Part shown: piece by piece, positions 1-64,000 of the stretch
Position numbering within the stretch: position 1 is the stretch's first letter
Layout: each line of letters begins with the position of its first letter
Assembly: GCF_001957125.1 (NCBI RefSeq)
Contig: NZ_MPHJ01000012.1
Location: forward strand, 62,001-126,000
DNA length: 64,000 nt
Direction of reading: 5' to 3'
From: Shewanella sp. UCD-KL12
GTDB lineage: Bacteria; Pseudomonadota; Gammaproteobacteria; Enterobacterales; Shewanellaceae
Translations under genes and position numbers: made by a program
The notes under the pieces: model-generated
The model's input: the letters and a program-made list of their open reading frames with translations, nothing else
Told to the model about the DNA's origin: nothing
The model's database searches: none

Positions 1-443
1 CCACTGACCTTATAAAAATTGTATTGATGGTATTTTCCAGGGCCATCAATCAGCAAGTGTTGCTTTTCGTAAACTAGGTTTTGTCTGTCATATTCAGCCA
101 TCTCAAAATCAGGGGTAAGTTGTATGGCATGTGTTGGGCATGCCTCTTCGCAAAAGCCGCACATAATACAGCGTGAAAAGTTGATGGTGAATGTATCTGC
201 TTGCCAGCGGCCATCGGATAACTCTGTTTTTTCCACAGAGATACAGTCGACTGGACATGCTACTGAGCAAAGGTTACATGCTACGCATCGTTCCTCTCCG
301 TCAGGATCTCGAGTGAGGATAATACGTCCCCTGTAACGAGGTGAAAGATAAGGCTTCTCCTCTGGATACTGGCGGGTATCAGCAGGTGTAAACGTATGTT
401 TAAGGACAGAGATAAGGGTTTTTATTTGACTAATCAAACTCAC
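1..443 (-). CDS. nuoI: NADH-quinone oxidoreductase subunit I (NuoI), partial at left edge
   Basis: Ferredoxin-like subunit of complex I carrying clusters N6a and N6b on the cytoplasmic peripheral arm. The minus-strand translation shows two four-cysteine motifs, [17 protein letters not shown] and [17 protein letters not shown], followed by [20 protein letters not shown], all typical of NuoI. The C-terminal ~15-30 residues lie outside the window. The reading frame can begin at GTG 443 or TTG 437. The AAGGAG at 450-445 is only one or two bases from the GTG but about seven from the TTG, so TTG 437 may be the real start. It follows nuoH by six bases, so translation is probably coupled. The family assignment is secure; only the start is uncertain. 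Confidence 0.95.
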
Positions 444-449
444 TCTCCT

Positions 450-1406
450 TTAAAGTTCTACTGTTAACTGCCAAAGGGCTGTTAACAGTAGATTCAAAAG
501 TGATAGAGGAAGGAGTACCGCCCAGCCAAACCGCATCAATTGGTCGTACCTAGGTCTAGGAATGGCTGCTCGTAGAAGTATGAAAAACAAAACGAAAAAA
601 ACTGTTTTTAGTAAAAACCAAACAATGGGGGGGAGAAGAGGGCCTTGCCATCCGCCAAAATAGAGTGTGGTAATAAGCGAGGAGATAAAGATAACGCCAA
701 GGTATTCGCCTATAAAGAACATACCAAACTTCATGCTCGAATATTCGGTATGAAAACCTGCGACAATCTCTGTTTCAGCTTCAGGTAGATCAAATGGTGC
801 CCTGTGGCTTTCAGCGACCCCTGCAATTAAAAAAAGTATAAACCCAAGCGGTTGATAGACAATAAACCAGTAATCATGTTGTTGATGGACAATCTCATTG
901 AGGCTGAAACTTCCACTGATTATTACGACTCCCATTATAGCCAAGCCCATAAAGACTTCATAAGAGAGCATTTGAGCTGCGGTTCGCATTGCGCCGAGTA
1001 GCGCGTACTTACTATTTGAAGAGAAGCCTGCCAGCATGATGCTGTAAACTGATAATGAGCTTAATGCGAGAATAAACAATAGTGCATTATTAAAATCAGC
1101 AATCTGTATGTCTGGTGAAAATGGGATGATGGCGAAGCCAAGTAGTGTCATCATCATGAGTATCATAGGGGCGATGATAAAGAGCGCTTTATCAGCAAAG
1201 GGAGGCACCCAATCCTCTTTAGTAAAGATCTTAATCATGTCAGCGATGACCTGAAGTAGCCCCATTGGGCCGACTCGATTAGGCCCTAGTCTATCTTGCC
1301 ACACCCCTAGTAAGCGCCTTTCAAGCCAAGTCGACCAAGCTGCGGCTAACAGTAATAGCAGCAAAACACTTGTTGGCACTAGCAGAACGTCAAGAAGTGC
1401 CATCAT
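450..1406 (-). CDS. nuoH: NADH-quinone oxidoreductase subunit H (NuoH)
   Basis: Membrane subunit of complex I at the junction with the peripheral arm, lining the quinone chamber. The 318-residue protein is strongly hydrophobic, with about eight membrane segments. It carries conserved NuoH signatures: ERRLLGVWQDRLGPNRVGP near residue 30, the ESHRAPFDLPEAETEIVAGF loop near residue 200 and PRPRYDQLM near residue 285. Two consecutive ATG codons (1406 and 1403) follow an AGAGG. The start overlaps the 3' end of nuoG by 17 bases, indicating a polycistronic message. Length is normal for the family. Confidence 0.97.
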   Translation of the reverse strand: MMALLDVLLVPTSVLLLLLLAAAWSTWLERRLLGVWQDRLGPNRVGPMGLLQVIADMIKIFTKEDWVPPFADKALFIIAPMILMMMTLLGFAIIPFSPDIQIADFNNALLFILALSSLSVYSIMLAGFSSNSKYALLGAMRTAAQMLSYEVFMGLAIMGVVIISGSFSLNEIVHQQHDYWFIVYQPLGFILFLIAGVAESHRAPFDLPEAETEIVAGFHTEYSSMKFGMFFIGEYLGVIFISSLITTLYFGGWQGPLLPPIVWFLLKTVFFVLFFILLRAAIPRPRYDQLMRFGWAVLLPLSLLNLLLTALWQLTVEL

Positions 1407-4359
1407 TTACCTCTCTATTTTTAAGGGGGATTAACTTGGCCCGCTTGCCAAGTAAGCAGAGCAAGGGGTTAGGAATTTGAGCGACAGCTGATGATTGGAA
1501 GTCGTTGACTTCACATATTAATTTGACGCTGTGTTTTGAACCTTTAACCAGTATAAGCTCGCCATGAGCTAGGTTCAGTTTTGCTGCAAGGGATGAGTGG
1601 AGGCTAATACGTGGCTCTGGTGTCATTGTTCTAACTGATAGTGAGCACGCAGCAAGTTCAAAATCAGCGTATAGATTCGCCTTTGGTGTTAAAGGCGTTG
1701 TGAGAGATTCATCATGATGAAGAGCCTCTTGCTCATAACTGCTTACCTCAGATAAGTCGCACTCTTGTATCCTGTCATCTGTTTTGGCGCTATCAAAAAT
1801 CTTTATACCAGCTATCCATGGAGAGTCTTGAGTATTGCTATAACGGACTTGGTCTGAGTTCCATTTGGGTGACCAGCTATTGGCGGGTAATACTGTGATC
1901 ACATTAATCTGGCTTTGCCTGAAGCCTGCTACTCCCTCCATAGATTGAGTAAATGGCATCTTGCTATCAGATAAAGGGGGCTTCTCTTTTACATCTGAAG
2001 TGGCATTGATAGCGGTTCGAGCACTTGAACGGCAAGTTTGCTTAGCAATGTTAAAGGGGCTCGCTTGGATTATTTCATCGAGTGTAGAGAATGTCTTGAT
2101 AGGCTTAAAGTCAAGGTTTTGCTCTGATAACCATAGATGTATCTGCTCACTCGTTGTAAGGCCCGTGAGTTCTGATAGCCATCGCCATGGCATTTGACGA
2201 TGATTAAGTGGCTGAATAGTCGAGAAGGCAAATTGCAGTCTGCCTTCTGAGCTTAAGTAGCAACCTTCTGATTCTGCAAAAGAGGTTGCAGGCAAAACAA
2301 GATCGGCCATTTTGGCCGTGGGTGTGAGTACTTGGTCGATAACAATTATGTTATCAACTGCGTCGAAAACGGCCTCAAGCTGTGAAGCGTCGATATAGCG
2401 GTATAGATCAGTCTCAAGAATAATAATGCTGACTGGCAACGCGATGGTATTTTCACTGCTTTCACCTTGTTTGTTTGAGTGAGCTGTGAGCATACTCACA
2501 AATGACTCAACGCCTTTAGGGCCCCTTTTTTCAACATCTTTTGCATTAACACCTTTTGTACCCACTGGCGCGGTAACCATCTGATTGGCGAGCATCCCCA
2601 GATGAAGATCGTTAGCATGTTTAGTGACACCATAGCATCCAGTATTACCGTTCACTGCTTTGAGCAAGCGTATTAACAGCAGAGTCTCTTTTAACAGCGT
2701 AGGGCTTTGACTCTGTAAGCCAGATATGACTACTGGGTTATTAGCATTAATGAGGCCTTGAGCAATAGCGAGTATACGAGTAGAGGTTGGGGTGTGAGGC
2801 AAAGGGAGCGTTGGGTTGGTTTTCTGGGTTATTGCTTCACTGAGTGATTTAAGCCTGAGTTGACTGGCTTCATCGGGTAAGGGGAGCGCTACCGTTTTTT
2901 CATATAAGGCGTTAAATATCAGCGTCTGTAGCTCTTTCACTAGCGAGACTTGCTCATTCGGCGAGGCTATCAGCTCATCACTCGCAATGTTTTTGAGTTC
3001 AGATATTGCAACGCTGATAATGTTAACGGGTGAGCGAGTATCTTGTGCGATATTTCTAACGGCATCGTCCTGCCAGTACTGGACACCCAATCTTGCTGCT
3101 TGTTGTATGCCTAAATTGCGACTCATTTGTCGAATTGATAGTGCTAATCTAGGCGCGGTATGGCTGATATCTTCATTAATAATGAGGGCGCAATCACAGG
3201 CTTGAACTTGTTTAATAGAGAGGGGGGATATCCCTTGCTGCTGATAAAAGTGAGTGAGCATCTGTAACATCAATAGCTCATTATCGGATACGCCGAGGTA
3301 GAAATTATCTTCACCTACCAGTTTCATTAATGCTGCATTATTTTCTATGTGAGTTCTTGCTGAGCCAAGTGCAATCCAGCGATGAGAGTTAGCTGTATCT
3401 AAGGGGGTAATTATTTGAGTTAGCGCTTGTATGGCTTGTGTCGAGCTAATCGTATCTGTGGTTTGTGTATGATTGTTTCTTCTTAATGGTTCATCAAGTC
3501 GCTCACTATGATTGACATGCTCATAACCAAAACGGCCTGTATTACAGATAAAGTGACCGTTGATATCATCATGATGTCGATTCGTGACTCGGCGAACCTT
3601 ACCATCACGCTCACCTAAGGTGATATTACATCCTAGGCTGCAGTGTGGGCAGATGGTCGGGGCGGTTTGTAGATCCCACTTGCGAGTATAGTGCTCAGAA
3701 AAAGGCTTATCGGTAAATACACCCGTTGGGCAGACCTCTGCGAGATTACCTGAAAAACTATTTTCCAGCTTTCCAGGTTTTACTCGGCCGAAATAGAGAT
3801 GACTTTTGGATCCAAATACATTGAGATCTTCACCTCCACAGTGATCGCGATAGAATCGAACACAGCGATAACACCCAATACATCGGTTCATCTCATGAGT
3901 GAGCAAAGGGCCGAGATATTGGTTCAGATGAGTGCGTTTTTTTCCTTGGTAGCGCCTGTTTATATGGCCACTCATTACAGTCATATCTTGCAGGTGACAG
4001 TTTCCCCCCTCTTCACATACTGGGCAGTCATGAGGGTGCCCAGTCATGATAGTTTCAATATTTGTTTTTCTAAAGGTGCTTGAGCTTAGATCTTGCATTG
4101 AAATGATCATGTCATCAGTCACTGGGGTCATACATGACATGACCAAGCGCCCAACAGTATCTTCGGCATTTTGATGCAGTTTCACCGCGCACTGTCTGCA
4201 TGCGCCCACAGAGCCTAACTCAGGATGCCAGCAGAAGTAGGGGAGATCGAGACCTAATGAGAGACAGGCTTGTAACAGGTTTCCCGCTTTGGGTACTTGA
4301 TAGTTTTTGTTATCAATGGTGATAGTGACACCTTGGGGTTCATGAGCTTTATGAGTCAT
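1390..4359 (-). CDS. nuoG: NADH-quinone oxidoreductase subunit G (NuoG)
   Basis: Largest peripheral subunit of complex I, carrying several iron-sulfur clusters between NuoEF and the quinone module. Visible ligands are the N-terminal [2Fe-2S] cysteines C43, C54, C57 and C76, the His-Cys3 N5 cluster (H110, C112, C115, C121), and the N4 cysteines C160, C163, C166 and C210. The extra N7-type set C237, C240, C244 and C272 is found only in some bacterial NuoG. The rest is a molybdopterin-oxidoreductase-like body without an obvious cofactor role. At 989 residues it is longer than the roughly 910 of E. coli, and the poorly conserved C-terminal third accounts for the excess. It starts inside nuoF through an ATGA overlap. 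Confidence 0.96.
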   Translation of the reverse strand: MTHKAHEPQGVTITIDNKNYQVPKAGNLLQACLSLGLDLPYFCWHPELGSVGACRQCAVKLHQNAEDTVGRLVMSCMTPVTDDMIISMQDLSSSTFRKTNIETIMTGHPHDCPVCEEGGNCHLQDMTVMSGHINRRYQGKKRTHLNQYLGPLLTHEMNRCIGCYRCVRFYRDHCGGEDLNVFGSKSHLYFGRVKPGKLENSFSGNLAEVCPTGVFTDKPFSEHYTRKWDLQTAPTICPHCSLGCNITLGERDGKVRRVTNRHHDDINGHFICNTGRFGYEHVNHSERLDEPLRRNNHTQTTDTISSTQAIQALTQIITPLDTANSHRWIALGSARTHIENNAALMKLVGEDNFYLGVSDNELLMLQMLTHFYQQQGISPLSIKQVQACDCALIINEDISHTAPRLALSIRQMSRNLGIQQAARLGVQYWQDDAVRNIAQDTRSPVNIISVAISELKNIASDELIASPNEQVSLVKELQTLIFNALYEKTVALPLPDEASQLRLKSLSEAITQKTNPTLPLPHTPTSTRILAIAQGLINANNPVVISGLQSQSPTLLKETLLLIRLLKAVNGNTGCYGVTKHANDLHLGMLANQMVTAPVGTKGVNAKDVEKRGPKGVESFVSMLTAHSNKQGESSENTIALPVSIIILETDLYRYIDASQLEAVFDAVDNIIVIDQVLTPTAKMADLVLPATSFAESEGCYLSSEGRLQFAFSTIQPLNHRQMPWRWLSELTGLTTSEQIHLWLSEQNLDFKPIKTFSTLDEIIQASPFNIAKQTCRSSARTAINATSDVKEKPPLSDSKMPFTQSMEGVAGFRQSQINVITVLPANSWSPKWNSDQVRYSNTQDSPWIAGIKIFDSAKTDDRIQECDLSEVSSYEQEALHHDESLTTPLTPKANLYADFELAACSLSVRTMTPEPRISLHSSLAAKLNLAHGELILVKGSKHSVKLICEVNDFQSSAVAQIPNPLLCLLGKRAKLIPLKNREVNDGTS

Positions 4360-5717
4360 AGGTTGACCTCTTGGTGCCCATGAGAGCTTGAGGTGTCTGA
4401 AGCTGTCTGCTCATTGTTTGAAATAAGGCTGTCAGTTTGCTGATAGGGACAGCACTGATGATTAATGTGGGATTCAAAGTCTTTTTTAAAATACTTAAGC
4501 GCACTCTGTAGGGGCTCAACCGCGCCAGGTGCAAGCGCACAAAAGGTATTACCTGGGGCGGCGAACTGGCAGAGCTCCTTTAATTGCTGCAGATCTTGTA
4601 GCTCACCTTCTCCACGCTCAATCTTTTCGAGCAATGATACGGCCCAAGGTAGGCCATCTCGGCAAGGGGTACACCAGCCACAAGACTCTTGAGCGAAAAA
4701 TTTAACTAAGTTGAGTACCATAGCAATAGGGCAATATTTATCATCTAGAATAATAATCGTTCCAGTGCCCATACGACTGCCTAATTTACCAATCTCATCG
4801 TAATCCATGTGGGCATCTAAGTGCTCATTAGTTAGAAAGTCAGTAGAGCCGCCCCCAGGAAGGAAGCCTTTTAGCTGGTAGCCTAGGCTCATTCCGCCAG
4901 CGTGCTCCTCGATGATCTCCCTAATGCTTGTCCCCATGGGCAGCTCCCAGAGCCCTGGTTGTTTGACTCTACCACTCACCCCAAAAATTTTAGTGCCAGC
5001 ATCTTGGCCGAGCCCAAGTGCTTTAAACCATTGGCTACCAAAGTTGATGATGTGGGGGAGGTTGCAGTAAGTCTCAACGTTATTGACTATGGTTGGTTTT
5101 CCCCAAAGTCCTGCCACTTGCGGAAAAGGTGGTTTACTTCTAGGGTTAGCCCTTTTCCCCTCCATAGCGTTGATTAACGCAGTTTCTTCACCGCAGATAT
5201 AGCGTCCAGCGCTGCTGTGAATATGAATATCGAAGTTAAATGTCTGGCCACAAATATGCTTGCCAAGTAGTTGCTTATTACGACACTCCTCGATAGCTGC
5301 TTGTAATCGCTGCTGGGCGAGGTAGTAATCCCCTCTTAAAAAGATATAACCCTGATCGGCACCTAGAGTAAGGCCTGCAATCAGTAATCCTTCAATGATT
5401 TGATGGGGGGTACGCTCAAGTAACCAGCGGTCTTTAAATGCACCGGGCTCCATTTCATCGGCATTAACGATGAGGTATTTTTGTGATGGCGCGTCTTCGC
5501 CACGTGGTACAAAGCTCCACTTTAGCCCTGTTGGAAATCCTGCACCGCCGCGCCCCCTAAGGTTAGATTGTTTTATCTCTTCTAACAGCGTCTCTGGGCT
5601 CATACTTAAGGCTTGCTTGAGCCCATCATAACCACCTAAGCGGATGTAGCTGGCTAAGCGCCAGCTGTTGGGGTCATCTGTAATAAAGCGCGTTAGTGGG
5701 TTATGAGGAGGGTTCAT
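4356..5717 (-). CDS. nuoF: NADH-quinone oxidoreductase subunit F (NuoF)
   Basis: NADH- and FMN-binding subunit, the electron entry site of complex I. It contains the glycine-rich NADH/FMN motif GRGGAGFPTGLKW at residues 55-67, YICGEETALINAMEG near 173 (FMN contact), and the N3 [4Fe-4S] ligands C346, C349, C352 and C393 in SCGWCTPCRDG and TFCALAP. The 453-residue length is normal. The first codon overlaps the nuoE stop and the last overlaps the nuoG start, each as ATGA. The tail after residue 410 is rich in polar residues and less conserved. Confidence 0.97.
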   Translation of the reverse strand: MNPPHNPLTRFITDDPNSWRLASYIRLGGYDGLKQALSMSPETLLEEIKQSNLRGRGGAGFPTGLKWSFVPRGEDAPSQKYLIVNADEMEPGAFKDRWLLERTPHQIIEGLLIAGLTLGADQGYIFLRGDYYLAQQRLQAAIEECRNKQLLGKHICGQTFNFDIHIHSSAGRYICGEETALINAMEGKRANPRSKPPFPQVAGLWGKPTIVNNVETYCNLPHIINFGSQWFKALGLGQDAGTKIFGVSGRVKQPGLWELPMGTSIREIIEEHAGGMSLGYQLKGFLPGGGSTDFLTNEHLDAHMDYDEIGKLGSRMGTGTIIILDDKYCPIAMVLNLVKFFAQESCGWCTPCRDGLPWAVSLLEKIERGEGELQDLQQLKELCQFAAPGNTFCALAPGAVEPLQSALKYFKKDFESHINHQCCPYQQTDSLISNNEQTASDTSSSHGHQEVNL

Positions 5718-6433
5718 GACTTATCACCGCGTAACTGGTTAATCAGCTGGGTTGTACTGTGTGGCGCTAATTGTTGATAAAGCTGTTTTGCCGCAATCAT
5801 TACTGGCGCTTTATCACAGGCGCCTAGGCATGGCAGCGGAATAAGGGTGAATCGATTATCGGCAGTAGTTTGTCCCGGTTGAATATGTAGCTGATTAATG
5901 ATGGTGTCCCTCACTAACTGCCCCCCCATCAGATCACAACTGATGCCGTTGCATGGATGAAGCACTATTTCACCAACAGCTTGCCTGAAAATGAGATTAT
6001 AAAAAGTCGCTACAGAGTCGAGGTTAGAAACTGGGATATGGGTGTATTGAGAGAGTAGTAACAAGCTTTCGTCACTGACCCAGCCACGCTTTTCCTGAAT
6101 GATTTTAAGGGCATCTATAGAAATAGCTGCTCGGTTAGGCGCAGATGAAAGTAATTTGTCAATCTGTCTCATTTCACAACTGCTTAGTGATGAGCTTTCA
6201 CCTTGAGATTCCATCTTAGATGGAACCTGCTGGTTACTTGTTGTGAGTGGACAAGTGCCTATGGTACTCATTGAAGCTTGAGTCTGGGTTTGTTCGTATC
6301 GAGTTTCAGGCCTTTCTAAATCATCAGGTGAGTCTGTTCTGCTTGTACTTTGGCACTTATCATCAGATGTCTTATTTACAGACATCACCTCTTGGATCGG
6401 TATCATCAACTCTTGATTGAATGATTGAGGCAT
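5714..6433 (-). CDS. nuoE: NADH-quinone oxidoreductase subunit E (NuoE) with long N-terminal extension
   Basis: Thioredoxin-fold [2Fe-2S] subunit that pairs with NuoF. Ligands are C161, C166, C202 and C206 in the pattern CX4C-X35-CX3C (CNGISC and CLGACD). The conserved domain starts only near residue 88; the first ~85 residues are polar, rich in Ser, Thr and Gln, and have no match to the usual ~165-residue NuoE. The whole region is open and the first ATG lies only nine bases from the nuoCD stop, so the long form is plausible. An internal Met (residue 88) is an alternative start. Function is secure; the extension is the oddity. Confidence 0.93.
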   Translation of the reverse strand: MPQSFNQELMIPIQEVMSVNKTSDDKCQSTSRTDSPDDLERPETRYEQTQTQASMSTIGTCPLTTSNQQVPSKMESQGESSSLSSCEMRQIDKLLSSAPNRAAISIDALKIIQEKRGWVSDESLLLLSQYTHIPVSNLDSVATFYNLIFRQAVGEIVLHPCNGISCDLMGGQLVRDTIINQLHIQPGQTTADNRFTLIPLPCLGACDKAPVMIAAKQLYQQLAPHSTTQLINQLRGDKS

Positions 6434-6441
6434 ATCAGCTC

Positions 6442-8235
6442 CTACCTGTCCACATCGGCCATAACAAAGTCGATACTGGCCAGTATCACAATCAAATCGG
6501 CCACCATCAGTCCTTTTGTCATTTGAGGGATCATCTGTAAGTGTGGAAATGAGGGGGTACGGATCCGTGTTCTGTAACTGGAACTGGTTCCATCGCAGAT
6601 AAGGCTATAAGCATTAATCCCCTTAGTGGCTTCTACCGCAAAGCTAGACTCCCCTTTTGGCATCACCGCCCCCCAGCTAACATTAATGAAGTGCTGGATT
6701 AAGGTTTCGATATCTTGTTTGCTCTGCTCTGTTTTTGGTGGTGTGGTCAAGGGGTGAGCGGTTTTGTAATCGCCTTCGGGCATATGGTCGATACATTGCT
6801 GGATGATTTTGATGCTCTGCCTCATCTCATCAACTCTGAGCTGACAACGATCATAGGCGTCACCGTTATCAGATGTCGGTACATCAAATTGATAGTTTTC
6901 ATAACCTGAGTAGGGGCGGGATTTTCTAAGGTCCCAATCAGAGCCTGTGGCTCTAAGACCGACTCCGGAAATATTCCACTCTAGCGCCTGCTGGGTATTA
7001 TATTTACCAATACCAACGGCTCGCTGTTTAAGAATACTGTTCTGCATCACCATGACTTCATATTCGTCGAGTTTGGCTGGGAAATAGTCAACAAACTCTT
7101 GCATCATAATATGCCAGCCGTGAGGAAGGTCTTGGGCGACACCGCCAATCCTAAACCAACTTGGGTGCATCCTAGCGCCAGTGATAGCCTCTATGATGCT
7201 AAACAGTTTTTCTCTATCAATAAAAAGATAAAATATGGGGGAAAGTTGGCCGACATCTTGAGCAAACGTGCCAAAGAACAGCATATGGCTGAGAATACGG
7301 AAGCACTCAGCTAACATGACTCGAATGCATTTAACCCGCTCTGAAACCTGAATATCGGCTAATTGCTCAATGGCTAATATGTAAGGGAAGTTATTCATCA
7401 CTCCCCCTAAGTAATCGATTCTGTCTGTATAGGGGATAAAGCCATGCCAGGTTTGTCGCTCGGCAATCTTTTCTGCACCTCGGTGATGGTACCCTATGTC
7501 AGGTACTGCATTTTTTATCCGTTCACCATCGAGTTGTAATGCGACTCTAAACACACCGTGAACACTTGGGTGATTAGGGCCTAAATTGAGGAATAGGTAA
7601 TCATTATCTTCATTCGAATCATCCATTCCCCACTGTTTTGGGTCAAAACGAAGTGCATCTTGCTCCATTGCTAGCTTGTCATCATCGAGTGTAAAGGGCG
7701 GGTTCTCAGTTGCACGGCAGGCAAACTCTTTCCTTAATGGATGGCCTGTAAAAGTTGCCGGTAACAGGATTCTGCATAAATTGGGGTGTCCATCAAATAC
7801 AATCCCAAACAGATCCCACGCCTCGCGCTCATACCAGTTTGCCGATGGCCAAATCGGGGTAATACTTACCTGGTGCTCAGCTTCTTCTATCGCGATTTTT
7901 ATCCGTATGTCTTGGTTGCGCTGTATTGACAGAAGTTGATAGACAATGGTGAAACATTTGGTTGGCAAACTCTTCCTATCAAGTCTTAAACGTTCATCAA
8001 CGGCATAGAGGTCGAATAGAAAGTTAAATGGTTCTGGTAGGTTTTTAAGTAGGGTTAATACGGGGATTAATTGGGTTTTATCTATCCAGATGGTTAATAT
8101 TTCATCTTTGGTTTTTTGGATGTAGCTATCATCAGTCAGTAAACGTTCGAGTTCAGGCAGGCCAGCCAATGTGTGCTCGGCGCGTTGGAAAGGGGCGCTA
8201 GGTGGTGTTGACAACTCCTTCGTCAAGATACCCAT
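6442..8235 (-). CDS. nuoC: NADH-quinone oxidoreductase fused subunits C/D (NuoCD)
   Basis: Natural fusion of the 30-kDa and 49-kDa subunits, as in enteric bacteria. Residues 1 to about 190 are NuoC, with the hallmark [23 protein letters not shown] motif near 135. After a short acidic linker near 200, NuoD begins at [16 protein letters not shown]. NuoD signatures include [34 protein letters not shown] and the C-terminal [14 protein letters not shown] and [18 protein letters not shown]. NuoD contributes to the quinone site next to NuoB. The start ATG lies four bases from the nuoB stop. Length (597) is normal for the fused form. Confidence 0.97.
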
Positions 8236-8238
8236 AGG

Positions 8239-8901
8239 TTACACCCTGTCCGGTGGCGTCAGTTTATTAACCGTTTGACGCCCCGATTGCTTTTCATCGC
8301 GTAGGTTTCTGCAAGCAAATGCGTGTATCTCTTCGGGTGAGAGCACACGATCAAGTGGCCTTCTTTGCTTCGGTTCGCCATTTTTAATGGCTTCTTGAAG
8401 TAAGGTTAACCCGTACATCAATGCTTCAGGTCTTGGGGGGCAGCCAGGAACATAAATATCGATAGGCAAGAAGCTATCGGCACCCTGTACCACACTATAC
8501 ACATCGTACATACCACCAGAGTTGGCACAAGACCCCATGCTGATCACCCATTTGGGTTCTAACATTTGGTCATAAAGGTGTTTAATTACAGGAGCCATTT
8601 TTAAAAAGACGGTACCAGAAATAACAATAAGATCCGCTTCTCTCGGTGTCGCTCTAATGACTTCAGAACCAAAGCGAGCGATGTCGTGTCGACTGGTAAA
8701 CGAGGTAGCCATCTCTACATAGCAGCAGGATAATCCGAAGTTAAATGGCCAAAGAGAGTTACTTCTACCCCATGCAACAAGATCTTCTAAGCGGGTAACC
8801 AATATATTTTTTTCAACCACTTCATTTAAAGAGGGGGCGGAGGAGCTTGTAGCAATTAGCTCACTCTTTTTATCGTTAGGTTTACTCAGTTGCCAGCGCA
8901 T
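8239..8901 (-). CDS. nuoB: NADH-quinone oxidoreductase subunit B (NuoB)
   Basis: Subunit carrying the terminal cluster N2 that reduces quinone. The family hallmarks are present: [11 protein letters not shown] with the adjacent cysteines, [18 protein letters not shown], and [15 protein letters not shown] chose the ATG at 8901 because a strong GGGGGAG precedes it by six bases and it gives 220 residues, the usual size. An upstream in-frame ATG at 8934 would add 11 residues but has no ribosome site and overlaps nuoA by 53 bases. The chosen start overlaps the nuoA stop by 20 bases. Confidence 0.96.
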
Positions 8902-9271
8902 CAGATGCTCCCCCATCTTTTGTGCCCCAATCAAAGGTGCCCAGTTTTATCTCATAAATTAACGCAATAAATAACGCGAGAATAAAAATGCTTGCCGTAA
9001 AAAATCCAGGCCAACCAGTCTCAAGCACAACAAGAGACCATAGGTAAAGAAAAACAGCTTCTATATCGAAAATGACGAAAGAGATGGCAATGAGGAAGTA
9101 ATTTACATTCCAGCGAATATTCGTGTCACCTACAGGTACAATGCCTGATTCATAAGGGTCAATATTTTTACGCTTAGTGCCTTTAGGGTTAAGCGCGTGG
9201 GATACAATAATCATGGTCGAGGTGACTATGATTATTGCAAATATATAAAAAATAAAACTCGCAGAGAGCAT
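8882..9271 (-). CDS. nuoA: NADH-quinone oxidoreductase subunit A (NuoA)
   Basis: Small membrane subunit of complex I and first gene of the operon. The 129-residue protein has three membrane segments (about 5-25, 65-85 and 92-112). It carries the conserved loop [21 protein letters not shown] near residue 40 and [16 protein letters not shown] near 71, diagnostic of NuoA. The operon promoter should lie in the 224 bases between this start and the CBS-domain gene, where two inverted repeats are visible. Confidence 0.96.
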
Positions 9272-9324
9272 AATGTTCAGCGCCTTATTCTTTGTTTATT
9301 ATCCCAAAAATACGTGTATTCACC

Positions 9325-9351
9325 CTATGCTTCGATTGAGTCAAAGCATAG
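9325..9351 (-). promoter_or_regulatory. Hairpin in the nuoA leader region
   Basis: The arms CTATGCTT (9325-9332) and AAGCATAG (9344-9351) are perfect complements with a further GA/TC pair possible inside the loop. The hairpin lies 54 bases upstream of nuoA, so it would be in the leader of the complex I transcript or act as an operator. There is no U-tract, so a simple terminator is unlikely. Confidence 0.35.
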
Positions 9352-9396
9352 TTCACAATATTAGTTCAAAAATTTCTTATTGTTATTAATTAATAA

Positions 9397-9437
9397 TTTT
9401 GCAGCATATTGATATCTAATGAACTTACGCTGCAAAA
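9397..9437 (-). terminator. Possible terminator or hairpin downstream of the CBS-domain gene
   Basis: Perfect nine-base arms TTTTGCAGC (9397-9405) and GCTGCAAAA (9429-9437) with a 23-base loop lie 59 bases after the CBS-domain gene on the minus strand. They are followed by an AT-rich run. The long loop makes it a weak terminator candidate; it could instead be an operator for the nuo promoter. Confidence 0.3.
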
Positions 9438-9495
9438 CTACATAAAAGTGGGTGCGAGCAATGCGTTAAGCACACAGTGATCCGATATCGATTAG

Positions 9496-9927
9496 CTAAA
9501 CTAAGCGTGTATGGCCTTGGCTATACATGGCTTTCAAATGCTCATCGATCGCTCTTAGCACTGCAGAACGATTTATTATCCCGACTAACTTATTATCATG
9601 ATCTGTGATTGGATATATCTTGGGCTTGTGATGGGTCATTTGCTGGGCAAGGTCCAATACTGATGATTCCTTTTTTACAGTGAGTGGCTCTTTATGCATA
9701 ACATCGCCAACATGGTAATGATTTTCATTGAGGTAGGTGGCTTCAAGCATTTTACTTAAACAGTCTTGCTCTGATAGAAAGCCAATAACCTTTCTATTTT
9801 CATCTACAACAGGGCCGCCAATTTGGTTATTTTCTAGGAAAAGTTCAACGGCTTCAGCTATTGGCATTTGGGCCGTAAATGTAACTGGATGCCTGTTCAT
9901 ATAGTCAGCAATTTTAATCGACTCCAT
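9496..9927 (-). CDS. Paired CBS-domain protein
   Basis: A 143-residue soluble protein made almost entirely of two CBS domains (about residues 6-62 and 73-130), with no fused enzyme or transporter. Such stand-alone CBS pairs usually bind adenosyl ligands and act as regulators or energy sensors, but the target here is unknown. The repeated pattern MNRHPVTFTAQMPIAEAVEL and MHKEPLTVKKESSVLDLAQQ shows the duplicated fold. An AAGGAGATTG-type ribosome site precedes the ATG. It lies on the same strand as and 224 bases upstream of nuoA. A functional link to complex I is only a positional guess. Confidence 0.85.
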   Translation of the reverse strand: MESIKIADYMNRHPVTFTAQMPIAEAVELFLENNQIGGPVVDENRKVIGFLSEQDCLSKMLEATYLNENHYHVGDVMHKEPLTVKKESSVLDLAQQMTHHKPKIYPITDHDNKLVGIINRSAVLRAIDEHLKAMYSQGHTRLV

Positions 9928-10028
9928 AACAATCTCCTTTTATCATAACTGTGTAGTCCGGTTAGCCATAGCGAGTTAACTGAAATTATTGATAGCGTAA
10001 TTTCCTGAAAATGAAGACGCTATATCAA

Positions 10029-10340
10029 ATACCAATCAGTATAAAAAGTGAACTACCCAGAGTGCTTTTTGGCAACTAACTTCAAGGCGGATAGCTAATG
10101 GAATGGTTAGTCCCTTGTGAAGCTATTCAACGAAGAAGTCGCAGCCAAAACACTCCCCAAAGGCGAGTTTTAGCGCGTCATATGCTGCCTTAACGAGCTA
10201 AAACGTAGAATCACTATGTTCTTCACTCGTTGTAAACCACATAGAAGTGGTGAATGTCATTAACGCAGGAGCATTTAATGACCTTGCCTCTGAAGCACTA
10301 AACTCTCGCTGAGCGACCACATCTTTATATTGGTTGGTAT
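10029..10340 (+). mobile_element. Dispersed MITE-like element, copy 1 (long form, plus orientation)
   Basis: A 312-bp non-coding element bounded by near-palindromic 14-mers, ATACCAATCAGTAT at the left and ATATTGGTTGGTAT at the right, which are inverted relative to each other. The interior matches four other copies in this window, including AGTGCTTTTTGGC, AGGCGAGTTTTAGCGC and AACTCTCGCTGAGCG. It carries the optional ~50-bp module with small hairpins (ACCACATAGAAGTGGTG; CATTAACGCAGGAGCATTTA). No transposase is encoded, so movement would require one in trans. Confidence 0.8.
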
Positions 10341-10610
10341 AACATTATGCTCGTTATTTTAAGGTTAGACGCAATTCATAATTTGTGAGATAAAAATGTA
10401 AAAAGTAGGGAAATGGTAAGTTAAACTAGGGTTTTAGTTTCGTTGTGACAGTTAACTGATGGCCACTTTATTGATAATGATTACTGAATGTTCTAGCTAG
10501 GTTAGCGCCATTGCTACTGAGGAATTTTGGAGTAGAAGTTGGGAGATATTGATAGCGTGGTTAGTGAGCGTGATGAAGAAAGGTTATTTCAAATTCCTCG
10601 AAGTTGAAGA

Positions 10611-10640
10611 AAAAAAACCGGATACAAGATCCGGTTTTTT
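10611..10640 (-). terminator. Bidirectional rho-independent terminator of cysK
   Basis: The stem CCGGAT-acaag-ATCCGG is flanked by seven A on one side and six T on the other, so it can terminate in both directions. It lies 32 bases after the cysK stop on the minus strand. Confidence 0.9.
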
Positions 10641-10671
10641 CAGCTTTAAATACTTTTTATATCTTCAAATA

Positions 10672-11640
10672 CTACTGAACATTTTCTGCGTCGCTGAACT
10701 CGCCTTGGAAAAGCACAGAAGAGAGGTAACGCTCTGCGGCAGAAGGTAATACCACAACGATATTCTTGCCTTCAAATTCAGGTAGAGCAGCGATACGGTT
10801 AGCTGCAACAACTGCAGCTCCTGATGAGATACCCACTAAGATACCTTCCTCTTTCATCAAGCGTTGAGCCATTTCGATAGACTCTTCATTTGATACCGCC
10901 TCAACACGGTCAATCATCTCTAGATCTAAGTTACCTGGGATGAAACCTGCGCCAATGCCTTGGATCTTATGTGGTCCTGGCTGAACAGTTTGACCCGCTA
11001 GAGTCTGAGCGATGACTGGAGAGTCTGCAGGCTCAACGGCAACAGAGGTGATCGCTTTGCCTTTAGCATTTTTAATGTAACGGCTAACACCTGTGATAGT
11101 ACCACCGGTACCGACACCAGCCACAACGACATCAACTTCACCGTCTGTATCATTCCAAATTTCAGGGCCCGTTGTTTTTTCATGGATCTCAGGGTTAGCT
11201 GGGTTATCAAACTGCTGTAATAGGACAAATTTTTCAGGAGCCGATTGGCGGATCTCTTCAGCTTTGTCGATAGCACCCTTCATGCCTTTAGCACCTTCAG
11301 TCAGTACTAAGTTTGCACCAAGTGCTTTTAGCAACTTACGACGCTCAAGGCTCATAGTGTTTGGCATTGTTAAGGTTAACTTGTAGCCACGAGCTGCAGC
11401 AACATAGGCTAAAGCGATACCTGTATTACCTGATGTAGGCTCAATTAACTCTTTATCTTGAGTTAGCAAACCCTTTTTCTCAGCATCCCAGATCATATTG
11501 GCACCAATACGGCACTTAACACTAAAGCTTGGGTTTCTAGCTTCTACTTTGGCTAGCACTTGGTCATTGCTCACTCGCTTAAGACGAACAAGTGGAGTGT
11601 TACCTATGGTATGTGAATTATCTTCGAAAATTTTGCTCAT
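10672..11640 (-). CDS. cysK: Cysteine synthase A (O-acetylserine sulfhydrylase)
   Basis: PLP enzyme that forms L-cysteine from O-acetyl-L-serine and sulfide. The start chosen at 11640 follows GGAG by nine bases and gives [20 protein letters not shown], the normal CysK beginning, for 322 residues. An upstream in-frame start at 11694 would add 18 unconserved residues. Lys42 in NPSFSVKCR is the PLP Schiff-base lysine. [12 protein letters not shown] binds the substrate carboxylate, and [14 protein letters not shown] holds the PLP phosphate. It is monocistronic, with its own terminator. cysZ lies about 11 kb away in this window rather than beside it. Confidence 0.97.
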
Positions 11641-11942
11641 GGATTGCTTGCTCCTTTGAATATACAAGTAAATCATAATCGCCTTTAGCGGCAATAGAAG
11701 TGATTGTTTGTTCTTCGTTATTCCATTTGGTTATTAATCACCAGTCGTTTAGTAATAAATCTAGGGTTGTTGATAAGTGAAAAGTGTTAACCTGTTGTAA
11801 GCTAACTGGATTGTACCGCTTGTCAGCTGGTTAAAGTAGGATGCTTTAATATAGAGCAAAATGGCCCTTAGGGGCACAAAATCCATAGATAAATTGCGGT
11901 GAGAACTCTAAAAAAATAATAATAAAAAATAAATGGATAGAT
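11641..11942. other. Divergent intergenic region between cysK and the RDD protein gene
   Basis: About 300 AT-rich bases that must hold the cysK promoter on the minus strand and the promoter of the RDD gene on the plus strand. A CysB site would be expected for cysK, but that motif is too loose to place by eye. No ORF, repeat or strong hairpin is seen here. Confidence 0.4.
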
Positions 11943-13169
11943 ATGAATAATGGAAATCAACAGCAAAATGTCGCAAGTGACATGAAAAGCGACGCTTTAG
12001 ATGCGCTAAAGCTAAACCCTAATACTGAGCCAGATCCCAAGTCGATCGTGACCCCATTTGCATTTGAGATAGCGCCTCAGGTTCTCTATACGCCATTAGC
12101 GACTCCATTGAAACGTGGTTTAGCCATGTTAGTCGATGGTTTACTCATTTCAGTACTGGCAGAGCAGGCTGGTTGGGTGTTTATCTTACTGGTTGGTTTA
12201 ACACTTCTTATTCAAAGAAAGAGTCGTGAGCTAGGCAAGCTGTTTAAATGGGGATTATACCTCTCGATGCTTATCATGATGCTGTGGGTCACTGTAGGTA
12301 ACTTACTCCCCACCATTGATGATGAAAGCATTGGTGAGGAGCCAGGCTTTTCAGAAAATCAGCAAACTGTTGAAGTGGTAGGTCAGTTTATTGCGTTTAT
12401 GCCTTACATCATAAGGTTCTCAGTATGCAAAACATACGCATGTGCCGATGAGGAGTTAGCGCAACTCTTGCCGATACTAAGCCGTTCAAAGCTGCCAGTT
12501 GCTGAGCAAGCTTCTATACTCACTAACGCCATTGATGATAGTGAACTTTCTGCTGATGATAGAGAGAGGTTAAAACGACAGATATTGGCTCAATTAGCAC
12601 AACTTAATGCTCAAGAGCCTGCTGGCGCAGTAGGGCTTGAACAAGAAATAGATAACCAAGACTCAGTTGACCGGGATGATTCTTTACCAAGTGACGTGTC
12701 GAGCCTAGATGATACAAAAATCGAACCCGGGTTGATTTCATCTGATGTTGAGCAGATAGAGGAAGTGGGCAACTCCTTGAGTCAGTTGAACCAATTGCAA
12801 GATTTAGATACAGGAGAGGTGGAGCAAGAAGAAAGTGGCTACAGCTTAATCTCTTGGGCGAAAGGGATATTAAATGACTTAGGTTTAGGCTTTGGTTGGG
12901 CGGCTTTCTATTTCACGGTATTTACAGCCTGGTTTGATGGACAAACACTGGGTAAAAAGCTTTTTAGTATTCGAGTGATTCAACTTGATGGAACAAAACT
13001 GTCTCTTTGGGATGCTTTTGGTCGATACGGGGGATATGGAGCAGGGTTTGCAACTGGGTTATTGGGATTTCTGCAAATCTATTGGGATGCAAATAGGCAA
13101 GCCATACAAGATAAAATATCGGCTACTGTTGTTATCGACACTAAGCAAATTAACAGGCATAACAGCTGA
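11943..13169 (+). CDS. RDD-family membrane protein with long acidic insertion
   Basis: The 408-residue protein has an RDD domain split in two. The N-terminal part contains TPLKRGLAMLVDGLLISVL (residues 55-75) and further membrane helices up to about 125. The C-terminal part has FTAWFDGQTLGKKLFSIRVI near 330 and ends with DANRQAIQDKISATVVID, the usual RDD closing segment. Between them lies a ~190-residue soluble, acidic, Asp/Glu/Ser-rich stretch. RDD proteins are integral membrane proteins; some are linked to ion or metabolite exchange, but no activity can be assigned here. It stands alone between cysK and a response regulator. Confidence 0.8.
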   Translation: MNNGNQQQNVASDMKSDALDALKLNPNTEPDPKSIVTPFAFEIAPQVLYTPLATPLKRGLAMLVDGLLISVLAEQAGWVFILLVGLTLLIQRKSRELGKLFKWGLYLSMLIMMLWVTVGNLLPTIDDESIGEEPGFSENQQTVEVVGQFIAFMPYIIRFSVCKTYACADEELAQLLPILSRSKLPVAEQASILTNAIDDSELSADDRERLKRQILAQLAQLNAQEPAGAVGLEQEIDNQDSVDRDDSLPSDVSSLDDTKIEPGLISSDVEQIEEVGNSLSQLNQLQDLDTGEVEQEESGYSLISWAKGILNDLGLGFGWAAFYFTVFTAWFDGQTLGKKLFSIRVIQLDGTKLSLWDAFGRYGGYGAGFATGLLGFLQIYWDANRQAIQDKISATVVIDTKQINRHNS

Positions 13170-13391
13170 AATTAGCTTTGTTTCATGAACTTATTATTTG
13201 ATTATCTGCTTTAAAAGGCTTAACTATCTTGTCAAACTGTCGATAAATAATGCAATTACAGTATCTTTTGCTGTGAACAGGGTAAATCTTATATGGCAAA
13301 AAGATCTTAAGTGCTACCTTTAATAGATGTGCTGATTAAGCATAGTGGCACAAATATAATTAAAATAAATTGTCAGCGTTAGGAGAAGAGA

Positions 13392-14642
13392 TTGCGTATT
13401 TTAGTTGTTGAGGACAGTAAAGTTGTGTCCCGAATATTACAGCATCTTATTGCTCAAGAGTTAGACTGCGAGGTCGACTTTGCAGAGGATCTCGCCTCTG
13501 CAAAAAAATTTTTAGAACAAAAAGAGTATTTTGTTGCGATAACGGATCTGAACCTTCCTGATGCTCAAGAGGGGGAGATTGTTAAGCTGGTTCTTTCAAA
13601 ACAGACTCCCTGCATTGTCCTGACTGGCAGCCTCGACTCTGAGCAGCGTAAGCGATTACTTCAGCTAGGCATTGTCGATTACATATTGAAAGAAAACCGC
13701 TTCAGCTACGAGTATGTTGTTCGTTTGGTTCGTCGTTTGCAGCGCAATATTGATGTAAAAGTGCTTGTTGCCGATGATTCCAAGGTCAGCCGTAAATTCG
13801 TCAGAAGTCTCCTTGAGCAACATCTATATCAAGTTATCGAAGCTGATGATGGTCATTCAGCTTGGGAGGTATTGCAGCGCCAACCTGATATTCAGCTACT
13901 TATTACGGATTATAATATGCCAGGCTTGGATGGCTTTGGGCTGATCCTCAAAGTGAGAGAGAAGTTTAGCCGTGAAGAGCTGGCGATTATTGGTTTATCA
14001 AGTGATGATGACGAGAGCTTATCTGCCCGTTTTATAAAAAATGGTGCCAATGACTTTCTACAAAAGCCTTTTGTTCATGAAGAGTTTCACTGCCGGGTGC
14101 TCAATACGTTAGATTCTCTGGATATGATCAGGAAGTTATGGGAGCAAGCTAATTTAGATTACCTTACAGGTGTTTATAACCGTCGTTATTTCTTTGGTCT
14201 TTTTGAAGAGCAACTTAATCAGATAAACCAGAAGCAGGGGGTGTTATCTGTAGCCTTGCTCGATATCGATTTTTTCAAAAAGGTGAATGATACATACGGC
14301 CATGATGTTGGTGATGAAGTGCTCGTGGAGTTCTCTGCCAGATTGAAGCATTTCTTCGGACAACATTTTACTGTCTCACGTTTTGGTGGTGAGGAGTTTA
14401 CCGTTGCATTTAAAGGCTTGAGCGAAGAAAAGGCGTTTGCCTTAATGGATAAGTTTCGCTCACAGCTTGAGATGACGCCGATAGAAACGTCTAAAGGCGA
14501 GCTGTTTATTACGGTGAGTACCGGTATTGCATCATTAGCGGATGATAGCTTAGATGAATTGATACAAAGAGCTGATAAAGCGCTGTACGATGCTAAAGAG
14601 TCAGGCCGCAATTTAGTGTGTATCGAATCCGAACATGAGTAA
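13392..14642 (+). CDS. Diguanylate cyclase with two receiver domains (REC-REC-GGDEF)
   Basis: Cytoplasmic 416-residue response regulator. REC1 spans residues 1-115 with D8 and phospho-acceptor D52 (ITDLNLP). REC2 spans 122-240 with D128/D129 and phospho-acceptor D173 (ITDYNMP), K225 in LQKPF. The GGDEF domain spans about 255-412 with the intact active-site motif GGEEF at 332-336. It should make c-di-GMP from two GTP. The inhibitory I-site RxxD expected five residues before GGEEF is GQHF here, so product inhibition through that site is probably absent. Translation starts at TTG with AGGAGAAG six bases upstream. No histidine kinase is adjacent. The HD-GYP protein at 30726 could be an opposing activity. 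Confidence 0.94.
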   Translation: MRILVVEDSKVVSRILQHLIAQELDCEVDFAEDLASAKKFLEQKEYFVAITDLNLPDAQEGEIVKLVLSKQTPCIVLTGSLDSEQRKRLLQLGIVDYILKENRFSYEYVVRLVRRLQRNIDVKVLVADDSKVSRKFVRSLLEQHLYQVIEADDGHSAWEVLQRQPDIQLLITDYNMPGLDGFGLILKVREKFSREELAIIGLSSDDDESLSARFIKNGANDFLQKPFVHEEFHCRVLNTLDSLDMIRKLWEQANLDYLTGVYNRRYFFGLFEEQLNQINQKQGVLSVALLDIDFFKKVNDTYGHDVGDEVLVEFSARLKHFFGQHFTVSRFGGEEFTVAFKGLSEEKAFALMDKFRSQLEMTPIETSKGELFITVSTGIASLADDSLDELIQRADKALYDAKESGRNLVCIESEHE

Positions 14643-14693
14643 TTGCTCTGTAAGTTGATAGAGCTATGTTTTTCGGCTTGTGAAGAGCCATTA

Positions 14694-14731
14694 AAACCAA
14701 AGGCCAACAGCAATCTGTTGGCCTTTGGTTT
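14694..14731 (+). terminator. Strong hairpin terminator after the diguanylate cyclase
   Basis: A perfect 17-bp stem: left arm AAACCAAAGGCCAACAG, loop CAAT, right arm complementary and ending GGTTT. It lies 52 bases after the cyclase stop and is also positioned to stop transcription from the convergent minus-strand gene ending at 14792. Confidence 0.85.
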
Positions 14732-14791
14732 ATGTGGTGTTTTTACTGTTAGAAGCTTCTAACATCTAAGTCCAGAACCTATTCCTAAAAC

Positions 14792-17167
14792 CTATAATAA
14801 CCAAGCGTAACTCACTTTCATAAAGTAGGTTTGCTCATCCCGTGTTAATGAGTCAATTTGCTCATTTGAGCGCATACCATCTGAGTACCCTAGGTAAAAT
14901 ACACTTTGAGGGTTCAACTTGTATCCATAGAGTACTTCATTGCCAAGCCTTTGTTCTGTCGCTTTTGGCGTAGAGTAGAGGTACAGGTTAGGATCACGCT
15001 CGATATCTGTGTAGATACTTGAAATACGAATAAAGTTGTTAATATTGAAATACCAATTTAACCGCATGTCAGTCAAGTTAGCAGTAAATAGTGTGCCATC
15101 ATCCACATCTAATGTACGGTACATGTGCGATAGATCCAGTGATATTGAATCTGTGATTTTCCATTCAATGCCAGGGTTGATAAATAGCTGACTACCTAGC
15201 CTGTCATTGGCATAGTCGATGCTGTCACCAAAGTCTGCATCTAGCTCCAATCGCATCTCTCGAATTGGGGTGAACTCAAAGTATAACCAACCAATATTTT
15301 CAGTAAAAAGTTGCGTGTTCCCCTCTATCGCTAGAGTGGAGCTATCATGGCGTCGGCCAACTCGCTCTCGATTAACGAAACCAAAGGCGACATAGCTTTG
15401 CATTGAAGCTTCAAGTTCAACTTTAGCTTCAGTTTCCTGCTCAATCATTTCACCCGCTTGATTATGGCTAATATCCCAGTCGCCGCTAAGTTCAATGCGG
15501 CTAAAGCTTGAGTTAAGCGGGTACCAAGTATAACCACCACCGGCGACAAGCTTAGTTACATCGACTTTATCTATGAAACCAAGATCGGCTCTAAAGTCCT
15601 CTCCCACAGATTCATACTGAGTAAATGCAACCCAATTTCGATTCTCATGTACATACTTCAATCGGTAAAAATCATCGCTGATTTCGCCATCAATATTTGT
15701 TCTAAGTACGCGCTCATTAGTACCACATTCACCTATCTCGCATTGTTCATCGGGTAGGCAATCATCTTCAGAACAAAATGTCTTATAAAGCTCCTCAGGA
15801 TATTCTGTGTTCGATGCGACATATTGAGCAGTAAAAGTATCTTTAGTTGTTGGCTGGTATTTGATATCTCCACTAGCAACATAGTTATGATATTGATCGC
15901 TCTGTTTTGCTGTCATTAAAGCGCCGATAGAGAGTTGGCTACCAAAGTCAGCTCGGTATCTACCAGCTAAGTTATAACTCTCTTCGTCGATACTAGCGAT
16001 ATCTGAGCTTAAGTTACCCGGTACTAAAAAATTGGTCTTAGTATCATTAGTGGCCATGACAGCGAAAGTGTGGTTATCAAGCTTACTGGTTAACTTGACG
16101 CCATAGTCAGGGGAAACGATATTTCGTGTGTGTAAGAGCTGAAGTTGGGTATCGAAGTAGTCTTTATTATCCAAGAAAAAAGCACGTTTTTCTGGGTAGA
16201 AGAGGGCGAAGGTGCTATTAATGTCGAGTTGCCCAGCATCTGCCTCAACTTGAGAGAAGTCCGGGTTTATGGTGGCGCTAAGCAAGGTGCTTGGGGTGAT
16301 CCCCCATCTGATATCTAGGCCAGGTTCGACAGTGTTATCACTTTCCCAATCATCAACAGGCTGTAGATCTCGTTGGCTATTACGCCTCATCACCAGTGAA
16401 GGTGTCAACTGAAGATCTTGGCCTGACTCAACGCCACTCAGTCCTGTTGCTGTGCCTAATTGGCAGAGCTGACAGCTATTATTTCTGTCTATGGCATGGG
16501 TTGAAAGTCTGTGACTCTTATCTCTTGGGTAGAAGCGAATAAACTCGATGCCCCAAGTTTGTATATCAAGCTTGCTATCGAAATTAAACAGCCTAAGCGG
16601 CAGCTCCATTTCAACCAAATAACCTTCATCGGTTTTCCTGCCACTACTGTGCCAAATGCCATCCCACGCGTTACTCTCTTGTCCCGTAAGCTCATTTTCA
16701 ATGGAGTCCATCTGTACGCCGTAGGGGTTAACAAAAAATTGATAAGCGAGTCGCTCATCGTTGAATGTATCGAGCTTAATGCCGACTAAGTCATCACCCC
16801 AAAGGGAATCTCTGTCTGTGATATTGGCACGGATTAAATTCGTGTTGGCATTAGAGTCGGGGTCTTGTGCAATAAATGACACAAATAAACTGGTTTCAGT
16901 GGCGAAGACTTTCACTTGAGTTGCTACTGGGGCTTGGATGTTTTCACCCGGGCTTGTTTCATATTGAAGCAGTGCGCTGGTGGCTTTTTGCCACTGAACT
17001 TCATCGAGATGGCCATCGATAGTGACACCTTGATCAAGCGTTGGAATATCAATATGAAATTGCTGATTTGTACCTGCTGAGGCTGGAAAGCTCCCTACAA
17101 AGCTTATAAGAAGTAAAGCGATAAGCTGGGGGAGGGCAAAATATTTAGAAGGTGTTAAAAATGTCAT
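14792..17167 (-). CDS. CBM9-like / DUF5916 outer-membrane protein
   Basis: A 791-residue exported protein. A signal peptide at about 1-31 ends in FPASAG. A carbohydrate-binding family-9-like domain follows at about 40-235 (IDGHLDEVQWQKA, GDDLVGIKLDTF, EMELPLRLFNF). The rest reads as a DUF5916-type beta-barrel rich in alternating hydrophobic and aromatic residues, including the landmark NPDFSQVEADAGQLDINSTF and YPEKRAFFLDN. A Cys-rich loop (CSEDDCLPDEQCEIGECG) lies near residue 465. Barrel proteins of this type sit in the outer membrane; their ligand is unknown. The chain ends in SYAWLL. It is transcribed alone, divergent from the OsmC-YcaO gene. Confidence 0.8.
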   Translation of the reverse strand: MTFLTPSKYFALPQLIALLLISFVGSFPASAGTNQQFHIDIPTLDQGVTIDGHLDEVQWQKATSALLQYETSPGENIQAPVATQVKVFATETSLFVSFIAQDPDSNANTNLIRANITDRDSLWGDDLVGIKLDTFNDERLAYQFFVNPYGVQMDSIENELTGQESNAWDGIWHSSGRKTDEGYLVEMELPLRLFNFDSKLDIQTWGIEFIRFYPRDKSHRLSTHAIDRNNSCQLCQLGTATGLSGVESGQDLQLTPSLVMRRNSQRDLQPVDDWESDNTVEPGLDIRWGITPSTLLSATINPDFSQVEADAGQLDINSTFALFYPEKRAFFLDNKDYFDTQLQLLHTRNIVSPDYGVKLTSKLDNHTFAVMATNDTKTNFLVPGNLSSDIASIDEESYNLAGRYRADFGSQLSIGALMTAKQSDQYHNYVASGDIKYQPTTKDTFTAQYVASNTEYPEELYKTFCSEDDCLPDEQCEIGECGTNERVLRTNIDGEISDDFYRLKYVHENRNWVAFTQYESVGEDFRADLGFIDKVDVTKLVAGGGYTWYPLNSSFSRIELSGDWDISHNQAGEMIEQETEAKVELEASMQSYVAFGFVNRERVGRRHDSSTLAIEGNTQLFTENIGWLYFEFTPIREMRLELDADFGDSIDYANDRLGSQLFINPGIEWKITDSISLDLSHMYRTLDVDDGTLFTANLTDMRLNWYFNINNFIRISSIYTDIERDPNLYLYSTPKATEQRLGNEVLYGYKLNPQSVFYLGYSDGMRSNEQIDSLTRDEQTYFMKVSYAWLL

Positions 17168-17507
17168 TATGTAATTACTGATAGATTTATGTTGTTGTTA
17201 TGTAGCGGGTTATGACAGGAGGCTGAGAGGATGCGAAGCATTAGCCTGTGAGAATATGCTACAAGAATTGTCACTATTTCTTTGGTGGTTAATGATACTT
17301 GTTAACACTGTTTTGGTAGATGTATCGCCATAAACTATCTAACGAGCTAGTTGTAAATGCTAATAGTTGAAGGCTATTACATCTTTGAACTGCATTATTT
17401 AAGCAATTAGCACAATTAACCCAAGACTAATGAGGCAAAAACACCGATAATTCTATTCAATTAAGACAATCTCGCCGATTGAAACCGCACGACTCTGGAT
17501 ATATTCA
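17168..17507. other. Divergent intergenic region between the DUF5916 protein and ycaO
   Basis: About 340 AT-rich bases that must contain promoters for both flanking genes. I see no ORF, no strong hairpin and no copy of the window's repeat families. Confidence 0.4.
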
Positions 17508-19694
17508 ATGGAAATCAAAGTTAATTTTCTCGACAACCTTCGACTTGAAGCAAAGTTTGATGATTTTACTGTCACGGCTGATCAGCCTATTCGCTATAAA
17601 GGTGACGGTTCAGCCCCAAGTCCTTTCGATTACTTTTTAGCATCATCAGCCCTTTGTGCGGCTTATTTTGTCAAGGTGTATTGTAAGGCACGTGATATTC
17701 CAACAGATAATATCAGGCTGTCGCAGAATAATATCGTTGATCCTGAAGATCGTTATAATCAGATTTTCCAGATACAGGTTGAGCTACCTGACGACATTTC
17801 AGAAAAGCATAGAGAAGGGATCTTAAGATCGATAGATCGTTGTACCGTAAAGAAAGTGGTGCAAACTGAGCCTGAGTTTAAAATTGAAACGGTAGAAAAC
17901 CTCGACGAAGATGCCAATGCGATGTTGATGGGCCAGCCTGATGGCGATGCCAGCACCTTCATTTTGGGTAAAGATCTACCACTTGAGCAAACCATTTCAA
18001 ATATGACGGCTATGCTAGCAGACCTCGGTATGAAGATTGAAATCTCGTCATGGCGTAACATAGTGCCGAATGTATGGTCCTTGCATATCCGTGATGCAGC
18101 ATCACCTATGTGCTTTACCAATGGTAAAGGGGCAACCAAAGAGAGTGCGCTATGTTCAGCACTTGGCGAGTTTATCGAACGACTAAACTGTAACTTCTTC
18201 TATAATGACCAATTCTTCGGTACGGATATCGCTAATAGTGAGTTCGTACATTACCCCAATGAAAAATGGTTTCAGCTAGAGGAAAATGATGCGCTTCCGG
18301 CAGGCATGCTAGATGATTATTGTTTAGCTATTTACAATCCAGATGAAGAGCTCAGTGGCTCACACCTGATTGATACCAATTCTGGCATGATTGAGCGTGG
18401 CGTATGTACTATCCCCTATGTTCGTCACTCCGATGGTGAAACGGTTTATTTCCCGTCAAACTTAATCGAAAACTTATTTCTCAGTAACGGGATGAGTGCA
18501 GGTAATAACTTGGCAGAAGCTAAAGTTCAGTGCTTGTCAGAAATCTTTGAGCGCGCCGTTAAAAGGCAGATTATTGAGCAAGAGCTCGTTTTACCCGATG
18601 TGCCTGAGAGTGTGTTAGAGAAGTACCCTAGTATTTTAGCGGGTATTAAGGGACTAGAAGCACAAGGCTTTCCTGTTGTGGTAAAAGATGCATCACTTGG
18701 CGGGCAATTTCCGGTCATGTGCGTGACGTTGATGAATCCAAGAACTGGCGGTGTGTTTGCTTCTTTTGGCGCGCACCCTAGTTTTGAGGTGGCGTTAGAG
18801 CGCAGTTTGACTGAGCTATTACAAGGCCGTAGTTTTGAAGGTTTAAATGATGTACCTAAACCTACCTTCGATAGCTTAACCGTCACGGAACCTGAGAACT
18901 TTGTTGAACACTTTATTGATTCAACTGGGGTTATCTCTTGGCGTTTCTTTGGCACTAATTATGATTATGAGTTCTGTGAGTGGGATTTCTCAGGCACTAA
19001 TGCCGAAGAAACAGAGAGCTTATTTGGTATCTTAGCCGATATAGGCAAAGAGGCTTACATTGCTGAATTCGATCAGCTAGGCGCTTCAGTATGCCGTATC
19101 TTAGTGCCTGACTATTCAGAGGTTTACCCAGTAGAAGATCTCATTTGGGATAATACCAACAAGTCACTCGATTACCGTGAAGATATCTTGAACTTGCACT
19201 CGCTATCCAATGATGAACTCGCTGGCTTAGCTGAGCGCCTTGAGGAGAGCCAGTTAGATAATCAAACGGATATTCCGACCTTGATTGGTATCGTATTTGA
19301 TGAAAATACCCCTTGGGGTCAGCTCACAATCATAGAGCTGAAAATTTTAATCTATCTTGCCTTAGGGGAGCTCGAAGACGCCATCGAACTGGTTGGTGAA
19401 TTCCTGCAATACAATGACAATACTGTAGAGCGTGGTTTATTCTACCAAGCCATTAATGCAGTACTGGAAGTGACCTTAGATGATGAGTTAGAGCTCGATT
19501 ACTTCATCAATAACTTCAATAGAATGTTTGGCAAAGAGACGATGGATAATGTCGTTGGCTCCGTTAACGGTGACGTTAAATTCTTTGGCCTAACGAAAAC
19601 GAGTATGGCGCTTGAAGGTATAGAGCCACATTTACGCTTGATTGAAAGCTACAAGAAGCTTCATCAAGCACGTAAGTTGAGCGCTTCAAGTTAA
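17508..19694 (+). CDS. ycaO: OsmC-YcaO fusion protein
   Basis: A 728-residue two-part protein. Residues 1 to about 140 are an OsmC-like domain (FTVTADQPIRYKGDGSAPSP, FLASSALCAAYFVKVYC, with a second Cys in RCTVKKV), a fold usually linked to peroxide or thiol chemistry. Residues from about 150 onward align along their length with E. coli YcaO: VPNVWSLHIRDAASPMCFTN, GKGATKESALCSALGEFIERL, SNGMSAGNNLAEAKVQ and LGGQFPVM. A TPR-like C-terminal part follows. YcaO proteins use ATP to activate amide backbones; the E. coli protein has been linked to beta-methylthiolation of ribosomal protein S12. The start ATG is AT-rich upstream. The hairpin at 19725 ends the transcript. Confidence 0.93.
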   Translation: MEIKVNFLDNLRLEAKFDDFTVTADQPIRYKGDGSAPSPFDYFLASSALCAAYFVKVYCKARDIPTDNIRLSQNNIVDPEDRYNQIFQIQVELPDDISEKHREGILRSIDRCTVKKVVQTEPEFKIETVENLDEDANAMLMGQPDGDASTFILGKDLPLEQTISNMTAMLADLGMKIEISSWRNIVPNVWSLHIRDAASPMCFTNGKGATKESALCSALGEFIERLNCNFFYNDQFFGTDIANSEFVHYPNEKWFQLEENDALPAGMLDDYCLAIYNPDEELSGSHLIDTNSGMIERGVCTIPYVRHSDGETVYFPSNLIENLFLSNGMSAGNNLAEAKVQCLSEIFERAVKRQIIEQELVLPDVPESVLEKYPSILAGIKGLEAQGFPVVVKDASLGGQFPVMCVTLMNPRTGGVFASFGAHPSFEVALERSLTELLQGRSFEGLNDVPKPTFDSLTVTEPENFVEHFIDSTGVISWRFFGTNYDYEFCEWDFSGTNAEETESLFGILADIGKEAYIAEFDQLGASVCRILVPDYSEVYPVEDLIWDNTNKSLDYREDILNLHSLSNDELAGLAERLEESQLDNQTDIPTLIGIVFDENTPWGQLTIIELKILIYLALGELEDAIELVGEFLQYNDNTVERGLFYQAINAVLEVTLDDELELDYFINNFNRMFGKETMDNVVGSVNGDVKFFGLTKTSMALEGIEPHLRLIESYKKLHQARKLSASS

Positions 19695-19724
19695 ACGGGT
19701 AGGTCTTGAATTTAAGATAGTGCT

Positions 19725-19752
19725 AAAGCCCATCAGATGATGGGCTTTTTCT
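19725..19752 (+). terminator. Terminator after the OsmC-YcaO gene
   Basis: A ten-base stem AAAGCCCATC / GATGGGCTTT with loop AGAT, followed by further T. It sits 31 bases after the stop and separates this gene from the acetyltransferase gene that follows. Confidence 0.88.
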
Positions 19753-19771
19753 TGATATAGGGTGTTGTACA

Positions 19772-20404
19772 GTGAACAACTATTTTGACAGTCCTTTTGT
19801 TGGCAAGTCTCTGAAAGAGCAAGTCACTAATCCCAATATAATCGTCGGCGACCATAGTTACTATTCTGGTTATTACCATAATCACAGCTTTGACGATTGC
19901 GCTCGCTATCTGCTCGCGAATAGGACCGATGTGGATCGACTCATCATCGGCAGCTATTGCTCAATCGGTTCTGGCGCTGTGTTTATGATGGCTGGCAATC
20001 AAGGTCATCAACACCATTGGGCGAGTACTTTTCCATTTTTTTACCAAGAAAATGAAACTTTTGTTGGTGCAAAAGATGGGTTTGCACGTGCTGGTGATAC
20101 CGTTATCGGTAATGATGTTTGGATTGGCAGTGAAGCGATGATAATGAGTGGGGTGACTGTTGGGGATGGCGCAGTAATCGCGAGCCGAGCAGTGGTGACT
20201 AAAGATGTAGCCCCCTATTCGATAGTTGGATCTAATCCCGCAAAACATATTCGTTTTCGTTTTACTGAGGCTGAAATTGCTAACTTACTACAGATGAAGT
20301 GGTGGCAGTGGAGTGATGAGCAGCTTAAAGGGGCGATGAGTTTACTTTGCTCATCTGATATCAAGGGCTTGCATGCATATTGGCAAAAATTAGAAGTAAC
20401 CTAA
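19772..20404 (+). CDS. catB: Type B chloramphenicol O-acetyltransferase (CatB/Xat family)
   Basis: A 210-residue left-handed beta-helix acetyltransferase that transfers acetyl from acetyl-CoA to hydroxyl groups of chloramphenicol and related xenobiotics. Hexapeptide repeats run from about residue 57 to 160 ([46 protein letters not shown]). The catalytic histidine region [13 protein letters not shown] is near residue 75. Close agreement with CatB proteins of Vibrio and Shewanella in [14 protein letters not shown] and SYYSGYYH supports the assignment. The start is GTG. Chromosomal copies in marine bacteria are often intrinsic, so resistance is possible but not shown by sequence. Confidence 0.93.
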
Positions 20405-20656
20405 CTATTGGTTAGGAATTACAGTAAGAATTACGGTAAGAGTTAGGGGAAGAGTTTGAGTCAAACAGCTTATTTCGTTTGCACTTGTCCCACTCTTTTT
20501 TCGCTATATGCTCGCAATGCCTTTAAGACTCATAGTCTCTGAGCATAAACAAACGGGGAAACATAGTACTCACTTTATTACTAGTGCTATTGATGATGAT
20601 TGGTACATTGGGTTAGTGATAATGGTGCCAATTTTTTCCGATTAATACTTCTTACC

Positions 20657-21355
20657 ATGTTCTATCTTATTGCTAGCTGCTTGTCGCTATTCATTTGCCC
20701 GCTGTTCTACCGATATTTTTCCTCCGCCACAGGGCTTCGTAAGGGCCTTGATGGCTTTGTCTTTGTTGCTCTGTCTGGTTTGGTGATATTGCACATCTTG
20801 CCTGATATCGTCAGGGCCGGAGGAGGGGCGACAATCGTGCTTGTTTTAACTGGGCTTTTATTGCCCATTGGCGCTGAGAAGTGCTTTAAAACAGATTCTG
20901 TTGTTACACGGAATATTACCATCTCATTGAGTATATTGGGGTTAATTCTTCACAATATCACCGATGGTTGCTCAATTATGTTGGCTCAGCAAGCCGATGC
21001 CTCAATCAAGCTGGCACTAGGGGTCATATTACATAGACTGCCGGAAGGCCTTGCAATTTGGTGGCTTGTTCAGCCTAGGTTTGGCAATGTAGGCGCTATG
21101 TTGGTACTGGTTATCATGATGCTGATGACCTGTGTGGGCTATTTTGTAGGCGGGCAACTTTTAGTTCATTTAAATCTTCAGAGCACCGTATATTTGCAGG
21201 CATTTGTCGTCGGTGTGATTATGCATGTTCTACTGCATCAGCATAATGAAAATAACTGCTATGATAAATCACTTCCAGAGCGATTAGGCGGGCTGTTGGG
21301 TTTTGCAGTGCTTTATATGTTGGTATCGGGTGCTGGGCATAGTCACCTTCACTGA
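20657..21355 (+). CDS. ZIP-family-like metal transporter
   Basis: Polytopic inner-membrane protein of about 232 residues with eight predicted membrane segments. It carries the two ZIP metal-site motifs, HNITDG in one helix and HRLPEGLA in the next, matching the HNxxDG and HxxPEG patterns of transmembrane helices 4 and 5. A His-rich C-terminus (HSHLH) and the internal HVLLHQHNENN may also bind metal. ZIP proteins import zinc, iron or related divalent cations. I chose the ATG at 20657; the frame is open back to a TTG at 20600, but neither start has a clear ribosome site. Upstream at 20416-20439 there is a small direct repeat (GAATTACAGTAA, GAATTACGGTAA). Confidence 0.8.
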   Translation: MFYLIASCLSLFICPLFYRYFSSATGLRKGLDGFVFVALSGLVILHILPDIVRAGGGATIVLVLTGLLLPIGAEKCFKTDSVVTRNITISLSILGLILHNITDGCSIMLAQQADASIKLALGVILHRLPEGLAIWWLVQPRFGNVGAMLVLVIMMLMTCVGYFVGGQLLVHLNLQSTVYLQAFVVGVIMHVLLHQHNENNCYDKSLPERLGGLLGFAVLYMLVSGAGHSHLH

Positions 21356-21397
21356 TAACAACCTATTGGGCAAGGGTATAGCGATTAAGCAAATGCT

Positions 21398-21662
21398 ATA
21401 CCAATCGGTATAAAGATGTGGCCATTCAGCGAGAGTTTAGCGCTTCTGAGACAAGACAACGAGTGAGAGACATAGTTACTCTACGTTTAAGCTCGTTAAC
21501 GCAGTATCAGAAGTGCTAAAACTCGCCTAACAGGAGTGTTTTTGGCTGCCTACTTCTGTGTTGAATAAGTTCAAAAGGGATCACCATTCCCTCACCCATT
21601 CGCCTTGAATTATGCCGCCAAAAATAACTCTGAACTGACCACTTTCTTATACCGATTGGTAT
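21398..21662 (-). mobile_element. Dispersed MITE-like element, copy 2 (short form, minus orientation)
   Basis: A 265-bp copy bounded by ATACCAATCGGTAT and ATACCGATTGGTAT. It is inverted relative to copy 1 and lacks the ~50-bp internal hairpin module. It lies between the ZIP-like gene and cysZ and contains only a spurious 61-codon reading frame. Confidence 0.85.
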
Positions 21663-21730
21663 TATAGCGTCTTGCTGATAAATCACCGTTATGTCGCTCA
21701 TCAGTTTAGAGCGACATAACTCAAGTTCGG

Positions 21731-22519
21731 TTACTCTGGCGCAATTTCTGGATGTTTATAGGCTTCGCGGTATTTGTCGACCCACATGGATGTTGCGCCA
21801 CAAATTGCCACTGGCATGACAATAAAGTTCACGATTGGGATCATCGAGAACAAGGTGACGGCTGCACCAAAGCTGAAACTGCTTCCTTTCGTTTGATTTA
21901 AGGCAAACTTCATATCAGGAAAGGGAACCTTGTGGTTATCGAACGGGTAATCACAGTATTGAATGGCCATCATCCAGGCGCTAAACAGGAACCAGATCAC
22001 AGGCGCAAAGGTCTGGCCAATAAAGGGAACCCAAAACAGTAACAGGCAGATAATCGCCCTGGGGAGATAATATTTAAGCTTTATCCATTCACGGCCTAAA
22101 ATACGGGGTAAATCTTTGACCAAATCTATACTTGTACCTGTGTTGAGATCTTTACCTGTCAGGTGCTGCTCAACTTTTTCGGCTAAAAGACCATTAAAGG
22201 GAGCCGCTATCCAGTTCATGACAGAACTAAATAGGAAGGAGAGTACGACGAGTAAGGTGATAACAGCGAGCGGCCAAAGAATAAAATTAAGCCAGCTTAA
22301 ATAATCGGGCAGTTGACTCGATACCCAAGCAAATGCGCTTTCCAGCTGTCCAATGGCAAAATAGATAACGCTTGCGAAGATCACTAAGTTAATCATCAAG
22401 GGAATAAATACAAAGCTTCTCAGCCCTTTAGTTTTTATTAGGCTAAACCCGTCGAGGAAGTAGTTAACTCCGCTCTTGGTCGTTGCTAGGTTAGTTTTAG
22501 CATTCATAAATTGGTTCAA
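21731..22519 (-). CDS. cysZ: Sulfate transporter CysZ
   Basis: Inner-membrane protein of 262 residues that supports sulfate uptake for cysteine synthesis. It has long hydrophobic segments at about 35-60, 78-100, 155-185 and 215-245, and the conserved stretches KSGVNYFLDGFSLI, WIAAPFNGLLAEKVE, QYCDYPFDNHKVPF and MIPIVNFIVMPVAICGAT. The reading frame begins at TTG 22519, about seven bases after AGGA; ATG 22507 is the alternative. It is divergent from smc. The neighbourhood cysZ-zipA-ligA is conserved in gammaproteobacteria, which supports the call. Confidence 0.94.
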   Translation of the reverse strand: MNQFMNAKTNLATTKSGVNYFLDGFSLIKTKGLRSFVFIPLMINLVIFASVIYFAIGQLESAFAWVSSQLPDYLSWLNFILWPLAVITLLVVLSFLFSSVMNWIAAPFNGLLAEKVEQHLTGKDLNTGTSIDLVKDLPRILGREWIKLKYYLPRAIICLLLFWVPFIGQTFAPVIWFLFSAWMMAIQYCDYPFDNHKVPFPDMKFALNQTKGSSFSFGAAVTLFSMIPIVNFIVMPVAICGATSMWVDKYREAYKHPEIAPE

Positions 22520-22719
22520 TCACTCTTCCTTGTAAGCTTAACGAGATTGTGAGTCACCAACTGCATGAAGACAAGCAGTAAATCATGCTCCCTTCAATAA
22601 AAACGTTACAAAAACCAGCCCGTTTTGGTAAAGTAGCCGCAGAAAATCAACTCTCAACAAGCTCAGTTCAGCTAAATTAAATTTAGTTTATTTACGCTGA
22701 AAACGACCTAAACGGCATC

Positions 22720-25700
22720 ATGAGACTCAAACAGATAAAACTTGCTGGATTTAAGTCGTTCGTCGATTCCACAAAGATCCCCTTTCTTAACCCGTTAAGC
22801 GCAATCATAGGCCCCAATGGCTGTGGCAAATCGAATGTTATCGATGCCGTACGTTGGGTGTTAGGCGAAAGCTCGGCTAAACATCTACGTGGCGATTCTA
22901 TGTCAGATGTTATTTTCAATGGCTCAACGGCGCGACGACCTGTTTCTGTGGCCAGTGTTGAACTGAGCTTTGAAAACCTCGATGGTAGACTCACTGGAGA
23001 GTACGCCAGTTATCAAGAGATTGCGGTTAAGCGTCAGGTGAGCCGTGATGGTGATTCAAGCTATTTTTTAAATGGTCAAAAGTGCCGCCGCAAAGATATC
23101 ACCGAACTTTTTATGGGCACAGGCTTGGGCCCGAGAAGTTATGCGATTATCGAGCAAGGCACGATTTCCAGGTTAATCGAGTCGAAGCCACAAGAGCTTA
23201 GGGTATTTATTGAAGAAGCGGCCGGGATCTCTCGCTATAAAGAGCGCCGCCGTGAAACAGAAAACCGTATTCGCCATACCAGAGAAAATCTCGAACGACT
23301 CGGTGATATCAGAAGTGAACTAGGTCGTCAGCTAGATAAACTTGCTGAACAAGCATCAGCGGCTAAACAATATCGAGAACTGAAGCAATCTGAACGTCAG
23401 CTAGATTCAGAGCTGTCAGTGAGTCGCTATCTTGAGTTAACTGAGCAAACAGAAAAGCTGAGCTTAGAGGTCAACAGGCTGGAGCTGGCCAAGTCTGAAG
23501 TCGAGGCTGATAAGCAGCGTATTGAACTTGAGTTGACTCAGTTGAAAGTGCAGTTGCTTGAATTAGATGGCGAAGAGCAAAAGCAAGTTGAGTCTTTTTA
23601 TCTGTCCGGGACGCATATTGCTAAACTTGAGCAGGAGCTTAAGCATCGTCAGCAACAAGATTCTCAAGTTGAACAGCAGGTTGAGGAGATAGAGGCAAGA
23701 ATTGGCCAGTATAAGCAAGAATTATGTGCTGAAGAGGCAATTGAAACATCATTAAAAGCCGACTTAGCCGTTAAATTGCCGCAACTGGAACAACTTCAAT
23801 TGTCATCGACAGAGGCTGCAGTAAGGCTTAATGAGCAAGAAAGCAGTACTACTACTGATTCGTTGGCGCTCGCGAGCCATAAAGAGTTGGTTTCAAATCA
23901 ACGCTTAACACTTGAAGTGGCGAAGGGTAAGTTGTCGCAACAACAAGTGATACAAGCGAACACTTTGAGGCAGTTGACTCAGATTGACCAGGAAAGTGAG
24001 CAACTTAGCGCACAGGAACGGGAACTCGACACTGAAGAGAATCACGATAAGCTTAAGCTGGTCCATGTTGAGCTCAAGCAGCTTAAAGAGATCAACCAAG
24101 AGCGAGAAGAGCAGCTTACCGATCTTCAACAAGAACAGGCACAAGTAAAAACAAAGCAGGAAGCGTTGACTCAGTCTTTGGCTGAGGAGAGAGGTCGATT
24201 AGCCTTAGTGACAAAACTGTTACCCGTTGAGGCGCATTCGAAAAGTAAAAAGCTGTTATGGCAACTGATTGATGTTCAGCCTGGTTGGGAAAAAGCGGTT
24301 GAGATGCTGTTTGATGGCCTGTTAAAAGTGCCTGCAGATGTTGATGTTAATCAATTGGGGTTTGTGAGCCAGGAGAGCCAGCAATGGCATGGCCTCACGT
24401 GTGATATTAACCTAACGCCCTGGTTAACAGATGTGAGATGGGTAAATACACTGCAAGAGGCTGAATCACAGGTTGAATCTTTAGCTGAGCATGAACGAAT
24501 TGTGACCGCTGATGGCTATATGCTTGGAAAAGGCTTTGTGATCAAAAAGGGAACTGATTCTGAGTCTTTGGTACAGCTCAAGGGCGAGCAGCAAGCTTTA
24601 GAGGCCAGCATAGGGCATTCAGAACGTTTGCTCACGGAACTTAATGAAGATGAGCGTGAATTAACTGGCAGTATAAAGCCGCTCAAATTAGCATTGAATT
24701 CAGGGTATGAGCATATTCAACAGCTTAACTTAACAGTCGCCAGTTTAAGCTCTCAAATTGAATCTGAAAAGCAGCGTAATGATGAGCGAGCGCTGCGTCG
24801 AGGGCAACTTGTCTCAAAACGCGCCAGCCTTAATCTGCAGCAGCAAACGCAGAAGGAAGAGGCATTAGCATTTGAACAAGCTCTTGAGGATGCATCCGCA
24901 AATTTACAACAAGGTGAGTTGTTACAAGCTGAGTTAAACCTAGCGGTTAACACACAGCAAGAAAAAGTGCTTAAGTGCAAAGAGCTCAACCATTTTCATC
25001 AAAATCAATATCGCGACTTAAGTCATATCTGTCAGGAGCAAAAGACCAAACTTGCCCTTAATTCCCAAGCGATCACTCAACAGCGAAGCCGTATTGAAGA
25101 GTTAACCGTCACTAAAACGGCCCTCAAGCAGAAACTCACAGCTGAAACGAGTGAAGGTGAAGAGGGACGGCTGAGCTCAATAAAGGAACAACTCGCTGAG
25201 GCTTTAGCTAAACAACAAACAAAGCAGACAGATTTAGCGTCTTTAAGGCAGCATCAAGCCCAGTTGCAAGAATCGAGTGATAGCGCAGGAATAAAGAAAA
25301 AACAACAGCTTGGCAAGATAGAAAACTTGACTCAGTCTATCAGCACGTTAAAGTTACGTCGCGAAGGTTTAAAAGGCCAAGCTGACAGCCAACTGATGCA
25401 GCTTAAAGAGCAAAAGATTGAGCTTGAACAGGTGAAGTCTTTACTGGATGTTAAGAAAACTTCACAGACACGCCAGCGTGAATTAGAGAGAATAAGGGCG
25501 AGGATCACGCATTTAGGTGCGATTAACTTAGCGGCCATAGAAGAGTATGAGCAGCAAAGTGAGCGAAAAACATATTTAGATAGCCAAGATGAAGATTTAA
25601 CTTCAGCCTTGACTAGCCTTGAGGAAGCGATTCGCAAGATAGACAGAGAAACAAAAAGCCGATTTAAAGAGACTTTTGATAAAGTTAATAAAGATCTCGG

Positions 25701-26130
25701 TTTGCTGTTTCCCAAAGTGTTCGGTGGCGGGAGTGCTGAGCTTGCGCTTACCCATGATGACCTGCTCGAGACCGGAGTCACCATTATGGCTAGGCCACCA
25801 GGTAAAAAGAATAGTACAATTCACCTTCTTTCTGGTGGAGAAAAAGCGTTAACCGCATTATCATTGGTGTTTGCGATTTTTAGACTGAATCCAGCACCGT
25901 TTTGCATGTTAGATGAGGTTGATGCTCCTCTGGATGACGCGAACGTCGACAGATTCTGTCGCTTAGTAAAAGAGATGTCTCAGAGTGTACAATTTATTTA
26001 TATCAGTCATAACAAGATAACCATGGAGTTGGCTGATCAACTGATAGGAGTAACGATGCATGAACCAGGAGTTTCACGTATTGTTGCTGTAGATATTGAT
26101 GAAGCGGTGGCGCTAGCCGACGCTGGATAA
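22720..26130 (+). CDS. smc: Chromosome segregation protein SMC
   Basis: A 1136-residue structural-maintenance-of-chromosomes ATPase that compacts DNA. The N-terminal ATPase half carries Walker A GPNGCGKS at residues 31-38. A coiled coil runs from about 170 to 490. The hinge spans roughly 490-650. A second coiled coil runs to about 960. The C-terminal head carries the ABC signature LSGGEKALTAL and Walker B FCMLDEVDAPLDDAN. The D-loop and H-loop (YISHNK) are present. Its occurrence fits lineages that use SMC rather than MukB. It is followed 22 bases later by zipA, suggesting one transcript. Confidence 0.97.
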   Translation: MRLKQIKLAGFKSFVDSTKIPFLNPLSAIIGPNGCGKSNVIDAVRWVLGESSAKHLRGDSMSDVIFNGSTARRPVSVASVELSFENLDGRLTGEYASYQEIAVKRQVSRDGDSSYFLNGQKCRRKDITELFMGTGLGPRSYAIIEQGTISRLIESKPQELRVFIEEAAGISRYKERRRETENRIRHTRENLERLGDIRSELGRQLDKLAEQASAAKQYRELKQSERQLDSELSVSRYLELTEQTEKLSLEVNRLELAKSEVEADKQRIELELTQLKVQLLELDGEEQKQVESFYLSGTHIAKLEQELKHRQQQDSQVEQQVEEIEARIGQYKQELCAEEAIETSLKADLAVKLPQLEQLQLSSTEAAVRLNEQESSTTTDSLALASHKELVSNQRLTLEVAKGKLSQQQVIQANTLRQLTQIDQESEQLSAQERELDTEENHDKLKLVHVELKQLKEINQEREEQLTDLQQEQAQVKTKQEALTQSLAEERGRLALVTKLLPVEAHSKSKKLLWQLIDVQPGWEKAVEMLFDGLLKVPADVDVNQLGFVSQESQQWHGLTCDINLTPWLTDVRWVNTLQEAESQVESLAEHERIVTADGYMLGKGFVIKKGTDSESLVQLKGEQQALEASIGHSERLLTELNEDERELTGSIKPLKLALNSGYEHIQQLNLTVASLSSQIESEKQRNDERALRRGQLVSKRASLNLQQQTQKEEALAFEQALEDASANLQQGELLQAELNLAVNTQQEKVLKCKELNHFHQNQYRDLSHICQEQKTKLALNSQAITQQRSRIEELTVTKTALKQKLTAETSEGEEGRLSSIKEQLAEALAKQQTKQTDLASLRQHQAQLQESSDSAGIKKKQQLGKIENLTQSISTLKLRREGLKGQADSQLMQLKEQKIELEQVKSLLDVKKTSQTRQRELERIRARITHLGAINLAAIEEYEQQSERKTYLDSQDEDLTSALTSLEEAIRKIDRETKSRFKETFDKVNKDLGLLFPKVFGGGSAELALTHDDLLETGVTIMARPPGKKNSTIHLLSGGEKALTALSLVFAIFRLNPAPFCMLDEVDAPLDDANVDRFCRLVKEMSQSVQFIYISHNKITMELADQLIGVTMHEPGVSRIVAVDIDEAVALADAG

Positions 26131-26152
26131 CATAGGAAAGACAGGGTAACCA

Positions 26153-27226
26153 ATGGAAAATTTGCAACTTGTATTATTCGTTTTAGGCGCAATAGCAATT
26201 ATCGCCGTACTTGTGCATGGTTTTTGGTCCATTAGAAAGCAGCAACCTAAATCAATCAAAGACAGCCCTATGTCAGGCTTTTATAAAGACCAGGCAGCTA
26301 ATCGTGACTCTCAAGGCTTCGATGCTGACGGTATTGGCGAAGTTAGAGTACGTAAAAATGATCAAACTGAGGCGACTCAAGAAAGTGTGAGCGATCCACT
26401 TATGAAAAGTGAGCCTCAATTTGTGATGAATGATGTCGATGAAAAGTCTGATAGAACAGACTTTGATGCTGAACCTGAAATTGATTTTTCATTGTCAAAT
26501 CAACCTTCTCAAAAAGCGACTCGCCAAAGGCATGAGCCTATGATTGATCAACAAAGCCAACATGTTGATGATCAGATGGAGCTTGGCTTAGCTCAAGACT
26601 TAGCTCAAGAGAGTGCACCAACACAGAATTCATTATTCGACGCACCCGTTGAGCCTGCAGTAGTCACAACGCCAACATACGAACAACCTGTTACTCAGCC
26701 TAAACCTCAAGCTCCCCAAGTGACAAATCTTGATACAAGCGCTGATACAGTGACTCAAGCCCAGCCTGAAATTAAAGCCGCTCCTGCAGAGCAAGCTGTA
26801 GAAGAGTTGCCGGAACCGAGTGATGTTTTAGTGCTTCATGTGGTTGCTACAGACGGAGAGGTATTAAATGGCGCTGAGTTACTGCCTTGCCTTTTATCGC
26901 TTAACTTTAAGTTTGGTGATATGAGTATTTTCCATCGTCATGAAGATAATGCTGGCACAGGTAAAGTACTATTCTCATTGGCTAATATGGTTAAGCCTGG
27001 TGTATTTAATCCAGATGAGATGGAGCAGTTCTCAACCGAAGGGGTCGTATTATTTATGACACTACCTTGTCACGGTGACCCATTAATGAATTTCTCTATT
27101 ATGCTTAACTCTGCACACCAATTGGCTGATGATTTAGGTGGACAAGTATTAGATGGCGGTAGAGATGCTTGGAGTGATGCTACCAAACAGAGCTATTTAC
27201 AGCGAATTCGTACTCAGCAGGTTTAA
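26153..27226 (+). CDS. zipA: Cell division protein ZipA
   Basis: Membrane anchor for the FtsZ ring. The N-terminal helix (residues 3-25, [20 protein letters not shown]) is followed by a basic patch, then a long Pro/Gln/Asp-rich linker (about 35-220). The C-terminal FtsZ-binding domain spans about 222-350 ([52 protein letters not shown]). Length of 357 is ordinary. It lies 22 bases after smc and 82 before ligA, the usual gammaproteobacterial arrangement. Confidence 0.96.
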
Positions 27227-27263
27227 TATTTGCCGTTACAAAATTAACTCTTTTATATTTTAA

Positions 27264-29345
<2,082 letters not shown>

Positions 29346-29380
29346 GCGTTTATCAATTAATCTGCCTATCTTGTTAAAGG

Positions 29381-29406
29381 ACGTCACCCATGGTGGCGTT
29401 TTTTTA
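29381..29406 (+). terminator. Terminator after ligA
   Basis: The stem ACGTCACC / GGTGGCGT (one G-T pair) with loop CAT is followed by at least seven T. It lies 35 bases after the ligA stop. Confidence 0.88.
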
Positions 29407-29485
29407 TGTCTGTTGCTGTGTTGAAAATTTGTTATTTGCCACCATATCTATAGAAGGTCATTCTCAACACTGTAATAGGCGATGC

Positions 29486-30013
29486 GTGAACTTTAGTAAT
29501 ATAACTTGGTTGGATGAAAAGGGTCACATTAAGCCCCCTATTTTTCTCTATTTGATGTTGATTTTCATTGCTAGAGGCTGGTGTATATTTGCTGCATCTT
29601 TGACTCAAGCGAGCGATAGAGCTGCGCTAGTCGCACTTTTTTACCCACAAAAATCTGATTTTATCATGGCGTTGGTAGCGGGTGTCGGGGCCGTGCTTAT
29701 TTATGTGTTAGTGATTGCTGAAAGAAAGCGCTCTCCACTTTGGCTAAGACCTATGTTTAATCAGCTGAAGTGGATGTTACTCTTACTGCTTTTAGTTGAT
29801 GGTGCGCTACTGGTTGAACGTACCATCAATGCTTATTACCTCTATAGTTGGAGCACTGGATTAGATGCACTGTTTCTCTTTTGGAGTTTCATCTATCTGT
29901 TTCAATCTAAGCGCTTAAATCATTACTTTTCTGATTGGAAAAATGAGGAGGAATATGAAGATGCGGTTAAGCCAGATAATCTTGAGTCAAAAGTGGGTAA
30001 TAAAGGGGGGTAA
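29486..30013 (+). CDS. DUF2919 family inner-membrane protein
   Basis: Membrane protein of about 175 residues resembling E. coli YfeZ (DUF2919). The conserved beginning WLDEKGHIKPPIFLYLMLIFIARGW supports the start at GTG 29486. The frame is open to 29390, but the extra residues are unlike the family and overlap the ligA terminator. Four membrane segments are apparent (about 18-38, 62-82, 98-115 and 128-145), followed by an acidic tail. The function is unknown. It is downstream of ligA but separated by a terminator. Confidence 0.75.
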   Translation: MNFSNITWLDEKGHIKPPIFLYLMLIFIARGWCIFAASLTQASDRAALVALFYPQKSDFIMALVAGVGAVLIYVLVIAERKRSPLWLRPMFNQLKWMLLLLLLVDGALLVERTINAYYLYSWSTGLDALFLFWSFIYLFQSKRLNHYFSDWKNEEEYEDAVKPDNLESKVGNKGG

Positions 30014-30049
30014 GATCCCCAGTTGATAATAGTGATTAACGAATAGATA

Positions 30050-30285
30050 AAAAAATGGCGCTGCATGGGCAGCGCCTAAAGATCTGTTACTCTAATTAAA
30101 GAGCAGAAAATACATACATCAAAACTGTATTCCGATCCAGGAATGTTAACAAAATACCTTGTCTTAACTGCAGCTTAGCTTCATTAAGAAACTCAATTCC
30201 AGTTAAGGCATTAAGGACAATTGACAGCAACACTCTTTAAGTCGATGTACTCGGGGTGTGCACATTTTCCTAAAGAACAAAACCA
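30050..30285 (-). ncRNA. Candidate small RNA or short leader-type transcript
   Basis: On the minus strand a promoter-like pair (TTGTAT at about 30312-30307 and TATAGT at about 30290-30285, 16-base spacer) lies above about 230 bases of non-coding sequence. That stretch ends in a textbook terminator, GGCGCTGC-CCAT-GCAGCGCC followed by A and seven T (30076-30049). No minus-strand gene precedes this terminator, so it should belong to a short transcript. An internal eight-base pairing CTTAACTG / CAGTTAAG encloses a long hairpin. A 20-codon frame starting MCTPRVHRLKECCCQ, preceded by AGGA, could be a leader peptide. No known RNA family is recognised. Confidence 0.5.
30057..30076 (-). terminator. 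Strong terminator of the minus-strand candidate small RNA
   Basis: A perfect eight-base GC-rich stem GGCGCTGC / GCAGCGCC with a four-base loop. The T-run follows only when read on the minus strand, which fixes the direction of transcription. Confidence 0.85.
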
Positions 30286-30301
30286 CTATAGCATAAAGAA
30301 T

Positions 30302-30313
30302 ATTGTATACAAT
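30302..30313. promoter_or_regulatory. ATTGTATACAAT palindrome (candidate GntR/FCD operator)
   Basis: A perfect 12-base palindrome identical to the one in the hydroxyproline divergent promoter at 57849-57860. It overlaps the -35 region of the candidate minus-strand small RNA, a position expected for repression. Assignment to the GntR regulator encoded at 53309-53980 is inference. Confidence 0.45.
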
Positions 30314-30725
30314 GTCCGAATTTGAATTTGGCAAGGATTTATGTCAACACTTTGTTATATGATATTACCTCTGCTTATACCTAAATATGACAAAGACATC
30401 TCGACTTTTTATCTTCAGTTCTGCCTAATTTCCTACTCCATCCATGCAACCAAGTTTAATTAAGCTGTTAATTTTAGATAAGATCTGTCTTGTTAGTAGG
30501 GGCAAGGTACAATGCAATTGTCTTGTTGAAGTGTTATTCGCTCATTTTATGGCTAGTTATGGCATTTACATTCACTTTTTTTATTAACTTCGACACATTT
30601 TTATAAATATTTACCATTTTTATATTATGATTTTTTGTTATTGCTCTATAGTTATCTCATTAAGTTCAGTAGGTTTTCACTAATAGTATTATACTTAAGC
30701 TATCTGCTGCAGCTAGCGAGCATTG
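30314..30725. other. Long AT-rich intergenic region upstream of the HD-GYP gene
   Basis: About 410 bases with no convincing ORF or repeat. It is very AT-rich towards 30580-30720 and presumably holds the promoter of the HD-GYP gene. Confidence 0.4.
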
Positions 30726-32006
30726 ATGGCTGAGATGGAGTGGGATCGTCTAATGGGATTAGCGGATAGGACAGAAGCTACAAAGGAGTTTTTTGGGGTG
30801 GCTAAAGCCGAGCAAATACAATTACCCTTATCTAAGTTACAAATTGGGCTTACAGTTAAACTACCTCTCTCGTGGAAGAATCATCCTTTCCTGCTTAATC
30901 GTGTCGAAATTAAAGAAGAAGCACAGATTGAATTAATTAAAAGCTTAGGTGTGCCTTATGTGATCTTACTCAAGGGTGGCGAGCTGCTACCTGAAGATGA
31001 TGTCGAGGAAGTCATAGATGAAGCTGCAGAGGAGGTTGTTGAACAGGAAATCGACCCTAAGTTGTTAGTGAGGAAGTCTCTTAGGTTAAGTCAGCAAAGG
31101 TTTGTTCAAAGTGTCAACGAAAGTCGAGCTGCATTCAGTAAAGTTGGCAGCGATCCTGAAGGAGCATATCGTAGTTCAGCTGCCTTGGTTGAGGATCTAC
31201 TCGAGCATATGCTTGAAGTCGACACGCCATTTTTGGCACTCGTCAGTGCAGGGGAGTCAGATGCCAGTGTGACTCAACATGGGATATCAGTGGCCGTTGT
31301 TGCTCTAATGATTGCTAAAGCCATGGATCTATCTAAATCGGATATGCGTGATATCGCACTCGGTTGTTTGTATCACGATATAGGTAAGTTAAAGGTACCT
31401 GATGTTATCCGTCGTAAGAAAGGTGGCTTGACTGAACATGAAGCCAACTTTATGAAAATGCACCCTAACTTTGGTTATGACATGTTGAGTAAGTCTGGTC
31501 TTTATGATCAAGCTGTACTTAATATAATTCTGCATCACCATGAGTTTATTGACGGCACTGGTTATCCTGATGGCTTGAAGGGCAATAAAATTCCGATGGT
31601 GACTCAGATTGTGAGCTTAGCGAATGATTATGATCGCCAGCTATGGACTGAAAATATCCGCTCTCCTCAAGTCGCCTTAGGCTACCTCTTTAAAAACCGA
31701 GCAGGAAAACACGCTGAAGCCTTAATTGCGGTACTCGTGAAAATTTTGGGGATCTATCCACCTGGTACCATTGTTGAATTATCAGATAAAAGTGTTGGCA
31801 AAGTGATGATGACAACAAAAGAGGTGAAGCAACCTCAGGTATGGGCGTGCCAACCCGATGGCAGTGATGCAGCATTACGATTCTTAACTAAGGAGGATGT
31901 ATTAGTTGAGAAAGTGCTAAAACTTGAAGAGTTATCCGAAGGTGCGATGAAATCGCTGCAGGCTGATATGGGAATTAGCTTTTATTTTAGTGGTGTGCCG
32001 AGCTAA
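30726..32006 (+). CDS. HD-GYP domain cyclic-di-GMP phosphodiesterase
   Basis: A cytoplasmic protein of 426 residues. The N-terminal part resembles DUF3391 (LSKLQIGLTVKLPLSWKNHPFLL) and includes an acidic stretch near 95-115. The HD-GYP domain covers about 150-360, with the metal-binding HDIGKLKVPD, HPNFGYDML, HHHEFIDGTGYPDGL and NDYD elements, so the catalytic set looks complete. It should hydrolyse c-di-GMP to pGpG or GMP. I place the start at ATG 30726, next to a TTG at 30723. It is followed by an unrelated SDR-like gene 53 bases later. Confidence 0.93.
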   Translation: MAEMEWDRLMGLADRTEATKEFFGVAKAEQIQLPLSKLQIGLTVKLPLSWKNHPFLLNRVEIKEEAQIELIKSLGVPYVILLKGGELLPEDDVEEVIDEAAEEVVEQEIDPKLLVRKSLRLSQQRFVQSVNESRAAFSKVGSDPEGAYRSSAALVEDLLEHMLEVDTPFLALVSAGESDASVTQHGISVAVVALMIAKAMDLSKSDMRDIALGCLYHDIGKLKVPDVIRRKKGGLTEHEANFMKMHPNFGYDMLSKSGLYDQAVLNIILHHHEFIDGTGYPDGLKGNKIPMVTQIVSLANDYDRQLWTENIRSPQVALGYLFKNRAGKHAEALIAVLVKILGIYPPGTIVELSDKSVGKVMMTTKEVKQPQVWACQPDGSDAALRFLTKEDVLVEKVLKLEELSEGAMKSLQADMGISFYFSGVPS

Positions 32007-32059
32007 CGACTAGTTAACGCTCTGTATTCGCACTATGATATTGCCATTCACTTTCAACG

Positions 32060-32935
32060 ATGGATTTTACCTTGAAGATTAATACTGTTTCTATTGTCGG
32101 TTGCGGCTGGTTTGGTTTACCACTCGCTAAGCATTTAATTGAGCAAGGGTTTAAGGTTTGCGGCAGCAAAAGAGACGCAGAGGCTGCAACTCAGCTTGCC
32201 AATGATGGGATCAAAGCCTTCAGTTTAGATCTCGATAACCAGAAATTTAATGGTGAAACGCTTGATTTAGTACTTGCAGCTAAGTCTGACTCTGAAGTTC
32301 GCGCAAGCTTTGTCTCAAGACTCTATACCGATGCACTTGTCATAAATATTCCCCCTTCACTAAAAAAGCAACCTGGCGCTTACCTTGAGCGGCTTGGACT
32401 GCTTAACCGTTTAATCAGTCAGCATACTTATAAACGTATCATTTTTATTAGTACGACAGGCGTTTACCCCTCGACGGGTGAGGCTATGACTGAGAGCGAT
32501 GCGGTTGCTTACTCACCAGCGAGTCAAACTCTTCTTCAAGCAGAAGCGCTATTTTTACAGCTGGAGTCGACGTGTGTGCTGAGGTTTTCTGGTTTGATAG
32601 GACCTGCAAGGCACCCTGGTCGCTTTCTCGCCGGTAAAACGGGCTTAGAGGGAGCTGATGCGCCAGTTAACTTGGTTCACCTCGATGATTGTATCGCTGC
32701 AGTATCTTGTTTACTTCAAAGTGACGAGGTATCAAGTATCTATAATTTAACGGCACCTGAGCATCCTAGTCGTCGAGAATTCTATACTCAGGCTGCAGAG
32801 TACTTGTCTTTAGAAGTGCCTCAGTTTGGCGAAAAGCCTCAGGTAGCAAAAATAATTGATGGCAGTAAGATAACAAGAGAGTTAGGCTTTAATTATCAAC
32901 ATAACTCGCCATTAGGCATGTTAAGTCAGTGCTGA
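32060..32935 (+). CDS. NAD(P)-binding epimerase-like protein (YeeZ-type extended SDR)
   Basis: A 291-residue Rossmann-fold protein. The nucleotide-binding glycine motif is GCGWFGLPLAKHL at about residues 14-26. IFISTTGVYPSTGEAMTESD near 133 is the extended-SDR active-site strand, with ASQTLLQAEALFLQ following instead of the usual YxxxK, and GLIGPARHPGRFLAGK near 190. It resembles the E. coli YeeZ family, whose substrate is unknown. Loss of the canonical YxxxK suggests atypical or no redox chemistry. Confidence 0.75.
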   Translation: MDFTLKINTVSIVGCGWFGLPLAKHLIEQGFKVCGSKRDAEAATQLANDGIKAFSLDLDNQKFNGETLDLVLAAKSDSEVRASFVSRLYTDALVINIPPSLKKQPGAYLERLGLLNRLISQHTYKRIIFISTTGVYPSTGEAMTESDAVAYSPASQTLLQAEALFLQLESTCVLRFSGLIGPARHPGRFLAGKTGLEGADAPVNLVHLDDCIAAVSCLLQSDEVSSIYNLTAPEHPSRREFYTQAAEYLSLEVPQFGEKPQVAKIIDGSKITRELGFNYQHNSPLGMLSQC

Positions 32936-33001
32936 ACGGCCTCAACTTTCACTTTATAGTGGTAATAATACTGACTAGTATAAATAGATAAGGAGATACA
33001 G

Positions 33002-33625
33002 ATGGGGGTGATTAGGTGGTCTATTACCGCATTAATGTTTATGGTGGCAGCGAGCCTGTTTATTGCAGACAAAGCGCACGGGGCTGACTTTGTAGAGGGG
33101 GTGGACTTTGTACAAGTGAGTGGGATCCCTGAGTCTAACTCACCAGTTGTTAGAGAGTTTTTTTCCTATAATTGTTCACACTGTTATAGACAAGACCCTA
33201 TTTTCGAAGAAACAGTTGAGCTTCTCGGCGATAAGGTTGTATTTGAACGTACGCCCATTGGGGCTGGTCGGCCAAGTTGGATTTTAAGCCAAGAAGCGTA
33301 TTACTTAGCCCAGAAGTTTAATATGACACGCCAAGTACATGGTAATATTTTTCAGCGGATCCATGAAAAAGAGGGCCCCTTTACTCGTGCAGATCAGTTA
33401 AAGCGTTTTTTCGTGCAACAAGGTGTTGATGAAAATGACATAGAGAGTGCCATGAAATCTGCAGATTTCAAGCTGGCGATCTCTAACTATGATACTCAAG
33501 CTCAACTGGCTGGTATTCGTGGGGTGCCTTCATTACTTGTTAATGGTCGATATTTAATTAAGTCAAAAACGAGAACACCTGAAGAGTTAGCAGAGCTAGT
33601 CGCTTACCTTTCAACATTAGATTAG
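33002..33625 (+). CDS. dsbA: DsbA-like periplasmic thiol:disulfide oxidoreductase
   Basis: A 207-residue exported thioredoxin-fold protein. The signal peptide spans about 1-27 (LMFMVAASLFIADKAHG). The active site is C58-S-H-C61 in FFSYNCSHCY, and the cis-proline loop is GVPSLLVNG near residue 178. The canonical DsbA site is CPHC; CSHC is a variant that should change the redox potential. It would catalyse or shuffle disulfide bonds in the periplasm. AAGGAGATACAG precedes the ATG. It is followed by its own terminator, and no dsbB is visible nearby. Confidence 0.9.
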   Translation: MGVIRWSITALMFMVAASLFIADKAHGADFVEGVDFVQVSGIPESNSPVVREFFSYNCSHCYRQDPIFEETVELLGDKVVFERTPIGAGRPSWILSQEAYYLAQKFNMTRQVHGNIFQRIHEKEGPFTRADQLKRFFVQQGVDENDIESAMKSADFKLAISNYDTQAQLAGIRGVPSLLVNGRYLIKSKTRTPEELAELVAYLSTLD

Positions 33626-33658
33626 TCTTCTATCTAAGCTCATTTCACATGATTAAAG

Positions 33659-33681
33659 AGCCTGCTGTTTGCAGGCTTTTT
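33659..33681 (+). terminator. Terminator after the DsbA-like gene
   Basis: The stem AGCCTGC / GCAGGCT with a five-base loop and a run of T, 33 bases after the stop. Confidence 0.88.
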
Positions 33682-33752
33682 GTTATCAAGCTGTCTTGCT
33701 ATTGACCCAAAGTGTTCATTTTTACTGCATAAACCTGACTTGTTTTCTCCTA

Positions 33753-33875
33753 CCTTAGTCTAACTCATTGTACATAATGTTTGTTTACTTGACGTTGGCG
33801 TAAAGCTCTATCTTGTTGTTAATTAGTGAATTGTTTGTTTCTTCCCTATAAGTTTCCGCTGGCGTTAGACTAAGG
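33753..33875. promoter_or_regulatory. Widely spaced 12-base inverted repeat upstream of the DUF4212-symporter operon
   Basis: CCTTAGTCTAAC at 33753-33764 and its exact reverse complement GTTAGACTAAGG at 33864-33875 are separated by 99 bases and end 75 bases before the DUF4212 gene. Each arm may be one binding site of the same protein in opposite orientation, allowing looping. The regulator is unknown; acetate symporters of this type are controlled by CrbS/CrbR in Vibrio and Pseudomonas, but I cannot confirm that this is its motif. Confidence 0.4.
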
Positions 33876-33950
33876 TCGCGATTGTTGTTGTGTACGGCCT
33901 TGATAGATTAACTAGGACTTTAAATTAAAAATCAGCACAGGGGAGTCGCT

Positions 33951-34217
33951 ATGAGTTTTGAAAACAACGACAAGGCAGAGGGTTATTGGCGCGAGAATTT
34001 GCGCTTAGTACTTGGGTTATTAACAATTTGGGCTGCAGTATCTTTTGGGTGCGGCATTCTATTGGTAGATGTTCTAAATGAAATTCATTTCATGGGATTC
34101 AAGTTGGGATTCTGGTTTGCACAACAAGGTGCAATGTATGTATTCGTAGCCTTGATTTTTGTCTATGTGGCGAAGGCCAATGCATTAGACAAAAAATATA
34201 ATGTTCACGAAGACTAA
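33951..34217 (+). CDS. DUF4212 small subunit of a sodium:solute symporter
   Basis: An 88-residue membrane protein with two hydrophobic segments (about 19-41 and 56-79) and the family pattern YWRENLRLVLGLLTIWA and GFWFAQQGAMYVFVALIFVYV. It belongs to the small subunit always found just before the VC_2705-type symporter. A GGGGAG lies before the ATG. It presumably forms a complex with the symporter that starts 41 bases downstream. Confidence 0.9.
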   Translation: MSFENNDKAEGYWRENLRLVLGLLTIWAAVSFGCGILLVDVLNEIHFMGFKLGFWFAQQGAMYVFVALIFVYVAKANALDKKYNVHED

Positions 34218-34258
34218 TATCGGGTCGAAGAATACCTGATCAAGAAAGGAGCCATGAA

Positions 34259-35977
34259 ATGGACGTACAAACTTTAACTTATATTATTGTGGGCATGACC
34301 TTCGCCCTCTATATCGGCATTGCGATCTGGTCTAGGGCCGGATCGACAAAAGAATTTTATGTAGCAGGTGGTGGTGTTCACCCTGTCATGAACGGAATGG
34401 CCACCGCGGCAGATTGGATGTCTGCAGCCTCATTTATCTCCCTCGCAGGTATTGTGTCATTTGTTGGTTATGACGGTTCTGTTTACCTCATGGGTTGGAC
34501 AGGGGGTTATGTATTACTTGCCCTGTGTATGGCTCCTTACTTAAGAAAGTTTGGTAAATTTACTGTCCCTGACTTTATTGGTGACCGTTATTACTCACAA
34601 GCTGCGCGTACCGTTGCAGTCGTGTGTGCCATTTTCATCTGTTTCACGTACATTGCAGGTCAAATGCGTGGTGTAGGGGTTGTATTCTCACGTTTCCTCG
34701 AAGTTGAAGTGGAAACCGGGGTATACATCGGTATGGCCGTGGTCTTCTTCTACGCAGTGCTTGGTGGAATGAAAGGGATCACCTATACCCAGGTTGCTCA
34801 GTATTGTGTACTTATTTTCGCCTTTATGGTTCCTGCAATCTTTATCTCGGTGATGATGACAGGCCATATTATTCCTCAAATTGGCTTCGGCGCTGAGTTA
34901 ATTGATGCTGCGGGCAATGGAACGGGTGTATATCTGCTAGATAAGCTAGATGGGCTCTCCACAGAGCTCGGATTTGGACAATACACTGAAGGCTCTAAGA
35001 GCATGATCGATGTGTTCTTTATCACTGGTGCATTGATGTTTGGTACTGCTGGCTTACCGCACGTTATCGTTCGCTTCTTTACTGTACCCAAGGTGAAAGA
35101 TGCACGTGTATCAGCGGGTTGGGCACTAGTATTTATCGCAATCATGTATACAACTATTCCTGCACTGGCTGCTTTCTCTCGTGTCAATATGATTGAAACC
35201 ATCAATGGTCCAGAGTCTACAGGTGTTGCATATGAAACAGCGCCAGAATGGATTAAGAACTGGGAAAAAACAGGTCTGATTAAGTGGGATGACAAGAACC
35301 AAGATGGCAAGATCTATTATGCCAAAGGTGCTGAAAGCGAAATGAAGATTGACCGAGACATTATGGTTCTCGCGACACCTGAAATTGCTAACTTACCAGC
35401 TTGGGTTATTGCGCTTGTTGCTGCCGGTGGTCTAGCCGCTGCGCTTTCTACTTCAGCGGGTTTACTATTGGTAATTTCAACTTCAGTTTCACATGATCTG
35501 CTCAAGAAGAACTTGATGCCAGATATCTCGGATAAGAAGGAGTTGATGTTTGCACGAATAGCAGCTGCTCTTGGTATCGTAATGGCGGGTTACTTCGGGA
35601 TTAATCCACCTGGGTTTGTCGCAGCGGTCGTGGCAATCGCCTTTGGACTTGCCGCCGCCTCACTATTCCCAGCAATTATCATGGGTATCTTCTCTAAGAC
35701 TGTGAACAAAGAGGGTGCAATTTCAGGTATGGTAGTCGGCTTACTCTTTACTGCTAGCTACATTGCTTTCTTCAAGTTTATTAGCCCTGAACTTAACAGT
35801 GCGGAGCATTGGTTCTTAGGCGTGTCACCTGAAGGTATTGGTCTGCTAGGTATGGTGATTAACTTCGTTACAGCGTTTGCTGTGAGTAAAGTAACAAAAG
35901 CTGTTCCTCAGGATGTTGTTGAGATGGTTGAATCAATTCGTTTCCCTAAAGGTTCGGGTGAAGCTCACGATCACTAG
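34259..35977 (+). CDS. Sodium:solute symporter, VC_2705 / acetate permease type
   Basis: A 572-residue polytopic inner-membrane protein of the SSS family with about 13 membrane segments. Markers include FYVAGGGVHPVMNGMATAADW, SFISLAGIVSFVGYDGS, GTAGLPHVIVRFFTVP and AAALSTSAGLLLVISTSVSHDLL. An insertion at about 310-365 (GPESTGVAYETAPEWI) is typical of this subgroup. The likely substrate is acetate or another short monocarboxylate with sodium. It forms an operon with the DUF4212 gene and ends at a terminator. Confidence 0.92.
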   Translation: MDVQTLTYIIVGMTFALYIGIAIWSRAGSTKEFYVAGGGVHPVMNGMATAADWMSAASFISLAGIVSFVGYDGSVYLMGWTGGYVLLALCMAPYLRKFGKFTVPDFIGDRYYSQAARTVAVVCAIFICFTYIAGQMRGVGVVFSRFLEVEVETGVYIGMAVVFFYAVLGGMKGITYTQVAQYCVLIFAFMVPAIFISVMMTGHIIPQIGFGAELIDAAGNGTGVYLLDKLDGLSTELGFGQYTEGSKSMIDVFFITGALMFGTAGLPHVIVRFFTVPKVKDARVSAGWALVFIAIMYTTIPALAAFSRVNMIETINGPESTGVAYETAPEWIKNWEKTGLIKWDDKNQDGKIYYAKGAESEMKIDRDIMVLATPEIANLPAWVIALVAAGGLAAALSTSAGLLLVISTSVSHDLLKKNLMPDISDKKELMFARIAAALGIVMAGYFGINPPGFVAAVVAIAFGLAAASLFPAIIMGIFSKTVNKEGAISGMVVGLLFTASYIAFFKFISPELNSAEHWFLGVSPEGIGLLGMVINFVTAFAVSKVTKAVPQDVVEMVESIRFPKGSGEAHDH

Positions 35978-36001
35978 AGTCAGTAAGGTATAACAATGAA
36001 A

Positions 36002-36026
36002 AGGGCGCTTAGGCGCTCTTTTTTTT
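36002..36026 (+). terminator. Terminator after the symporter gene
   Basis: A seven-base stem AGGGCGC / GCGCTCT (one G-T pair) with loop TTAG and eight T, 25 bases after the stop. Confidence 0.88.
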
Positions 36027-36064
36027 GCCCTGTAATTGAGAAACCTTGCTTATCATCGCTAGCT

Positions 36065-36379
36065 ATACCAATCGGTATAAAGATGTGGCCATTCAGCGAG
36101 AGTTTAGCGCTTGTGAGACAAGGTCATTAATTGCTTCCTGCATTAACGACATTCAGAACATCCATGTTCTTTGCAACTAGTGAGAGACATAGTTATTCTA
36201 CGTTTAAGCTCGTTAACGTAGCATCAGAAGTGCTAAAACTCGCCTTTTAGGAGTTTTTTTGGCAGCCTACTTCTGTGTTGAATAAGTTCGAAAGGGATCA
36301 TCATTCCCTCACTCATTCGCCTTGAATTAAGCCACCAAAAATAACTCTGAACTGACCACTTTCTTATACCGATTGGTAT
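36065..36379 (-). mobile_element. Dispersed MITE-like element, copy 3 (long form, minus orientation)
   Basis: A 315-bp copy bounded by ATACCAATCGGTAT and ATACCGATTGGTAT, nearly identical to copy 2 at both ends but containing the ~50-bp internal module (GGTCATTAATTGCTTCCTGC and following hairpin). It lies just downstream of the symporter terminator. Confidence 0.85.
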
Positions 36380-36543
36380 TAATAGCAGCTTAAAAATCAC
36401 GTCGATTACATTATTAGTTGATCTAATGCTAATCGAGATAAGCTATGCCTCCTCAATGAGTTACCTTTCTACCGTGTTTTCATCTATAGGTTCAAAGGCC
36501 ATAACCACAGGCAGGTAGCGGCTTTACGGCATATACTTAGCTC

Positions 36544-36555
36544 ATTGTATACATG
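36544..36555. promoter_or_regulatory. ATTGTATACATG, imperfect GntR-type palindrome
   Basis: Matches the ATTGTATACAAT palindrome at 10 of 12 positions and lies immediately upstream of the metallophosphatase start. It could be an operator or a chance match. Confidence 0.25.
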
Positions 36556-36560
36556 CTGTG

Positions 36561-39500
36561 ATGGTTGCTATGTACAGCTTATTTTCAGGTAAAGAGAAGC
36601 TTAAAGTCAGGTTACTCTGTGCGATATTGTTCAGCATGAGTTTGTTGTTTCCACTTTTTGTCCAGAGTGAAACGATAGAAAGAGGACCTTATCTGCAGTT
36701 AGGTACAAGTCATAGCATGACGGTCAAATGGCGGACTGATGTTGCTGGGCCTTCGGTGGTCAAGTATGGTACTGAGCACGATAGTTTACTAAATACGGCT
36801 AGTGGTGAAAGTGCCATTGATCATAGTGTGATCATCTCTTCGTTACAGCCTGATACGCGCTATTATTATGCCGTACTCGACAATCAAGGCGATGTGCTTG
36901 CTGGCGGTGACACTAGCCACTTTTTCAATACTTCTCCTGCTCTTGGTAACTCAGATCTGACTCGGGTTTGGATTATCGGTGATTCAGGCACCGCCAATAA
37001 TAATGCAAGAGCAGTTCGAGACGCCTATAAAGCGCGTGCTGGTGGCAATTATACAGATCTATGGATAATGCTAGGTGATAATGCGTACTCTTCTGGCACT
37101 GACAGCGAATATCAAGTTGCCGTTTTTGACATCTACCCAGAGTTGTTAAGGCAGTCACCGCTTTGGTCAACCTTAGGCAATCATGATGGCTATACTGCAG
37201 ATTCTGCGACGCAGTCAGGTGCTTATTATGACATTTTTACATTACCCACCAACGGTGAGGCCGGCGGCGTTCCTTCTGGGACTGAGGCTTACTACTCTTT
37301 CGATCACGGTCAGATCCACTTTATTTGCTTAGAGTCATATGAGACCGACCGCTCTAGTAGCGGAGCGATGTTAACTTGGTTGGTTAATGATTTAGAGTCG
37401 ACTAGCCAGCCTTGGATTGTGGCTTACTGGCACCACCCACCTTATACCAAAGGCTCTCATGATTCAGACTCGGAAAGTCGTTTAATTGAGATGCGAGAAA
37501 ATGCGCTACCCATACTAGAATCATATGGGGTTGATCTGGTGCTATCTGGTCATAGTCATTCCTATGAGCGTTCATACCTAATAGATAGCCATTACGGCAG
37601 TTCATCAAGCTTTACTGAATCAATGAAGCTCGATGGGGGCGATGGTAATAAAACGAGTGATGGAAGCTATCAAAAAACGGCCCAGTTACAGCAGGCTAAC
37701 AATGGTGCAGTGTATGTGGTCGCAGGCAGTTCTGGGAAAATATCAGGTGGCGCCCTAAATCATCCGGCCATGTACGCCTCTATCAACTTGCTCGGCTCTG
37801 TGCTTTTGGAAGTTCAGCAAAATGAACTAACCGCCACTTTTATCGATAGTACTAATACGTCGCAAGATGAATTCACCATCAGTAAAGGCCCAGATATTAT
37901 ACCGCCTACTGTGGTATCACTAAATGCACTAGATGCTATGACAATAAGGGTTAACTTCTCGGAGAGCTTGAGTCAATCTAGTGCAGAAGATGCTTCACAT
38001 TACCAACTCGACAACGGCGCGACTGTTATATCGGCGCAACTGAGTGATAACCAACGGCAAGTCACGCTAACGACATCGACTCTGCAACCCTCACAATTGT
38101 ATATGTTGACGATGAACGATATTCAAGATGTCGCCTTGAATACTATTGCCACTAATACTCAGCATACATTCACCTTTATCAACCTGCTCACGGTGGCGTT
38201 TCAAGATGGTGTCTCTCCTGACCCGAGTTATGACGGTACTCGTGATGCGTACATTAGCGAACTTAATAGCAGCAGTAATTATGGTTTAAATCCTAACTTA
38301 TATATTGATGGTGATGATGGGGCTGGCGTCGATCTATCAAGTCTAATTCGTTGGGATCTCACTCAGGTCCCTGTCGACGCCATTATTGAATCCGTGGCCA
38401 TTACACTCGATGTCTTCAATCCATCCTCGAGTCAATATGATGTTTATTCGCTCAACAGAGATTGGGCTGAGACGCAGGTGACTTGGCAAGCGTATTCGAC
38501 CGGTCAAGCTTGGGAGGTTGCCGGTGCGCTGGGGGCTGCGGACCGAAACTTAGTCTCTCTAGCATCAATCTCCCCGTCATCGGGCTTGTATACCTTTAAT
38601 CTAAATACAGCTGGTATCGCACTGGTGCAGTCTTGGGTAGATGGTTCAGCAAATAACTATGGGATTATTCTGGCCAGCACATCCGCCAGTGATGGTGCGG
38701 ATTTTTACGCTCGGGAGTCGAGTAGTACTCACCCTAAGTTGACTTTGATTTATTCCTTGCCTCAGCCAGAAGGGGATAGTGTACCTCCCACTCAAGTTGA
38801 AAACCTGCTATTAGGATCAGTTGATAGCGATAGCGCATCAATTTCGTGGGATGCAGCGAGTGATAATGTGGCTGTTACTGGCTATAAAGTATTTCGTAAC
38901 GAGGTGATGATATCAACCTCGATAACGACTAGCTTTGTCGATTCAAACCTAGCACCTGCTACCAGTTATCTGTATCAAATCTTAGCGTTTGATGCGGCTA
39001 ACAATGAGTCTCTACTCAGTAGCGGGTTAACGGTTACCACTGATGCAATATCCGCATCGGTTCATGTGGATGACATCACAATGAGTATGGAGTCGGTAAA
39101 TAAGAAAAAGCAAAGAGCAAAGGCTGCAGTGCTTGTGGTCGATGCCTTAGGTACTCCTGTTGCCAATGCAAGTGTTCAAGCGAGTTGGACAGGATTGTCA
39201 AACTTAGCGGTATCTGATGTGACAGGCAGTGACGGTAAGGTCCTTTTTAATTCAACGAATGTTAATAAGAGCAATGATGGCCAATTTACTTTGTCAGTAA
39301 ACTCAGTGAATCTAGCGGGGTACAGCTACCAAGAAAGTGACAATATAGAGAGCAGTGACTGCATTCAATCAGATGCTAACGCGTGTGATGGCATCAGCGC
39401 GCCAACTGGGCTCACAGCAAGCTTTGATGGAAGTCATGTGTTGCTCAATTGGAATGTCGTTTCCCAAGCAGAGTACTACAATATTTATCGCTCCCAAACT

Positions 39501-39983
39501 GCTGGCAGTGGTTACATTCTTTTAGGACAGACTTCACTAACGAGTTATCCAGATAGCTCAGTCATAGACAATGAAAATTACTATTATCTTGTATCAGTGA
39601 TTGTTGGTTTGGATGAGTCAGATATGTCTCAAGAGGTGGCGATTAGCACGACTATCTCACCACCTGTGATATTAGGTGCTGAGGACGTTTCTTTATCCCT
39701 TAAGCGAAAAGGGCGCAGTTATGATGTCAGTGCGCAAATTACCGTAAGGGATGATGCGAATAATCCAGCACCAGGGGCACTGGTTAGTGGGGAGTGGACT
39801 TTACCTGGTGGTGCAAAAGAGAGTGATTCAGGGATAACCGCTGACAATGGCGTGCTGACCTTGAAGCGCTCAAAGCAAACGGCTCAAAGTGGTGATAGCT
39901 TCTTTTTCACTGTCACTCACATTGAGCGAGACAGTGATAGTTTCAATGATGTCATGACCTTTGGGTCTGTAACGGTTCCTTAG
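36561..39983 (+). CDS. Secreted multidomain metallophosphatase (purple-acid-phosphatase-like)
   Basis: A protein of about 1140 residues. A signal peptide lies near 17-37 (ILFSMSLLFPLFVQS). A purple-acid-phosphatase N-terminal Fn3-like domain spans about 40-125. The metallophosphoesterase domain spans about 135-400, with metal ligands in GDSG (141), GDNAY (173), GNHDG (207), HHPPYTKGSH (292) and GHSHSYER (331). An SbsA-type Ig-like domain follows from ~447, then a DNRLRE-like beta-jelly domain (~545-735). Two fibronectin type III domains (~765-850, ~965-1045) alternate with two related Ig-like repeats (~855-955 and ~1050-1140). It should release phosphate outside the cell. The start may be GTG 36558 or ATG 36561; no clear ribosome site is seen. 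No sorting tag was recognised. Confidence 0.88.
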   Translation: MVAMYSLFSGKEKLKVRLLCAILFSMSLLFPLFVQSETIERGPYLQLGTSHSMTVKWRTDVAGPSVVKYGTEHDSLLNTASGESAIDHSVIISSLQPDTRYYYAVLDNQGDVLAGGDTSHFFNTSPALGNSDLTRVWIIGDSGTANNNARAVRDAYKARAGGNYTDLWIMLGDNAYSSGTDSEYQVAVFDIYPELLRQSPLWSTLGNHDGYTADSATQSGAYYDIFTLPTNGEAGGVPSGTEAYYSFDHGQIHFICLESYETDRSSSGAMLTWLVNDLESTSQPWIVAYWHHPPYTKGSHDSDSESRLIEMRENALPILESYGVDLVLSGHSHSYERSYLIDSHYGSSSSFTESMKLDGGDGNKTSDGSYQKTAQLQQANNGAVYVVAGSSGKISGGALNHPAMYASINLLGSVLLEVQQNELTATFIDSTNTSQDEFTISKGPDIIPPTVVSLNALDAMTIRVNFSESLSQSSAEDASHYQLDNGATVISAQLSDNQRQVTLTTSTLQPSQLYMLTMNDIQDVALNTIATNTQHTFTFINLLTVAFQDGVSPDPSYDGTRDAYISELNSSSNYGLNPNLYIDGDDGAGVDLSSLIRWDLTQVPVDAIIESVAITLDVFNPSSSQYDVYSLNRDWAETQVTWQAYSTGQAWEVAGALGAADRNLVSLASISPSSGLYTFNLNTAGIALVQSWVDGSANNYGIILASTSASDGADFYARESSSTHPKLTLIYSLPQPEGDSVPPTQVENLLLGSVDSDSASISWDAASDNVAVTGYKVFRNEVMISTSITTSFVDSNLAPATSYLYQILAFDAANNESLLSSGLTVTTDAISASVHVDDITMSMESVNKKKQRAKAAVLVVDALGTPVANASVQASWTGLSNLAVSDVTGSDGKVLFNSTNVNKSNDGQFTLSVNSVNLAGYSYQESDNIESSDCIQSDANACDGISAPTGLTASFDGSHVLLNWNVVSQAEYYNIYRSQTAGSGYILLGQTSLTSYPDSSVIDNENYYYLVSVIVGLDESDMSQEVAISTTISPPVILGAEDVSLSLKRKGRSYDVSAQITVRDDANNPAPGALVSGEWTLPGGAKESDSGITADNGVLTLKRSKQTAQSGDSFFFTVTHIERDSDSFNDVMTFGSVTVP

Positions 39984-39985
39984 CC

Positions 39986-40834
39986 ATGAAAATCATCTAT
40001 GGGTTTTGTCTATATTGTCTATTTCATTCGCTGCTGGCATCAAGCCATGCTCAATTTGATACGCGAGTACAACACTTAAACCATCAACTCGATCTGGCTT
40101 TAACTACTGAACTCGCCTCAAAAACGGAGCAAGCCCAGCTATTTTTACATCGAGGGCAGGTTTATACCGAAGCCTTACATTGGGAGCTTGCTAGGCAAGA
40201 TTTTCAACGTGCAATGGATATCACTGACGATCTTAATATACGTCTTAATATTTGGTTTTACATGGGGAGGATGCGGTTACAATCGGGGATGCCCAGTGAG
40301 GCGCATACACTCTTGTCTAAAGTCATCAAACTCGATCCAAGTTACCAGGCCGCGAGGCTTAATCTAGCACGTACCTTTATCGCGCTCGAGGAGTATAGTG
40401 CGGCTGTCGATGAGATGGATATCTTTATTAGCTCCCTATCAAGGCCTACGCCAGATCAATTCATTGAACGTGCAAATATGGCTATGCTGATTGATGAAGA
40501 GGGAAGTGCATTAGCAGTTGATGGACTCAATGAGGCTGTGGAGCTGTTAGGTCCCATAGTGACGATTGTTGATCTCTTAGTTGAGAGCCATTTAGCTCAA
40601 GGTGAATGGCAAGCAGCAATAAATGCAATCGATATGTTGGCTGAGCGTGTTAAAAGCTTGCCGCGTTGGCAACTTAAATTAGGGGACATTTATCAACAAC
40701 AAAAACGATTTTTAGAGGCACAAACCGCTTATAAAAAAGGCTTAATGACACTCAATAACCAGCCTGCGCATCGCCGTGCAACGGTTGCGAGTAAAGAGAT
40801 GCAAAAACGCCTTGAATTAAAGTTAATAGAGTAA
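39986..40834 (+). CDS. Exported TPR-repeat protein
   Basis: A 282-residue protein with a signal peptide (about 1-22, ending SSHAQ) and several tetratricopeptide-like helices (AQLFLHRGQVYTEALHWELARQDF; MGRMRLQSGMPSEAHTLLSKV; ARLNLARTFIALEEYSAAVDEM; LGDIYQQQKRFLEAQTAYKKG). It starts two bases after the metallophosphatase stop, so the two are almost certainly co-transcribed and translationally coupled. It probably acts as a scaffold or partner of the phosphatase in the periplasm; the specific role is unknown. Confidence 0.8.
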   Translation: MKIIYGFCLYCLFHSLLASSHAQFDTRVQHLNHQLDLALTTELASKTEQAQLFLHRGQVYTEALHWELARQDFQRAMDITDDLNIRLNIWFYMGRMRLQSGMPSEAHTLLSKVIKLDPSYQAARLNLARTFIALEEYSAAVDEMDIFISSLSRPTPDQFIERANMAMLIDEEGSALAVDGLNEAVELLGPIVTIVDLLVESHLAQGEWQAAINAIDMLAERVKSLPRWQLKLGDIYQQQKRFLEAQTAYKKGLMTLNNQPAHRRATVASKEMQKRLELKLIE

Positions 40835-40941
40835 GTGAACTCACGCTAAAAGTGTCATAGCATCGCCATAAGTCGAATACCTCTATCTCCTTAAATTGGG
40901 TATAGTTTTGAGATGAGTTTTACTGTTTCAGGTATCCGTTT

Positions 40942-42813
40942 ATGGACGCAAGCGAACTACAGCCGATTACACAGTTTATCAAAGCCCAAGTGCCTTTCGA
41001 CTCTTTAACCGATAGCGTACTCGAACGTTGTTGTAAAAATCTCACCGTAGGCTATTACAGTAAGGCTTCAGCAATTGTCCCCCTAGATGAAACTCATCCT
41101 CAGCTTTATATCGTGAGAAGTGGTGCTTTTGAAGTAAGAGATAATGAAGGTGAACTGTTAGACAGGCTTGGTGAGGGGGATTACTTTGGTTTTCCCTCAT
41201 TACTTTCTGGGGAGAAAGTCAGTAACCGGGTGCAGATATTAGAAGATGGTCTGGTTTACCACTTAGACCCACAAACATTTGATCATCTGCGAGTGGAATC
41301 ACGCGAGTTTGATCGTTTCTTCAATCGTGCATTTGCAAAACGTTTACGTCATCAAGGTCGTTTTAAAGCTAAAGAACTTGCAACAACGAGTCGAGTCAGT
41401 ACCTTGATGTCTAGAGAACCCTTAGTCATAGATAAGAATGCAAGTATCTCGAAGGCTGCGCAAAAAATGCGCCTAGCACGGGTTTCATCAGTGTTAGTGC
41501 TAGATAACTACAATGAAAAAATAAAGGGCCAGCAGAAACTGTGCGGCATATTAACTGACAGAGATCTGCGTAATCGTGTGCTAGCGGAAGGCTTAGATGG
41601 CCAGCTACCAGTTCACCAAGCGATGACGACTCGACCAAAAAGGTTAACGCCTAACTCACTAGTATTTGAAGCTATGTTATTGATGAGTGAGCATAGTATT
41701 CATCATCTCCCTATCGTAGAGGATGAGATACCTGTAGGTATCTTGACGAGTACAGATATTTTACGTGGACAAAGCTCTCAGCCGTTATTACTGATTGGTG
41801 AAATCGAACGACAAGATACAGTGGCAAGTCTCATCAGTGTCAGTAAGCAGATCCCATTGCTGCTACAAAACCTTATAAGCGCAGACGCTAGGGCTGAGGA
41901 GATAGGTCGGGTTTTAACCTCTGTGACCGATGCGCTGACAAGACGGCTTATCGTGTTGAATCAACAATTACTCGGTGAAGCGCCAATGGCGTTTTGCTGG
42001 CTAGCGTTTGGTTCTCAAGGTCGCCAAGACCAAGCTGCCTGCTCAGATCAAGACAATGGCCTGTTACTTGCTCATGAGCCAGATGCTGCAGCATCAGCCT
42101 ATTTCGAGGCACTATCTAAAGCCGTGTGCGCAGGGCTGGATCAATGTGGCTATATCTATTGCCCAGGGGATGTTATGGCGCAAAACCCTCAATGGCGACT
42201 GACATTGAAACAGTGGCAACAGAAATTTGCGTCCTGGGTGAATACGCCAGAGCCAAAGGCATTAATGCATGCCAGTATCTTTTTTGATATGCGCTCTGTA
42301 TATGGCCCAAGTTCATTGTTTGATAGCTTACAGGATGAGGTGCTGGCAAATACCAAGAATAACGATATATTCCTGGCTGGGATGGCGGGAAATGCCTTAA
42401 TCGAATCACCGCCACTGGGTTTCTTCAAAAAGTTTGTCCTTGAACGTGATGGGCGTGAAGTGAAAGGGATAGATCTTAAACATAAAGGCAATGCATTGAT
42501 TAATGACATTGCCCGTGTTTATGCGTTATCGGCAGGGATCAAAGAGGTTAATACCGCCAAACGGATCCGTGAGCTGATTGAGCTTAATATTATCAATCGA
42601 AAAGATGCGTTAAACTTGGCTGATGCGCATGAATTTATTGCACATATGCGTTTATCCAATCAGGGCTATCAGCATACTCACTCCCAAGAGATCTCAAACT
42701 ATTTAAAGCCACAACACCTCTCCTCACTCGTTCGCCATCAACTTAGAGATGCTTTTAAGGTCGTTCATGACGCTCAGGCTGGGATTAAACTCAAATTTAC
42801 TCGGAGTTTTTAA
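40942..42813 (+). CDS. cNMP-binding / CBS / DUF294 nucleotidyltransferase-like protein
   Basis: A 623-residue cytoplasmic signalling protein. Residues ~15-140 form a cyclic-nucleotide-binding-like domain (AIVPLDETHPQLYIVRSGAF, LGEGDYFGFPSLLSGE). Two CBS domains occupy ~150-280. A DUF294 nucleotidyltransferase fold at ~310-450 has GSQGRQDQAACSDQDNG as its GS-x-D-type motif, and the DUF294 C-terminal domain covers ~480-615. It resembles the GlnD-type nucleotidyltransferase core, but the substrate is unknown. This gene and the exonuclease that follows are usually found beside the DUF4212/symporter pair, as recalled from other gammaproteobacteria; here ~5 kb intervene. Confidence 0.88.
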   Translation: MDASELQPITQFIKAQVPFDSLTDSVLERCCKNLTVGYYSKASAIVPLDETHPQLYIVRSGAFEVRDNEGELLDRLGEGDYFGFPSLLSGEKVSNRVQILEDGLVYHLDPQTFDHLRVESREFDRFFNRAFAKRLRHQGRFKAKELATTSRVSTLMSREPLVIDKNASISKAAQKMRLARVSSVLVLDNYNEKIKGQQKLCGILTDRDLRNRVLAEGLDGQLPVHQAMTTRPKRLTPNSLVFEAMLLMSEHSIHHLPIVEDEIPVGILTSTDILRGQSSQPLLLIGEIERQDTVASLISVSKQIPLLLQNLISADARAEEIGRVLTSVTDALTRRLIVLNQQLLGEAPMAFCWLAFGSQGRQDQAACSDQDNGLLLAHEPDAAASAYFEALSKAVCAGLDQCGYIYCPGDVMAQNPQWRLTLKQWQQKFASWVNTPEPKALMHASIFFDMRSVYGPSSLFDSLQDEVLANTKNNDIFLAGMAGNALIESPPLGFFKKFVLERDGREVKGIDLKHKGNALINDIARVYALSAGIKEVNTAKRIRELIELNIINRKDALNLADAHEFIAHMRLSNQGYQHTHSQEISNYLKPQHLSSLVRHQLRDAFKVVHDAQAGIKLKFTRSF

Positions 42814-42867
42814 CATGATTTGCGGTGTTCAATTCGCTTCTGAGCTTAACTGCACTCGGAGTGCTAA

Positions 42868-43554
42868 ATGGTGATAACTCAGCTTTATAAGTCGACACTC
42901 TGTTGGCGCGCGTTTAAGACTCGCTCAGAACTGATGAAGGGCTATTATCGAGACTTGATGCCTGTCATTGCACAAGACTTTGATCACTCCTCCTTGATTG
43001 CTGTCGATTTAGAGATGACAGGACTTGATCCTATTAACGACCAGATCCTCAGCATAGGGTTAATTCCCATAGAGAATAATCTACTTGCGCTCGATAAGGC
43101 GGAGCAAAAATTAATAAAAGTAGATGGCGGGGTCGGTCAAAGTGCGGTGATCCATGGCATTTTAGATAATCACTTAGACGATGCTATCGACATTAAAGAG
43201 GCAATAACTTGGTTTCTTGAAAGAACGCAGGGCAAGATGCTGGTGGCACACCATGCACCATTAGATTTAAGTTTTTTACAAAATGCGATTTCAAGTTGTA
43301 TTGGTGAGCCGGTAAAACTATTAGCGATTGATACCTTAGCGGTAGAGCGAAAACGACTACTGAGAAAGCATGACTTACTGAAGGAGGGAACATTGAGGCT
43401 AGGTGCCTGCCGAGTGCGGTATGGCTTGCCTGTATACGCTGCGCATAATGCTTTGGTTGACGCACTTGCTTGTGGTGAACTCCTGCTTGCTCAGGCTGCG
43501 GCTATCGGTCAAGGCGAGAGGCTAAAGCTTGCAGAGTTGCTTGCCATAAAATGA
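42868..43554 (+). CDS. DEDDh 3'-5' exonuclease (DNA polymerase III epsilon-like)
   Basis: A 228-residue exonuclease of the DnaQ superfamily. Exo I is AVDLEMTGLDP near residue 45, Exo II is HHAPLDLSFL near 127, and Exo III is AHNALVDALACGELLL near 191, so the four acidic residues and the catalytic His are all present. It lacks the extra domains of replicative epsilon and is not paired with a polymerase gene. It is co-directional with and 54 bases after the DUF294 gene. The substrate (DNA, RNA or small oligonucleotides) cannot be told. Confidence 0.88.
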   Translation: MVITQLYKSTLCWRAFKTRSELMKGYYRDLMPVIAQDFDHSSLIAVDLEMTGLDPINDQILSIGLIPIENNLLALDKAEQKLIKVDGGVGQSAVIHGILDNHLDDAIDIKEAITWFLERTQGKMLVAHHAPLDLSFLQNAISSCIGEPVKLLAIDTLAVERKRLLRKHDLLKEGTLRLGACRVRYGLPVYAAHNALVDALACGELLLAQAAAIGQGERLKLAELLAIK

Positions 43555-43682
43555 GCTCTCATAAATATGACGATATCCGTCAAGCAGTAAGCGAAACACA
43601 AAAATAGTTACAAAGTTAATATTCACATCTTTAGGTTAACTGATTAGGCTCAATATTAAGCTACTTTCTCAGAGACTTATCT

Positions 43683-44264
43683 ATGGCTTTACCTCTTCTA
43701 TTAGTGGGTGGTGCACTTGGCGCGGCAATACTGGCTGATCAACGTGAAAAACGACATGCTTTAGAGCGCCAGCGTCATAGTGGTGTTGACCCCCAACAGC
43801 TAAATGGCAAAGCAGTTGGTTTACACCCAAGCCTTTGGCAAAGCGGCCATAAGCAAGTAAAGCCAAAGCCTGGGGCAATAATATGCTGCTTTGTATACGG
43901 TGTCATCGAGCACACTGGCATTTGGCTTGATGATAATACTTTAATAGAGCTTCATGGTAATGGGCTTATTCGCGCGGTCTCAACAGCACGATTTTTAGCT
44001 GGTCGAACAGGTACCAAAATTTATGTGGCTTGCAATCATGCTCATCAGCCACTTATCGATGGGGAGGTGCTGCATCGTGCTGAGATGGAAATTTTTAGTT
44101 ACCGTGAATATGACCTATTTGATAATAACTGCCACCGTTTTGTCTGGTCTTGTCTTAGTGGCGTAGAGGAGTCACTGCCAAGCTTTAACGATTTCAATAA
44201 GAAATTAGCGCAATATTTTGAGCAGAGTATCTATTGGGACGAGGCGTTAATCGATATTCGGTAA
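43683..44264 (+). CDS. LRAT-like (NlpC/P60 superfamily) hypothetical protein
   Basis: A 193-residue protein with a short hydrophobic N-terminus (LPLLLVGGALGAAILA) that may be a membrane anchor. Residues ~60-165 match the pattern of the LRAT-type permuted NlpC/P60 fold: PKPGAIICC, the histidine of EHTGIWLDDN (H77), ELHGNG (H91) and the nucleophile region DNNCHRFVW (C150). Relatives include acyltransferases and thiol hydrolases. The catalytic triad H77/H91/C150 looks intact, but the substrate is unknown. It is 128 bases after the exonuclease. Confidence 0.7.
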   Translation: MALPLLLVGGALGAAILADQREKRHALERQRHSGVDPQQLNGKAVGLHPSLWQSGHKQVKPKPGAIICCFVYGVIEHTGIWLDDNTLIELHGNGLIRAVSTARFLAGRTGTKIYVACNHAHQPLIDGEVLHRAEMEIFSYREYDLFDNNCHRFVWSCLSGVEESLPSFNDFNKKLAQYFEQSIYWDEALIDIR

Positions 44265-44723
44265 AGCCTATTACTGTTCATATATGAGTTAGATTGTTTA
44301 ATAATCGAAACAATAGAGTTAAAGCACTAGTCCATGGCACGGCAATTTCAGTTAAGTGATGATGATTTCACTTTAATCACAGCTTAATATGTGGATGAAT
44401 CTGATAACTAATGTAAATAACTAATACCCGATCGAGATTGACAGCCCCGCAGAGCTCCATTTTCACAACAAAATTATTGACCTCAGCCCCACTTCTTGAA
44501 ATTTATTGACCCACAACTCAAATATCTTGGTATTGTTGATTGGTTTTGAGAACATTAGCAAGATGCCTGATTATGGTTTTTACCCATTTGAAGGGCGCAT
44601 TTGACCCTATGCGATATTTTGTTATATCTGAACGAACTAAAAATTATTAGCTATTGCATGACTGAGTTTATACCTTAGGCATCAGCAAATAGAAAACATC
44701 ACCATCTACACCAGGAAAACACT
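44265..44723. other. Intergenic region upstream of pntA
   Basis: About 460 AT-rich bases with no ORF or repeat family. Two similar segments, AAATTATTGACCTCAGCCCC (~44469) and AAATTTATTGACCCACAACT (~44498), may hold -35 elements for pntAB. Confidence 0.35.
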
Positions 44724-46268
44724 ATGCAAATCGGAATACCAAAGGAGATCCTCGCGCAGGAGAGCCGGGTAGCCGCGACACCAGCCACTGTAGTTCAGCT
44801 TAAGAAATTAGGCTTCAGTGTTGTTGTCCAAAGCGGTGCCGGAGCGGCAGCTAACTTTAAAGATGAAGCGTATCAAGAAGCAGGTGCTGACATCGTTAGC
44901 CTTGAAGATGCATTTCATGCCGATCTCATACTTAAAGTGAATGCGCCGACTATCAACAGTGATACGGGCGTTGACGAAGTTGATCTACTTAAAGCCGGTG
45001 CGACAGTTGCAAGTTTTGCATGGCCGGCTCAAAACCCTGAGTTGTTAGAAAAATTTAAAGCTAAGGGGATTAACTTACTGGCGATGGATATGGTGCCGCG
45101 TATTTCGCGTGCGCAATCTCTCGATGCTCGAAGCTCTTTAGCTAATGTCGATGGATACCGTGCAGTAATTGAAGCTGCTAATCATTTTGGTCGATTTTTT
45201 ACCGGTCAAATAACTGCAGCAGGTAAAGTGCCGCCAGCAAAAGTATTGATTATTGGTGCAGGTGTTGCAGGACTCTCAGCATTAGGTGCTGCAGGTAGCT
45301 TAGGTGCTATCGTGCGTGCTTTTGATACTCGCCCTGAAGTGAAAGAGCAGATCAACTCAATGGGTGCTGAGTTTCTTGAGCTAGATTTTGAAGAGGAATC
45401 TGGTTCTGGTGACGGTTACGCGAAGGTGATGAGTAAAGAGTTTATCGATGCTGAAATGGCGCTGTTCCGCGAACAAGCCAAAGATGTCGATATTATTATC
45501 ACTACCGCCCTTATTCCTGGCAAGCCAGCACCAAAACTTATCCTAGAGGATATGGTTGGCTTAATGAAGCCTGGTAGCGTGATTGTCGATCTGGCTGCTG
45601 CTAATGGCGGTAACTGTGAACTGACAGTACCAGGTGAAGTTGCTGTTGTTAATGATGTCACGATTATCGGTTATACAGAGCTATCTCGTCGTCTACCTAC
45701 TCAAGCAAGCCAACTATATGGTACTAACTTAGTTAACCTGCTCAAGTTGATGGTGCCAGAAAAAGATGGCAAGTATGAAATTAACTTTGATGATGAAGTG
45801 ATTCGAGGCGTAACAGCGGTAAAAGAGGGGGAGATCACTTTCCCACCACCTGCGATTCAGGTGAGTGCGCAGCCTCAAGCCAAAGTTGAAGAAGCGGAAG
45901 TTGTTGTTGAAGAGAAACCGAAAAATCCTTGGATTAAGCCAGCTATTGCAGTTGTTGCTGCAGGACTATTTGGTCTGATTGCTAATAATGCACCTGCAGA
46001 TTTTCTGCAGCACTTTAGTGTGTTCGTTCTCTCTTGTGTTGTTGGTTACTACGTCGTTTGGAATGTGAGTCATTCACTGCATACCCCGTTGATGAGTGTG
46101 ACCAATGCAATTAGTGGCATTATCGTAGTGGGGGCGCTTGTTCAGATGAACAGTGATAATACTGCGGTGCTGATTATGTCTGGTATTGCCATTTTGATTG
46201 CTTCAATTAACATCGCCGGTGGTTTCACCGTGACTCAGCGTATGCTGAAGATGTTCCGTAAAGACTAA
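44724..46268 (+). CDS. pntA: NAD(P) transhydrogenase subunit alpha
   Basis: Proton-translocating transhydrogenase alpha subunit; hydride transfer between NADH and NADP+ is driven by the proton gradient. The 514-residue chain begins [20 protein letters not shown]. It has the NAD-binding Rossmann motif [18 protein letters not shown] near 171, then [18 protein letters not shown]. Membrane segments lie in the last ~110 residues after an acidic linker near 385-400. It ends 12 bases before pntB, the standard two-gene arrangement. Confidence 0.97.
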
Positions 46269-46280
46269 GGAGAGATAATA

Positions 46281-47681
46281 ATGTCTATAGGATTAGTTAC
46301 TGCAGCTTATCTAGTTGCTGCCGTACTGTTTATCTTTAGTCTTGCTGGCTTAAGTAAACAAGAAACTGCCCAAAGGGGTAATATTTTGGGTATCGTGGGT
46401 ATGGTGATTGCTATTGTAGCAACACTTGCTAGTACTCAAATTGATGGTAACAGTTGGATTGTTACTGGTGCAATGGCTATCGGTGCCGCTATCGGTATCC
46501 GTTTGGCACTCAAAGTTGAAATGACTGAGATGCCTGAGCTGGTGGCTATACTTCACAGCTTTGTAGGTTTAGCGGCTGTATTAGTTGGCTTTTCAAGCAC
46601 AGTTGATCATGGCAGTTTAATGGATGCGGTCACAGGCGCTATCGACCCTGTTGCAAAAAGTATCCATGATGTTGAGGTCTTTCTTGGGATCTTTATCGGT
46701 GGTGTAACGTTCACCGGTTCTATTGTCGCATTTGCTAAGCTGCGCGGCCTAGTCAGCAGTTCGCCTAAAGCACTCCCTGGTGCTCATAAGCTAAACCTGG
46801 CCATGCTGATTGTATCGGTTGCCTTAGGCATCTATTTTATGCAGACCGATGCTATCGGTGCTTTGGTTATTGTCACTCTGATCTCCTTCGTGTTCGGTTA
46901 CAACTTAGTTTCCGCTATCGGTGGTGCTGACATGCCAGTTGTTGTTTCAATGCTCAACTCCTATTCAGGTTGGGCTGCGGCAGCAGCAGGTTTCATGTTA
47001 GGCAATGATCTATTGATTATTACTGGTGCATTAGTGGGTAGCTCGGGTGCAATCCTGTCCTATATCATGTGTAAAGCGATGAACCGCTCGTTCATCTCTG
47101 TGATATTAGGTGGCTTTGGCGCAGAAGGCGGTACCGTGGTTATCGCTGATGGTGAACAAGGCGAGCATCGTGAGACGCAAGCTGAAGATGTCGCAGAAAT
47201 GCTTAAAAACGCACGTAGCGTTATCATCGCGCCAGGCTATGGTATGGCTGTTGCTCAAGCACAATATCCAGTTGCTGAGATAACACAAAAGCTACGTGAT
47301 CGTGGTGTGAAAGTGCGCTTTGCTATACACCCGGTTGCAGGTCGTCTACCAGGACACATGAATGTTTTGCTTGCTGAAGCAAAGCTGCCATATGACATTG
47401 TGATGGAGATGGACGAGATAAATGAAGACTTCGGTGATACCGATGTTGTTCTCGTGATTGGTGCAAATGATACCGTTAACCCTGCAGCTAAAGAGCCTGG
47501 AAGCCCGATTGCGGGTATGCCGGTCCTTGAGGTGTGGAATGCTGAGAATGTTGTGGTATTTAAACGTTCTATGGCTACAGGTTATGCTGGTGTACAGAAC
47601 CCACTCTTCTTTAAAGAGAATACTGAGATGCTATTTGGAGATGCGAAAGCATCTGTATCTAAGATCTTAGCGAGTATCTAA
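46281..47681 (+). CDS. pntB: NAD(P) transhydrogenase subunit beta
   Basis: Beta subunit with about nine membrane segments in the first 260 residues and the NADP(H)-binding domain III from ~290. Conserved elements include [15 protein letters not shown] and [22 protein letters not shown]. The C-terminal [15 protein letters not shown] and [18 protein letters not shown] are NADP-binding landmarks. GGAG precedes the start. A strong terminator follows. Confidence 0.97.
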
Positions 47682-47723
47682 AATCAATAAGTAGCGTTTA
47701 TACGTTTACTTAAGATGATATTG

Positions 47724-47753
47724 AAATGCCAGTCAGTAATGACTGGCATTTTT
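47724..47753 (+). terminator. Terminator after pntB
   Basis: A perfect 12-base stem AAATGCCAGTCA / TGACTGGCATTT with loop GTAA and more T after it. Confidence 0.93.
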
Positions 47754-47758
47754 GTTTT

Positions 47759-48008
47759 CAACCCTAAACCACCTACTTCAGTAGGTGGTTATCATCTATA
47801 GGCTTTGCCTGAAGTCGTAAATAGAGCCTTTTTATGCCGAACTTTGTGCAGAGGTTTAGTGAATAGTGCAGTGCAAGCTTCTAAATCAGGGATGATTTAG
47901 TAGAGCCTATAGGGATATATCAACGGCGACTTGCAGGTGCACAGTAACTAAAGCTCCCTTATAGGGAGTCATTTTAAAGCCACCTTCTTTAGAAGGTGGA
48001 TTATTTAC
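47759..48008 (+). mobile_element. IS200/IS605-like non-autonomous element, copy A
   Basis: About 250 bp with a left-end hairpin CCACCTAC-TTCA-GTAGGTGG (47769-47788) and a right-end hairpin CCACCTTCT-TT-AGAAGGTGG (47980-47999), then ATTATTTAC. No ORF lies inside. Terminal hairpins without inverted repeats of the ends fit IS200/IS605-type elements that have lost their genes. The interior shows nested pairings: GAGGTTTAGT (47851) with ACTAAAGCTC (47947), TGCAAG (47872) with CTTGCA (47930), and CTAAATCA-GGGA-TGATTTAG (47881-47900). Confidence 0.65.
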
Positions 48009-48011
48009 TTT

Positions 48012-48386
48012 CAGCCCTAAACCACCTATTTCAGTCGGTGGTTATCATCAATTAGGCTTTGCCTGAAAGTATCTTGTTAAAGTGAGACCATCTGGGGTGA
48101 GTCGATTATTGTATCTATGGGGTACACAGCTTATAAGTTCATCCAGGTTTAGCCTTTTTATGCCAGATGTTGTGCAGAGGTTTAGCGAGTAGTGGGGTGC
48201 AAGCTGCTAAATCAGTACTGGAAATGCTTCATACATTTACCTGCATTCCAAGCCATCCATAGCGGTCAATGATTTAGTTGCGCCTATAGTGGTATTTTTA
48301 TGGCGACTTGCAGGCGCACGCTAGCTAAAGCTCCCTTCTTAGGCCGAAATTTCAAAATCACTTTCTTCAAAAGGTAGATTCTTTAC
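48012..48386 (+). mobile_element. IS200/IS605-like non-autonomous element, copy B (in tandem with A)
   Basis: About 375 bp starting CAGCCCTAAACCACC immediately after copy A. The left hairpin is CCACC-N10-GGTGG. The right hairpin is degenerate, ending AAAGGTAGATTCTTTAC. It shares the interior of A but has a ~90-bp insertion near 48060-48150 and a ~50-bp larger hairpin loop at 48215-48262. The outer pairing is GAGGTTTAGC (48177) with GCTAAAGCTC (48324), a compensated change relative to copy A. Confidence 0.6.
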
Positions 48387-48661
48387 ATATATTCCACAAT
48401 GTGGAATTGCTATCGCATGGTGGAATGGGATATTAGATTGAATATCTTATTCTATCGTGTATGTTGGGTTTTAGAGTCATCGGTTTATTTGCATTAAGTT
48501 TGGGCTTTATAAAACTTAAGTTTGAATGTTTGGTATTTAAGCTGATCTAAGTTTACTGTTTAATCATTTTATCAGTCGGAATTGTTTAGTATCTCTGCGA
48601 GCACTAGAACTTCCTTAAGCTGACTCGGTCATTAGCGTATTAATATAGATAAGGAAGTATT

Positions 48662-48841
48662 ATGAACAATTCAAAAAAAGTCGTTTTAAGAAATGATCAG
48701 AATAATCACCTTGATGATCAGATTGAAGGTTTTGGGGAATTCAGCATCACAAGCGTAATAAAAAAAGAGTATGAGGCTTATTATATTGAAGCAAATATGA
48801 GCGATGATGTGACTTGGAACTATGTGCGTGGTTATAACTAA
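48662..48841 (+). CDS. Hypothetical 59-residue protein
   Basis: A small ORF beginning MNNSKKVVLRNDQNNHLDDQ and ending DVTWNYVRGYN. A well-placed ribosome site (AAGGAAG, five bases before ATG) and a perfect terminator 86 bases downstream support its being a real gene. The protein is soluble, acidic and aromatic-rich near the end, without a signal peptide or known domain. It lies between IS200/IS605-like copies B and C. Function unknown. Confidence 0.5.
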   Translation: MNNSKKVVLRNDQNNHLDDQIEGFGEFSITSVIKKEYEAYYIEANMSDDVTWNYVRGYN

Positions 48842-48927
48842 AGGCTAATAAAGTGGCCAACACCCTTGGATAAAACGCTTCTTATTCACTATCCATGGAG
48901 TTCGAAGATAGAGATATCCTAAAATAT

Positions 48928-48956
48928 AATACCAGCCTAGGCTGGTATTTTTATTT
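48928..48956. terminator. Bidirectional terminator after the 59-residue ORF
   Basis: The perfect palindrome AATACCAGCC-TA-GGCTGGTATT flanked by A-rich and T-rich sequence. It is almost identical to the hairpin at 52061-52086 beside the ketoacyl synthase gene, consistent with a duplication. Confidence 0.85.
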
Positions 48957-48957
48957 A

Positions 48958-49269
48958 CAGCTCTAAACCAACGACTTCAGTAAGTGGCTATCATCCATAG
49001 CCTTGCCTGAAGTCGTTAATAGCTCCTTTTTATGTCGAATGTTGAGCAGAGGTATAGCGAGTCGTGCAGTGCAAGCTGCTAAATCAGTGCTGGAAATGTT
49101 CCATACGTTTATCTGCATTCCAAGCCATCCTTAGCGGTCGATGATTTAGCAGAGCCTATAGGGATATTAACGGCGACTTGCAGCTGCACGATAGCTAAAG
49201 CTCCCTTGGAGTGACTCATTTTAAAGGCACAATGTTCAAGGTACCTTCTTCAGTAGGTGGTTATTATTT
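48958..49269 (+). mobile_element. IS200/IS605-like non-autonomous element, copy C
   Basis: About 312 bp starting CAGCTCTAAACCAACGACTT and ending near GTAGGTGGTTATTATTT. It contains the full-length internal hairpin (TGCTAAATCA ... TGATTTAGCA enclosing GGAAATG ... CATTCC) and the composite outer stem GTGCAG/TGCAAG with CTTGCA/CTGCAC. It lies between the terminator at 48928 and the decayed ketoacyl synthase fragment. The intact paralogous locus at 52061-52132 has terminator and gene end directly adjacent, so this copy appears to have inserted between them. Confidence 0.65.
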
Positions 49270-49285
49270 AAGTTTTCTTTACTTA

Positions 49286-49412
49286 TCATTGATAGGCTTA
49301 CTTGGAATTAGCCACAAAATGCGTAACAGCTTTACTCATAAGCTCTATGCCTGTTTTGTCACAAGGTGGTAATCGGGCATCACTTTTCTTGATGGGTTCA
49401 CTAAGTCGAATA
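49286..49412 (-). pseudogene. Decayed duplicate of the 3' end of the ketoacyl-ACP synthase III gene
   Basis: Minus-strand sequence matches the end of the intact gene at 52130-53194. A frame reads [20 protein letters not shown], against [20 protein letters not shown] in the intact protein. The similarity covers the last ~30 codons and continues beyond the stop into GATAGGCTTACTT. One base is missing near the stop and no upstream part of the gene is present, so it is a remnant. Confidence 0.8.
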
Positions 49413-49509
49413 GTGCGCCATAGTAAGACGCTTATCTGACTCCCTGTGCTAATTCAATCCTAAGGCCTGCTTGAGTGACGCTTAGGCATTATTAAAAATT
49501 TTTTCATTA

Positions 49510-49774
49510 ATACCAATCGGTATAAGAAGGTGGTCAGTTCAGAGTTATTTTTGGCGGCTTAATTCAAGGCGAATGAGTGAGGGAATGGTGATCCCTTTCG
49601 AGCTTATTCAACACAGAAGTAGGCTGCCAAAAAACTCCTAGAAGGCGAGTTTTAGCACTTCTGATGCTGCGTTAACGAGCTTAAACGTAGAATAACTATG
49701 TCTCTTCACTCGTTGCCTTGTCTCACAAGCGCTAAACTCTCGCTGAATGGCCACATCTTTATACCGATTGGTAT
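49510..49774 (+). mobile_element. Dispersed MITE-like element, copy 4 (short form, plus orientation)
   Basis: A 265-bp copy bounded by ATACCAATCGGTAT and ATACCGATTGGTAT and lacking the ~50-bp module, like copy 2 but inverted. It lies upstream of the PhoX gene. Confidence 0.85.
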
Positions 49775-49898
49775 AAGCACCATCAATAATCAGGTTTTAG
49801 TCATAAATCTGTTTTGATTTCGTCATGTTAATGTCACTTACGCTCATTAGAGTGCAGCTCAGAATATGTCAGCAATTAGTCGTACTGAGGATATTATG

Positions 49899-51926
49899 AG
49901 TAAAGCAACGCACGATGGAACAGTCTATAACAAGAGCAATAATGAAGCCTTTTCAGATGTATTGGACAAGCATATCTCAAGACGGAGTATGTTAAAAACA
50001 GGAATGGGCGCTGCGGGATTCTCACTATTTAGTGGTATAGGACTCACTGGTTGTTTTAGTAGTAGCGACCCTAAGCCCGATCCCATTCCTGAGCTAAAAC
50101 TCGGATTCGATTCTATTGCAGGGGCAAAAAAGGATGCAGCAGTCGTGGCTAAAGGTTACTCAGCACAAGTGTTAGCCCCTTGGGGAACGCCGCTGAATGA
50201 TATGGCCGATGACTGGAAAAGCGATGGCAGCAATACGGCATTAGATCAGGCTAATTCTGTCGGTCAAAATCATGATGGCATGTACTTTTATTCGCTCAAT
50301 GACTCATCAACTGATGGCTTGTTATGTATTAACCATGAATATATTCAGCAAGAGGCGCTTCATCCGAATGGTCCTACTGTCGATCTGATCTCAGGTTTGA
50401 GAGATAGCACTGAAGAGATAAGAAAAGAGATCAACGCACATGGCATTAGTGTTGTGCGTATTCAGCTCATTGATGGCCAATGGCAAGTGATAAAAAATGA
50501 TGAGTACAATCGCCGCTTTACTGCTGCCAGCGAGATGAGGATAGCGGGGCCTTTATCTGGTCATAGCGAATTGATCACGCCATTTTCGCCAACTGGGGAG
50601 ATGATACGCGGTACATCGAATAATTGCGGCAATGGCTTTACACCATGGGGCACCTATTTGACCTGTGAGGAGAATTGGCCGGGATACTTTGTTAATCATG
50701 GTGAGTTATCGGAGCAGCAGCAAAGAATAGGTATTTCAACTAGTGGCGGGCGTTATAGCTGGGAAGATCTTGCTGGTGATGAAACCGAGACTGAGAGTGA
50801 GTTTTCTCGCTTTGACATCACACCCTCTGGTGATAGTGCGTTAGATGATTATAGAAACGAAGCCAATGGTTATGGGTATATCGTTGAAATCGATCCCCAT
50901 GATCCACAATCGGTTGCTGTAAAGCGTACTGCGTTAGGGCGTTTTCGCCATGAGGGCTGTGCTTACGGAAAAGTCGAAGAGGGCAAACCTCTTGCGTTCT
51001 ACTCCGGTCATGATGCCCGCTTCGAATATATCTATAAGTTTGTCTCTGATGCCCTTTGGGATCCAGATGACGCTGATCGTACAGACAGACTTGCAGTCGG
51101 TGCTAAGTATATGGATGAAGGTACTTTATACGTGGCACGTTTCAGTGAAGAGGGAGTCGGTCATTGGTTACCGCTTACCTTAGAGGGGGAGACAAAAACC
51201 GGTGGCACATTAGCGGATCACTTTAACTCTTTGGCAGAGATCATTCTTAATACTGCTGGCGCTGCAGATCTGGTTGGTGCTACCCCTATGGATCGCCCAG
51301 AGTGGACAACCGTCGATCCTATTAGTGGTACCGTTTATTTAACCTTGACCAATAATACTAAGCGTCAGGAAACCAATGTGGCTAACCCAAGGACTGATAA
51401 CAAGTTTGGTCATATCATTCGCTGGAACGATGTTGAAGACAGCACAGAGTTCAACTGGGACATATTTGTATTTGGCTCACCGTCAGACGGCAGTGATGAT
51501 ATCAACCTATCGGGGTTAACTGAATCAAATGAGTTTGCTTGTCCTGATGGGCTGGCCTTTGATGCCCGCGGTATTCTCTGGGTACAAACAGATAATAGCG
51601 GGGCAATGGAGGTAAAAGACAAGACGAATGACCAAATGCTAGCGGTCATTCCGACTCAACTGGTCAACAGTGATGGAGAAGCGGATACCATACACGCAGA
51701 CAATCAAAGCGAGTTAAGACGTTTCTTTGTGGGTCCAAATGACTGTGAGATCACAGGGCTTGCCTTCACGCCAGATCAGAAGAACTGTTTTTTGAATGTG
51801 CAGCATCCTGGTAATTGGCCATATAGCATGAATGCCACTGATGAAACACCGCAAGGGGAGTTGGTTCGTCCGCGCTCTGCTACCGTTATCATCCGCAAAG
51901 AGGATGGTGGAGAGATTGGCGTTTAA
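49899..51926 (+). CDS. PhoX-family phosphatase (DUF839), Tat-exported, possible lipoprotein
   Basis: A protein of 675 residues. The twin-arginine signal RRSMLKTGMGAAGFSLFSG begins at residue 29 and is followed by LTGC (Cys53), a lipobox-like site, so the mature protein may be a Tat-exported lipoprotein. The DUF839/PhoX body carries NHEYIQ, TSNNCGNGFTPWGTYLTCEENWPGYF, GRFRHEGCAYGK and ACPDGLAFDARGILWVQTDNSG, typical of calcium-dependent PhoX alkaline phosphatases. The start at 49899 has GAGGA five bases upstream; ATG 49866 is open but poorly placed. Transcribed alone. Confidence 0.9.
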   Translation, partial: SKATHDGTVYNKSNNEAFSDVLDKHISRRSMLKTGMGAAGFSLFSGIGLTGCFSSSDPKPDPIPELKLGFDSIAGAKKDAAVVAKGYSAQVLAPWGTPLNDMADDWKSDGSNTALDQANSVGQNHDGMYFYSLNDSSTDGLLCINHEYIQQEALHPNGPTVDLISGLRDSTEEIRKEINAHGISVVRIQLIDGQWQVIKNDEYNRRFTAASEMRIAGPLSGHSELITPFSPTGEMIRGTSNNCGNGFTPWGTYLTCEENWPGYFVNHGELSEQQQRIGISTSGGRYSWEDLAGDETETESEFSRFDITPSGDSALDDYRNEANGYGYIVEIDPHDPQSVAVKRTALGRFRHEGCAYGKVEEGKPLAFYSGHDARFEYIYKFVSDALWDPDDADRTDRLAVGAKYMDEGTLYVARFSEEGVGHWLPLTLEGETKTGGTLADHFNSLAEIILNTAGAADLVGATPMDRPEWTTVDPISGTVYLTLTNNTKRQETNVANPRTDNKFGHIIRWNDVEDSTEFNWDIFVFGSPSDGSDDINLSGLTESNEFACPDGLAFDARGILWVQTDNSGAMEVKDKTNDQMLAVIPTQLVNSDGEADTIHADNQSELRRFFVGPNDCEITGLAFTPDQKNCFLNVQHPGNWPYSMNATDETPQGELVRPRSATVIIRKEDGGEIGV

Positions 51927-52060
51927 TTAACAAGCGGGCACAATATTTGGTTTGTTGCGTCCGAGTTTACTTAAGTGCTATCAAGTGCTCTGGTAAGCTT
52001 TTGTTTTATAGTTGCTTATTAGCTATAAATGGATCTTGAAGCTAGATATATCCCGATACA

Positions 52061-52088
52061 AAAATACCAGCCGAGGCTGGTATTTTTT
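52061..52088. terminator. Bidirectional terminator between phoX and the ketoacyl synthase gene
   Basis: The stem AAAATACCAGCC / GGCTGGTATTTT with loop GA, flanked by A and T runs. It serves two convergent genes. Confidence 0.9.
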
Positions 52089-52129
52089 ATTTTAGCTTTT
52101 TCACCTATCGTCGATAGGCTTACTTATAA

Positions 52130-53194
52130 TTAGCCACAAAAATGCTTAACTGCTTTACTTACAAGCTCTATACCTGTTTTATCACAAGGTGGTAACTCTG
52201 CATCGCTTTCGTTGATTGGCGTGACTCTATCACCCCATTTGATCAATGCTGCTGCTGATGTAAGGCCAGCACCGAAGGCACAAGAGAGGATAGTTTGGCC
52301 TGGTTTGATCTTGCCTTGCTCTAATGCATCACAAATCGCAATTGGAATAGTCGCTGCCGAAGTATTACCATAATTAGCAATATTGACGATAGCTTTCTCT
52401 TTCGGGATCTTCATACGACTGATTAGCGTATCGATAATACGCTCATTGGCCTGATGAGGGATAACCCAGTCAACATCATCCTTAGACGTATCACACTTTT
52501 CGAGTACCTTAGTACTTAGTTTACCCATACCGGCAATAGCACGCTTGAAGATCTCTTGACCATTAAACTCAATGTAGAAGTCTAATGAAGCGGCGCTAAA
52601 CCTATCCATTGCAGTACCGAAACCTGCTTTAAGGATATCGCGTCCAGCGGGGTCATTGTTAAGCTCATAACCAAGTACACCAATAGGCTCATCAGTGGCT
52701 TCAAGTACGACAGCGCCAGCACCATCCCCAAAAAGAACGGCTGTTTCGCGGCGAGACCAATCTAAATAGAAAGAGAGTCGCTCAGCACCAATGACTAGCA
52801 CCTTCTTACACTGTCCACTCTTAATCTGCGAACTGCCTAACCCTAAGCCGTATAAAAAGCCACTACAAGCCGCATTGATATCGAATGCTGCGCAGGTTGC
52901 ACCTACGTTAGCTTGTACTGTTGATGCTATGTTAGGGATTAACGTATCAGGGCTGGCAGTAGCCAGGATGATCATATCAAGATCGCTTCCTTCAATACCT
53001 GCGGCAGCTAAAGCACGCTGCGCTGCAACTGAAGCAAGCTCTGAAGTATTTACATGGCTGATATGACGTTGACTAATACCCGTTCGAGGTTTGATCCACT
53101 CATCAGAAGTTTCGATAAATGTAGACAGATCATGATTTGTTAATGTGGCCGGCGGAACGCATTTTCCCCAGCCAGTGATTGTGGCGTACTGCAT
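52130..53194 (-). CDS. 3-oxoacyl-ACP synthase III (FabH-like)
   Basis: A 354-residue thiolase-fold condensing enzyme. The catalytic residues are Cys110 in [10 protein letters not shown], His247 in IPHQANERI and Asn277 in NYGNTSAA. FabH proteins condense acetyl-CoA with malonyl-ACP to start fatty acid synthesis. This copy is not beside other fab genes and has an extra ~30 residues at the C-terminus (after [10 protein letters not shown]), so it may be the secondary paralogue with other acyl donors. It is downstream of the GntR gene on the same strand. The last ~30 codons are duplicated as a fragment at 49286-49412. Confidence 0.88.
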
Positions 53195-53269
53195 GTGCTT
53201 TCTCTCAAATAAAAAAGCAGAACCTGATTGAGCTCTGCCTTATCTAACATAATAAACTAAGCTTAGCGT

Positions 53270-53301
53270 CTCTTAAGCTTAACGCTTTTTAAGCTTAAGA
53301 G
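53270..53301. terminator. Thirteen-base hairpin after the GntR gene
   Basis: CTCTTAAGCTTAA and TTAAGCTTAAGAG are perfect complements separated by six bases. They begin eight bases after the GntR stop on the minus strand. No clear T-run follows, so it may stabilise the 3' end or act as a site rather than terminate. Confidence 0.5.
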
Positions 53302-53308
53302 TAGTGAC

Positions 53309-53980
53309 TTATGCCACTTGCTGTGCGACTAGATCACGTATTGCGTTGGCGGCGTGCAAAATATGCGCACGTAGAAGTTCAGTCGCCTTTTCGGTGTCTT
53401 TGTTTCTGCAATAGGTGAGTAGATCTCTATGATCTTGCTCTGCACGAGGAATACCGCCAGCAAGTAACAGTTGTAATCGAATATAACGATCACAATTAGT
53501 GTTCAAACCGTGCACGACTTCTAAGGTATGCGGGCGTTCTGCTGCTTGGTACAAACAGGTATGGAACTGAGTATTAAGTTCACTCCATGTGCTAACTGCA
53601 TCTTCTTGTTTGAATGCAGACTCTAGCTCATCGAGCACTTTTTCAGCCTGAAGCAGATGCTCATCTTGTAAATTTGGAATGGCTTTAGCTAATAGGTCAG
53701 TTTCAATTAGGGCTCTAAGCTCAAACAATTCAGTAACTTGGTCAACTGAAAGTTCAGTGGCTGTTGCGCCTTTATGAGCTTCGAACTTTACTAGGCCTTC
53801 AGCTTCAAGTTGCAATAGTGCTTCACGAACTGGGATACGACTAACATTTAATTCATCGGCTAGTGCACTTTGACGAAGTGGCTCACCGGCAGCGATATCA
53901 CCAGAAAGAATTTTTTCCCTTAGCACCTCAACAACAACTTGAGTACGCGTTTTATGGATAATTGGTGTGGATCGGCTCAT
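53309..53980 (-). CDS. GntR-family transcriptional regulator, FCD subfamily (HypR-like)
   Basis: A 223-residue regulator. The winged helix-turn-helix spans residues ~10-75 (SGDIAAGEPLRQSALADELN, VSRIPVREALLQLEAEGLV). The FCD ligand domain spans ~80-215 (FELRALIETDLLAKAIPNL, FHTCLYQAAERP, HRDLLTYCRNKDTEKATELL), with Asp/His residues suited to metal-assisted ligand binding. Its position beside the hydroxyproline catabolic genes suggests it controls them; HypR-type GntR regulators do this in Shewanella as I recall. Candidate operators of the form ATTGTATACAAT occur at 57849, 57922 and 61551. Confidence 0.88.
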   Translation of the reverse strand: MSRSTPIIHKTRTQVVVEVLREKILSGDIAAGEPLRQSALADELNVSRIPVREALLQLEAEGLVKFEAHKGATATELSVDQVTELFELRALIETDLLAKAIPNLQDEHLLQAEKVLDELESAFKQEDAVSTWSELNTQFHTCLYQAAERPHTLEVVHGLNTNCDRYIRLQLLLAGGIPRAEQDHRDLLTYCRNKDTEKATELLRAHILHAANAIRDLVAQQVA

Positions 53981-54051
53981 AGTTCCCGTTTTTATCTATT
54001 CGTTATTCTATTTTATCCGACTAAGATTACCGTTAAAGCGGGTTAAAATAA

Positions 54052-54070
54052 AGGGAAACTATGTTTCCCT
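54052..54070 (-). terminator. Terminator after the semialdehyde dehydrogenase gene
   Basis: The stem AGGGAAAC / GTTTCCCT with a three-base loop, followed on the minus strand by TTATTTT, about 28 bases after the gene. Confidence 0.75.
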
Positions 54071-54098
54071 CTATTTATTTTCTCGTTTCATTTAATGA

Positions 54099-55676
54099 TT
54101 AAAAGCTAATCACTTTCGTTGCGTTACTTTTTAACTCATCAGGAAGCAAAGATTCAGGCATATTCTGATAACAGATTGGGCGTTCGAATCGCTTCATTGC
54201 TTGGCTACCCACAGATGTCGTACGGCTGTCAGTACTAGCTGGGTATGGTCCACCGTGGTTCATAGAGTGGCAAACTTCAACACCTGTTGGCATCTGGTTG
54301 AAGATAATACGTCCGACATTAAAAGCAACCGCTTCAATCAACGCCTGATTCTCGCTAAGTTCAGCTTCTTGCCCATGAATAGTGGCTGTGAGCTGGCCCT
54401 CTAGTTCAGTTGCAATCTCGAGCATTTGGTCTTTGTTTTCGCAGATAACGATAACCGCGCATGGACCGAATATCTCTTGCTGTAGTTCAGGCGTCGATAA
54501 GTAGTCATTTGCATTCACACGCACGGCAGTTGGGCGAGTGAGGTGATTAGCTTCAGCCGACTGTCCTTGAGCAACAAGTTCAACACTCGCATTTTTAACA
54601 AGTGCTTCAACTTGCGACTGGTAAGTGGAGGCGATACCTGGAGTAAGCATGGCTGCAGCAGGAAGGGCGGCGATATTTTCGGACATAGTAGCAATATATC
54701 GATTTAAAGCAGCACCTTCTGTCGCAATAATAACACCTGGGCTAGTGCAAAATTGGCCATGGCCCATCATCATCGACTGAACTTGAGTGACAGCGAGAGA
54801 TTCAGCTTGGTCAGATAAAATATCATTCAATAAAAATTGAGGGTTCGTTGACCCTAACTCGCCATAAAATGGAATTGGCTCGGGTCTGGCTGCACAAAGA
54901 TCGGCTAAAATACGGCCCACTTTTAATGAACCTGTAAAGCCCACGGCTTTAATTGCGCTATGGTTAACAAGGTCGGTAGAGACTTGTGGGCTAGCCCCTT
55001 GCACTAGGCTGAAAACGCCCGCAGGCATATCGCAGGCGATAATCGCTTTTTCGATTGCACGGGTGACAAGTTCACTCGTTGCTGGGTGTGCTGGATGGCC
55101 CTTAACGATGACTGGACAACCAGCCGCTAATGCTGAGGCTGTATCCCCGCCGGCAGTTGAGAATGCGAGAGGGAAGTTTGATGCGCCAAATACGGCGACA
55201 GGCCCAATAGGTAATACGCTTAATCGCGTATCGGCTTTTGGTAGTGGTGCGCGATCAGGATTTGCCAAATCAATAAACTTAGGCTCAAGTGGTGCACGTA
55301 ACGTGCTGGCGAACAGTTTTAATTGATTACAGGTTCTGCCCGTTTCACCTTGAACGCGTGCCATAGGCAGACCAGACTCAAGATTTGCCGCCGTGGTGAT
55401 AAGTTCGATATCAGCTTGAAGCTGTTCGGCAATGGCGTCTAAAAAGTCGGCGCGTTGAGTTGGGGTTTTGGCTCGGTACTGAACAAATGCCGATTTTGCG
55501 GCTTTAGCCGCTGTGTCTATTTCGGAAGCACTTGCATTGGCAAATTGCCAGTCAAGTTTATTATTTGCAATCGGGTCAAAGCTATTGAATGCATTAGCAT
55601 CGCCTGTCCAGCTGCCGTTGATAAAGTGCTTGCCGCTTAATGTAGAAGTCACTGTTGAAATCACTGAGTCTGTCAT
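54099..55676 (-). CDS. Alpha-ketoglutarate semialdehyde dehydrogenase
   Basis: A 525-residue aldehyde dehydrogenase that oxidises 2,5-dioxopentanoate to 2-oxoglutarate, the last step of hydroxyproline breakdown. Catalytic Cys310 is in GQFCTSPG and general base Glu273 in YGELGSTNP. Asn167 (GASNFPLAFS) and the coenzyme lysine in VIVKGHPAHP, whose following residues favour NADP, are also present. The Gly-rich loop is GFTGSLKVGR. The sequence matches the hydroxyproline-type (type III) KGSA dehydrogenase group. It is transcribed towards the GntR gene and lies downstream of the epimerase gene (59-base gap). Confidence 0.93.
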   Translation of the reverse strand: MTDSVISTVTSTLSGKHFINGSWTGDANAFNSFDPIANNKLDWQFANASASEIDTAAKAAKSAFVQYRAKTPTQRADFLDAIAEQLQADIELITTAANLESGLPMARVQGETGRTCNQLKLFASTLRAPLEPKFIDLANPDRAPLPKADTRLSVLPIGPVAVFGASNFPLAFSTAGGDTASALAAGCPVIVKGHPAHPATSELVTRAIEKAIIACDMPAGVFSLVQGASPQVSTDLVNHSAIKAVGFTGSLKVGRILADLCAARPEPIPFYGELGSTNPQFLLNDILSDQAESLAVTQVQSMMMGHGQFCTSPGVIIATEGAALNRYIATMSENIAALPAAAMLTPGIASTYQSQVEALVKNASVELVAQGQSAEANHLTRPTAVRVNANDYLSTPELQQEIFGPCAVIVICENKDQMLEIATELEGQLTATIHGQEAELSENQALIEAVAFNVGRIIFNQMPTGVEVCHSMNHGGPYPASTDSRTTSVGSQAMKRFERPICYQNMPESLLPDELKSNATKVISF

Positions 55677-55735
55677 ATTGTTCCCTGCTAATTGAGTGTT
55701 CTAGCGTAAGCTAGGCACAGAAAATTTGTTGTAAA

Positions 55736-56737
55736 TTAAGTAACCTGAAAACCGAACGCGTAGGGATCACTATCATCTATAGTTATAGAGTTTTGACCTG
55801 TGATCCGGGCCCAGCCCTGAATGCTTGGCATGATGGCCTTATGTCCGCCAACGAAAGTGGATGATTCGATGCGACCGACAAATTGACTGCCTATTATGCT
55901 TTCGTGGGTATAGCTATCGCCGACATTCAATTTGCCCTTGGCAAAAAGTTGAGCTAATCGTGCACTTGTACCTGTACCGCAAGGTGATCTGTCGATGGCT
56001 TTATCGCCATAAAATACCGCATTAGCACCATCTGACCCTTCACTGATCGTCTCACCTGTCCACAACACATGGGATACACCTGATACCGTTGCATCATCTG
56101 GATGCACACACTCTAATTGTTCATGTGCTATTTGGCGTACTATCGGGCTCCAGCGGAGGATATCGGCAGCGCTCCATTCACGAAGGCCTGGGAAGTTAGC
56201 TTGTGGCTCGACGATGACATAATAGTTACCACCATATGAGACATCGACTTTTAGCGTGCCAAGTTCAGGGATATCTAAAATCACATCTTGATGGGCAAGA
56301 TAAGCGGGGACGTTGTAGATCTTTACCCAATCGATTTTCTCACCAGTTTGTTGATAATCAATGCTTATCTGACCGGCAGGAACATCGATAATGAGTCTAC
56401 CTGGAACTTTAGCTGTCAGTAGACCAGATTCGATAGCGGCGGTAATCGTCCCGATCGTGCCGTGTCCACACATTGGAAGACAACCACTGGTTTCGATAAA
56501 TAAAATTGAGGCGTCGGCATTATCACTACAAGGAGGATACAAAAAAGCCCCCGACATCATATCGTGGCCTCTGGGTTCGAACATCAATCCTTTACGGATC
56601 CAATCATACTCATTAAGAAAGTGTTGTCGCTTTTCACTCATGGTGTTTCCCTTGAGATTCGGGTGGCCACTGGTGACCAAGCGAACGGGGTTTCCACATG
56701 TGTGAGCATCGACGCAAAAGTATGTACCTTTTAACAT
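55736..56737 (-). CDS. 4-hydroxyproline 2-epimerase (proline racemase family)
   Basis: A 333-residue PLP-independent epimerase converting trans-4-hydroxy-L-proline to cis-4-hydroxy-D-proline, the first step of the pathway. Both catalytic cysteines are present: Cys90 in PMCGHGTIG and Cys253 in RSPCGTGTSAR. The two-Cys active site distinguishes it from the dehydratase at 57954. It lies between the semialdehyde dehydrogenase and the deaminase on the same strand. A perfect hairpin at 56792-56817 separates it from the upstream deaminase gene. Confidence 0.93.
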   Translation of the reverse strand: MLKGTYFCVDAHTCGNPVRLVTSGHPNLKGNTMSEKRQHFLNEYDWIRKGLMFEPRGHDMMSGAFLYPPCSDNADASILFIETSGCLPMCGHGTIGTITAAIESGLLTAKVPGRLIIDVPAGQISIDYQQTGEKIDWVKIYNVPAYLAHQDVILDIPELGTLKVDVSYGGNYYVIVEPQANFPGLREWSAADILRWSPIVRQIAHEQLECVHPDDATVSGVSHVLWTGETISEGSDGANAVFYGDKAIDRSPCGTGTSARLAQLFAKGKLNVGDSYTHESIIGSQFVGRIESSTFVGGHKAIMPSIQGWARITGQNSITIDDSDPYAFGFQVT

Positions 56738-56791
56738 CTAAACCTTACTCCATTTCCTGTAATTTACGTCACACATATCGATATACAGTCA

Positions 56792-56817
56792 CTAAGCTTG
56801 AGTCTAGTCAAGCTTAG
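56792..56817. promoter_or_regulatory. Ten-base hairpin between the deaminase and epimerase genes
   Basis: The arms CTAAGCTTGA (56792-56801) and TCAAGCTTAG (56808-56817) are perfect complements with a six-base loop. There is no T-run on the minus strand, so it may be an mRNA-processing or stabilising structure setting relative expression of the two genes. Confidence 0.4.
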
Positions 56818-56836
56818 CGGCTTGCGTTTATCGATA

Positions 56837-57751
56837 TTAATCCAGGTTGTACTTATCTAGATCGATGCGAGTATCCATTGCTTCTTTAATGACTTTTTCA
56901 ACATAAGCACGTTCGTCACCTATCAATGTCATACGTGGCATACGTACATTTTCGCTACCACGGCCAGCAATTTGCTCGGCAAACTTGATGCACTGAACCA
57001 GCGTTGGAATCGTATCTAGGCGTAATAAAGGCATAAACCAGCGGTAGATCTCGCGAGCTTCTTCAATACGGCCAGCACGTGCTAGCTTAAATAGGGTGAC
57101 AGATTCACGTGGGAATACGTTAGTAAGTCCTGAAATCCAACCCGTTGCACCCAATAAAAGGCTTTCAAGGGCGATATCATCAACACCACAAAGGATGTTA
57201 AAGCGATCACCAAACTTGCTTTGTAATTCAGTCAGACGGCGTGTGTCAGTGGTAGATTCTTTGATGGCAACGATATTCTTCTCTTCTGCAAGAATCATTG
57301 TCATCTCTAAATTGATGTCAACACCATAACTGACAGGGTTGTTGTAGATCATGATTGGCAGCTTTGTTGAACGAGCAACGGTCTGGTAATGAGCAACAAC
57401 CTCACGGTCAGTACCGCGATAAACCATAGCGGGTAGTAGCATTAAGCCATCTACACCTAATTTCTCAACATCTTGAGCATAAGTAGATGCCAATTCTGCA
57501 GTGTTTTCAGTACAACCAGTCAGAACCAATATACGTCCTTTGACTGTCTCTACTGTGTGCTTAATAAAGTCACGTTTTTCCTGTGGACCCAGAGAAGCAT
57601 TCTCACCAATAGTGCCTAAAGCGATGATACCGTCGATACCATCTCTAATGAGATCTTCGAGCATACGTGCGTTAGATTCATAGTTTATTGAACCATCATC
57701 ATTAAACTGTGTTGAGATTGCTGGGAAAACACCTTGCCAATTTACTTTCAT
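56837..57751 (-). CDS. 1-pyrroline-4-hydroxy-2-carboxylate deaminase (DapA superfamily)
   Basis: A 304-residue TIM-barrel class I aldolase-like enzyme that deaminates pyrroline-4-hydroxy-2-carboxylate to 2-oxoglutarate semialdehyde. Schiff-base Lys164 is in VAIKEST and the proton-relay Tyr136 in IYNNP. GTIGENASLG near 46 replaces the GTTGE of true DapA. Position within the hydroxyproline cluster and length support the deaminase role rather than dihydrodipicolinate synthase. It is the first gene of the minus-strand operon, divergent from the dehydratase gene, with a palindromic operator in its promoter. Confidence 0.92.
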   Translation of the reverse strand: MKVNWQGVFPAISTQFNDDGSINYESNARMLEDLIRDGIDGIIALGTIGENASLGPQEKRDFIKHTVETVKGRILVLTGCTENTAELASTYAQDVEKLGVDGLMLLPAMVYRGTDREVVAHYQTVARSTKLPIMIYNNPVSYGVDINLEMTMILAEEKNIVAIKESTTDTRRLTELQSKFGDRFNILCGVDDIALESLLLGATGWISGLTNVFPRESVTLFKLARAGRIEEAREIYRWFMPLLRLDTIPTLVQCIKFAEQIAGRGSENVRMPRMTLIGDERAYVEKVIKEAMDTRIDLDKYNLD

Positions 57752-57848
57752 GTCTAAGACCTCTATGCGCTAGTTTTGCTTTATATAAAAGATGTACACA
57801 ACCGGAATAACGCATCTAAACTTGTCTTGTTCCGAAATCCTATAGTAT

Positions 57849-57860
57849 ATTGTATACAAT
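57849..57860. promoter_or_regulatory. ATTGTATACAAT palindrome in the divergent hydroxyproline promoter
   Basis: A perfect 12-base palindrome in the 202-base gap between the divergent deaminase and dehydratase genes, of the kind bound by FCD-type GntR proteins. The likely ligand is the regulator encoded at 53309-53980. Confidence 0.65.
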
Positions 57861-57921
57861 TTTTAGGGGAATAAAAGCCCCGTTGGATCTTTATTATCTT
57901 TGTTGTCGTTAAATACTATAT

Positions 57922-57933
57922 ATTGCATACAAA
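57922..57933. promoter_or_regulatory. ATTGCATACAAA, second operator-like site
   Basis: Differs from ATTGTATACAAT at two positions and lies about 70 bases from the first site, 20 bases before the dehydratase start. Two sites in one divergent promoter suggest shared control of both operons. Confidence 0.5.
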
Positions 57934-57953
57934 CTATAAGAAAGGAGTAAGCC

Positions 57954-58994
57954 ATGCACTTGAACGATCTCCCTGCCGAATTTGTAGAAAACTGTCAACA
58001 ATTCGTAACAATTGACGCTCACACAGAGGGGGAGCCTCTGAGGATTATTACTTCAGGTTATCCTGAAATAAAAGGGGAGACCATCTTAGAGATGCGTCAA
58101 TATGTAACTCAGCATCTAGACAGGTATCGTACTCTGTTGATGCATGAGCCAAGGGGACATGCTGATATGTATGGCGCCTTGATCACAAAACCAGTTACCC
58201 AAGATGCTGATTTCGGCGTGCTGTTTTTACATAATGAAGGTTATAGCAGTATGTGTGGCCACGGCATATTGGCACTAGTGAAAGTGGCTTGCCAAACTGG
58301 CGCTATCACTTTAACTACTGATGAACGTGTGATTAAAATAGATGCGCCGGCGGGTCTTATTACCGCGAAAGCGAGCCGCGATAGCCAAGGGAAGATCCAT
58401 GCAAGCTTTTTAAATGTGGACTCATGGGCTGAAGCGCTAGATTGCCGCGTAATGGTCGAAGGGTTCGGAGAGGTCATCTATGATATTGGCTTTGGCGGCG
58501 CTTATTATGCCTATGTCGATGCAGATGCCCATGGGATCTCGTGTGATCAAGATAATGTTGCTCAGCTTATTGATATGGGCAGACGGATAAAACATGCGGT
58601 AATGGCCGCTCATCCTTTAGTCCACCCGATAGAGGAGGATTTGAGTTTTCTCTATGGGACTATTTTTACTTCTAAAAAAATCACTAATAATGAAGCGCAT
58701 TCTCGTCATGTGTGTATTTTTGCAGACGGAGAGGTCGACAGATCGCCAACGGGTACAGGGGTAGCTGGTCGTATTGCACTCTTATATGCCAAAGGTGAAG
58801 TGGAGTTAAATCAAGCCTTGATGATTGAGAGTATTGTCGACGGCCGGATGATAGTCAGTGCGACGAAAACTCATCAATTTCATGGTAAGCAAGCGGTGAT
58901 CCCACAAGTTTCAGGTCGTTCATATATCACTGGTCATCATCAATTTATTATCGATCCCGATGACCTATTTCAAGATGGATTTATGCTGCGTTAA
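57954..58994 (+). CDS. Trans-3-hydroxy-L-proline dehydratase (proline racemase family, Cys/Thr)
   Basis: A 346-residue protein homologous to the epimerase at 55736 but with the second catalytic cysteine replaced: Cys101 is in [10 protein letters not shown] while Thr266 is in [11 protein letters not shown]. This Cys/Thr pair is the recognised signature of trans-3-hydroxy-L-proline dehydratase, which yields pyrroline-2-carboxylate. The reductase needed for that product is not visible in the window. It is divergent from the deaminase and about 117 bases upstream of the FAD oxidoreductase. AAAGGAG precedes the ATG. Confidence 0.9.
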
Positions 58995-59111
58995 TGCAAG
59001 GCAAGCAGTGCTAGTTATCAGATAGATAGGCCAAGTTACGTTATATAACGTTACGTGGTAATTGGCCTTGAATGAAAAATATTGGCCTTGAACCAAGGTA
59101 GAAAGCCTTGA

Positions 59112-60413
59112 ATGAATGATAAGAGAGTGATGATGAGTGAGAAAACGGATAACCAAGCCCATGGGGTGATAACTATAGTTGGCGCGGGCATAGTGGGAGT
59201 CACTACTGGGCTCGAGCTGCTTAGAGCAGGGCATAAAGTGCGAATTATTGATAAAGAGGGAGTTGGAGCGGGAGCCTCTAGAGGAAATGCGGGACACTTT
59301 GCCACTGAGCAAGTGTTTCCGTTAGCCGATCCTGCAATGTTAGTTAAGTTGCCTGGTATGTTACTCGATCCCCTTGGGCCTTTTCGCATTCAGCCAAGTT
59401 ACTTTTTTAAAGCTTTACCATGGTTTATGCGCTTTCTTGCCAATATGTTGCCGGGAAAAAGGGCACATAACAGTCAGGCTATTAAGCGCTTAAACCAGCA
59501 ATCTATTGCAGCACTGGAGGAGTTGACTGAATTTTGTGGATGCACAGAACTGATGACGCTTAATGGAAGCCTTTTGGTGTTTGAGGGAACCGAAATCGAA
59601 GAGGTCACCAAGGAGTTTCATTATTATGCCAACGCTGGAGTAAAAGTAAGGTTACTCAGTGGTGATGAAGTCAGGCAGCTAGAGCCTAGCCTGAGTGACG
59701 CGATTAGCCACGGTTTATATTTCACCCATGTTGGGCATACCAGCGATCCATACCTTTTATGTAAAGCTTTTGCTGATAAGTTTGTTGCTTTGGGCGGGGA
59801 GCTATTGTGTGATGAAGTCAGCGAGTTACAGCTCTCTGCCAGTGATGAAGACAGAGTCTCGCTACAATTAAGTTCTGGTGAGATATTAACAACAGAAAAA
59901 ATCCTTATTGCTTCAGGCGCTTGGTCTAAATCATTTGCAACCCAGCTTGGCTATAAGGTGCCCCTGGAAACAGAGCGGGGTTATCACTTGATGATGCCAC
60001 AAAAAAGCAGCTTGTCTCGGCCGGTCGCTTCCTATAATCGTAAGTTTATTATCACGCCCATGCGCGAGGGAACTCGTCTTGCTGGTACCGTTGAATTTGG
60101 CGGCTTACAAGCCCCCTTAGTCGAAGCCCGTGCAGACTGCTTATTTCCACATGGCAAAGCTTTGCTACCTGAGCTTTTTGTCGATGCAGCCGTCAGTGAT
60201 GGCGAACGCTGGATGGGATTTAGACCCTCAATGCCAGATAGTCTGCCAGTGCTGGGGCGAAGTGGGAAACAGCAAAATGTATTTTTCTCTTTTGGGCATC
60301 AACATCTTGGGCTGACCTGGTCAGGCATCACCGCTAAGCTAGTCAGCCAGGAGATAACAGGCCTGCAGACTGAAATAGAGCTCAGTGATTATCGAATTGA
60401 TCGGTTTAGCTAG
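59112..60413 (+). CDS. FAD-dependent D-amino acid / D-hydroxyproline dehydrogenase (DadA-like)
   Basis: A 433-residue DAO-family flavoprotein. The FAD Rossmann motif is IVGAGIVGVTTGLELLRAGH near residue 22. GVGAGASRGNAGHF near 47 resembles DadA, and the C-terminal WMGFRPSMPDSLPVLG and FGHQHLGLTWS contact flavin. It probably oxidises cis-4-hydroxy-D-proline to pyrroline-4-hydroxy-2-carboxylate, the missing step between the epimerase and deaminase. The frame opens at ATG 59112; ATG 59133 has a better placed AAGAGAG. It is co-directional with the dehydratase gene. Confidence 0.9.
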   Translation: MNDKRVMMSEKTDNQAHGVITIVGAGIVGVTTGLELLRAGHKVRIIDKEGVGAGASRGNAGHFATEQVFPLADPAMLVKLPGMLLDPLGPFRIQPSYFFKALPWFMRFLANMLPGKRAHNSQAIKRLNQQSIAALEELTEFCGCTELMTLNGSLLVFEGTEIEEVTKEFHYYANAGVKVRLLSGDEVRQLEPSLSDAISHGLYFTHVGHTSDPYLLCKAFADKFVALGGELLCDEVSELQLSASDEDRVSLQLSSGEILTTEKILIASGAWSKSFATQLGYKVPLETERGYHLMMPQKSSLSRPVASYNRKFIITPMREGTRLAGTVEFGGLQAPLVEARADCLFPHGKALLPELFVDAAVSDGERWMGFRPSMPDSLPVLGRSGKQQNVFFSFGHQHLGLTWSGITAKLVSQEITGLQTEIELSDYRIDRFS

Positions 60414-60616
60414 ATTTGCGTAAATCTAGCCTCGAGAAGTCGGTGTTTTTCAAGATCGCCTTCGAATGAAGCTTGATTACATTTTCTTTTGAGGTTGTGG
60501 CATCGTTGACACTTTGAAGGGTGTTTAAAAGTCACACCTTCATGGTTATCTAACGCCTGTCCGGTGAGGAATGTGCACGCTTGTTTTAAGAAGGTTCTTT
60601 GCGACGCTGCGAACAC
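60410..60616 (-). CDS. Doubtful 68-codon ORF with Cys motifs
   Basis: Begins at GTG and contains HPSKCQRCHNLKRKC, a CxxC-x6-C arrangement that could bind zinc. It overlaps the oxidoreductase stop by four bases on the opposite strand, and the AGGGG is only one base from the start. It may be a fragment of a decayed mobile gene; I do not recognise it. Confidence 0.2.
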   Translation of the reverse strand: MFAASQRTFLKQACTFLTGQALDNHEGVTFKHPSKCQRCHNLKRKCNQASFEGDLEKHRLLEARFTQI

Positions 60617-61132
60617 GCCCCTGTTGACGTTAATCGAAGACCGATGTTACTTATCCATTGGACTGACAGGGTTAAAGCGATTTCCACTAATATGGGGATA
60701 TAGCGCTTTGGACGTAAGAAACAGTGTGACTGGGTCACATTGGCACAGTTCTTATATCTGAGCCATGTTGAAACAATTGAGTTGCAAATGAATGCCTCAA
60801 ACTGTGTGCTTTGACCTGCTTAGGGGGGACTAGTTATTTACTGCTTTTCTGAGCTGCTTTTTAAATGATGATTGATGAATAATATTAAGAACCTCTCACT
60901 CGTCGTAAGCCTTTCGGCAGCGCATGTCGCAGTATCAGCCATAGAAATTTAACAGTAGGTAATGTACGTATTTCAGTGGCTTTGGTTTGGCTATTTTACT
61001 ACTCGAAGGACATTTGATTTGAGGTTGCACTAATGATGTTTTTAGTCAGGGAGCACGACGCGATAAAGATAGCGTGATAGCTTCCTATTTATAAAGAAAT
61101 CAGACTGCCAGGCTGATATAGCCGGAGTGCTA
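60617..61132. other. Gene-free spacer before MITE-like copy 5
   Basis: About 500 bases with stop codons in all frames on inspection and no terminator or known repeat. It could be decayed mobile sequence. Confidence 0.35.
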
Positions 61133-61446
61133 ATACCAATCAGTATAAGAAAGTGATCTGCTCAGAGTGCTTTTTGGCAATTAATTCAAGGCGAATAGCT
61201 GATGGAATGGTTATTCCCTTGTTAAGCTGTTCAACGAAGAAGTAGGCAGCCAAAAACACTCCTGAAAGGCGAGTTTTAGCGCTTCATATGCTGTGTTAAC
61301 GAGCTTAAACGTAGAATAACTATGCTCTTTACTCGTTGCTAGCCACATGGATGTGGTGAATGTCATTAATGCAGGAGCATTTAATGACCTTGCCTCTGAA
61401 GCGCTAAACTCTCGCTGAGCCATCACATCTTTATACTGATTGGTAT
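61133..61446 (+). mobile_element. Dispersed MITE-like element, copy 5 (long form, plus orientation)
   Basis: A 314-bp copy bounded by ATACCAATCAGTAT and ATACTGATTGGTAT. It contains the optional module in its clearest form: CCACAT-GG-ATGTGG and CATTAATG-N6-CATTTAATG. It is closest to copy 1. Confidence 0.85.
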
Positions 61447-61550
61447 AACAAGGGGGGCGATAGTAGCTTTATTGTGCACGGCATAGATAATTACTCAATA
61501 AGCCACTTGCTTTGCCAAAGGTAATTTAACTAATACAATTTACATGGTAT

Positions 61551-61562
61551 ATTGTATGCAAT
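61551..61562. promoter_or_regulatory. ATTGTATGCAAT operator-like palindrome upstream of the second DapA-family gene
   Basis: Matches ATTGTATACAAT at 11 of 12 positions and lies 33 bases before the start codon. It suggests that this gene is under the same regulator as the hydroxyproline genes. Confidence 0.5.
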
Positions 61563-61595
61563 AAGTCTGGTGAGATGATTTAAACAAAAGGTAAT

Positions 61596-62567
61596 ATGAT
61601 GGAAACAAATAGTACAGATTGGCGATATACCGTTATGCCAGCCGTGTTTACATGGCTAAAAGAGTCAGAATCCGGTGTCCTTGAAATTGACTTTGATGCA
61701 ACACAAAAACAGGCCGCAACTGTTTTAAAAGCTCAGGGAAAGGGCGGAAGCAGAATGGGCGGACTTGTCGCTTCTGGTACGCTAGGTGAGAATAGCTACC
61801 TGAGCACAGAACAGCGCCTTTCTTTACTTAAATCCCTTTCTGAAATTGCTAAAGAATTCAATGTCCCGTTGATCAGTGGCGCTGCAGCAGAAACTAAGGA
61901 AGAGCTTGCCAAAATCATTGAAGGACTGGCAAGGGTTGGCGTGGATACTGTTATGGTCATGCCGCCAAAAACTCAGTCGATCCCTTCTGATGAAGAGATG
62001 TATGCGTACTATGCGCTTGCTGCAACAGCTGCAAAAGAGGCAAACGTAACAATTATGCCTTATAACAACCCTGATGCGGCCGGATATCATGCAATTTCAA
62101 CAGAACTTCTTAGAAGACTTGCTGATCTACCTGAAGTAACGGCGCTTAAAATATCGACTACAGACGTTTCAACGATTGAAACGCTGATGTTAGAGAATAA
62201 AGATTTAAAAATCTTGGCAGGCGTTGACACTGTAACTGTACATGCAGGACTTGCTGGAGCATGCGGTGGAATTACAGGTGTAGGTACTATCTTCCCAAAA
62301 GCTAGCGTTACTATGCAGGAGCATGTTTTAAAAGGCGAATGGGCTGAGGCAAACAAAATTTCTCAGGCTATGAACTCCATATCATACCTTGATGCTCAGC
62401 CGCTGCTTATGGAATATCTTAAGTTTGCTATGGGAATTCATCATAATGATGCTGATGGAGGACTTCGTACCTTGGGTAAGAAGTTAACTCAACAGCAAAT
62501 TGATGATGTTCGTGCAAGGTATATTCTAGCTAAAGAAAGACTTGAAGCTCTGGATTTATTAGACTAA
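61596..62567 (+). CDS. Second DapA-superfamily lyase/aldolase, probably acquired
   Basis: A 323-residue TIM-barrel protein with Schiff-base Lys185 in ALKISTTD and Tyr156 in MPYNNPD, and SGTLGENSYLS near 60. It differs clearly from the deaminase at 56837, with an N-terminal insertion and the MVMPPKTQSIPSDEEM segment. Codons such as AGA and GGA are frequent (for example GGC GGA AGC AGA), unlike the neighbours. It is flanked by MITE copy 5 and a dead IS982. Substrate unknown; a 2-oxoacid lyase or a further hydroxyproline-derived imine deaminase are possibilities. Two adjacent ATG codons (61596, 61599) follow AAAGGT. Confidence 0.85.
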   Translation: MMETNSTDWRYTVMPAVFTWLKESESGVLEIDFDATQKQAATVLKAQGKGGSRMGGLVASGTLGENSYLSTEQRLSLLKSLSEIAKEFNVPLISGAAAETKEELAKIIEGLARVGVDTVMVMPPKTQSIPSDEEMYAYYALAATAAKEANVTIMPYNNPDAAGYHAISTELLRRLADLPEVTALKISTTDVSTIETLMLENKDLKILAGVDTVTVHAGLAGACGGITGVGTIFPKASVTMQEHVLKGEWAEANKISQAMNSISYLDAQPLLMEYLKFAMGIHHNDADGGLRTLGKKLTQQQIDDVRARYILAKERLEALDLLD

Positions 62568-62609
62568 TCCTTGCAAGTATTTGGAATCTTAAGTGTTCAA
62601 ATAGAGAAG

Positions 62610-62634
62610 GCTCCGTTTTTACGGAGCTTTTTTT
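62610..62634 (+). terminator. Terminator after the second DapA-family gene
   Basis: The stem GCTCCGT / ACGGAGC with loop TTTT and seven T, 43 bases after the stop. Confidence 0.92.
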
Positions 62635-62839
62635 GTCCCTCTTCGGAAATAAACAGCACCAGCCTTAATAAATGAGCACTAATCAACGCTTTGGTTAACC
62701 ACTCTTGCCTACAAAACAATGTTATAGCTTCAAAACTGTCAATTTTCTGCATTGAATAAGCTAACGGTCCATCACTTAGTAACACTGATGCGGATAACTT
62801 TTCACTGAAATGTTATCCGGTGAACGCCTTATGTGATTA

Positions 62840-63507
62840 ATTAACCCCATAACGATATAGCCTTTTCTTTCAGTTTTTTACGCACGTTATTAACGATAGT
62901 CACCCCACGTATAGTAAGTCGCCAGCTAACGCTTTTCCAATATGCCTCTTGTCAGGATAGAGTCTATCCAATGATTCAACGACCATATCTTTTACTGGTT
63001 TAGTGTCATGCACATTCGCTGGAGTTATTTTGGCAGCAACAATGCCGCATTGATGGTTCACAATAAGGTGAAGTTTAACGCCATAGAACCAGCCCATCGT
63101 ACCTTTCCTCATGGGTGAAGCCTGCTAGGGTTTTATACTTTTAAGTTAGGAGGTTATGTCAGGCATTAATGCTCGTTGAATCAACAAATTCGATGCCTGT
63201 AGGTTCACTTTTCAAAGAGGAAAAATAACAGCACATTAGGATGACGGCATTAGACATTACCTCAAGAAATCAGGTGTATCTGAGTAAGCTTGTAAAATCG
63301 AGCCAAGTATCTAGTGTAAACGTTTTTGAAGTCGCGATGATTAGACATCTGGAAGGTGATGATAATATTCACCATTTCGCTTATAGGCATTCTGCCAGAG
63401 CGCTTACGCTTGCCAGTACCGCCGGGCAGAAATTGTCGTTCCCATTAAGGAATGAAAACGGTACAAAAATCATCGACATCACAAAATACATCCACTAAGT
63501 TATTCAT
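62840..63507 (-). pseudogene. Degenerate IS982-family transposase
   Basis: Read on the minus strand from ATG 63507 the product begins MNNLVDVFCDVDDFCTVFIP and continues with SEMVNIIITFQMSNHRDFKN, EPTGIEFVDSTSIN, MGWFYGVKLHLIVN and ITPANVHD, matching IS982 transposases in order, including the first DDE aspartate region. The frame is broken by at least four stop codons (one directly after FVDSTSINA), a frameshift before MGWFYG and another near LLYVG, and the C-terminal ~50 residues are missing or unrecognisable. The element is dead. Confidence 0.88.
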
Positions 63508-63670
63508 ATGCCCGCTGCGTGATTGATTAATCTGGGTCGAGAAACCTGATCACAAAGAGGGTTGTTAGTTCAACTTCTTATCCCGAGTTCAGCTCAGTAT
63601 TTACTTATATTATCGATAAAGATATGTCGGGTTAACTTTATCTCAGCGCTTGTATAATAAAGGATAACTA

Positions 63671-64000
63671 GTGGCGAGAAAAATACTCAGTCTAGGTCAA
63701 TATGTGAAGCGTAGAAACGGGGTTGCACTCGGCGGTAGTGGTGCATTGATGAATATGTTTGAACGTTCATTAGGAGCTAACCGTTTTGATCGCTTTTGGC
63801 AGTATTGGAATCCAATTTTTGGCTATTACTTAAGTCGTTATATTTTCGAACCTTTAAAGGGTGTTCTCCCCAACTGGATTGCGCTACTGATCACATTCGT
63901 TGCTTGTGGATTACTTCACGATCTTGTCACGATTGCCATTAATCATAGGTTTGCTCTGTTATTTACTCCTTGGTTTCTGTTTATGGGGATCTTTGTTGTG
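63671..64000 (+). CDS. MBOAT-like membrane acyltransferase, partial at right edge
   Basis: The frame opens at GTG 63671, seven bases after AAAGGA, and runs off the window after 110 codons. The visible part is MARKILSLGQYVKRRNG..., then NRFDRFWQYWNPIFGYYLSR and two hydrophobic segments. ITFVACGLLHDLVTIAINH resembles the conserved-histidine helix of MBOAT-family O-acyltransferases. Assignment rests on this limited similarity. Confidence 0.6.
   Translation, partial: MARKILSLGQYVKRRNGVALGGSGALMNMFERSLGANRFDRFWQYWNPIFGYYLSRYIFEPLKGVLPNWIALLITFVACGLLHDLVTIAINHRFALLFTPWFLFMGIFVV

What the first reader, a model, noticed from the sequence alone, without database searches (positions are those of the whole stretch)
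47759..49269. Three gene-less IS200/IS605-like elements that share a conserved, RNA-like nested fold
Copies A (47759-48008), B (48012-48386) and C (48958-49269) have terminal CCACC...GGTGG hairpins and no genes. Inside, the same set of nested pairings recurs: an outer helix GAG-G-TTTAGY with RCTAAA-G-CTC, a second helix TGCAAG/CTTGCA, and an inner helix CTAAATCA/TGATTTAG. IS200/IS605-type elements encode guide RNAs (TnpB omega/reRNA, IscB/HEARO) at their ends. These could be orphan guide-RNA carriers served by a TnpB/IscB and TnpA elsewhere in the genome. The fold is seen in sequence; the guide-RNA role is inference.
Basis: partly seen in the sequence, partly recalled or inferred. Interest (0 to 1): 0.75.

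Follow-up and report, generated by a model that had tools for sequence, protein, structure and literature searches.

The report
Gene-less IS200 elements with CsrA-like hairpins
Three short jumping-gene remnants without a transposase carry a folded stretch that resembles the binding site of a bacterial RNA-binding regulator, and the same fold is found scattered in the genomes of many other bacteria.

Summary
A, B and C are real: gene-less derivatives of IS200. Relatives with the same left and right ends carry an IS200 tnpA. I assembled 17 copies in this genome; 16 of 17 lie behind terminator-like hairpins, and a relative has both insertion sites empty. The guide-RNA idea is not supported: HEARO, PF07282 (TnpB) and PF01797 (Y1 transposase) were not found in the genome, and the related full-length units read are tnpA-only.

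The interior is a 65-nt three-way junction with two hairpins whose loops read A(N)GGA, the Csr/Rsm site pattern. Stems covary while loops stay; a loop-blind model found the same loops in fresh genomes (31 and 32 of 32). The module also occurs without IS200 ends, in 45 of 272 gammaproteobacterial genera sampled, often on a copy-specific stem. The closest known family is TwoAYGGAY RNA (RF01731), a predicted CsrA binder, but Rfam's cut-off is not reached. CsrA binding and transcription are not shown, and own-genome copies show no preferred gene orientation. A new variant of known kinds.

The parts
47759..48008 (+). Element A: gene-less IS200 derivative behind the pntB terminator; left boundary ambiguous within the T-run
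47743..47815 (+). A left end, 91% identical to the left end of a tnpA-bearing IS200 (L037); the first bases may be terminator or target; holds the hairpin CCACCTACTTCAGTAGGTGG at 47769-47788
47871..47935 (+). A core: 65-nt three-way junction (closing helix, hairpin 47881-47900, hairpin 47905-47927), both loops AGGGAT, 20 nt between the two GGA
47946..48008 (+). A right end, 82% identical to the right end of tnpA-bearing IS200 (L037) and holding the hairpin of 47977-48002
48012..48386 (+). Element B, inserted directly behind A; right hairpin degraded
48197..48312 (+). B core, with a 55-nt loop (48215-48269) in the first hairpin; second loop AGTGGT, so GGA is lost there
48958..49269 (+). Element C, behind the terminator that follows a 59-aa ORF; imperfect end hairpins
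49069..49182 (+). C core, with a 55-nt loop (49087-49141) in the first hairpin
47724..47751 (+). Terminator-like hairpin with T-run behind pntB: insertion point of A (and of B behind A)
48920..48957 (+). Terminator-like inverted repeat with T-run: insertion point of C; empty in G254

Best explanation
A, B and C are non-autonomous IS200-group elements without tnpA, which carry in its place a TwoAYGGAY-like structured module that belongs to a dispersed repeat family common in Gammaproteobacteria. Shown: ends shared with tnpA-bearing IS200, many copies, placement behind terminators, empty sites, a covarying three-way junction and two A(N)GGA loops. Inferred: the composite was spread by an IS200 TnpA acting in trans, which is not found in this genome now; the elements are mostly passive; and where the + strand is transcribed the two hairpins could hold one CsrA/RsmA dimer, making the copy a weak decoy or a Csr-sensitive site.
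For: Both A ends match tnpA-bearing IS200 of Photobacterium and Pseudoalteromonas; the tnpA is NF033573 and PF01797. In the genus, G284 has 13 TnpA places and a left end 95% identical to A. 17 copies in the genome, 16 of 17 behind terminator-like hairpins against 165 of 2000 random and 443 of 1000 T-rich points. Empty sites in relatives. Composite copies read in eight other genomes, none with the TnpA at E 1e-20. Covariation. Loops A(N)GGA: 70 of 72 and 70 of 70 short loops, and with a loop-blind model 31 and 32 of 32. G.T pairs 25 against A.C 2 without the loop-closing pairs. Csr site pattern and spacing as given in PMC7652899 (passages).
Against: No Y1 transposase in the genome, so present mobility is not supported. 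B has lost GGA in one loop, and B and C have a 55-nt loop in the other; their single-sequence folds are unremarkable. The minus strand of A folds as well or better (z -4.2). Own-genome copies lie in either orientation to tandem genes (13 against 12), and A, B and C lie behind terminators, so steady transcription is doubtful. The review notes that most SELEX-selected CsrA hairpins have four or fewer contiguous pairs, whereas the first hairpin here has seven or eight. The measure 'further pair types' is weak: 9 of 500 shuffles reach it and 150 of 500. A Rfam TwoAYGGAY match over the cut-off was found nowhere in the calls made.
Confidence: 0.75

Rival explanations
1. The module works as folded single-stranded DNA: its hairpins and loops are recognised by an unknown mobility or recombination protein, and there is no RNA role.
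For: Dispersed copies, 52 of 57 intergenic by a crude ORF finder, with no sense bias in tandem gaps (13 against 12); copies or inserts nested in loops, such as the 55-nt loops of B and C; presence and absence at one locus among relatives; copy-specific stems.
Against: No such protein was identified. The conserved and free loop positions coincide with those of the Csr site, ANGGAN, which a DNA reading leaves as coincidence.
Confidence: 0.45
2. The module is a CsrA/RsmA-binding RNA (decoy or cis-acting site) that has become mobile, in part inside IS200 derivatives.
For: A(N)GGA loops in both hairpins, CANGGATG in the first, 20 nt between the GGA of A; pattern and bridging distance as in PMC7652899 (passages). 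Folding strand shown by G.T over A.C. Architecture like TwoAYGGAY, predicted to bind CsrA (PMC4333381, passages; alignment). A cap lies in sense between pfaC and pfaD and keeps its pairing between species.
Against: No transcript or binding data. No orientation bias to genes. Stems longer than in most SELEX ligands. A, B and C sit behind terminators.
Confidence: 0.35
3. Orphan guide RNAs served by a TnpB or IscB elsewhere.
For: IS200/IS605-type ends and a structured interior.
Against: No HEARO, PF07282 or PF01797 in the genome; related units read are tnpA-only; the module occurs without IS ends.
Confidence: 0.02
4. Chance palindromes in decayed IS200 remnants, without selection on structure.
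For: Single-sequence folds of B and C are unremarkable.
Against: Covariation over diverged copies, near-constant loops, and wide occurrence.
Confidence: 0.03

Closest known systems
IS200 group of the IS200/IS605 family (tnpA-only units; NF033573, PF01797)
   Same: Left and right ends, size class, placement behind terminators; relatives with the same ends carry the transposase
   Different: No tnpA in A, B or C nor elsewhere in the genome; interior replaced by the structured module
PATEs of Haloquadratum (palindrome-associated, gene-less elements with IS605-type ends; PMC3119063, passages seen)
   Same: Gene-less, near-terminal palindromes like those of IS605-type elements, and other small repeats inserted into them
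   Different: Bacterial, IS200-type partner; the inner module is structured and widespread by itself
TwoAYGGAY RNA (RF01731, clan CL00106; PMC2864571 table row; PMC4333381 passages)
   Same: Two hairpins with GGA hexaloops in one closing structure, on an external stem that is poorly conserved; predicted CsrA binder
   Different: Below the gathering score wherever tested: 40.4 of 43 bits at best (L219); 1 of 20 loci at E 0.05; no match for A, B or C up to E 10; loops are ANGGAN and not strictly AYGGAY
CsrB/RsmZ-type sRNAs
   Same: GGA in hairpin loops (PMC7652899 passages)
   Different: Two sites per unit, many dispersed units; not known to be transcribed
REP repeats (GTAG and CGTC families; PMC3733652, passages seen)
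   Same: Short palindromic intergenic repeats
   Different: Three-way junction with conserved loops; no Y1/RAYT transposase in the genome; no test for a GTAG or CGTC tag was made

Membership tests
IS200 group (as non-autonomous derivative) | Left and right ends shared with tnpA-bearing units | tested here: met
   left end about 91-95%, right end about 79-82% identical; tnpA NF033573 149.8 bits
IS200 group (as non-autonomous derivative) | Own Y1 transposase gene | tested here: not met
   no ORF in the elements; no PF01797 in the genome. Hence a derivative, not an autonomous member
IS200 group (as non-autonomous derivative) | Insertion without target-site duplication | tested here: inconclusive
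   empty sites in relatives and beside a G284 copy, but junctions lie in T-runs
PATE | Gene-less with near-terminal palindromes of IS605 type | tested here: met
   definition from passages of PMC3119063
TnpB reRNA / IscB HEARO guide RNA | Match to the RNA family | tested here: not met
   the HEARO control was weak (1 of 14)
TnpB reRNA / IscB HEARO guide RNA | A TnpB partner in the genome | tested here: not met
   PF07282
TnpB reRNA / IscB HEARO guide RNA | An IscB partner in the genome | not tested
   only its RNA (HEARO) was searched for
TwoAYGGAY RNA (RF01731) | Score over the curated cut-off | tested here: not met
   best 40.4 of 43 bits in L219, 37.0 in the own genome, none for A, B or C up to E 10
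TwoAYGGAY RNA (RF01731) | Two hairpins with GGA hexaloops within a closing stem | tested here: met
CsrA-binding RNA | ANGGAN hexaloops on hairpins, paired at a bridgeable distance | tested here: met
   20 nt in A. Not met by B in its second loop
CsrA-binding RNA | Binding by CsrA | not testable with these tools
   -
CsrA-binding RNA | Transcription | not testable with these tools
   no expression data; promoters were not scanned

The most novel reading that the evidence does not exclude
A gammaproteobacteria-wide family of dispersed 65-nt caps, often each on its own locus-specific stem, is a mobile CsrA-binding RNA: it plants paired Csr sites beside genes (for example between pfaC and pfaD), and in the genus of this window it travels inside tnpA-less IS200 elements.
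Probability: 0.3. Interest if true: 0.85.

Novelty: new variant of a known kind. Interest (0 to 1): 0.62.

Why it matters
If the caps bind CsrA, a global regulator would face tens of mobile decoy or recruitment sites in one genome (67 places here), carried in part by insertion sequences: a way for mobile DNA to rewire post-transcriptional control. Even without CsrA, a conserved cap on copy-specific stems in many genera is a pattern for which I found no description in the searches made, and its way of spreading is open. It also suggests that the TwoAYGGAY architecture is far more widespread than Rfam's cut-off shows.

Tried and rejected
Guide-RNA reading: tested with Rfam and family searches of the genome and dropped. 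Integron attC reading (tandem copies some 230-390 bp apart, GTTAGRY-like strings downstream, recalled motif): dropped by eye, not formally tested. Ribozyme reading: only thought of. Origin of the copy-specific stem (inverted duplication, or insertion into the loop of an existing hairpin): looked at in the pfaC-pfaD gap; undecided. Near-consensus cap against plasmids, phages and E. coli genomes: no match at the limits used. Faults of my own: loci of minus-strand matches were turned twice, so several rows show the wrong strand and the C13 rows a wrong place; no count rests on it. The IS flag was unreliable and is not used. One of the 67 R1 places (C1:833554) was never fetched. Of 20 regions fetched, 19 were analysed (L237, with two caps, left out).

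Full report
Observation. The three copies are present as described, and no ORF of 60 aa or more overlaps them. A lies behind the terminator of pntB (PF02233, NF006974), B directly behind A's right hairpin, and C behind the terminator that follows a 59-aa ORF (48662-48841; no Pfam match). Model R1 finds exactly three cores in the window, those of A, B and C; R2 finds A's alone. In single-sequence folding only A stands out (z -2.8 for 47840-47975; its minus strand -4.2; B -0.3; C -1.1).

IS200 identity. blastn with A in its own genome (G000, 5.69 Mb, 61 contigs) gave 42 pieces, which I assembled by hand into 17 copies; two further places hold only the left hairpin. Of the 17 left flanks 16 hold a terminator-like hairpin with T-run, against 165 of 2000 random points and 443 of 1000 T-rich points in fetched loci (the miss is C2_247). 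In plasmid records A matched 5, by its left end. Four of the five were opened. Pseudoalteromonas THAF3 has an annotated IS200/IS605 tnpA, and Photobacterium DA100 an unannotated 144-aa tnpA, each between ends like both of A's ends; the two Vibrio places are shortened units. The protein scores 149.8 bits with NF033573 and matches PF01797. In the genus, 58 of 97 genomes match A at E 1e-5 and 20 of 97 have the TnpA at E 1e-20, G000 not among them. G284 has 13 TnpA places, and its left end is 95% identical to A's. Composite copies (IS200 ends plus core) were read in G071, G288, G289, G305, G313, G323, G327 and G331; none of these eight has the TnpA at that limit. Only the best-scoring loci were opened, so other composites may exist.

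Empty sites. The 3' part of pntB was matched in 26 of 40 relatives, and six of those loci were read. G249, G253, G254 and G256 have the pntB terminator followed by other sequence, with no element in the stretch printed; G254 also has the small ORF and its terminator without C. The other two (G009, G016) have no element either, but their downstream DNA is unrelated. In G284 an IS200 copy lies beside a duplicate empty site. Junctions fall in T-runs, so a duplication of a few T is not excluded.

No guide RNA. In G000 HEARO (E 1), PF07282 and PF01797 (both E 0.001) give nothing. Controls rang in 1, 6 and 5 of 14 genomes, so the HEARO test is weak. Rfam at gathering finds nothing in the window, and at E 10 no guide family in 47600-49400. 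IscB was not sought as a protein.

The core. The central 65 nt of A are a closing helix with two hairpins. R1 was built from ten own-genome copies (covariation). It finds 67 places in G000 at E 0.1, with 150 of 3977 first-look candidates scored, so this is a lower bound. In the order it matches 55 of 247 genomes and 16 of 87 genera at E 1e-3, with 21 candidates scored per genome. Of the 15 loci printed, 13 had been fetched for core-only matches and had other surroundings than IS200 ends; series of neighbouring copies occur. For 72 distinct copies in 61 loci of other genomes (not all loci held were given), 94.8% of cells pair, and 411 cells have a change on both sides, against 115 +/- 11 in shuffles and at most 68 in slid versions. 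The alignment was fitted to the model. The measure 'further pair types' is less clear (9 of 500 shuffles reach it; 150 of 500). G.T outnumber A.C pairs 25 to 2 when the two loop-closing pairs are left out (A2); with them 25 to 16 in A2 and 31 to 14 in A3; 7 to 2 in A5. So the given strand is the one that folds; RNA and ssDNA are not told apart by this.

The loops. In the 72 copies the first loop has A(N)GGA in 70 of 72 and the second in 70 of 70 short loops (2 of 72 are long). In 54 distinct own-genome copies it is 43 of 45 and 47 of 50 short loops, with 9 and 4 long ones. R1 knew the loops, so I built R2 with the hexaloops masked and searched 369 genomes of the class: 49 match at E 1e-4, 45 of 272 genera, with 15 candidates scored per genome. 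The 29 new loci of that search, all given, hold 32 copies: A(N)GGA in 31 of 32 first and 32 of 32 second loops, 98.1% of cells paired, and 126 both-side cells against 31 +/- 4. A review (PMC7652899, passages) gives the CsrA SELEX consensus RUACARGGAUGU, CsrB repeats CAGGA(U/A/C)G in hairpin loops, the RsmE hexaloop ANGGAN, and bridging of sites 10-63 nt apart with an optimum above 18. A's two GGA have 20 nt between them. The same review says that most SELEX hairpins have four or fewer contiguous pairs, which does not favour the longer first hairpin here.

Closest RNA family. One cap (L219) matches TwoAYGGAY (RF01731) over the whole model at 40.4 bits, cut-off 43, with the model's two hairpins on the cap's two hairpins; among the loci it was 1 of 20 at E 0.05. 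G000 has 6 sub-threshold places at E 1, best 37.0 bits; 4 of the 6 lie within 200 nt of an R1 place and on the other strand, and none is in A, B or C. Gardner and Eldai (PMC4333381, passages; authors' names recalled) predicted from two motif matches that TwoAYGGAY binds CsrA, and mention a poorly conserved external stem. PMC2864571 (table row) lists it as probably RNA, in gammaproteobacteria, Clostridiales and human gut. So the core is TwoAYGGAY-like and not, by the cut-off, a member.

Copy-specific stems. In one search, 19 copies were looked at: the 7 of G569 (score 25-34) and 6 of G414 (15-22) each sit on their own stem, while the 6 of G579 largely share theirs (12-22). For 118 caps with full flanks the stem score has median 17.5, with 91 of 118 at 12 or more, against median 2.0 and maximum 18 in 500 mixed pairs of arms; 112 of 118 have distinct 15-nt arms. 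How such stems arise is open.

A cap at a gene pair. Between pfaC and pfaD (PfaD family TIGR02814; the name of the upstream gene rests on its dehydratase domains and recall) G000 has a cap. The query matched 107 of 129 genus genomes. Of 30 loci examined with R2, 3 hold the cap: G000, G261 and G262. Read side by side, G000 and G262 keep the pairing with several changed letters, in sense with pfaD. In the other 27 the gap holds other sequence.

Context. For 57 own-genome copies and a crude ORF finder, 52 are intergenic: 19 convergent, 25 tandem (13 in sense, 12 against), 4 divergent, 4 with one neighbour unknown. This suits a passive repeat at least as well as a regulator, which is why the Csr role is kept at about one in three.

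Verdict. The elements are IS200 derivatives; the interesting part is their load, a TwoAYGGAY-like module with two Csr-type loops that is more widespread than the known family and whose binding and mobility can be tested directly.

Noticed in passing
L380 1756-1820 (G000 C1:515194-515258, minus strand): A cap lies in sense between a dehydratase-domain gene (pfaC by recall) and pfaD, with compensatory-looking changes in G262; found in 3 of 30 loci examined. It could be a Csr-type leader element.
   Followed up: partly
window 48215-48269 and 49087-49141; L014, L118, L123, L131: A loop of about 55 nt replaces the tetraloop of the first hairpin in B, C and other copies; by eye its reverse complement again has hairpins with ATGGAT/ATGGAA loops, as if such units nest in one another's loops.
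   Followed up: no
L133 1696-1760 (+ strand): A second core-like unit in inverse orientation lies between the IS200 left end and the core of the G323 composite; by eye the same arrangement is in L134-L138.
   Followed up: partly
L100, L101, L102, L104, L105: Caps in series, some 150-390 bp apart, also on both strands.
   Followed up: no
window 49510-49774: Arms of 27 nt, 85% complementary, 211 nt apart, beginning ATACCAATCGGTATA: looks like a MITE beside element C; a similar string follows copy C1_652.
   Followed up: no
L214, L219, L237-L246, L251: Rfam Ysr224 (RF02770, Yersinia sRNA) matches 11 of 20 cap loci at 26-36 bits, cut-off 70, on the antisense strand in the cases checked (L214, L219); that family may be a relative of this repeat.
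   Followed up: no
L148 (G193): IS200 ends with yet another gene-less interior that again holds GGA/TCC-loop hairpins by eye.
   Followed up: no
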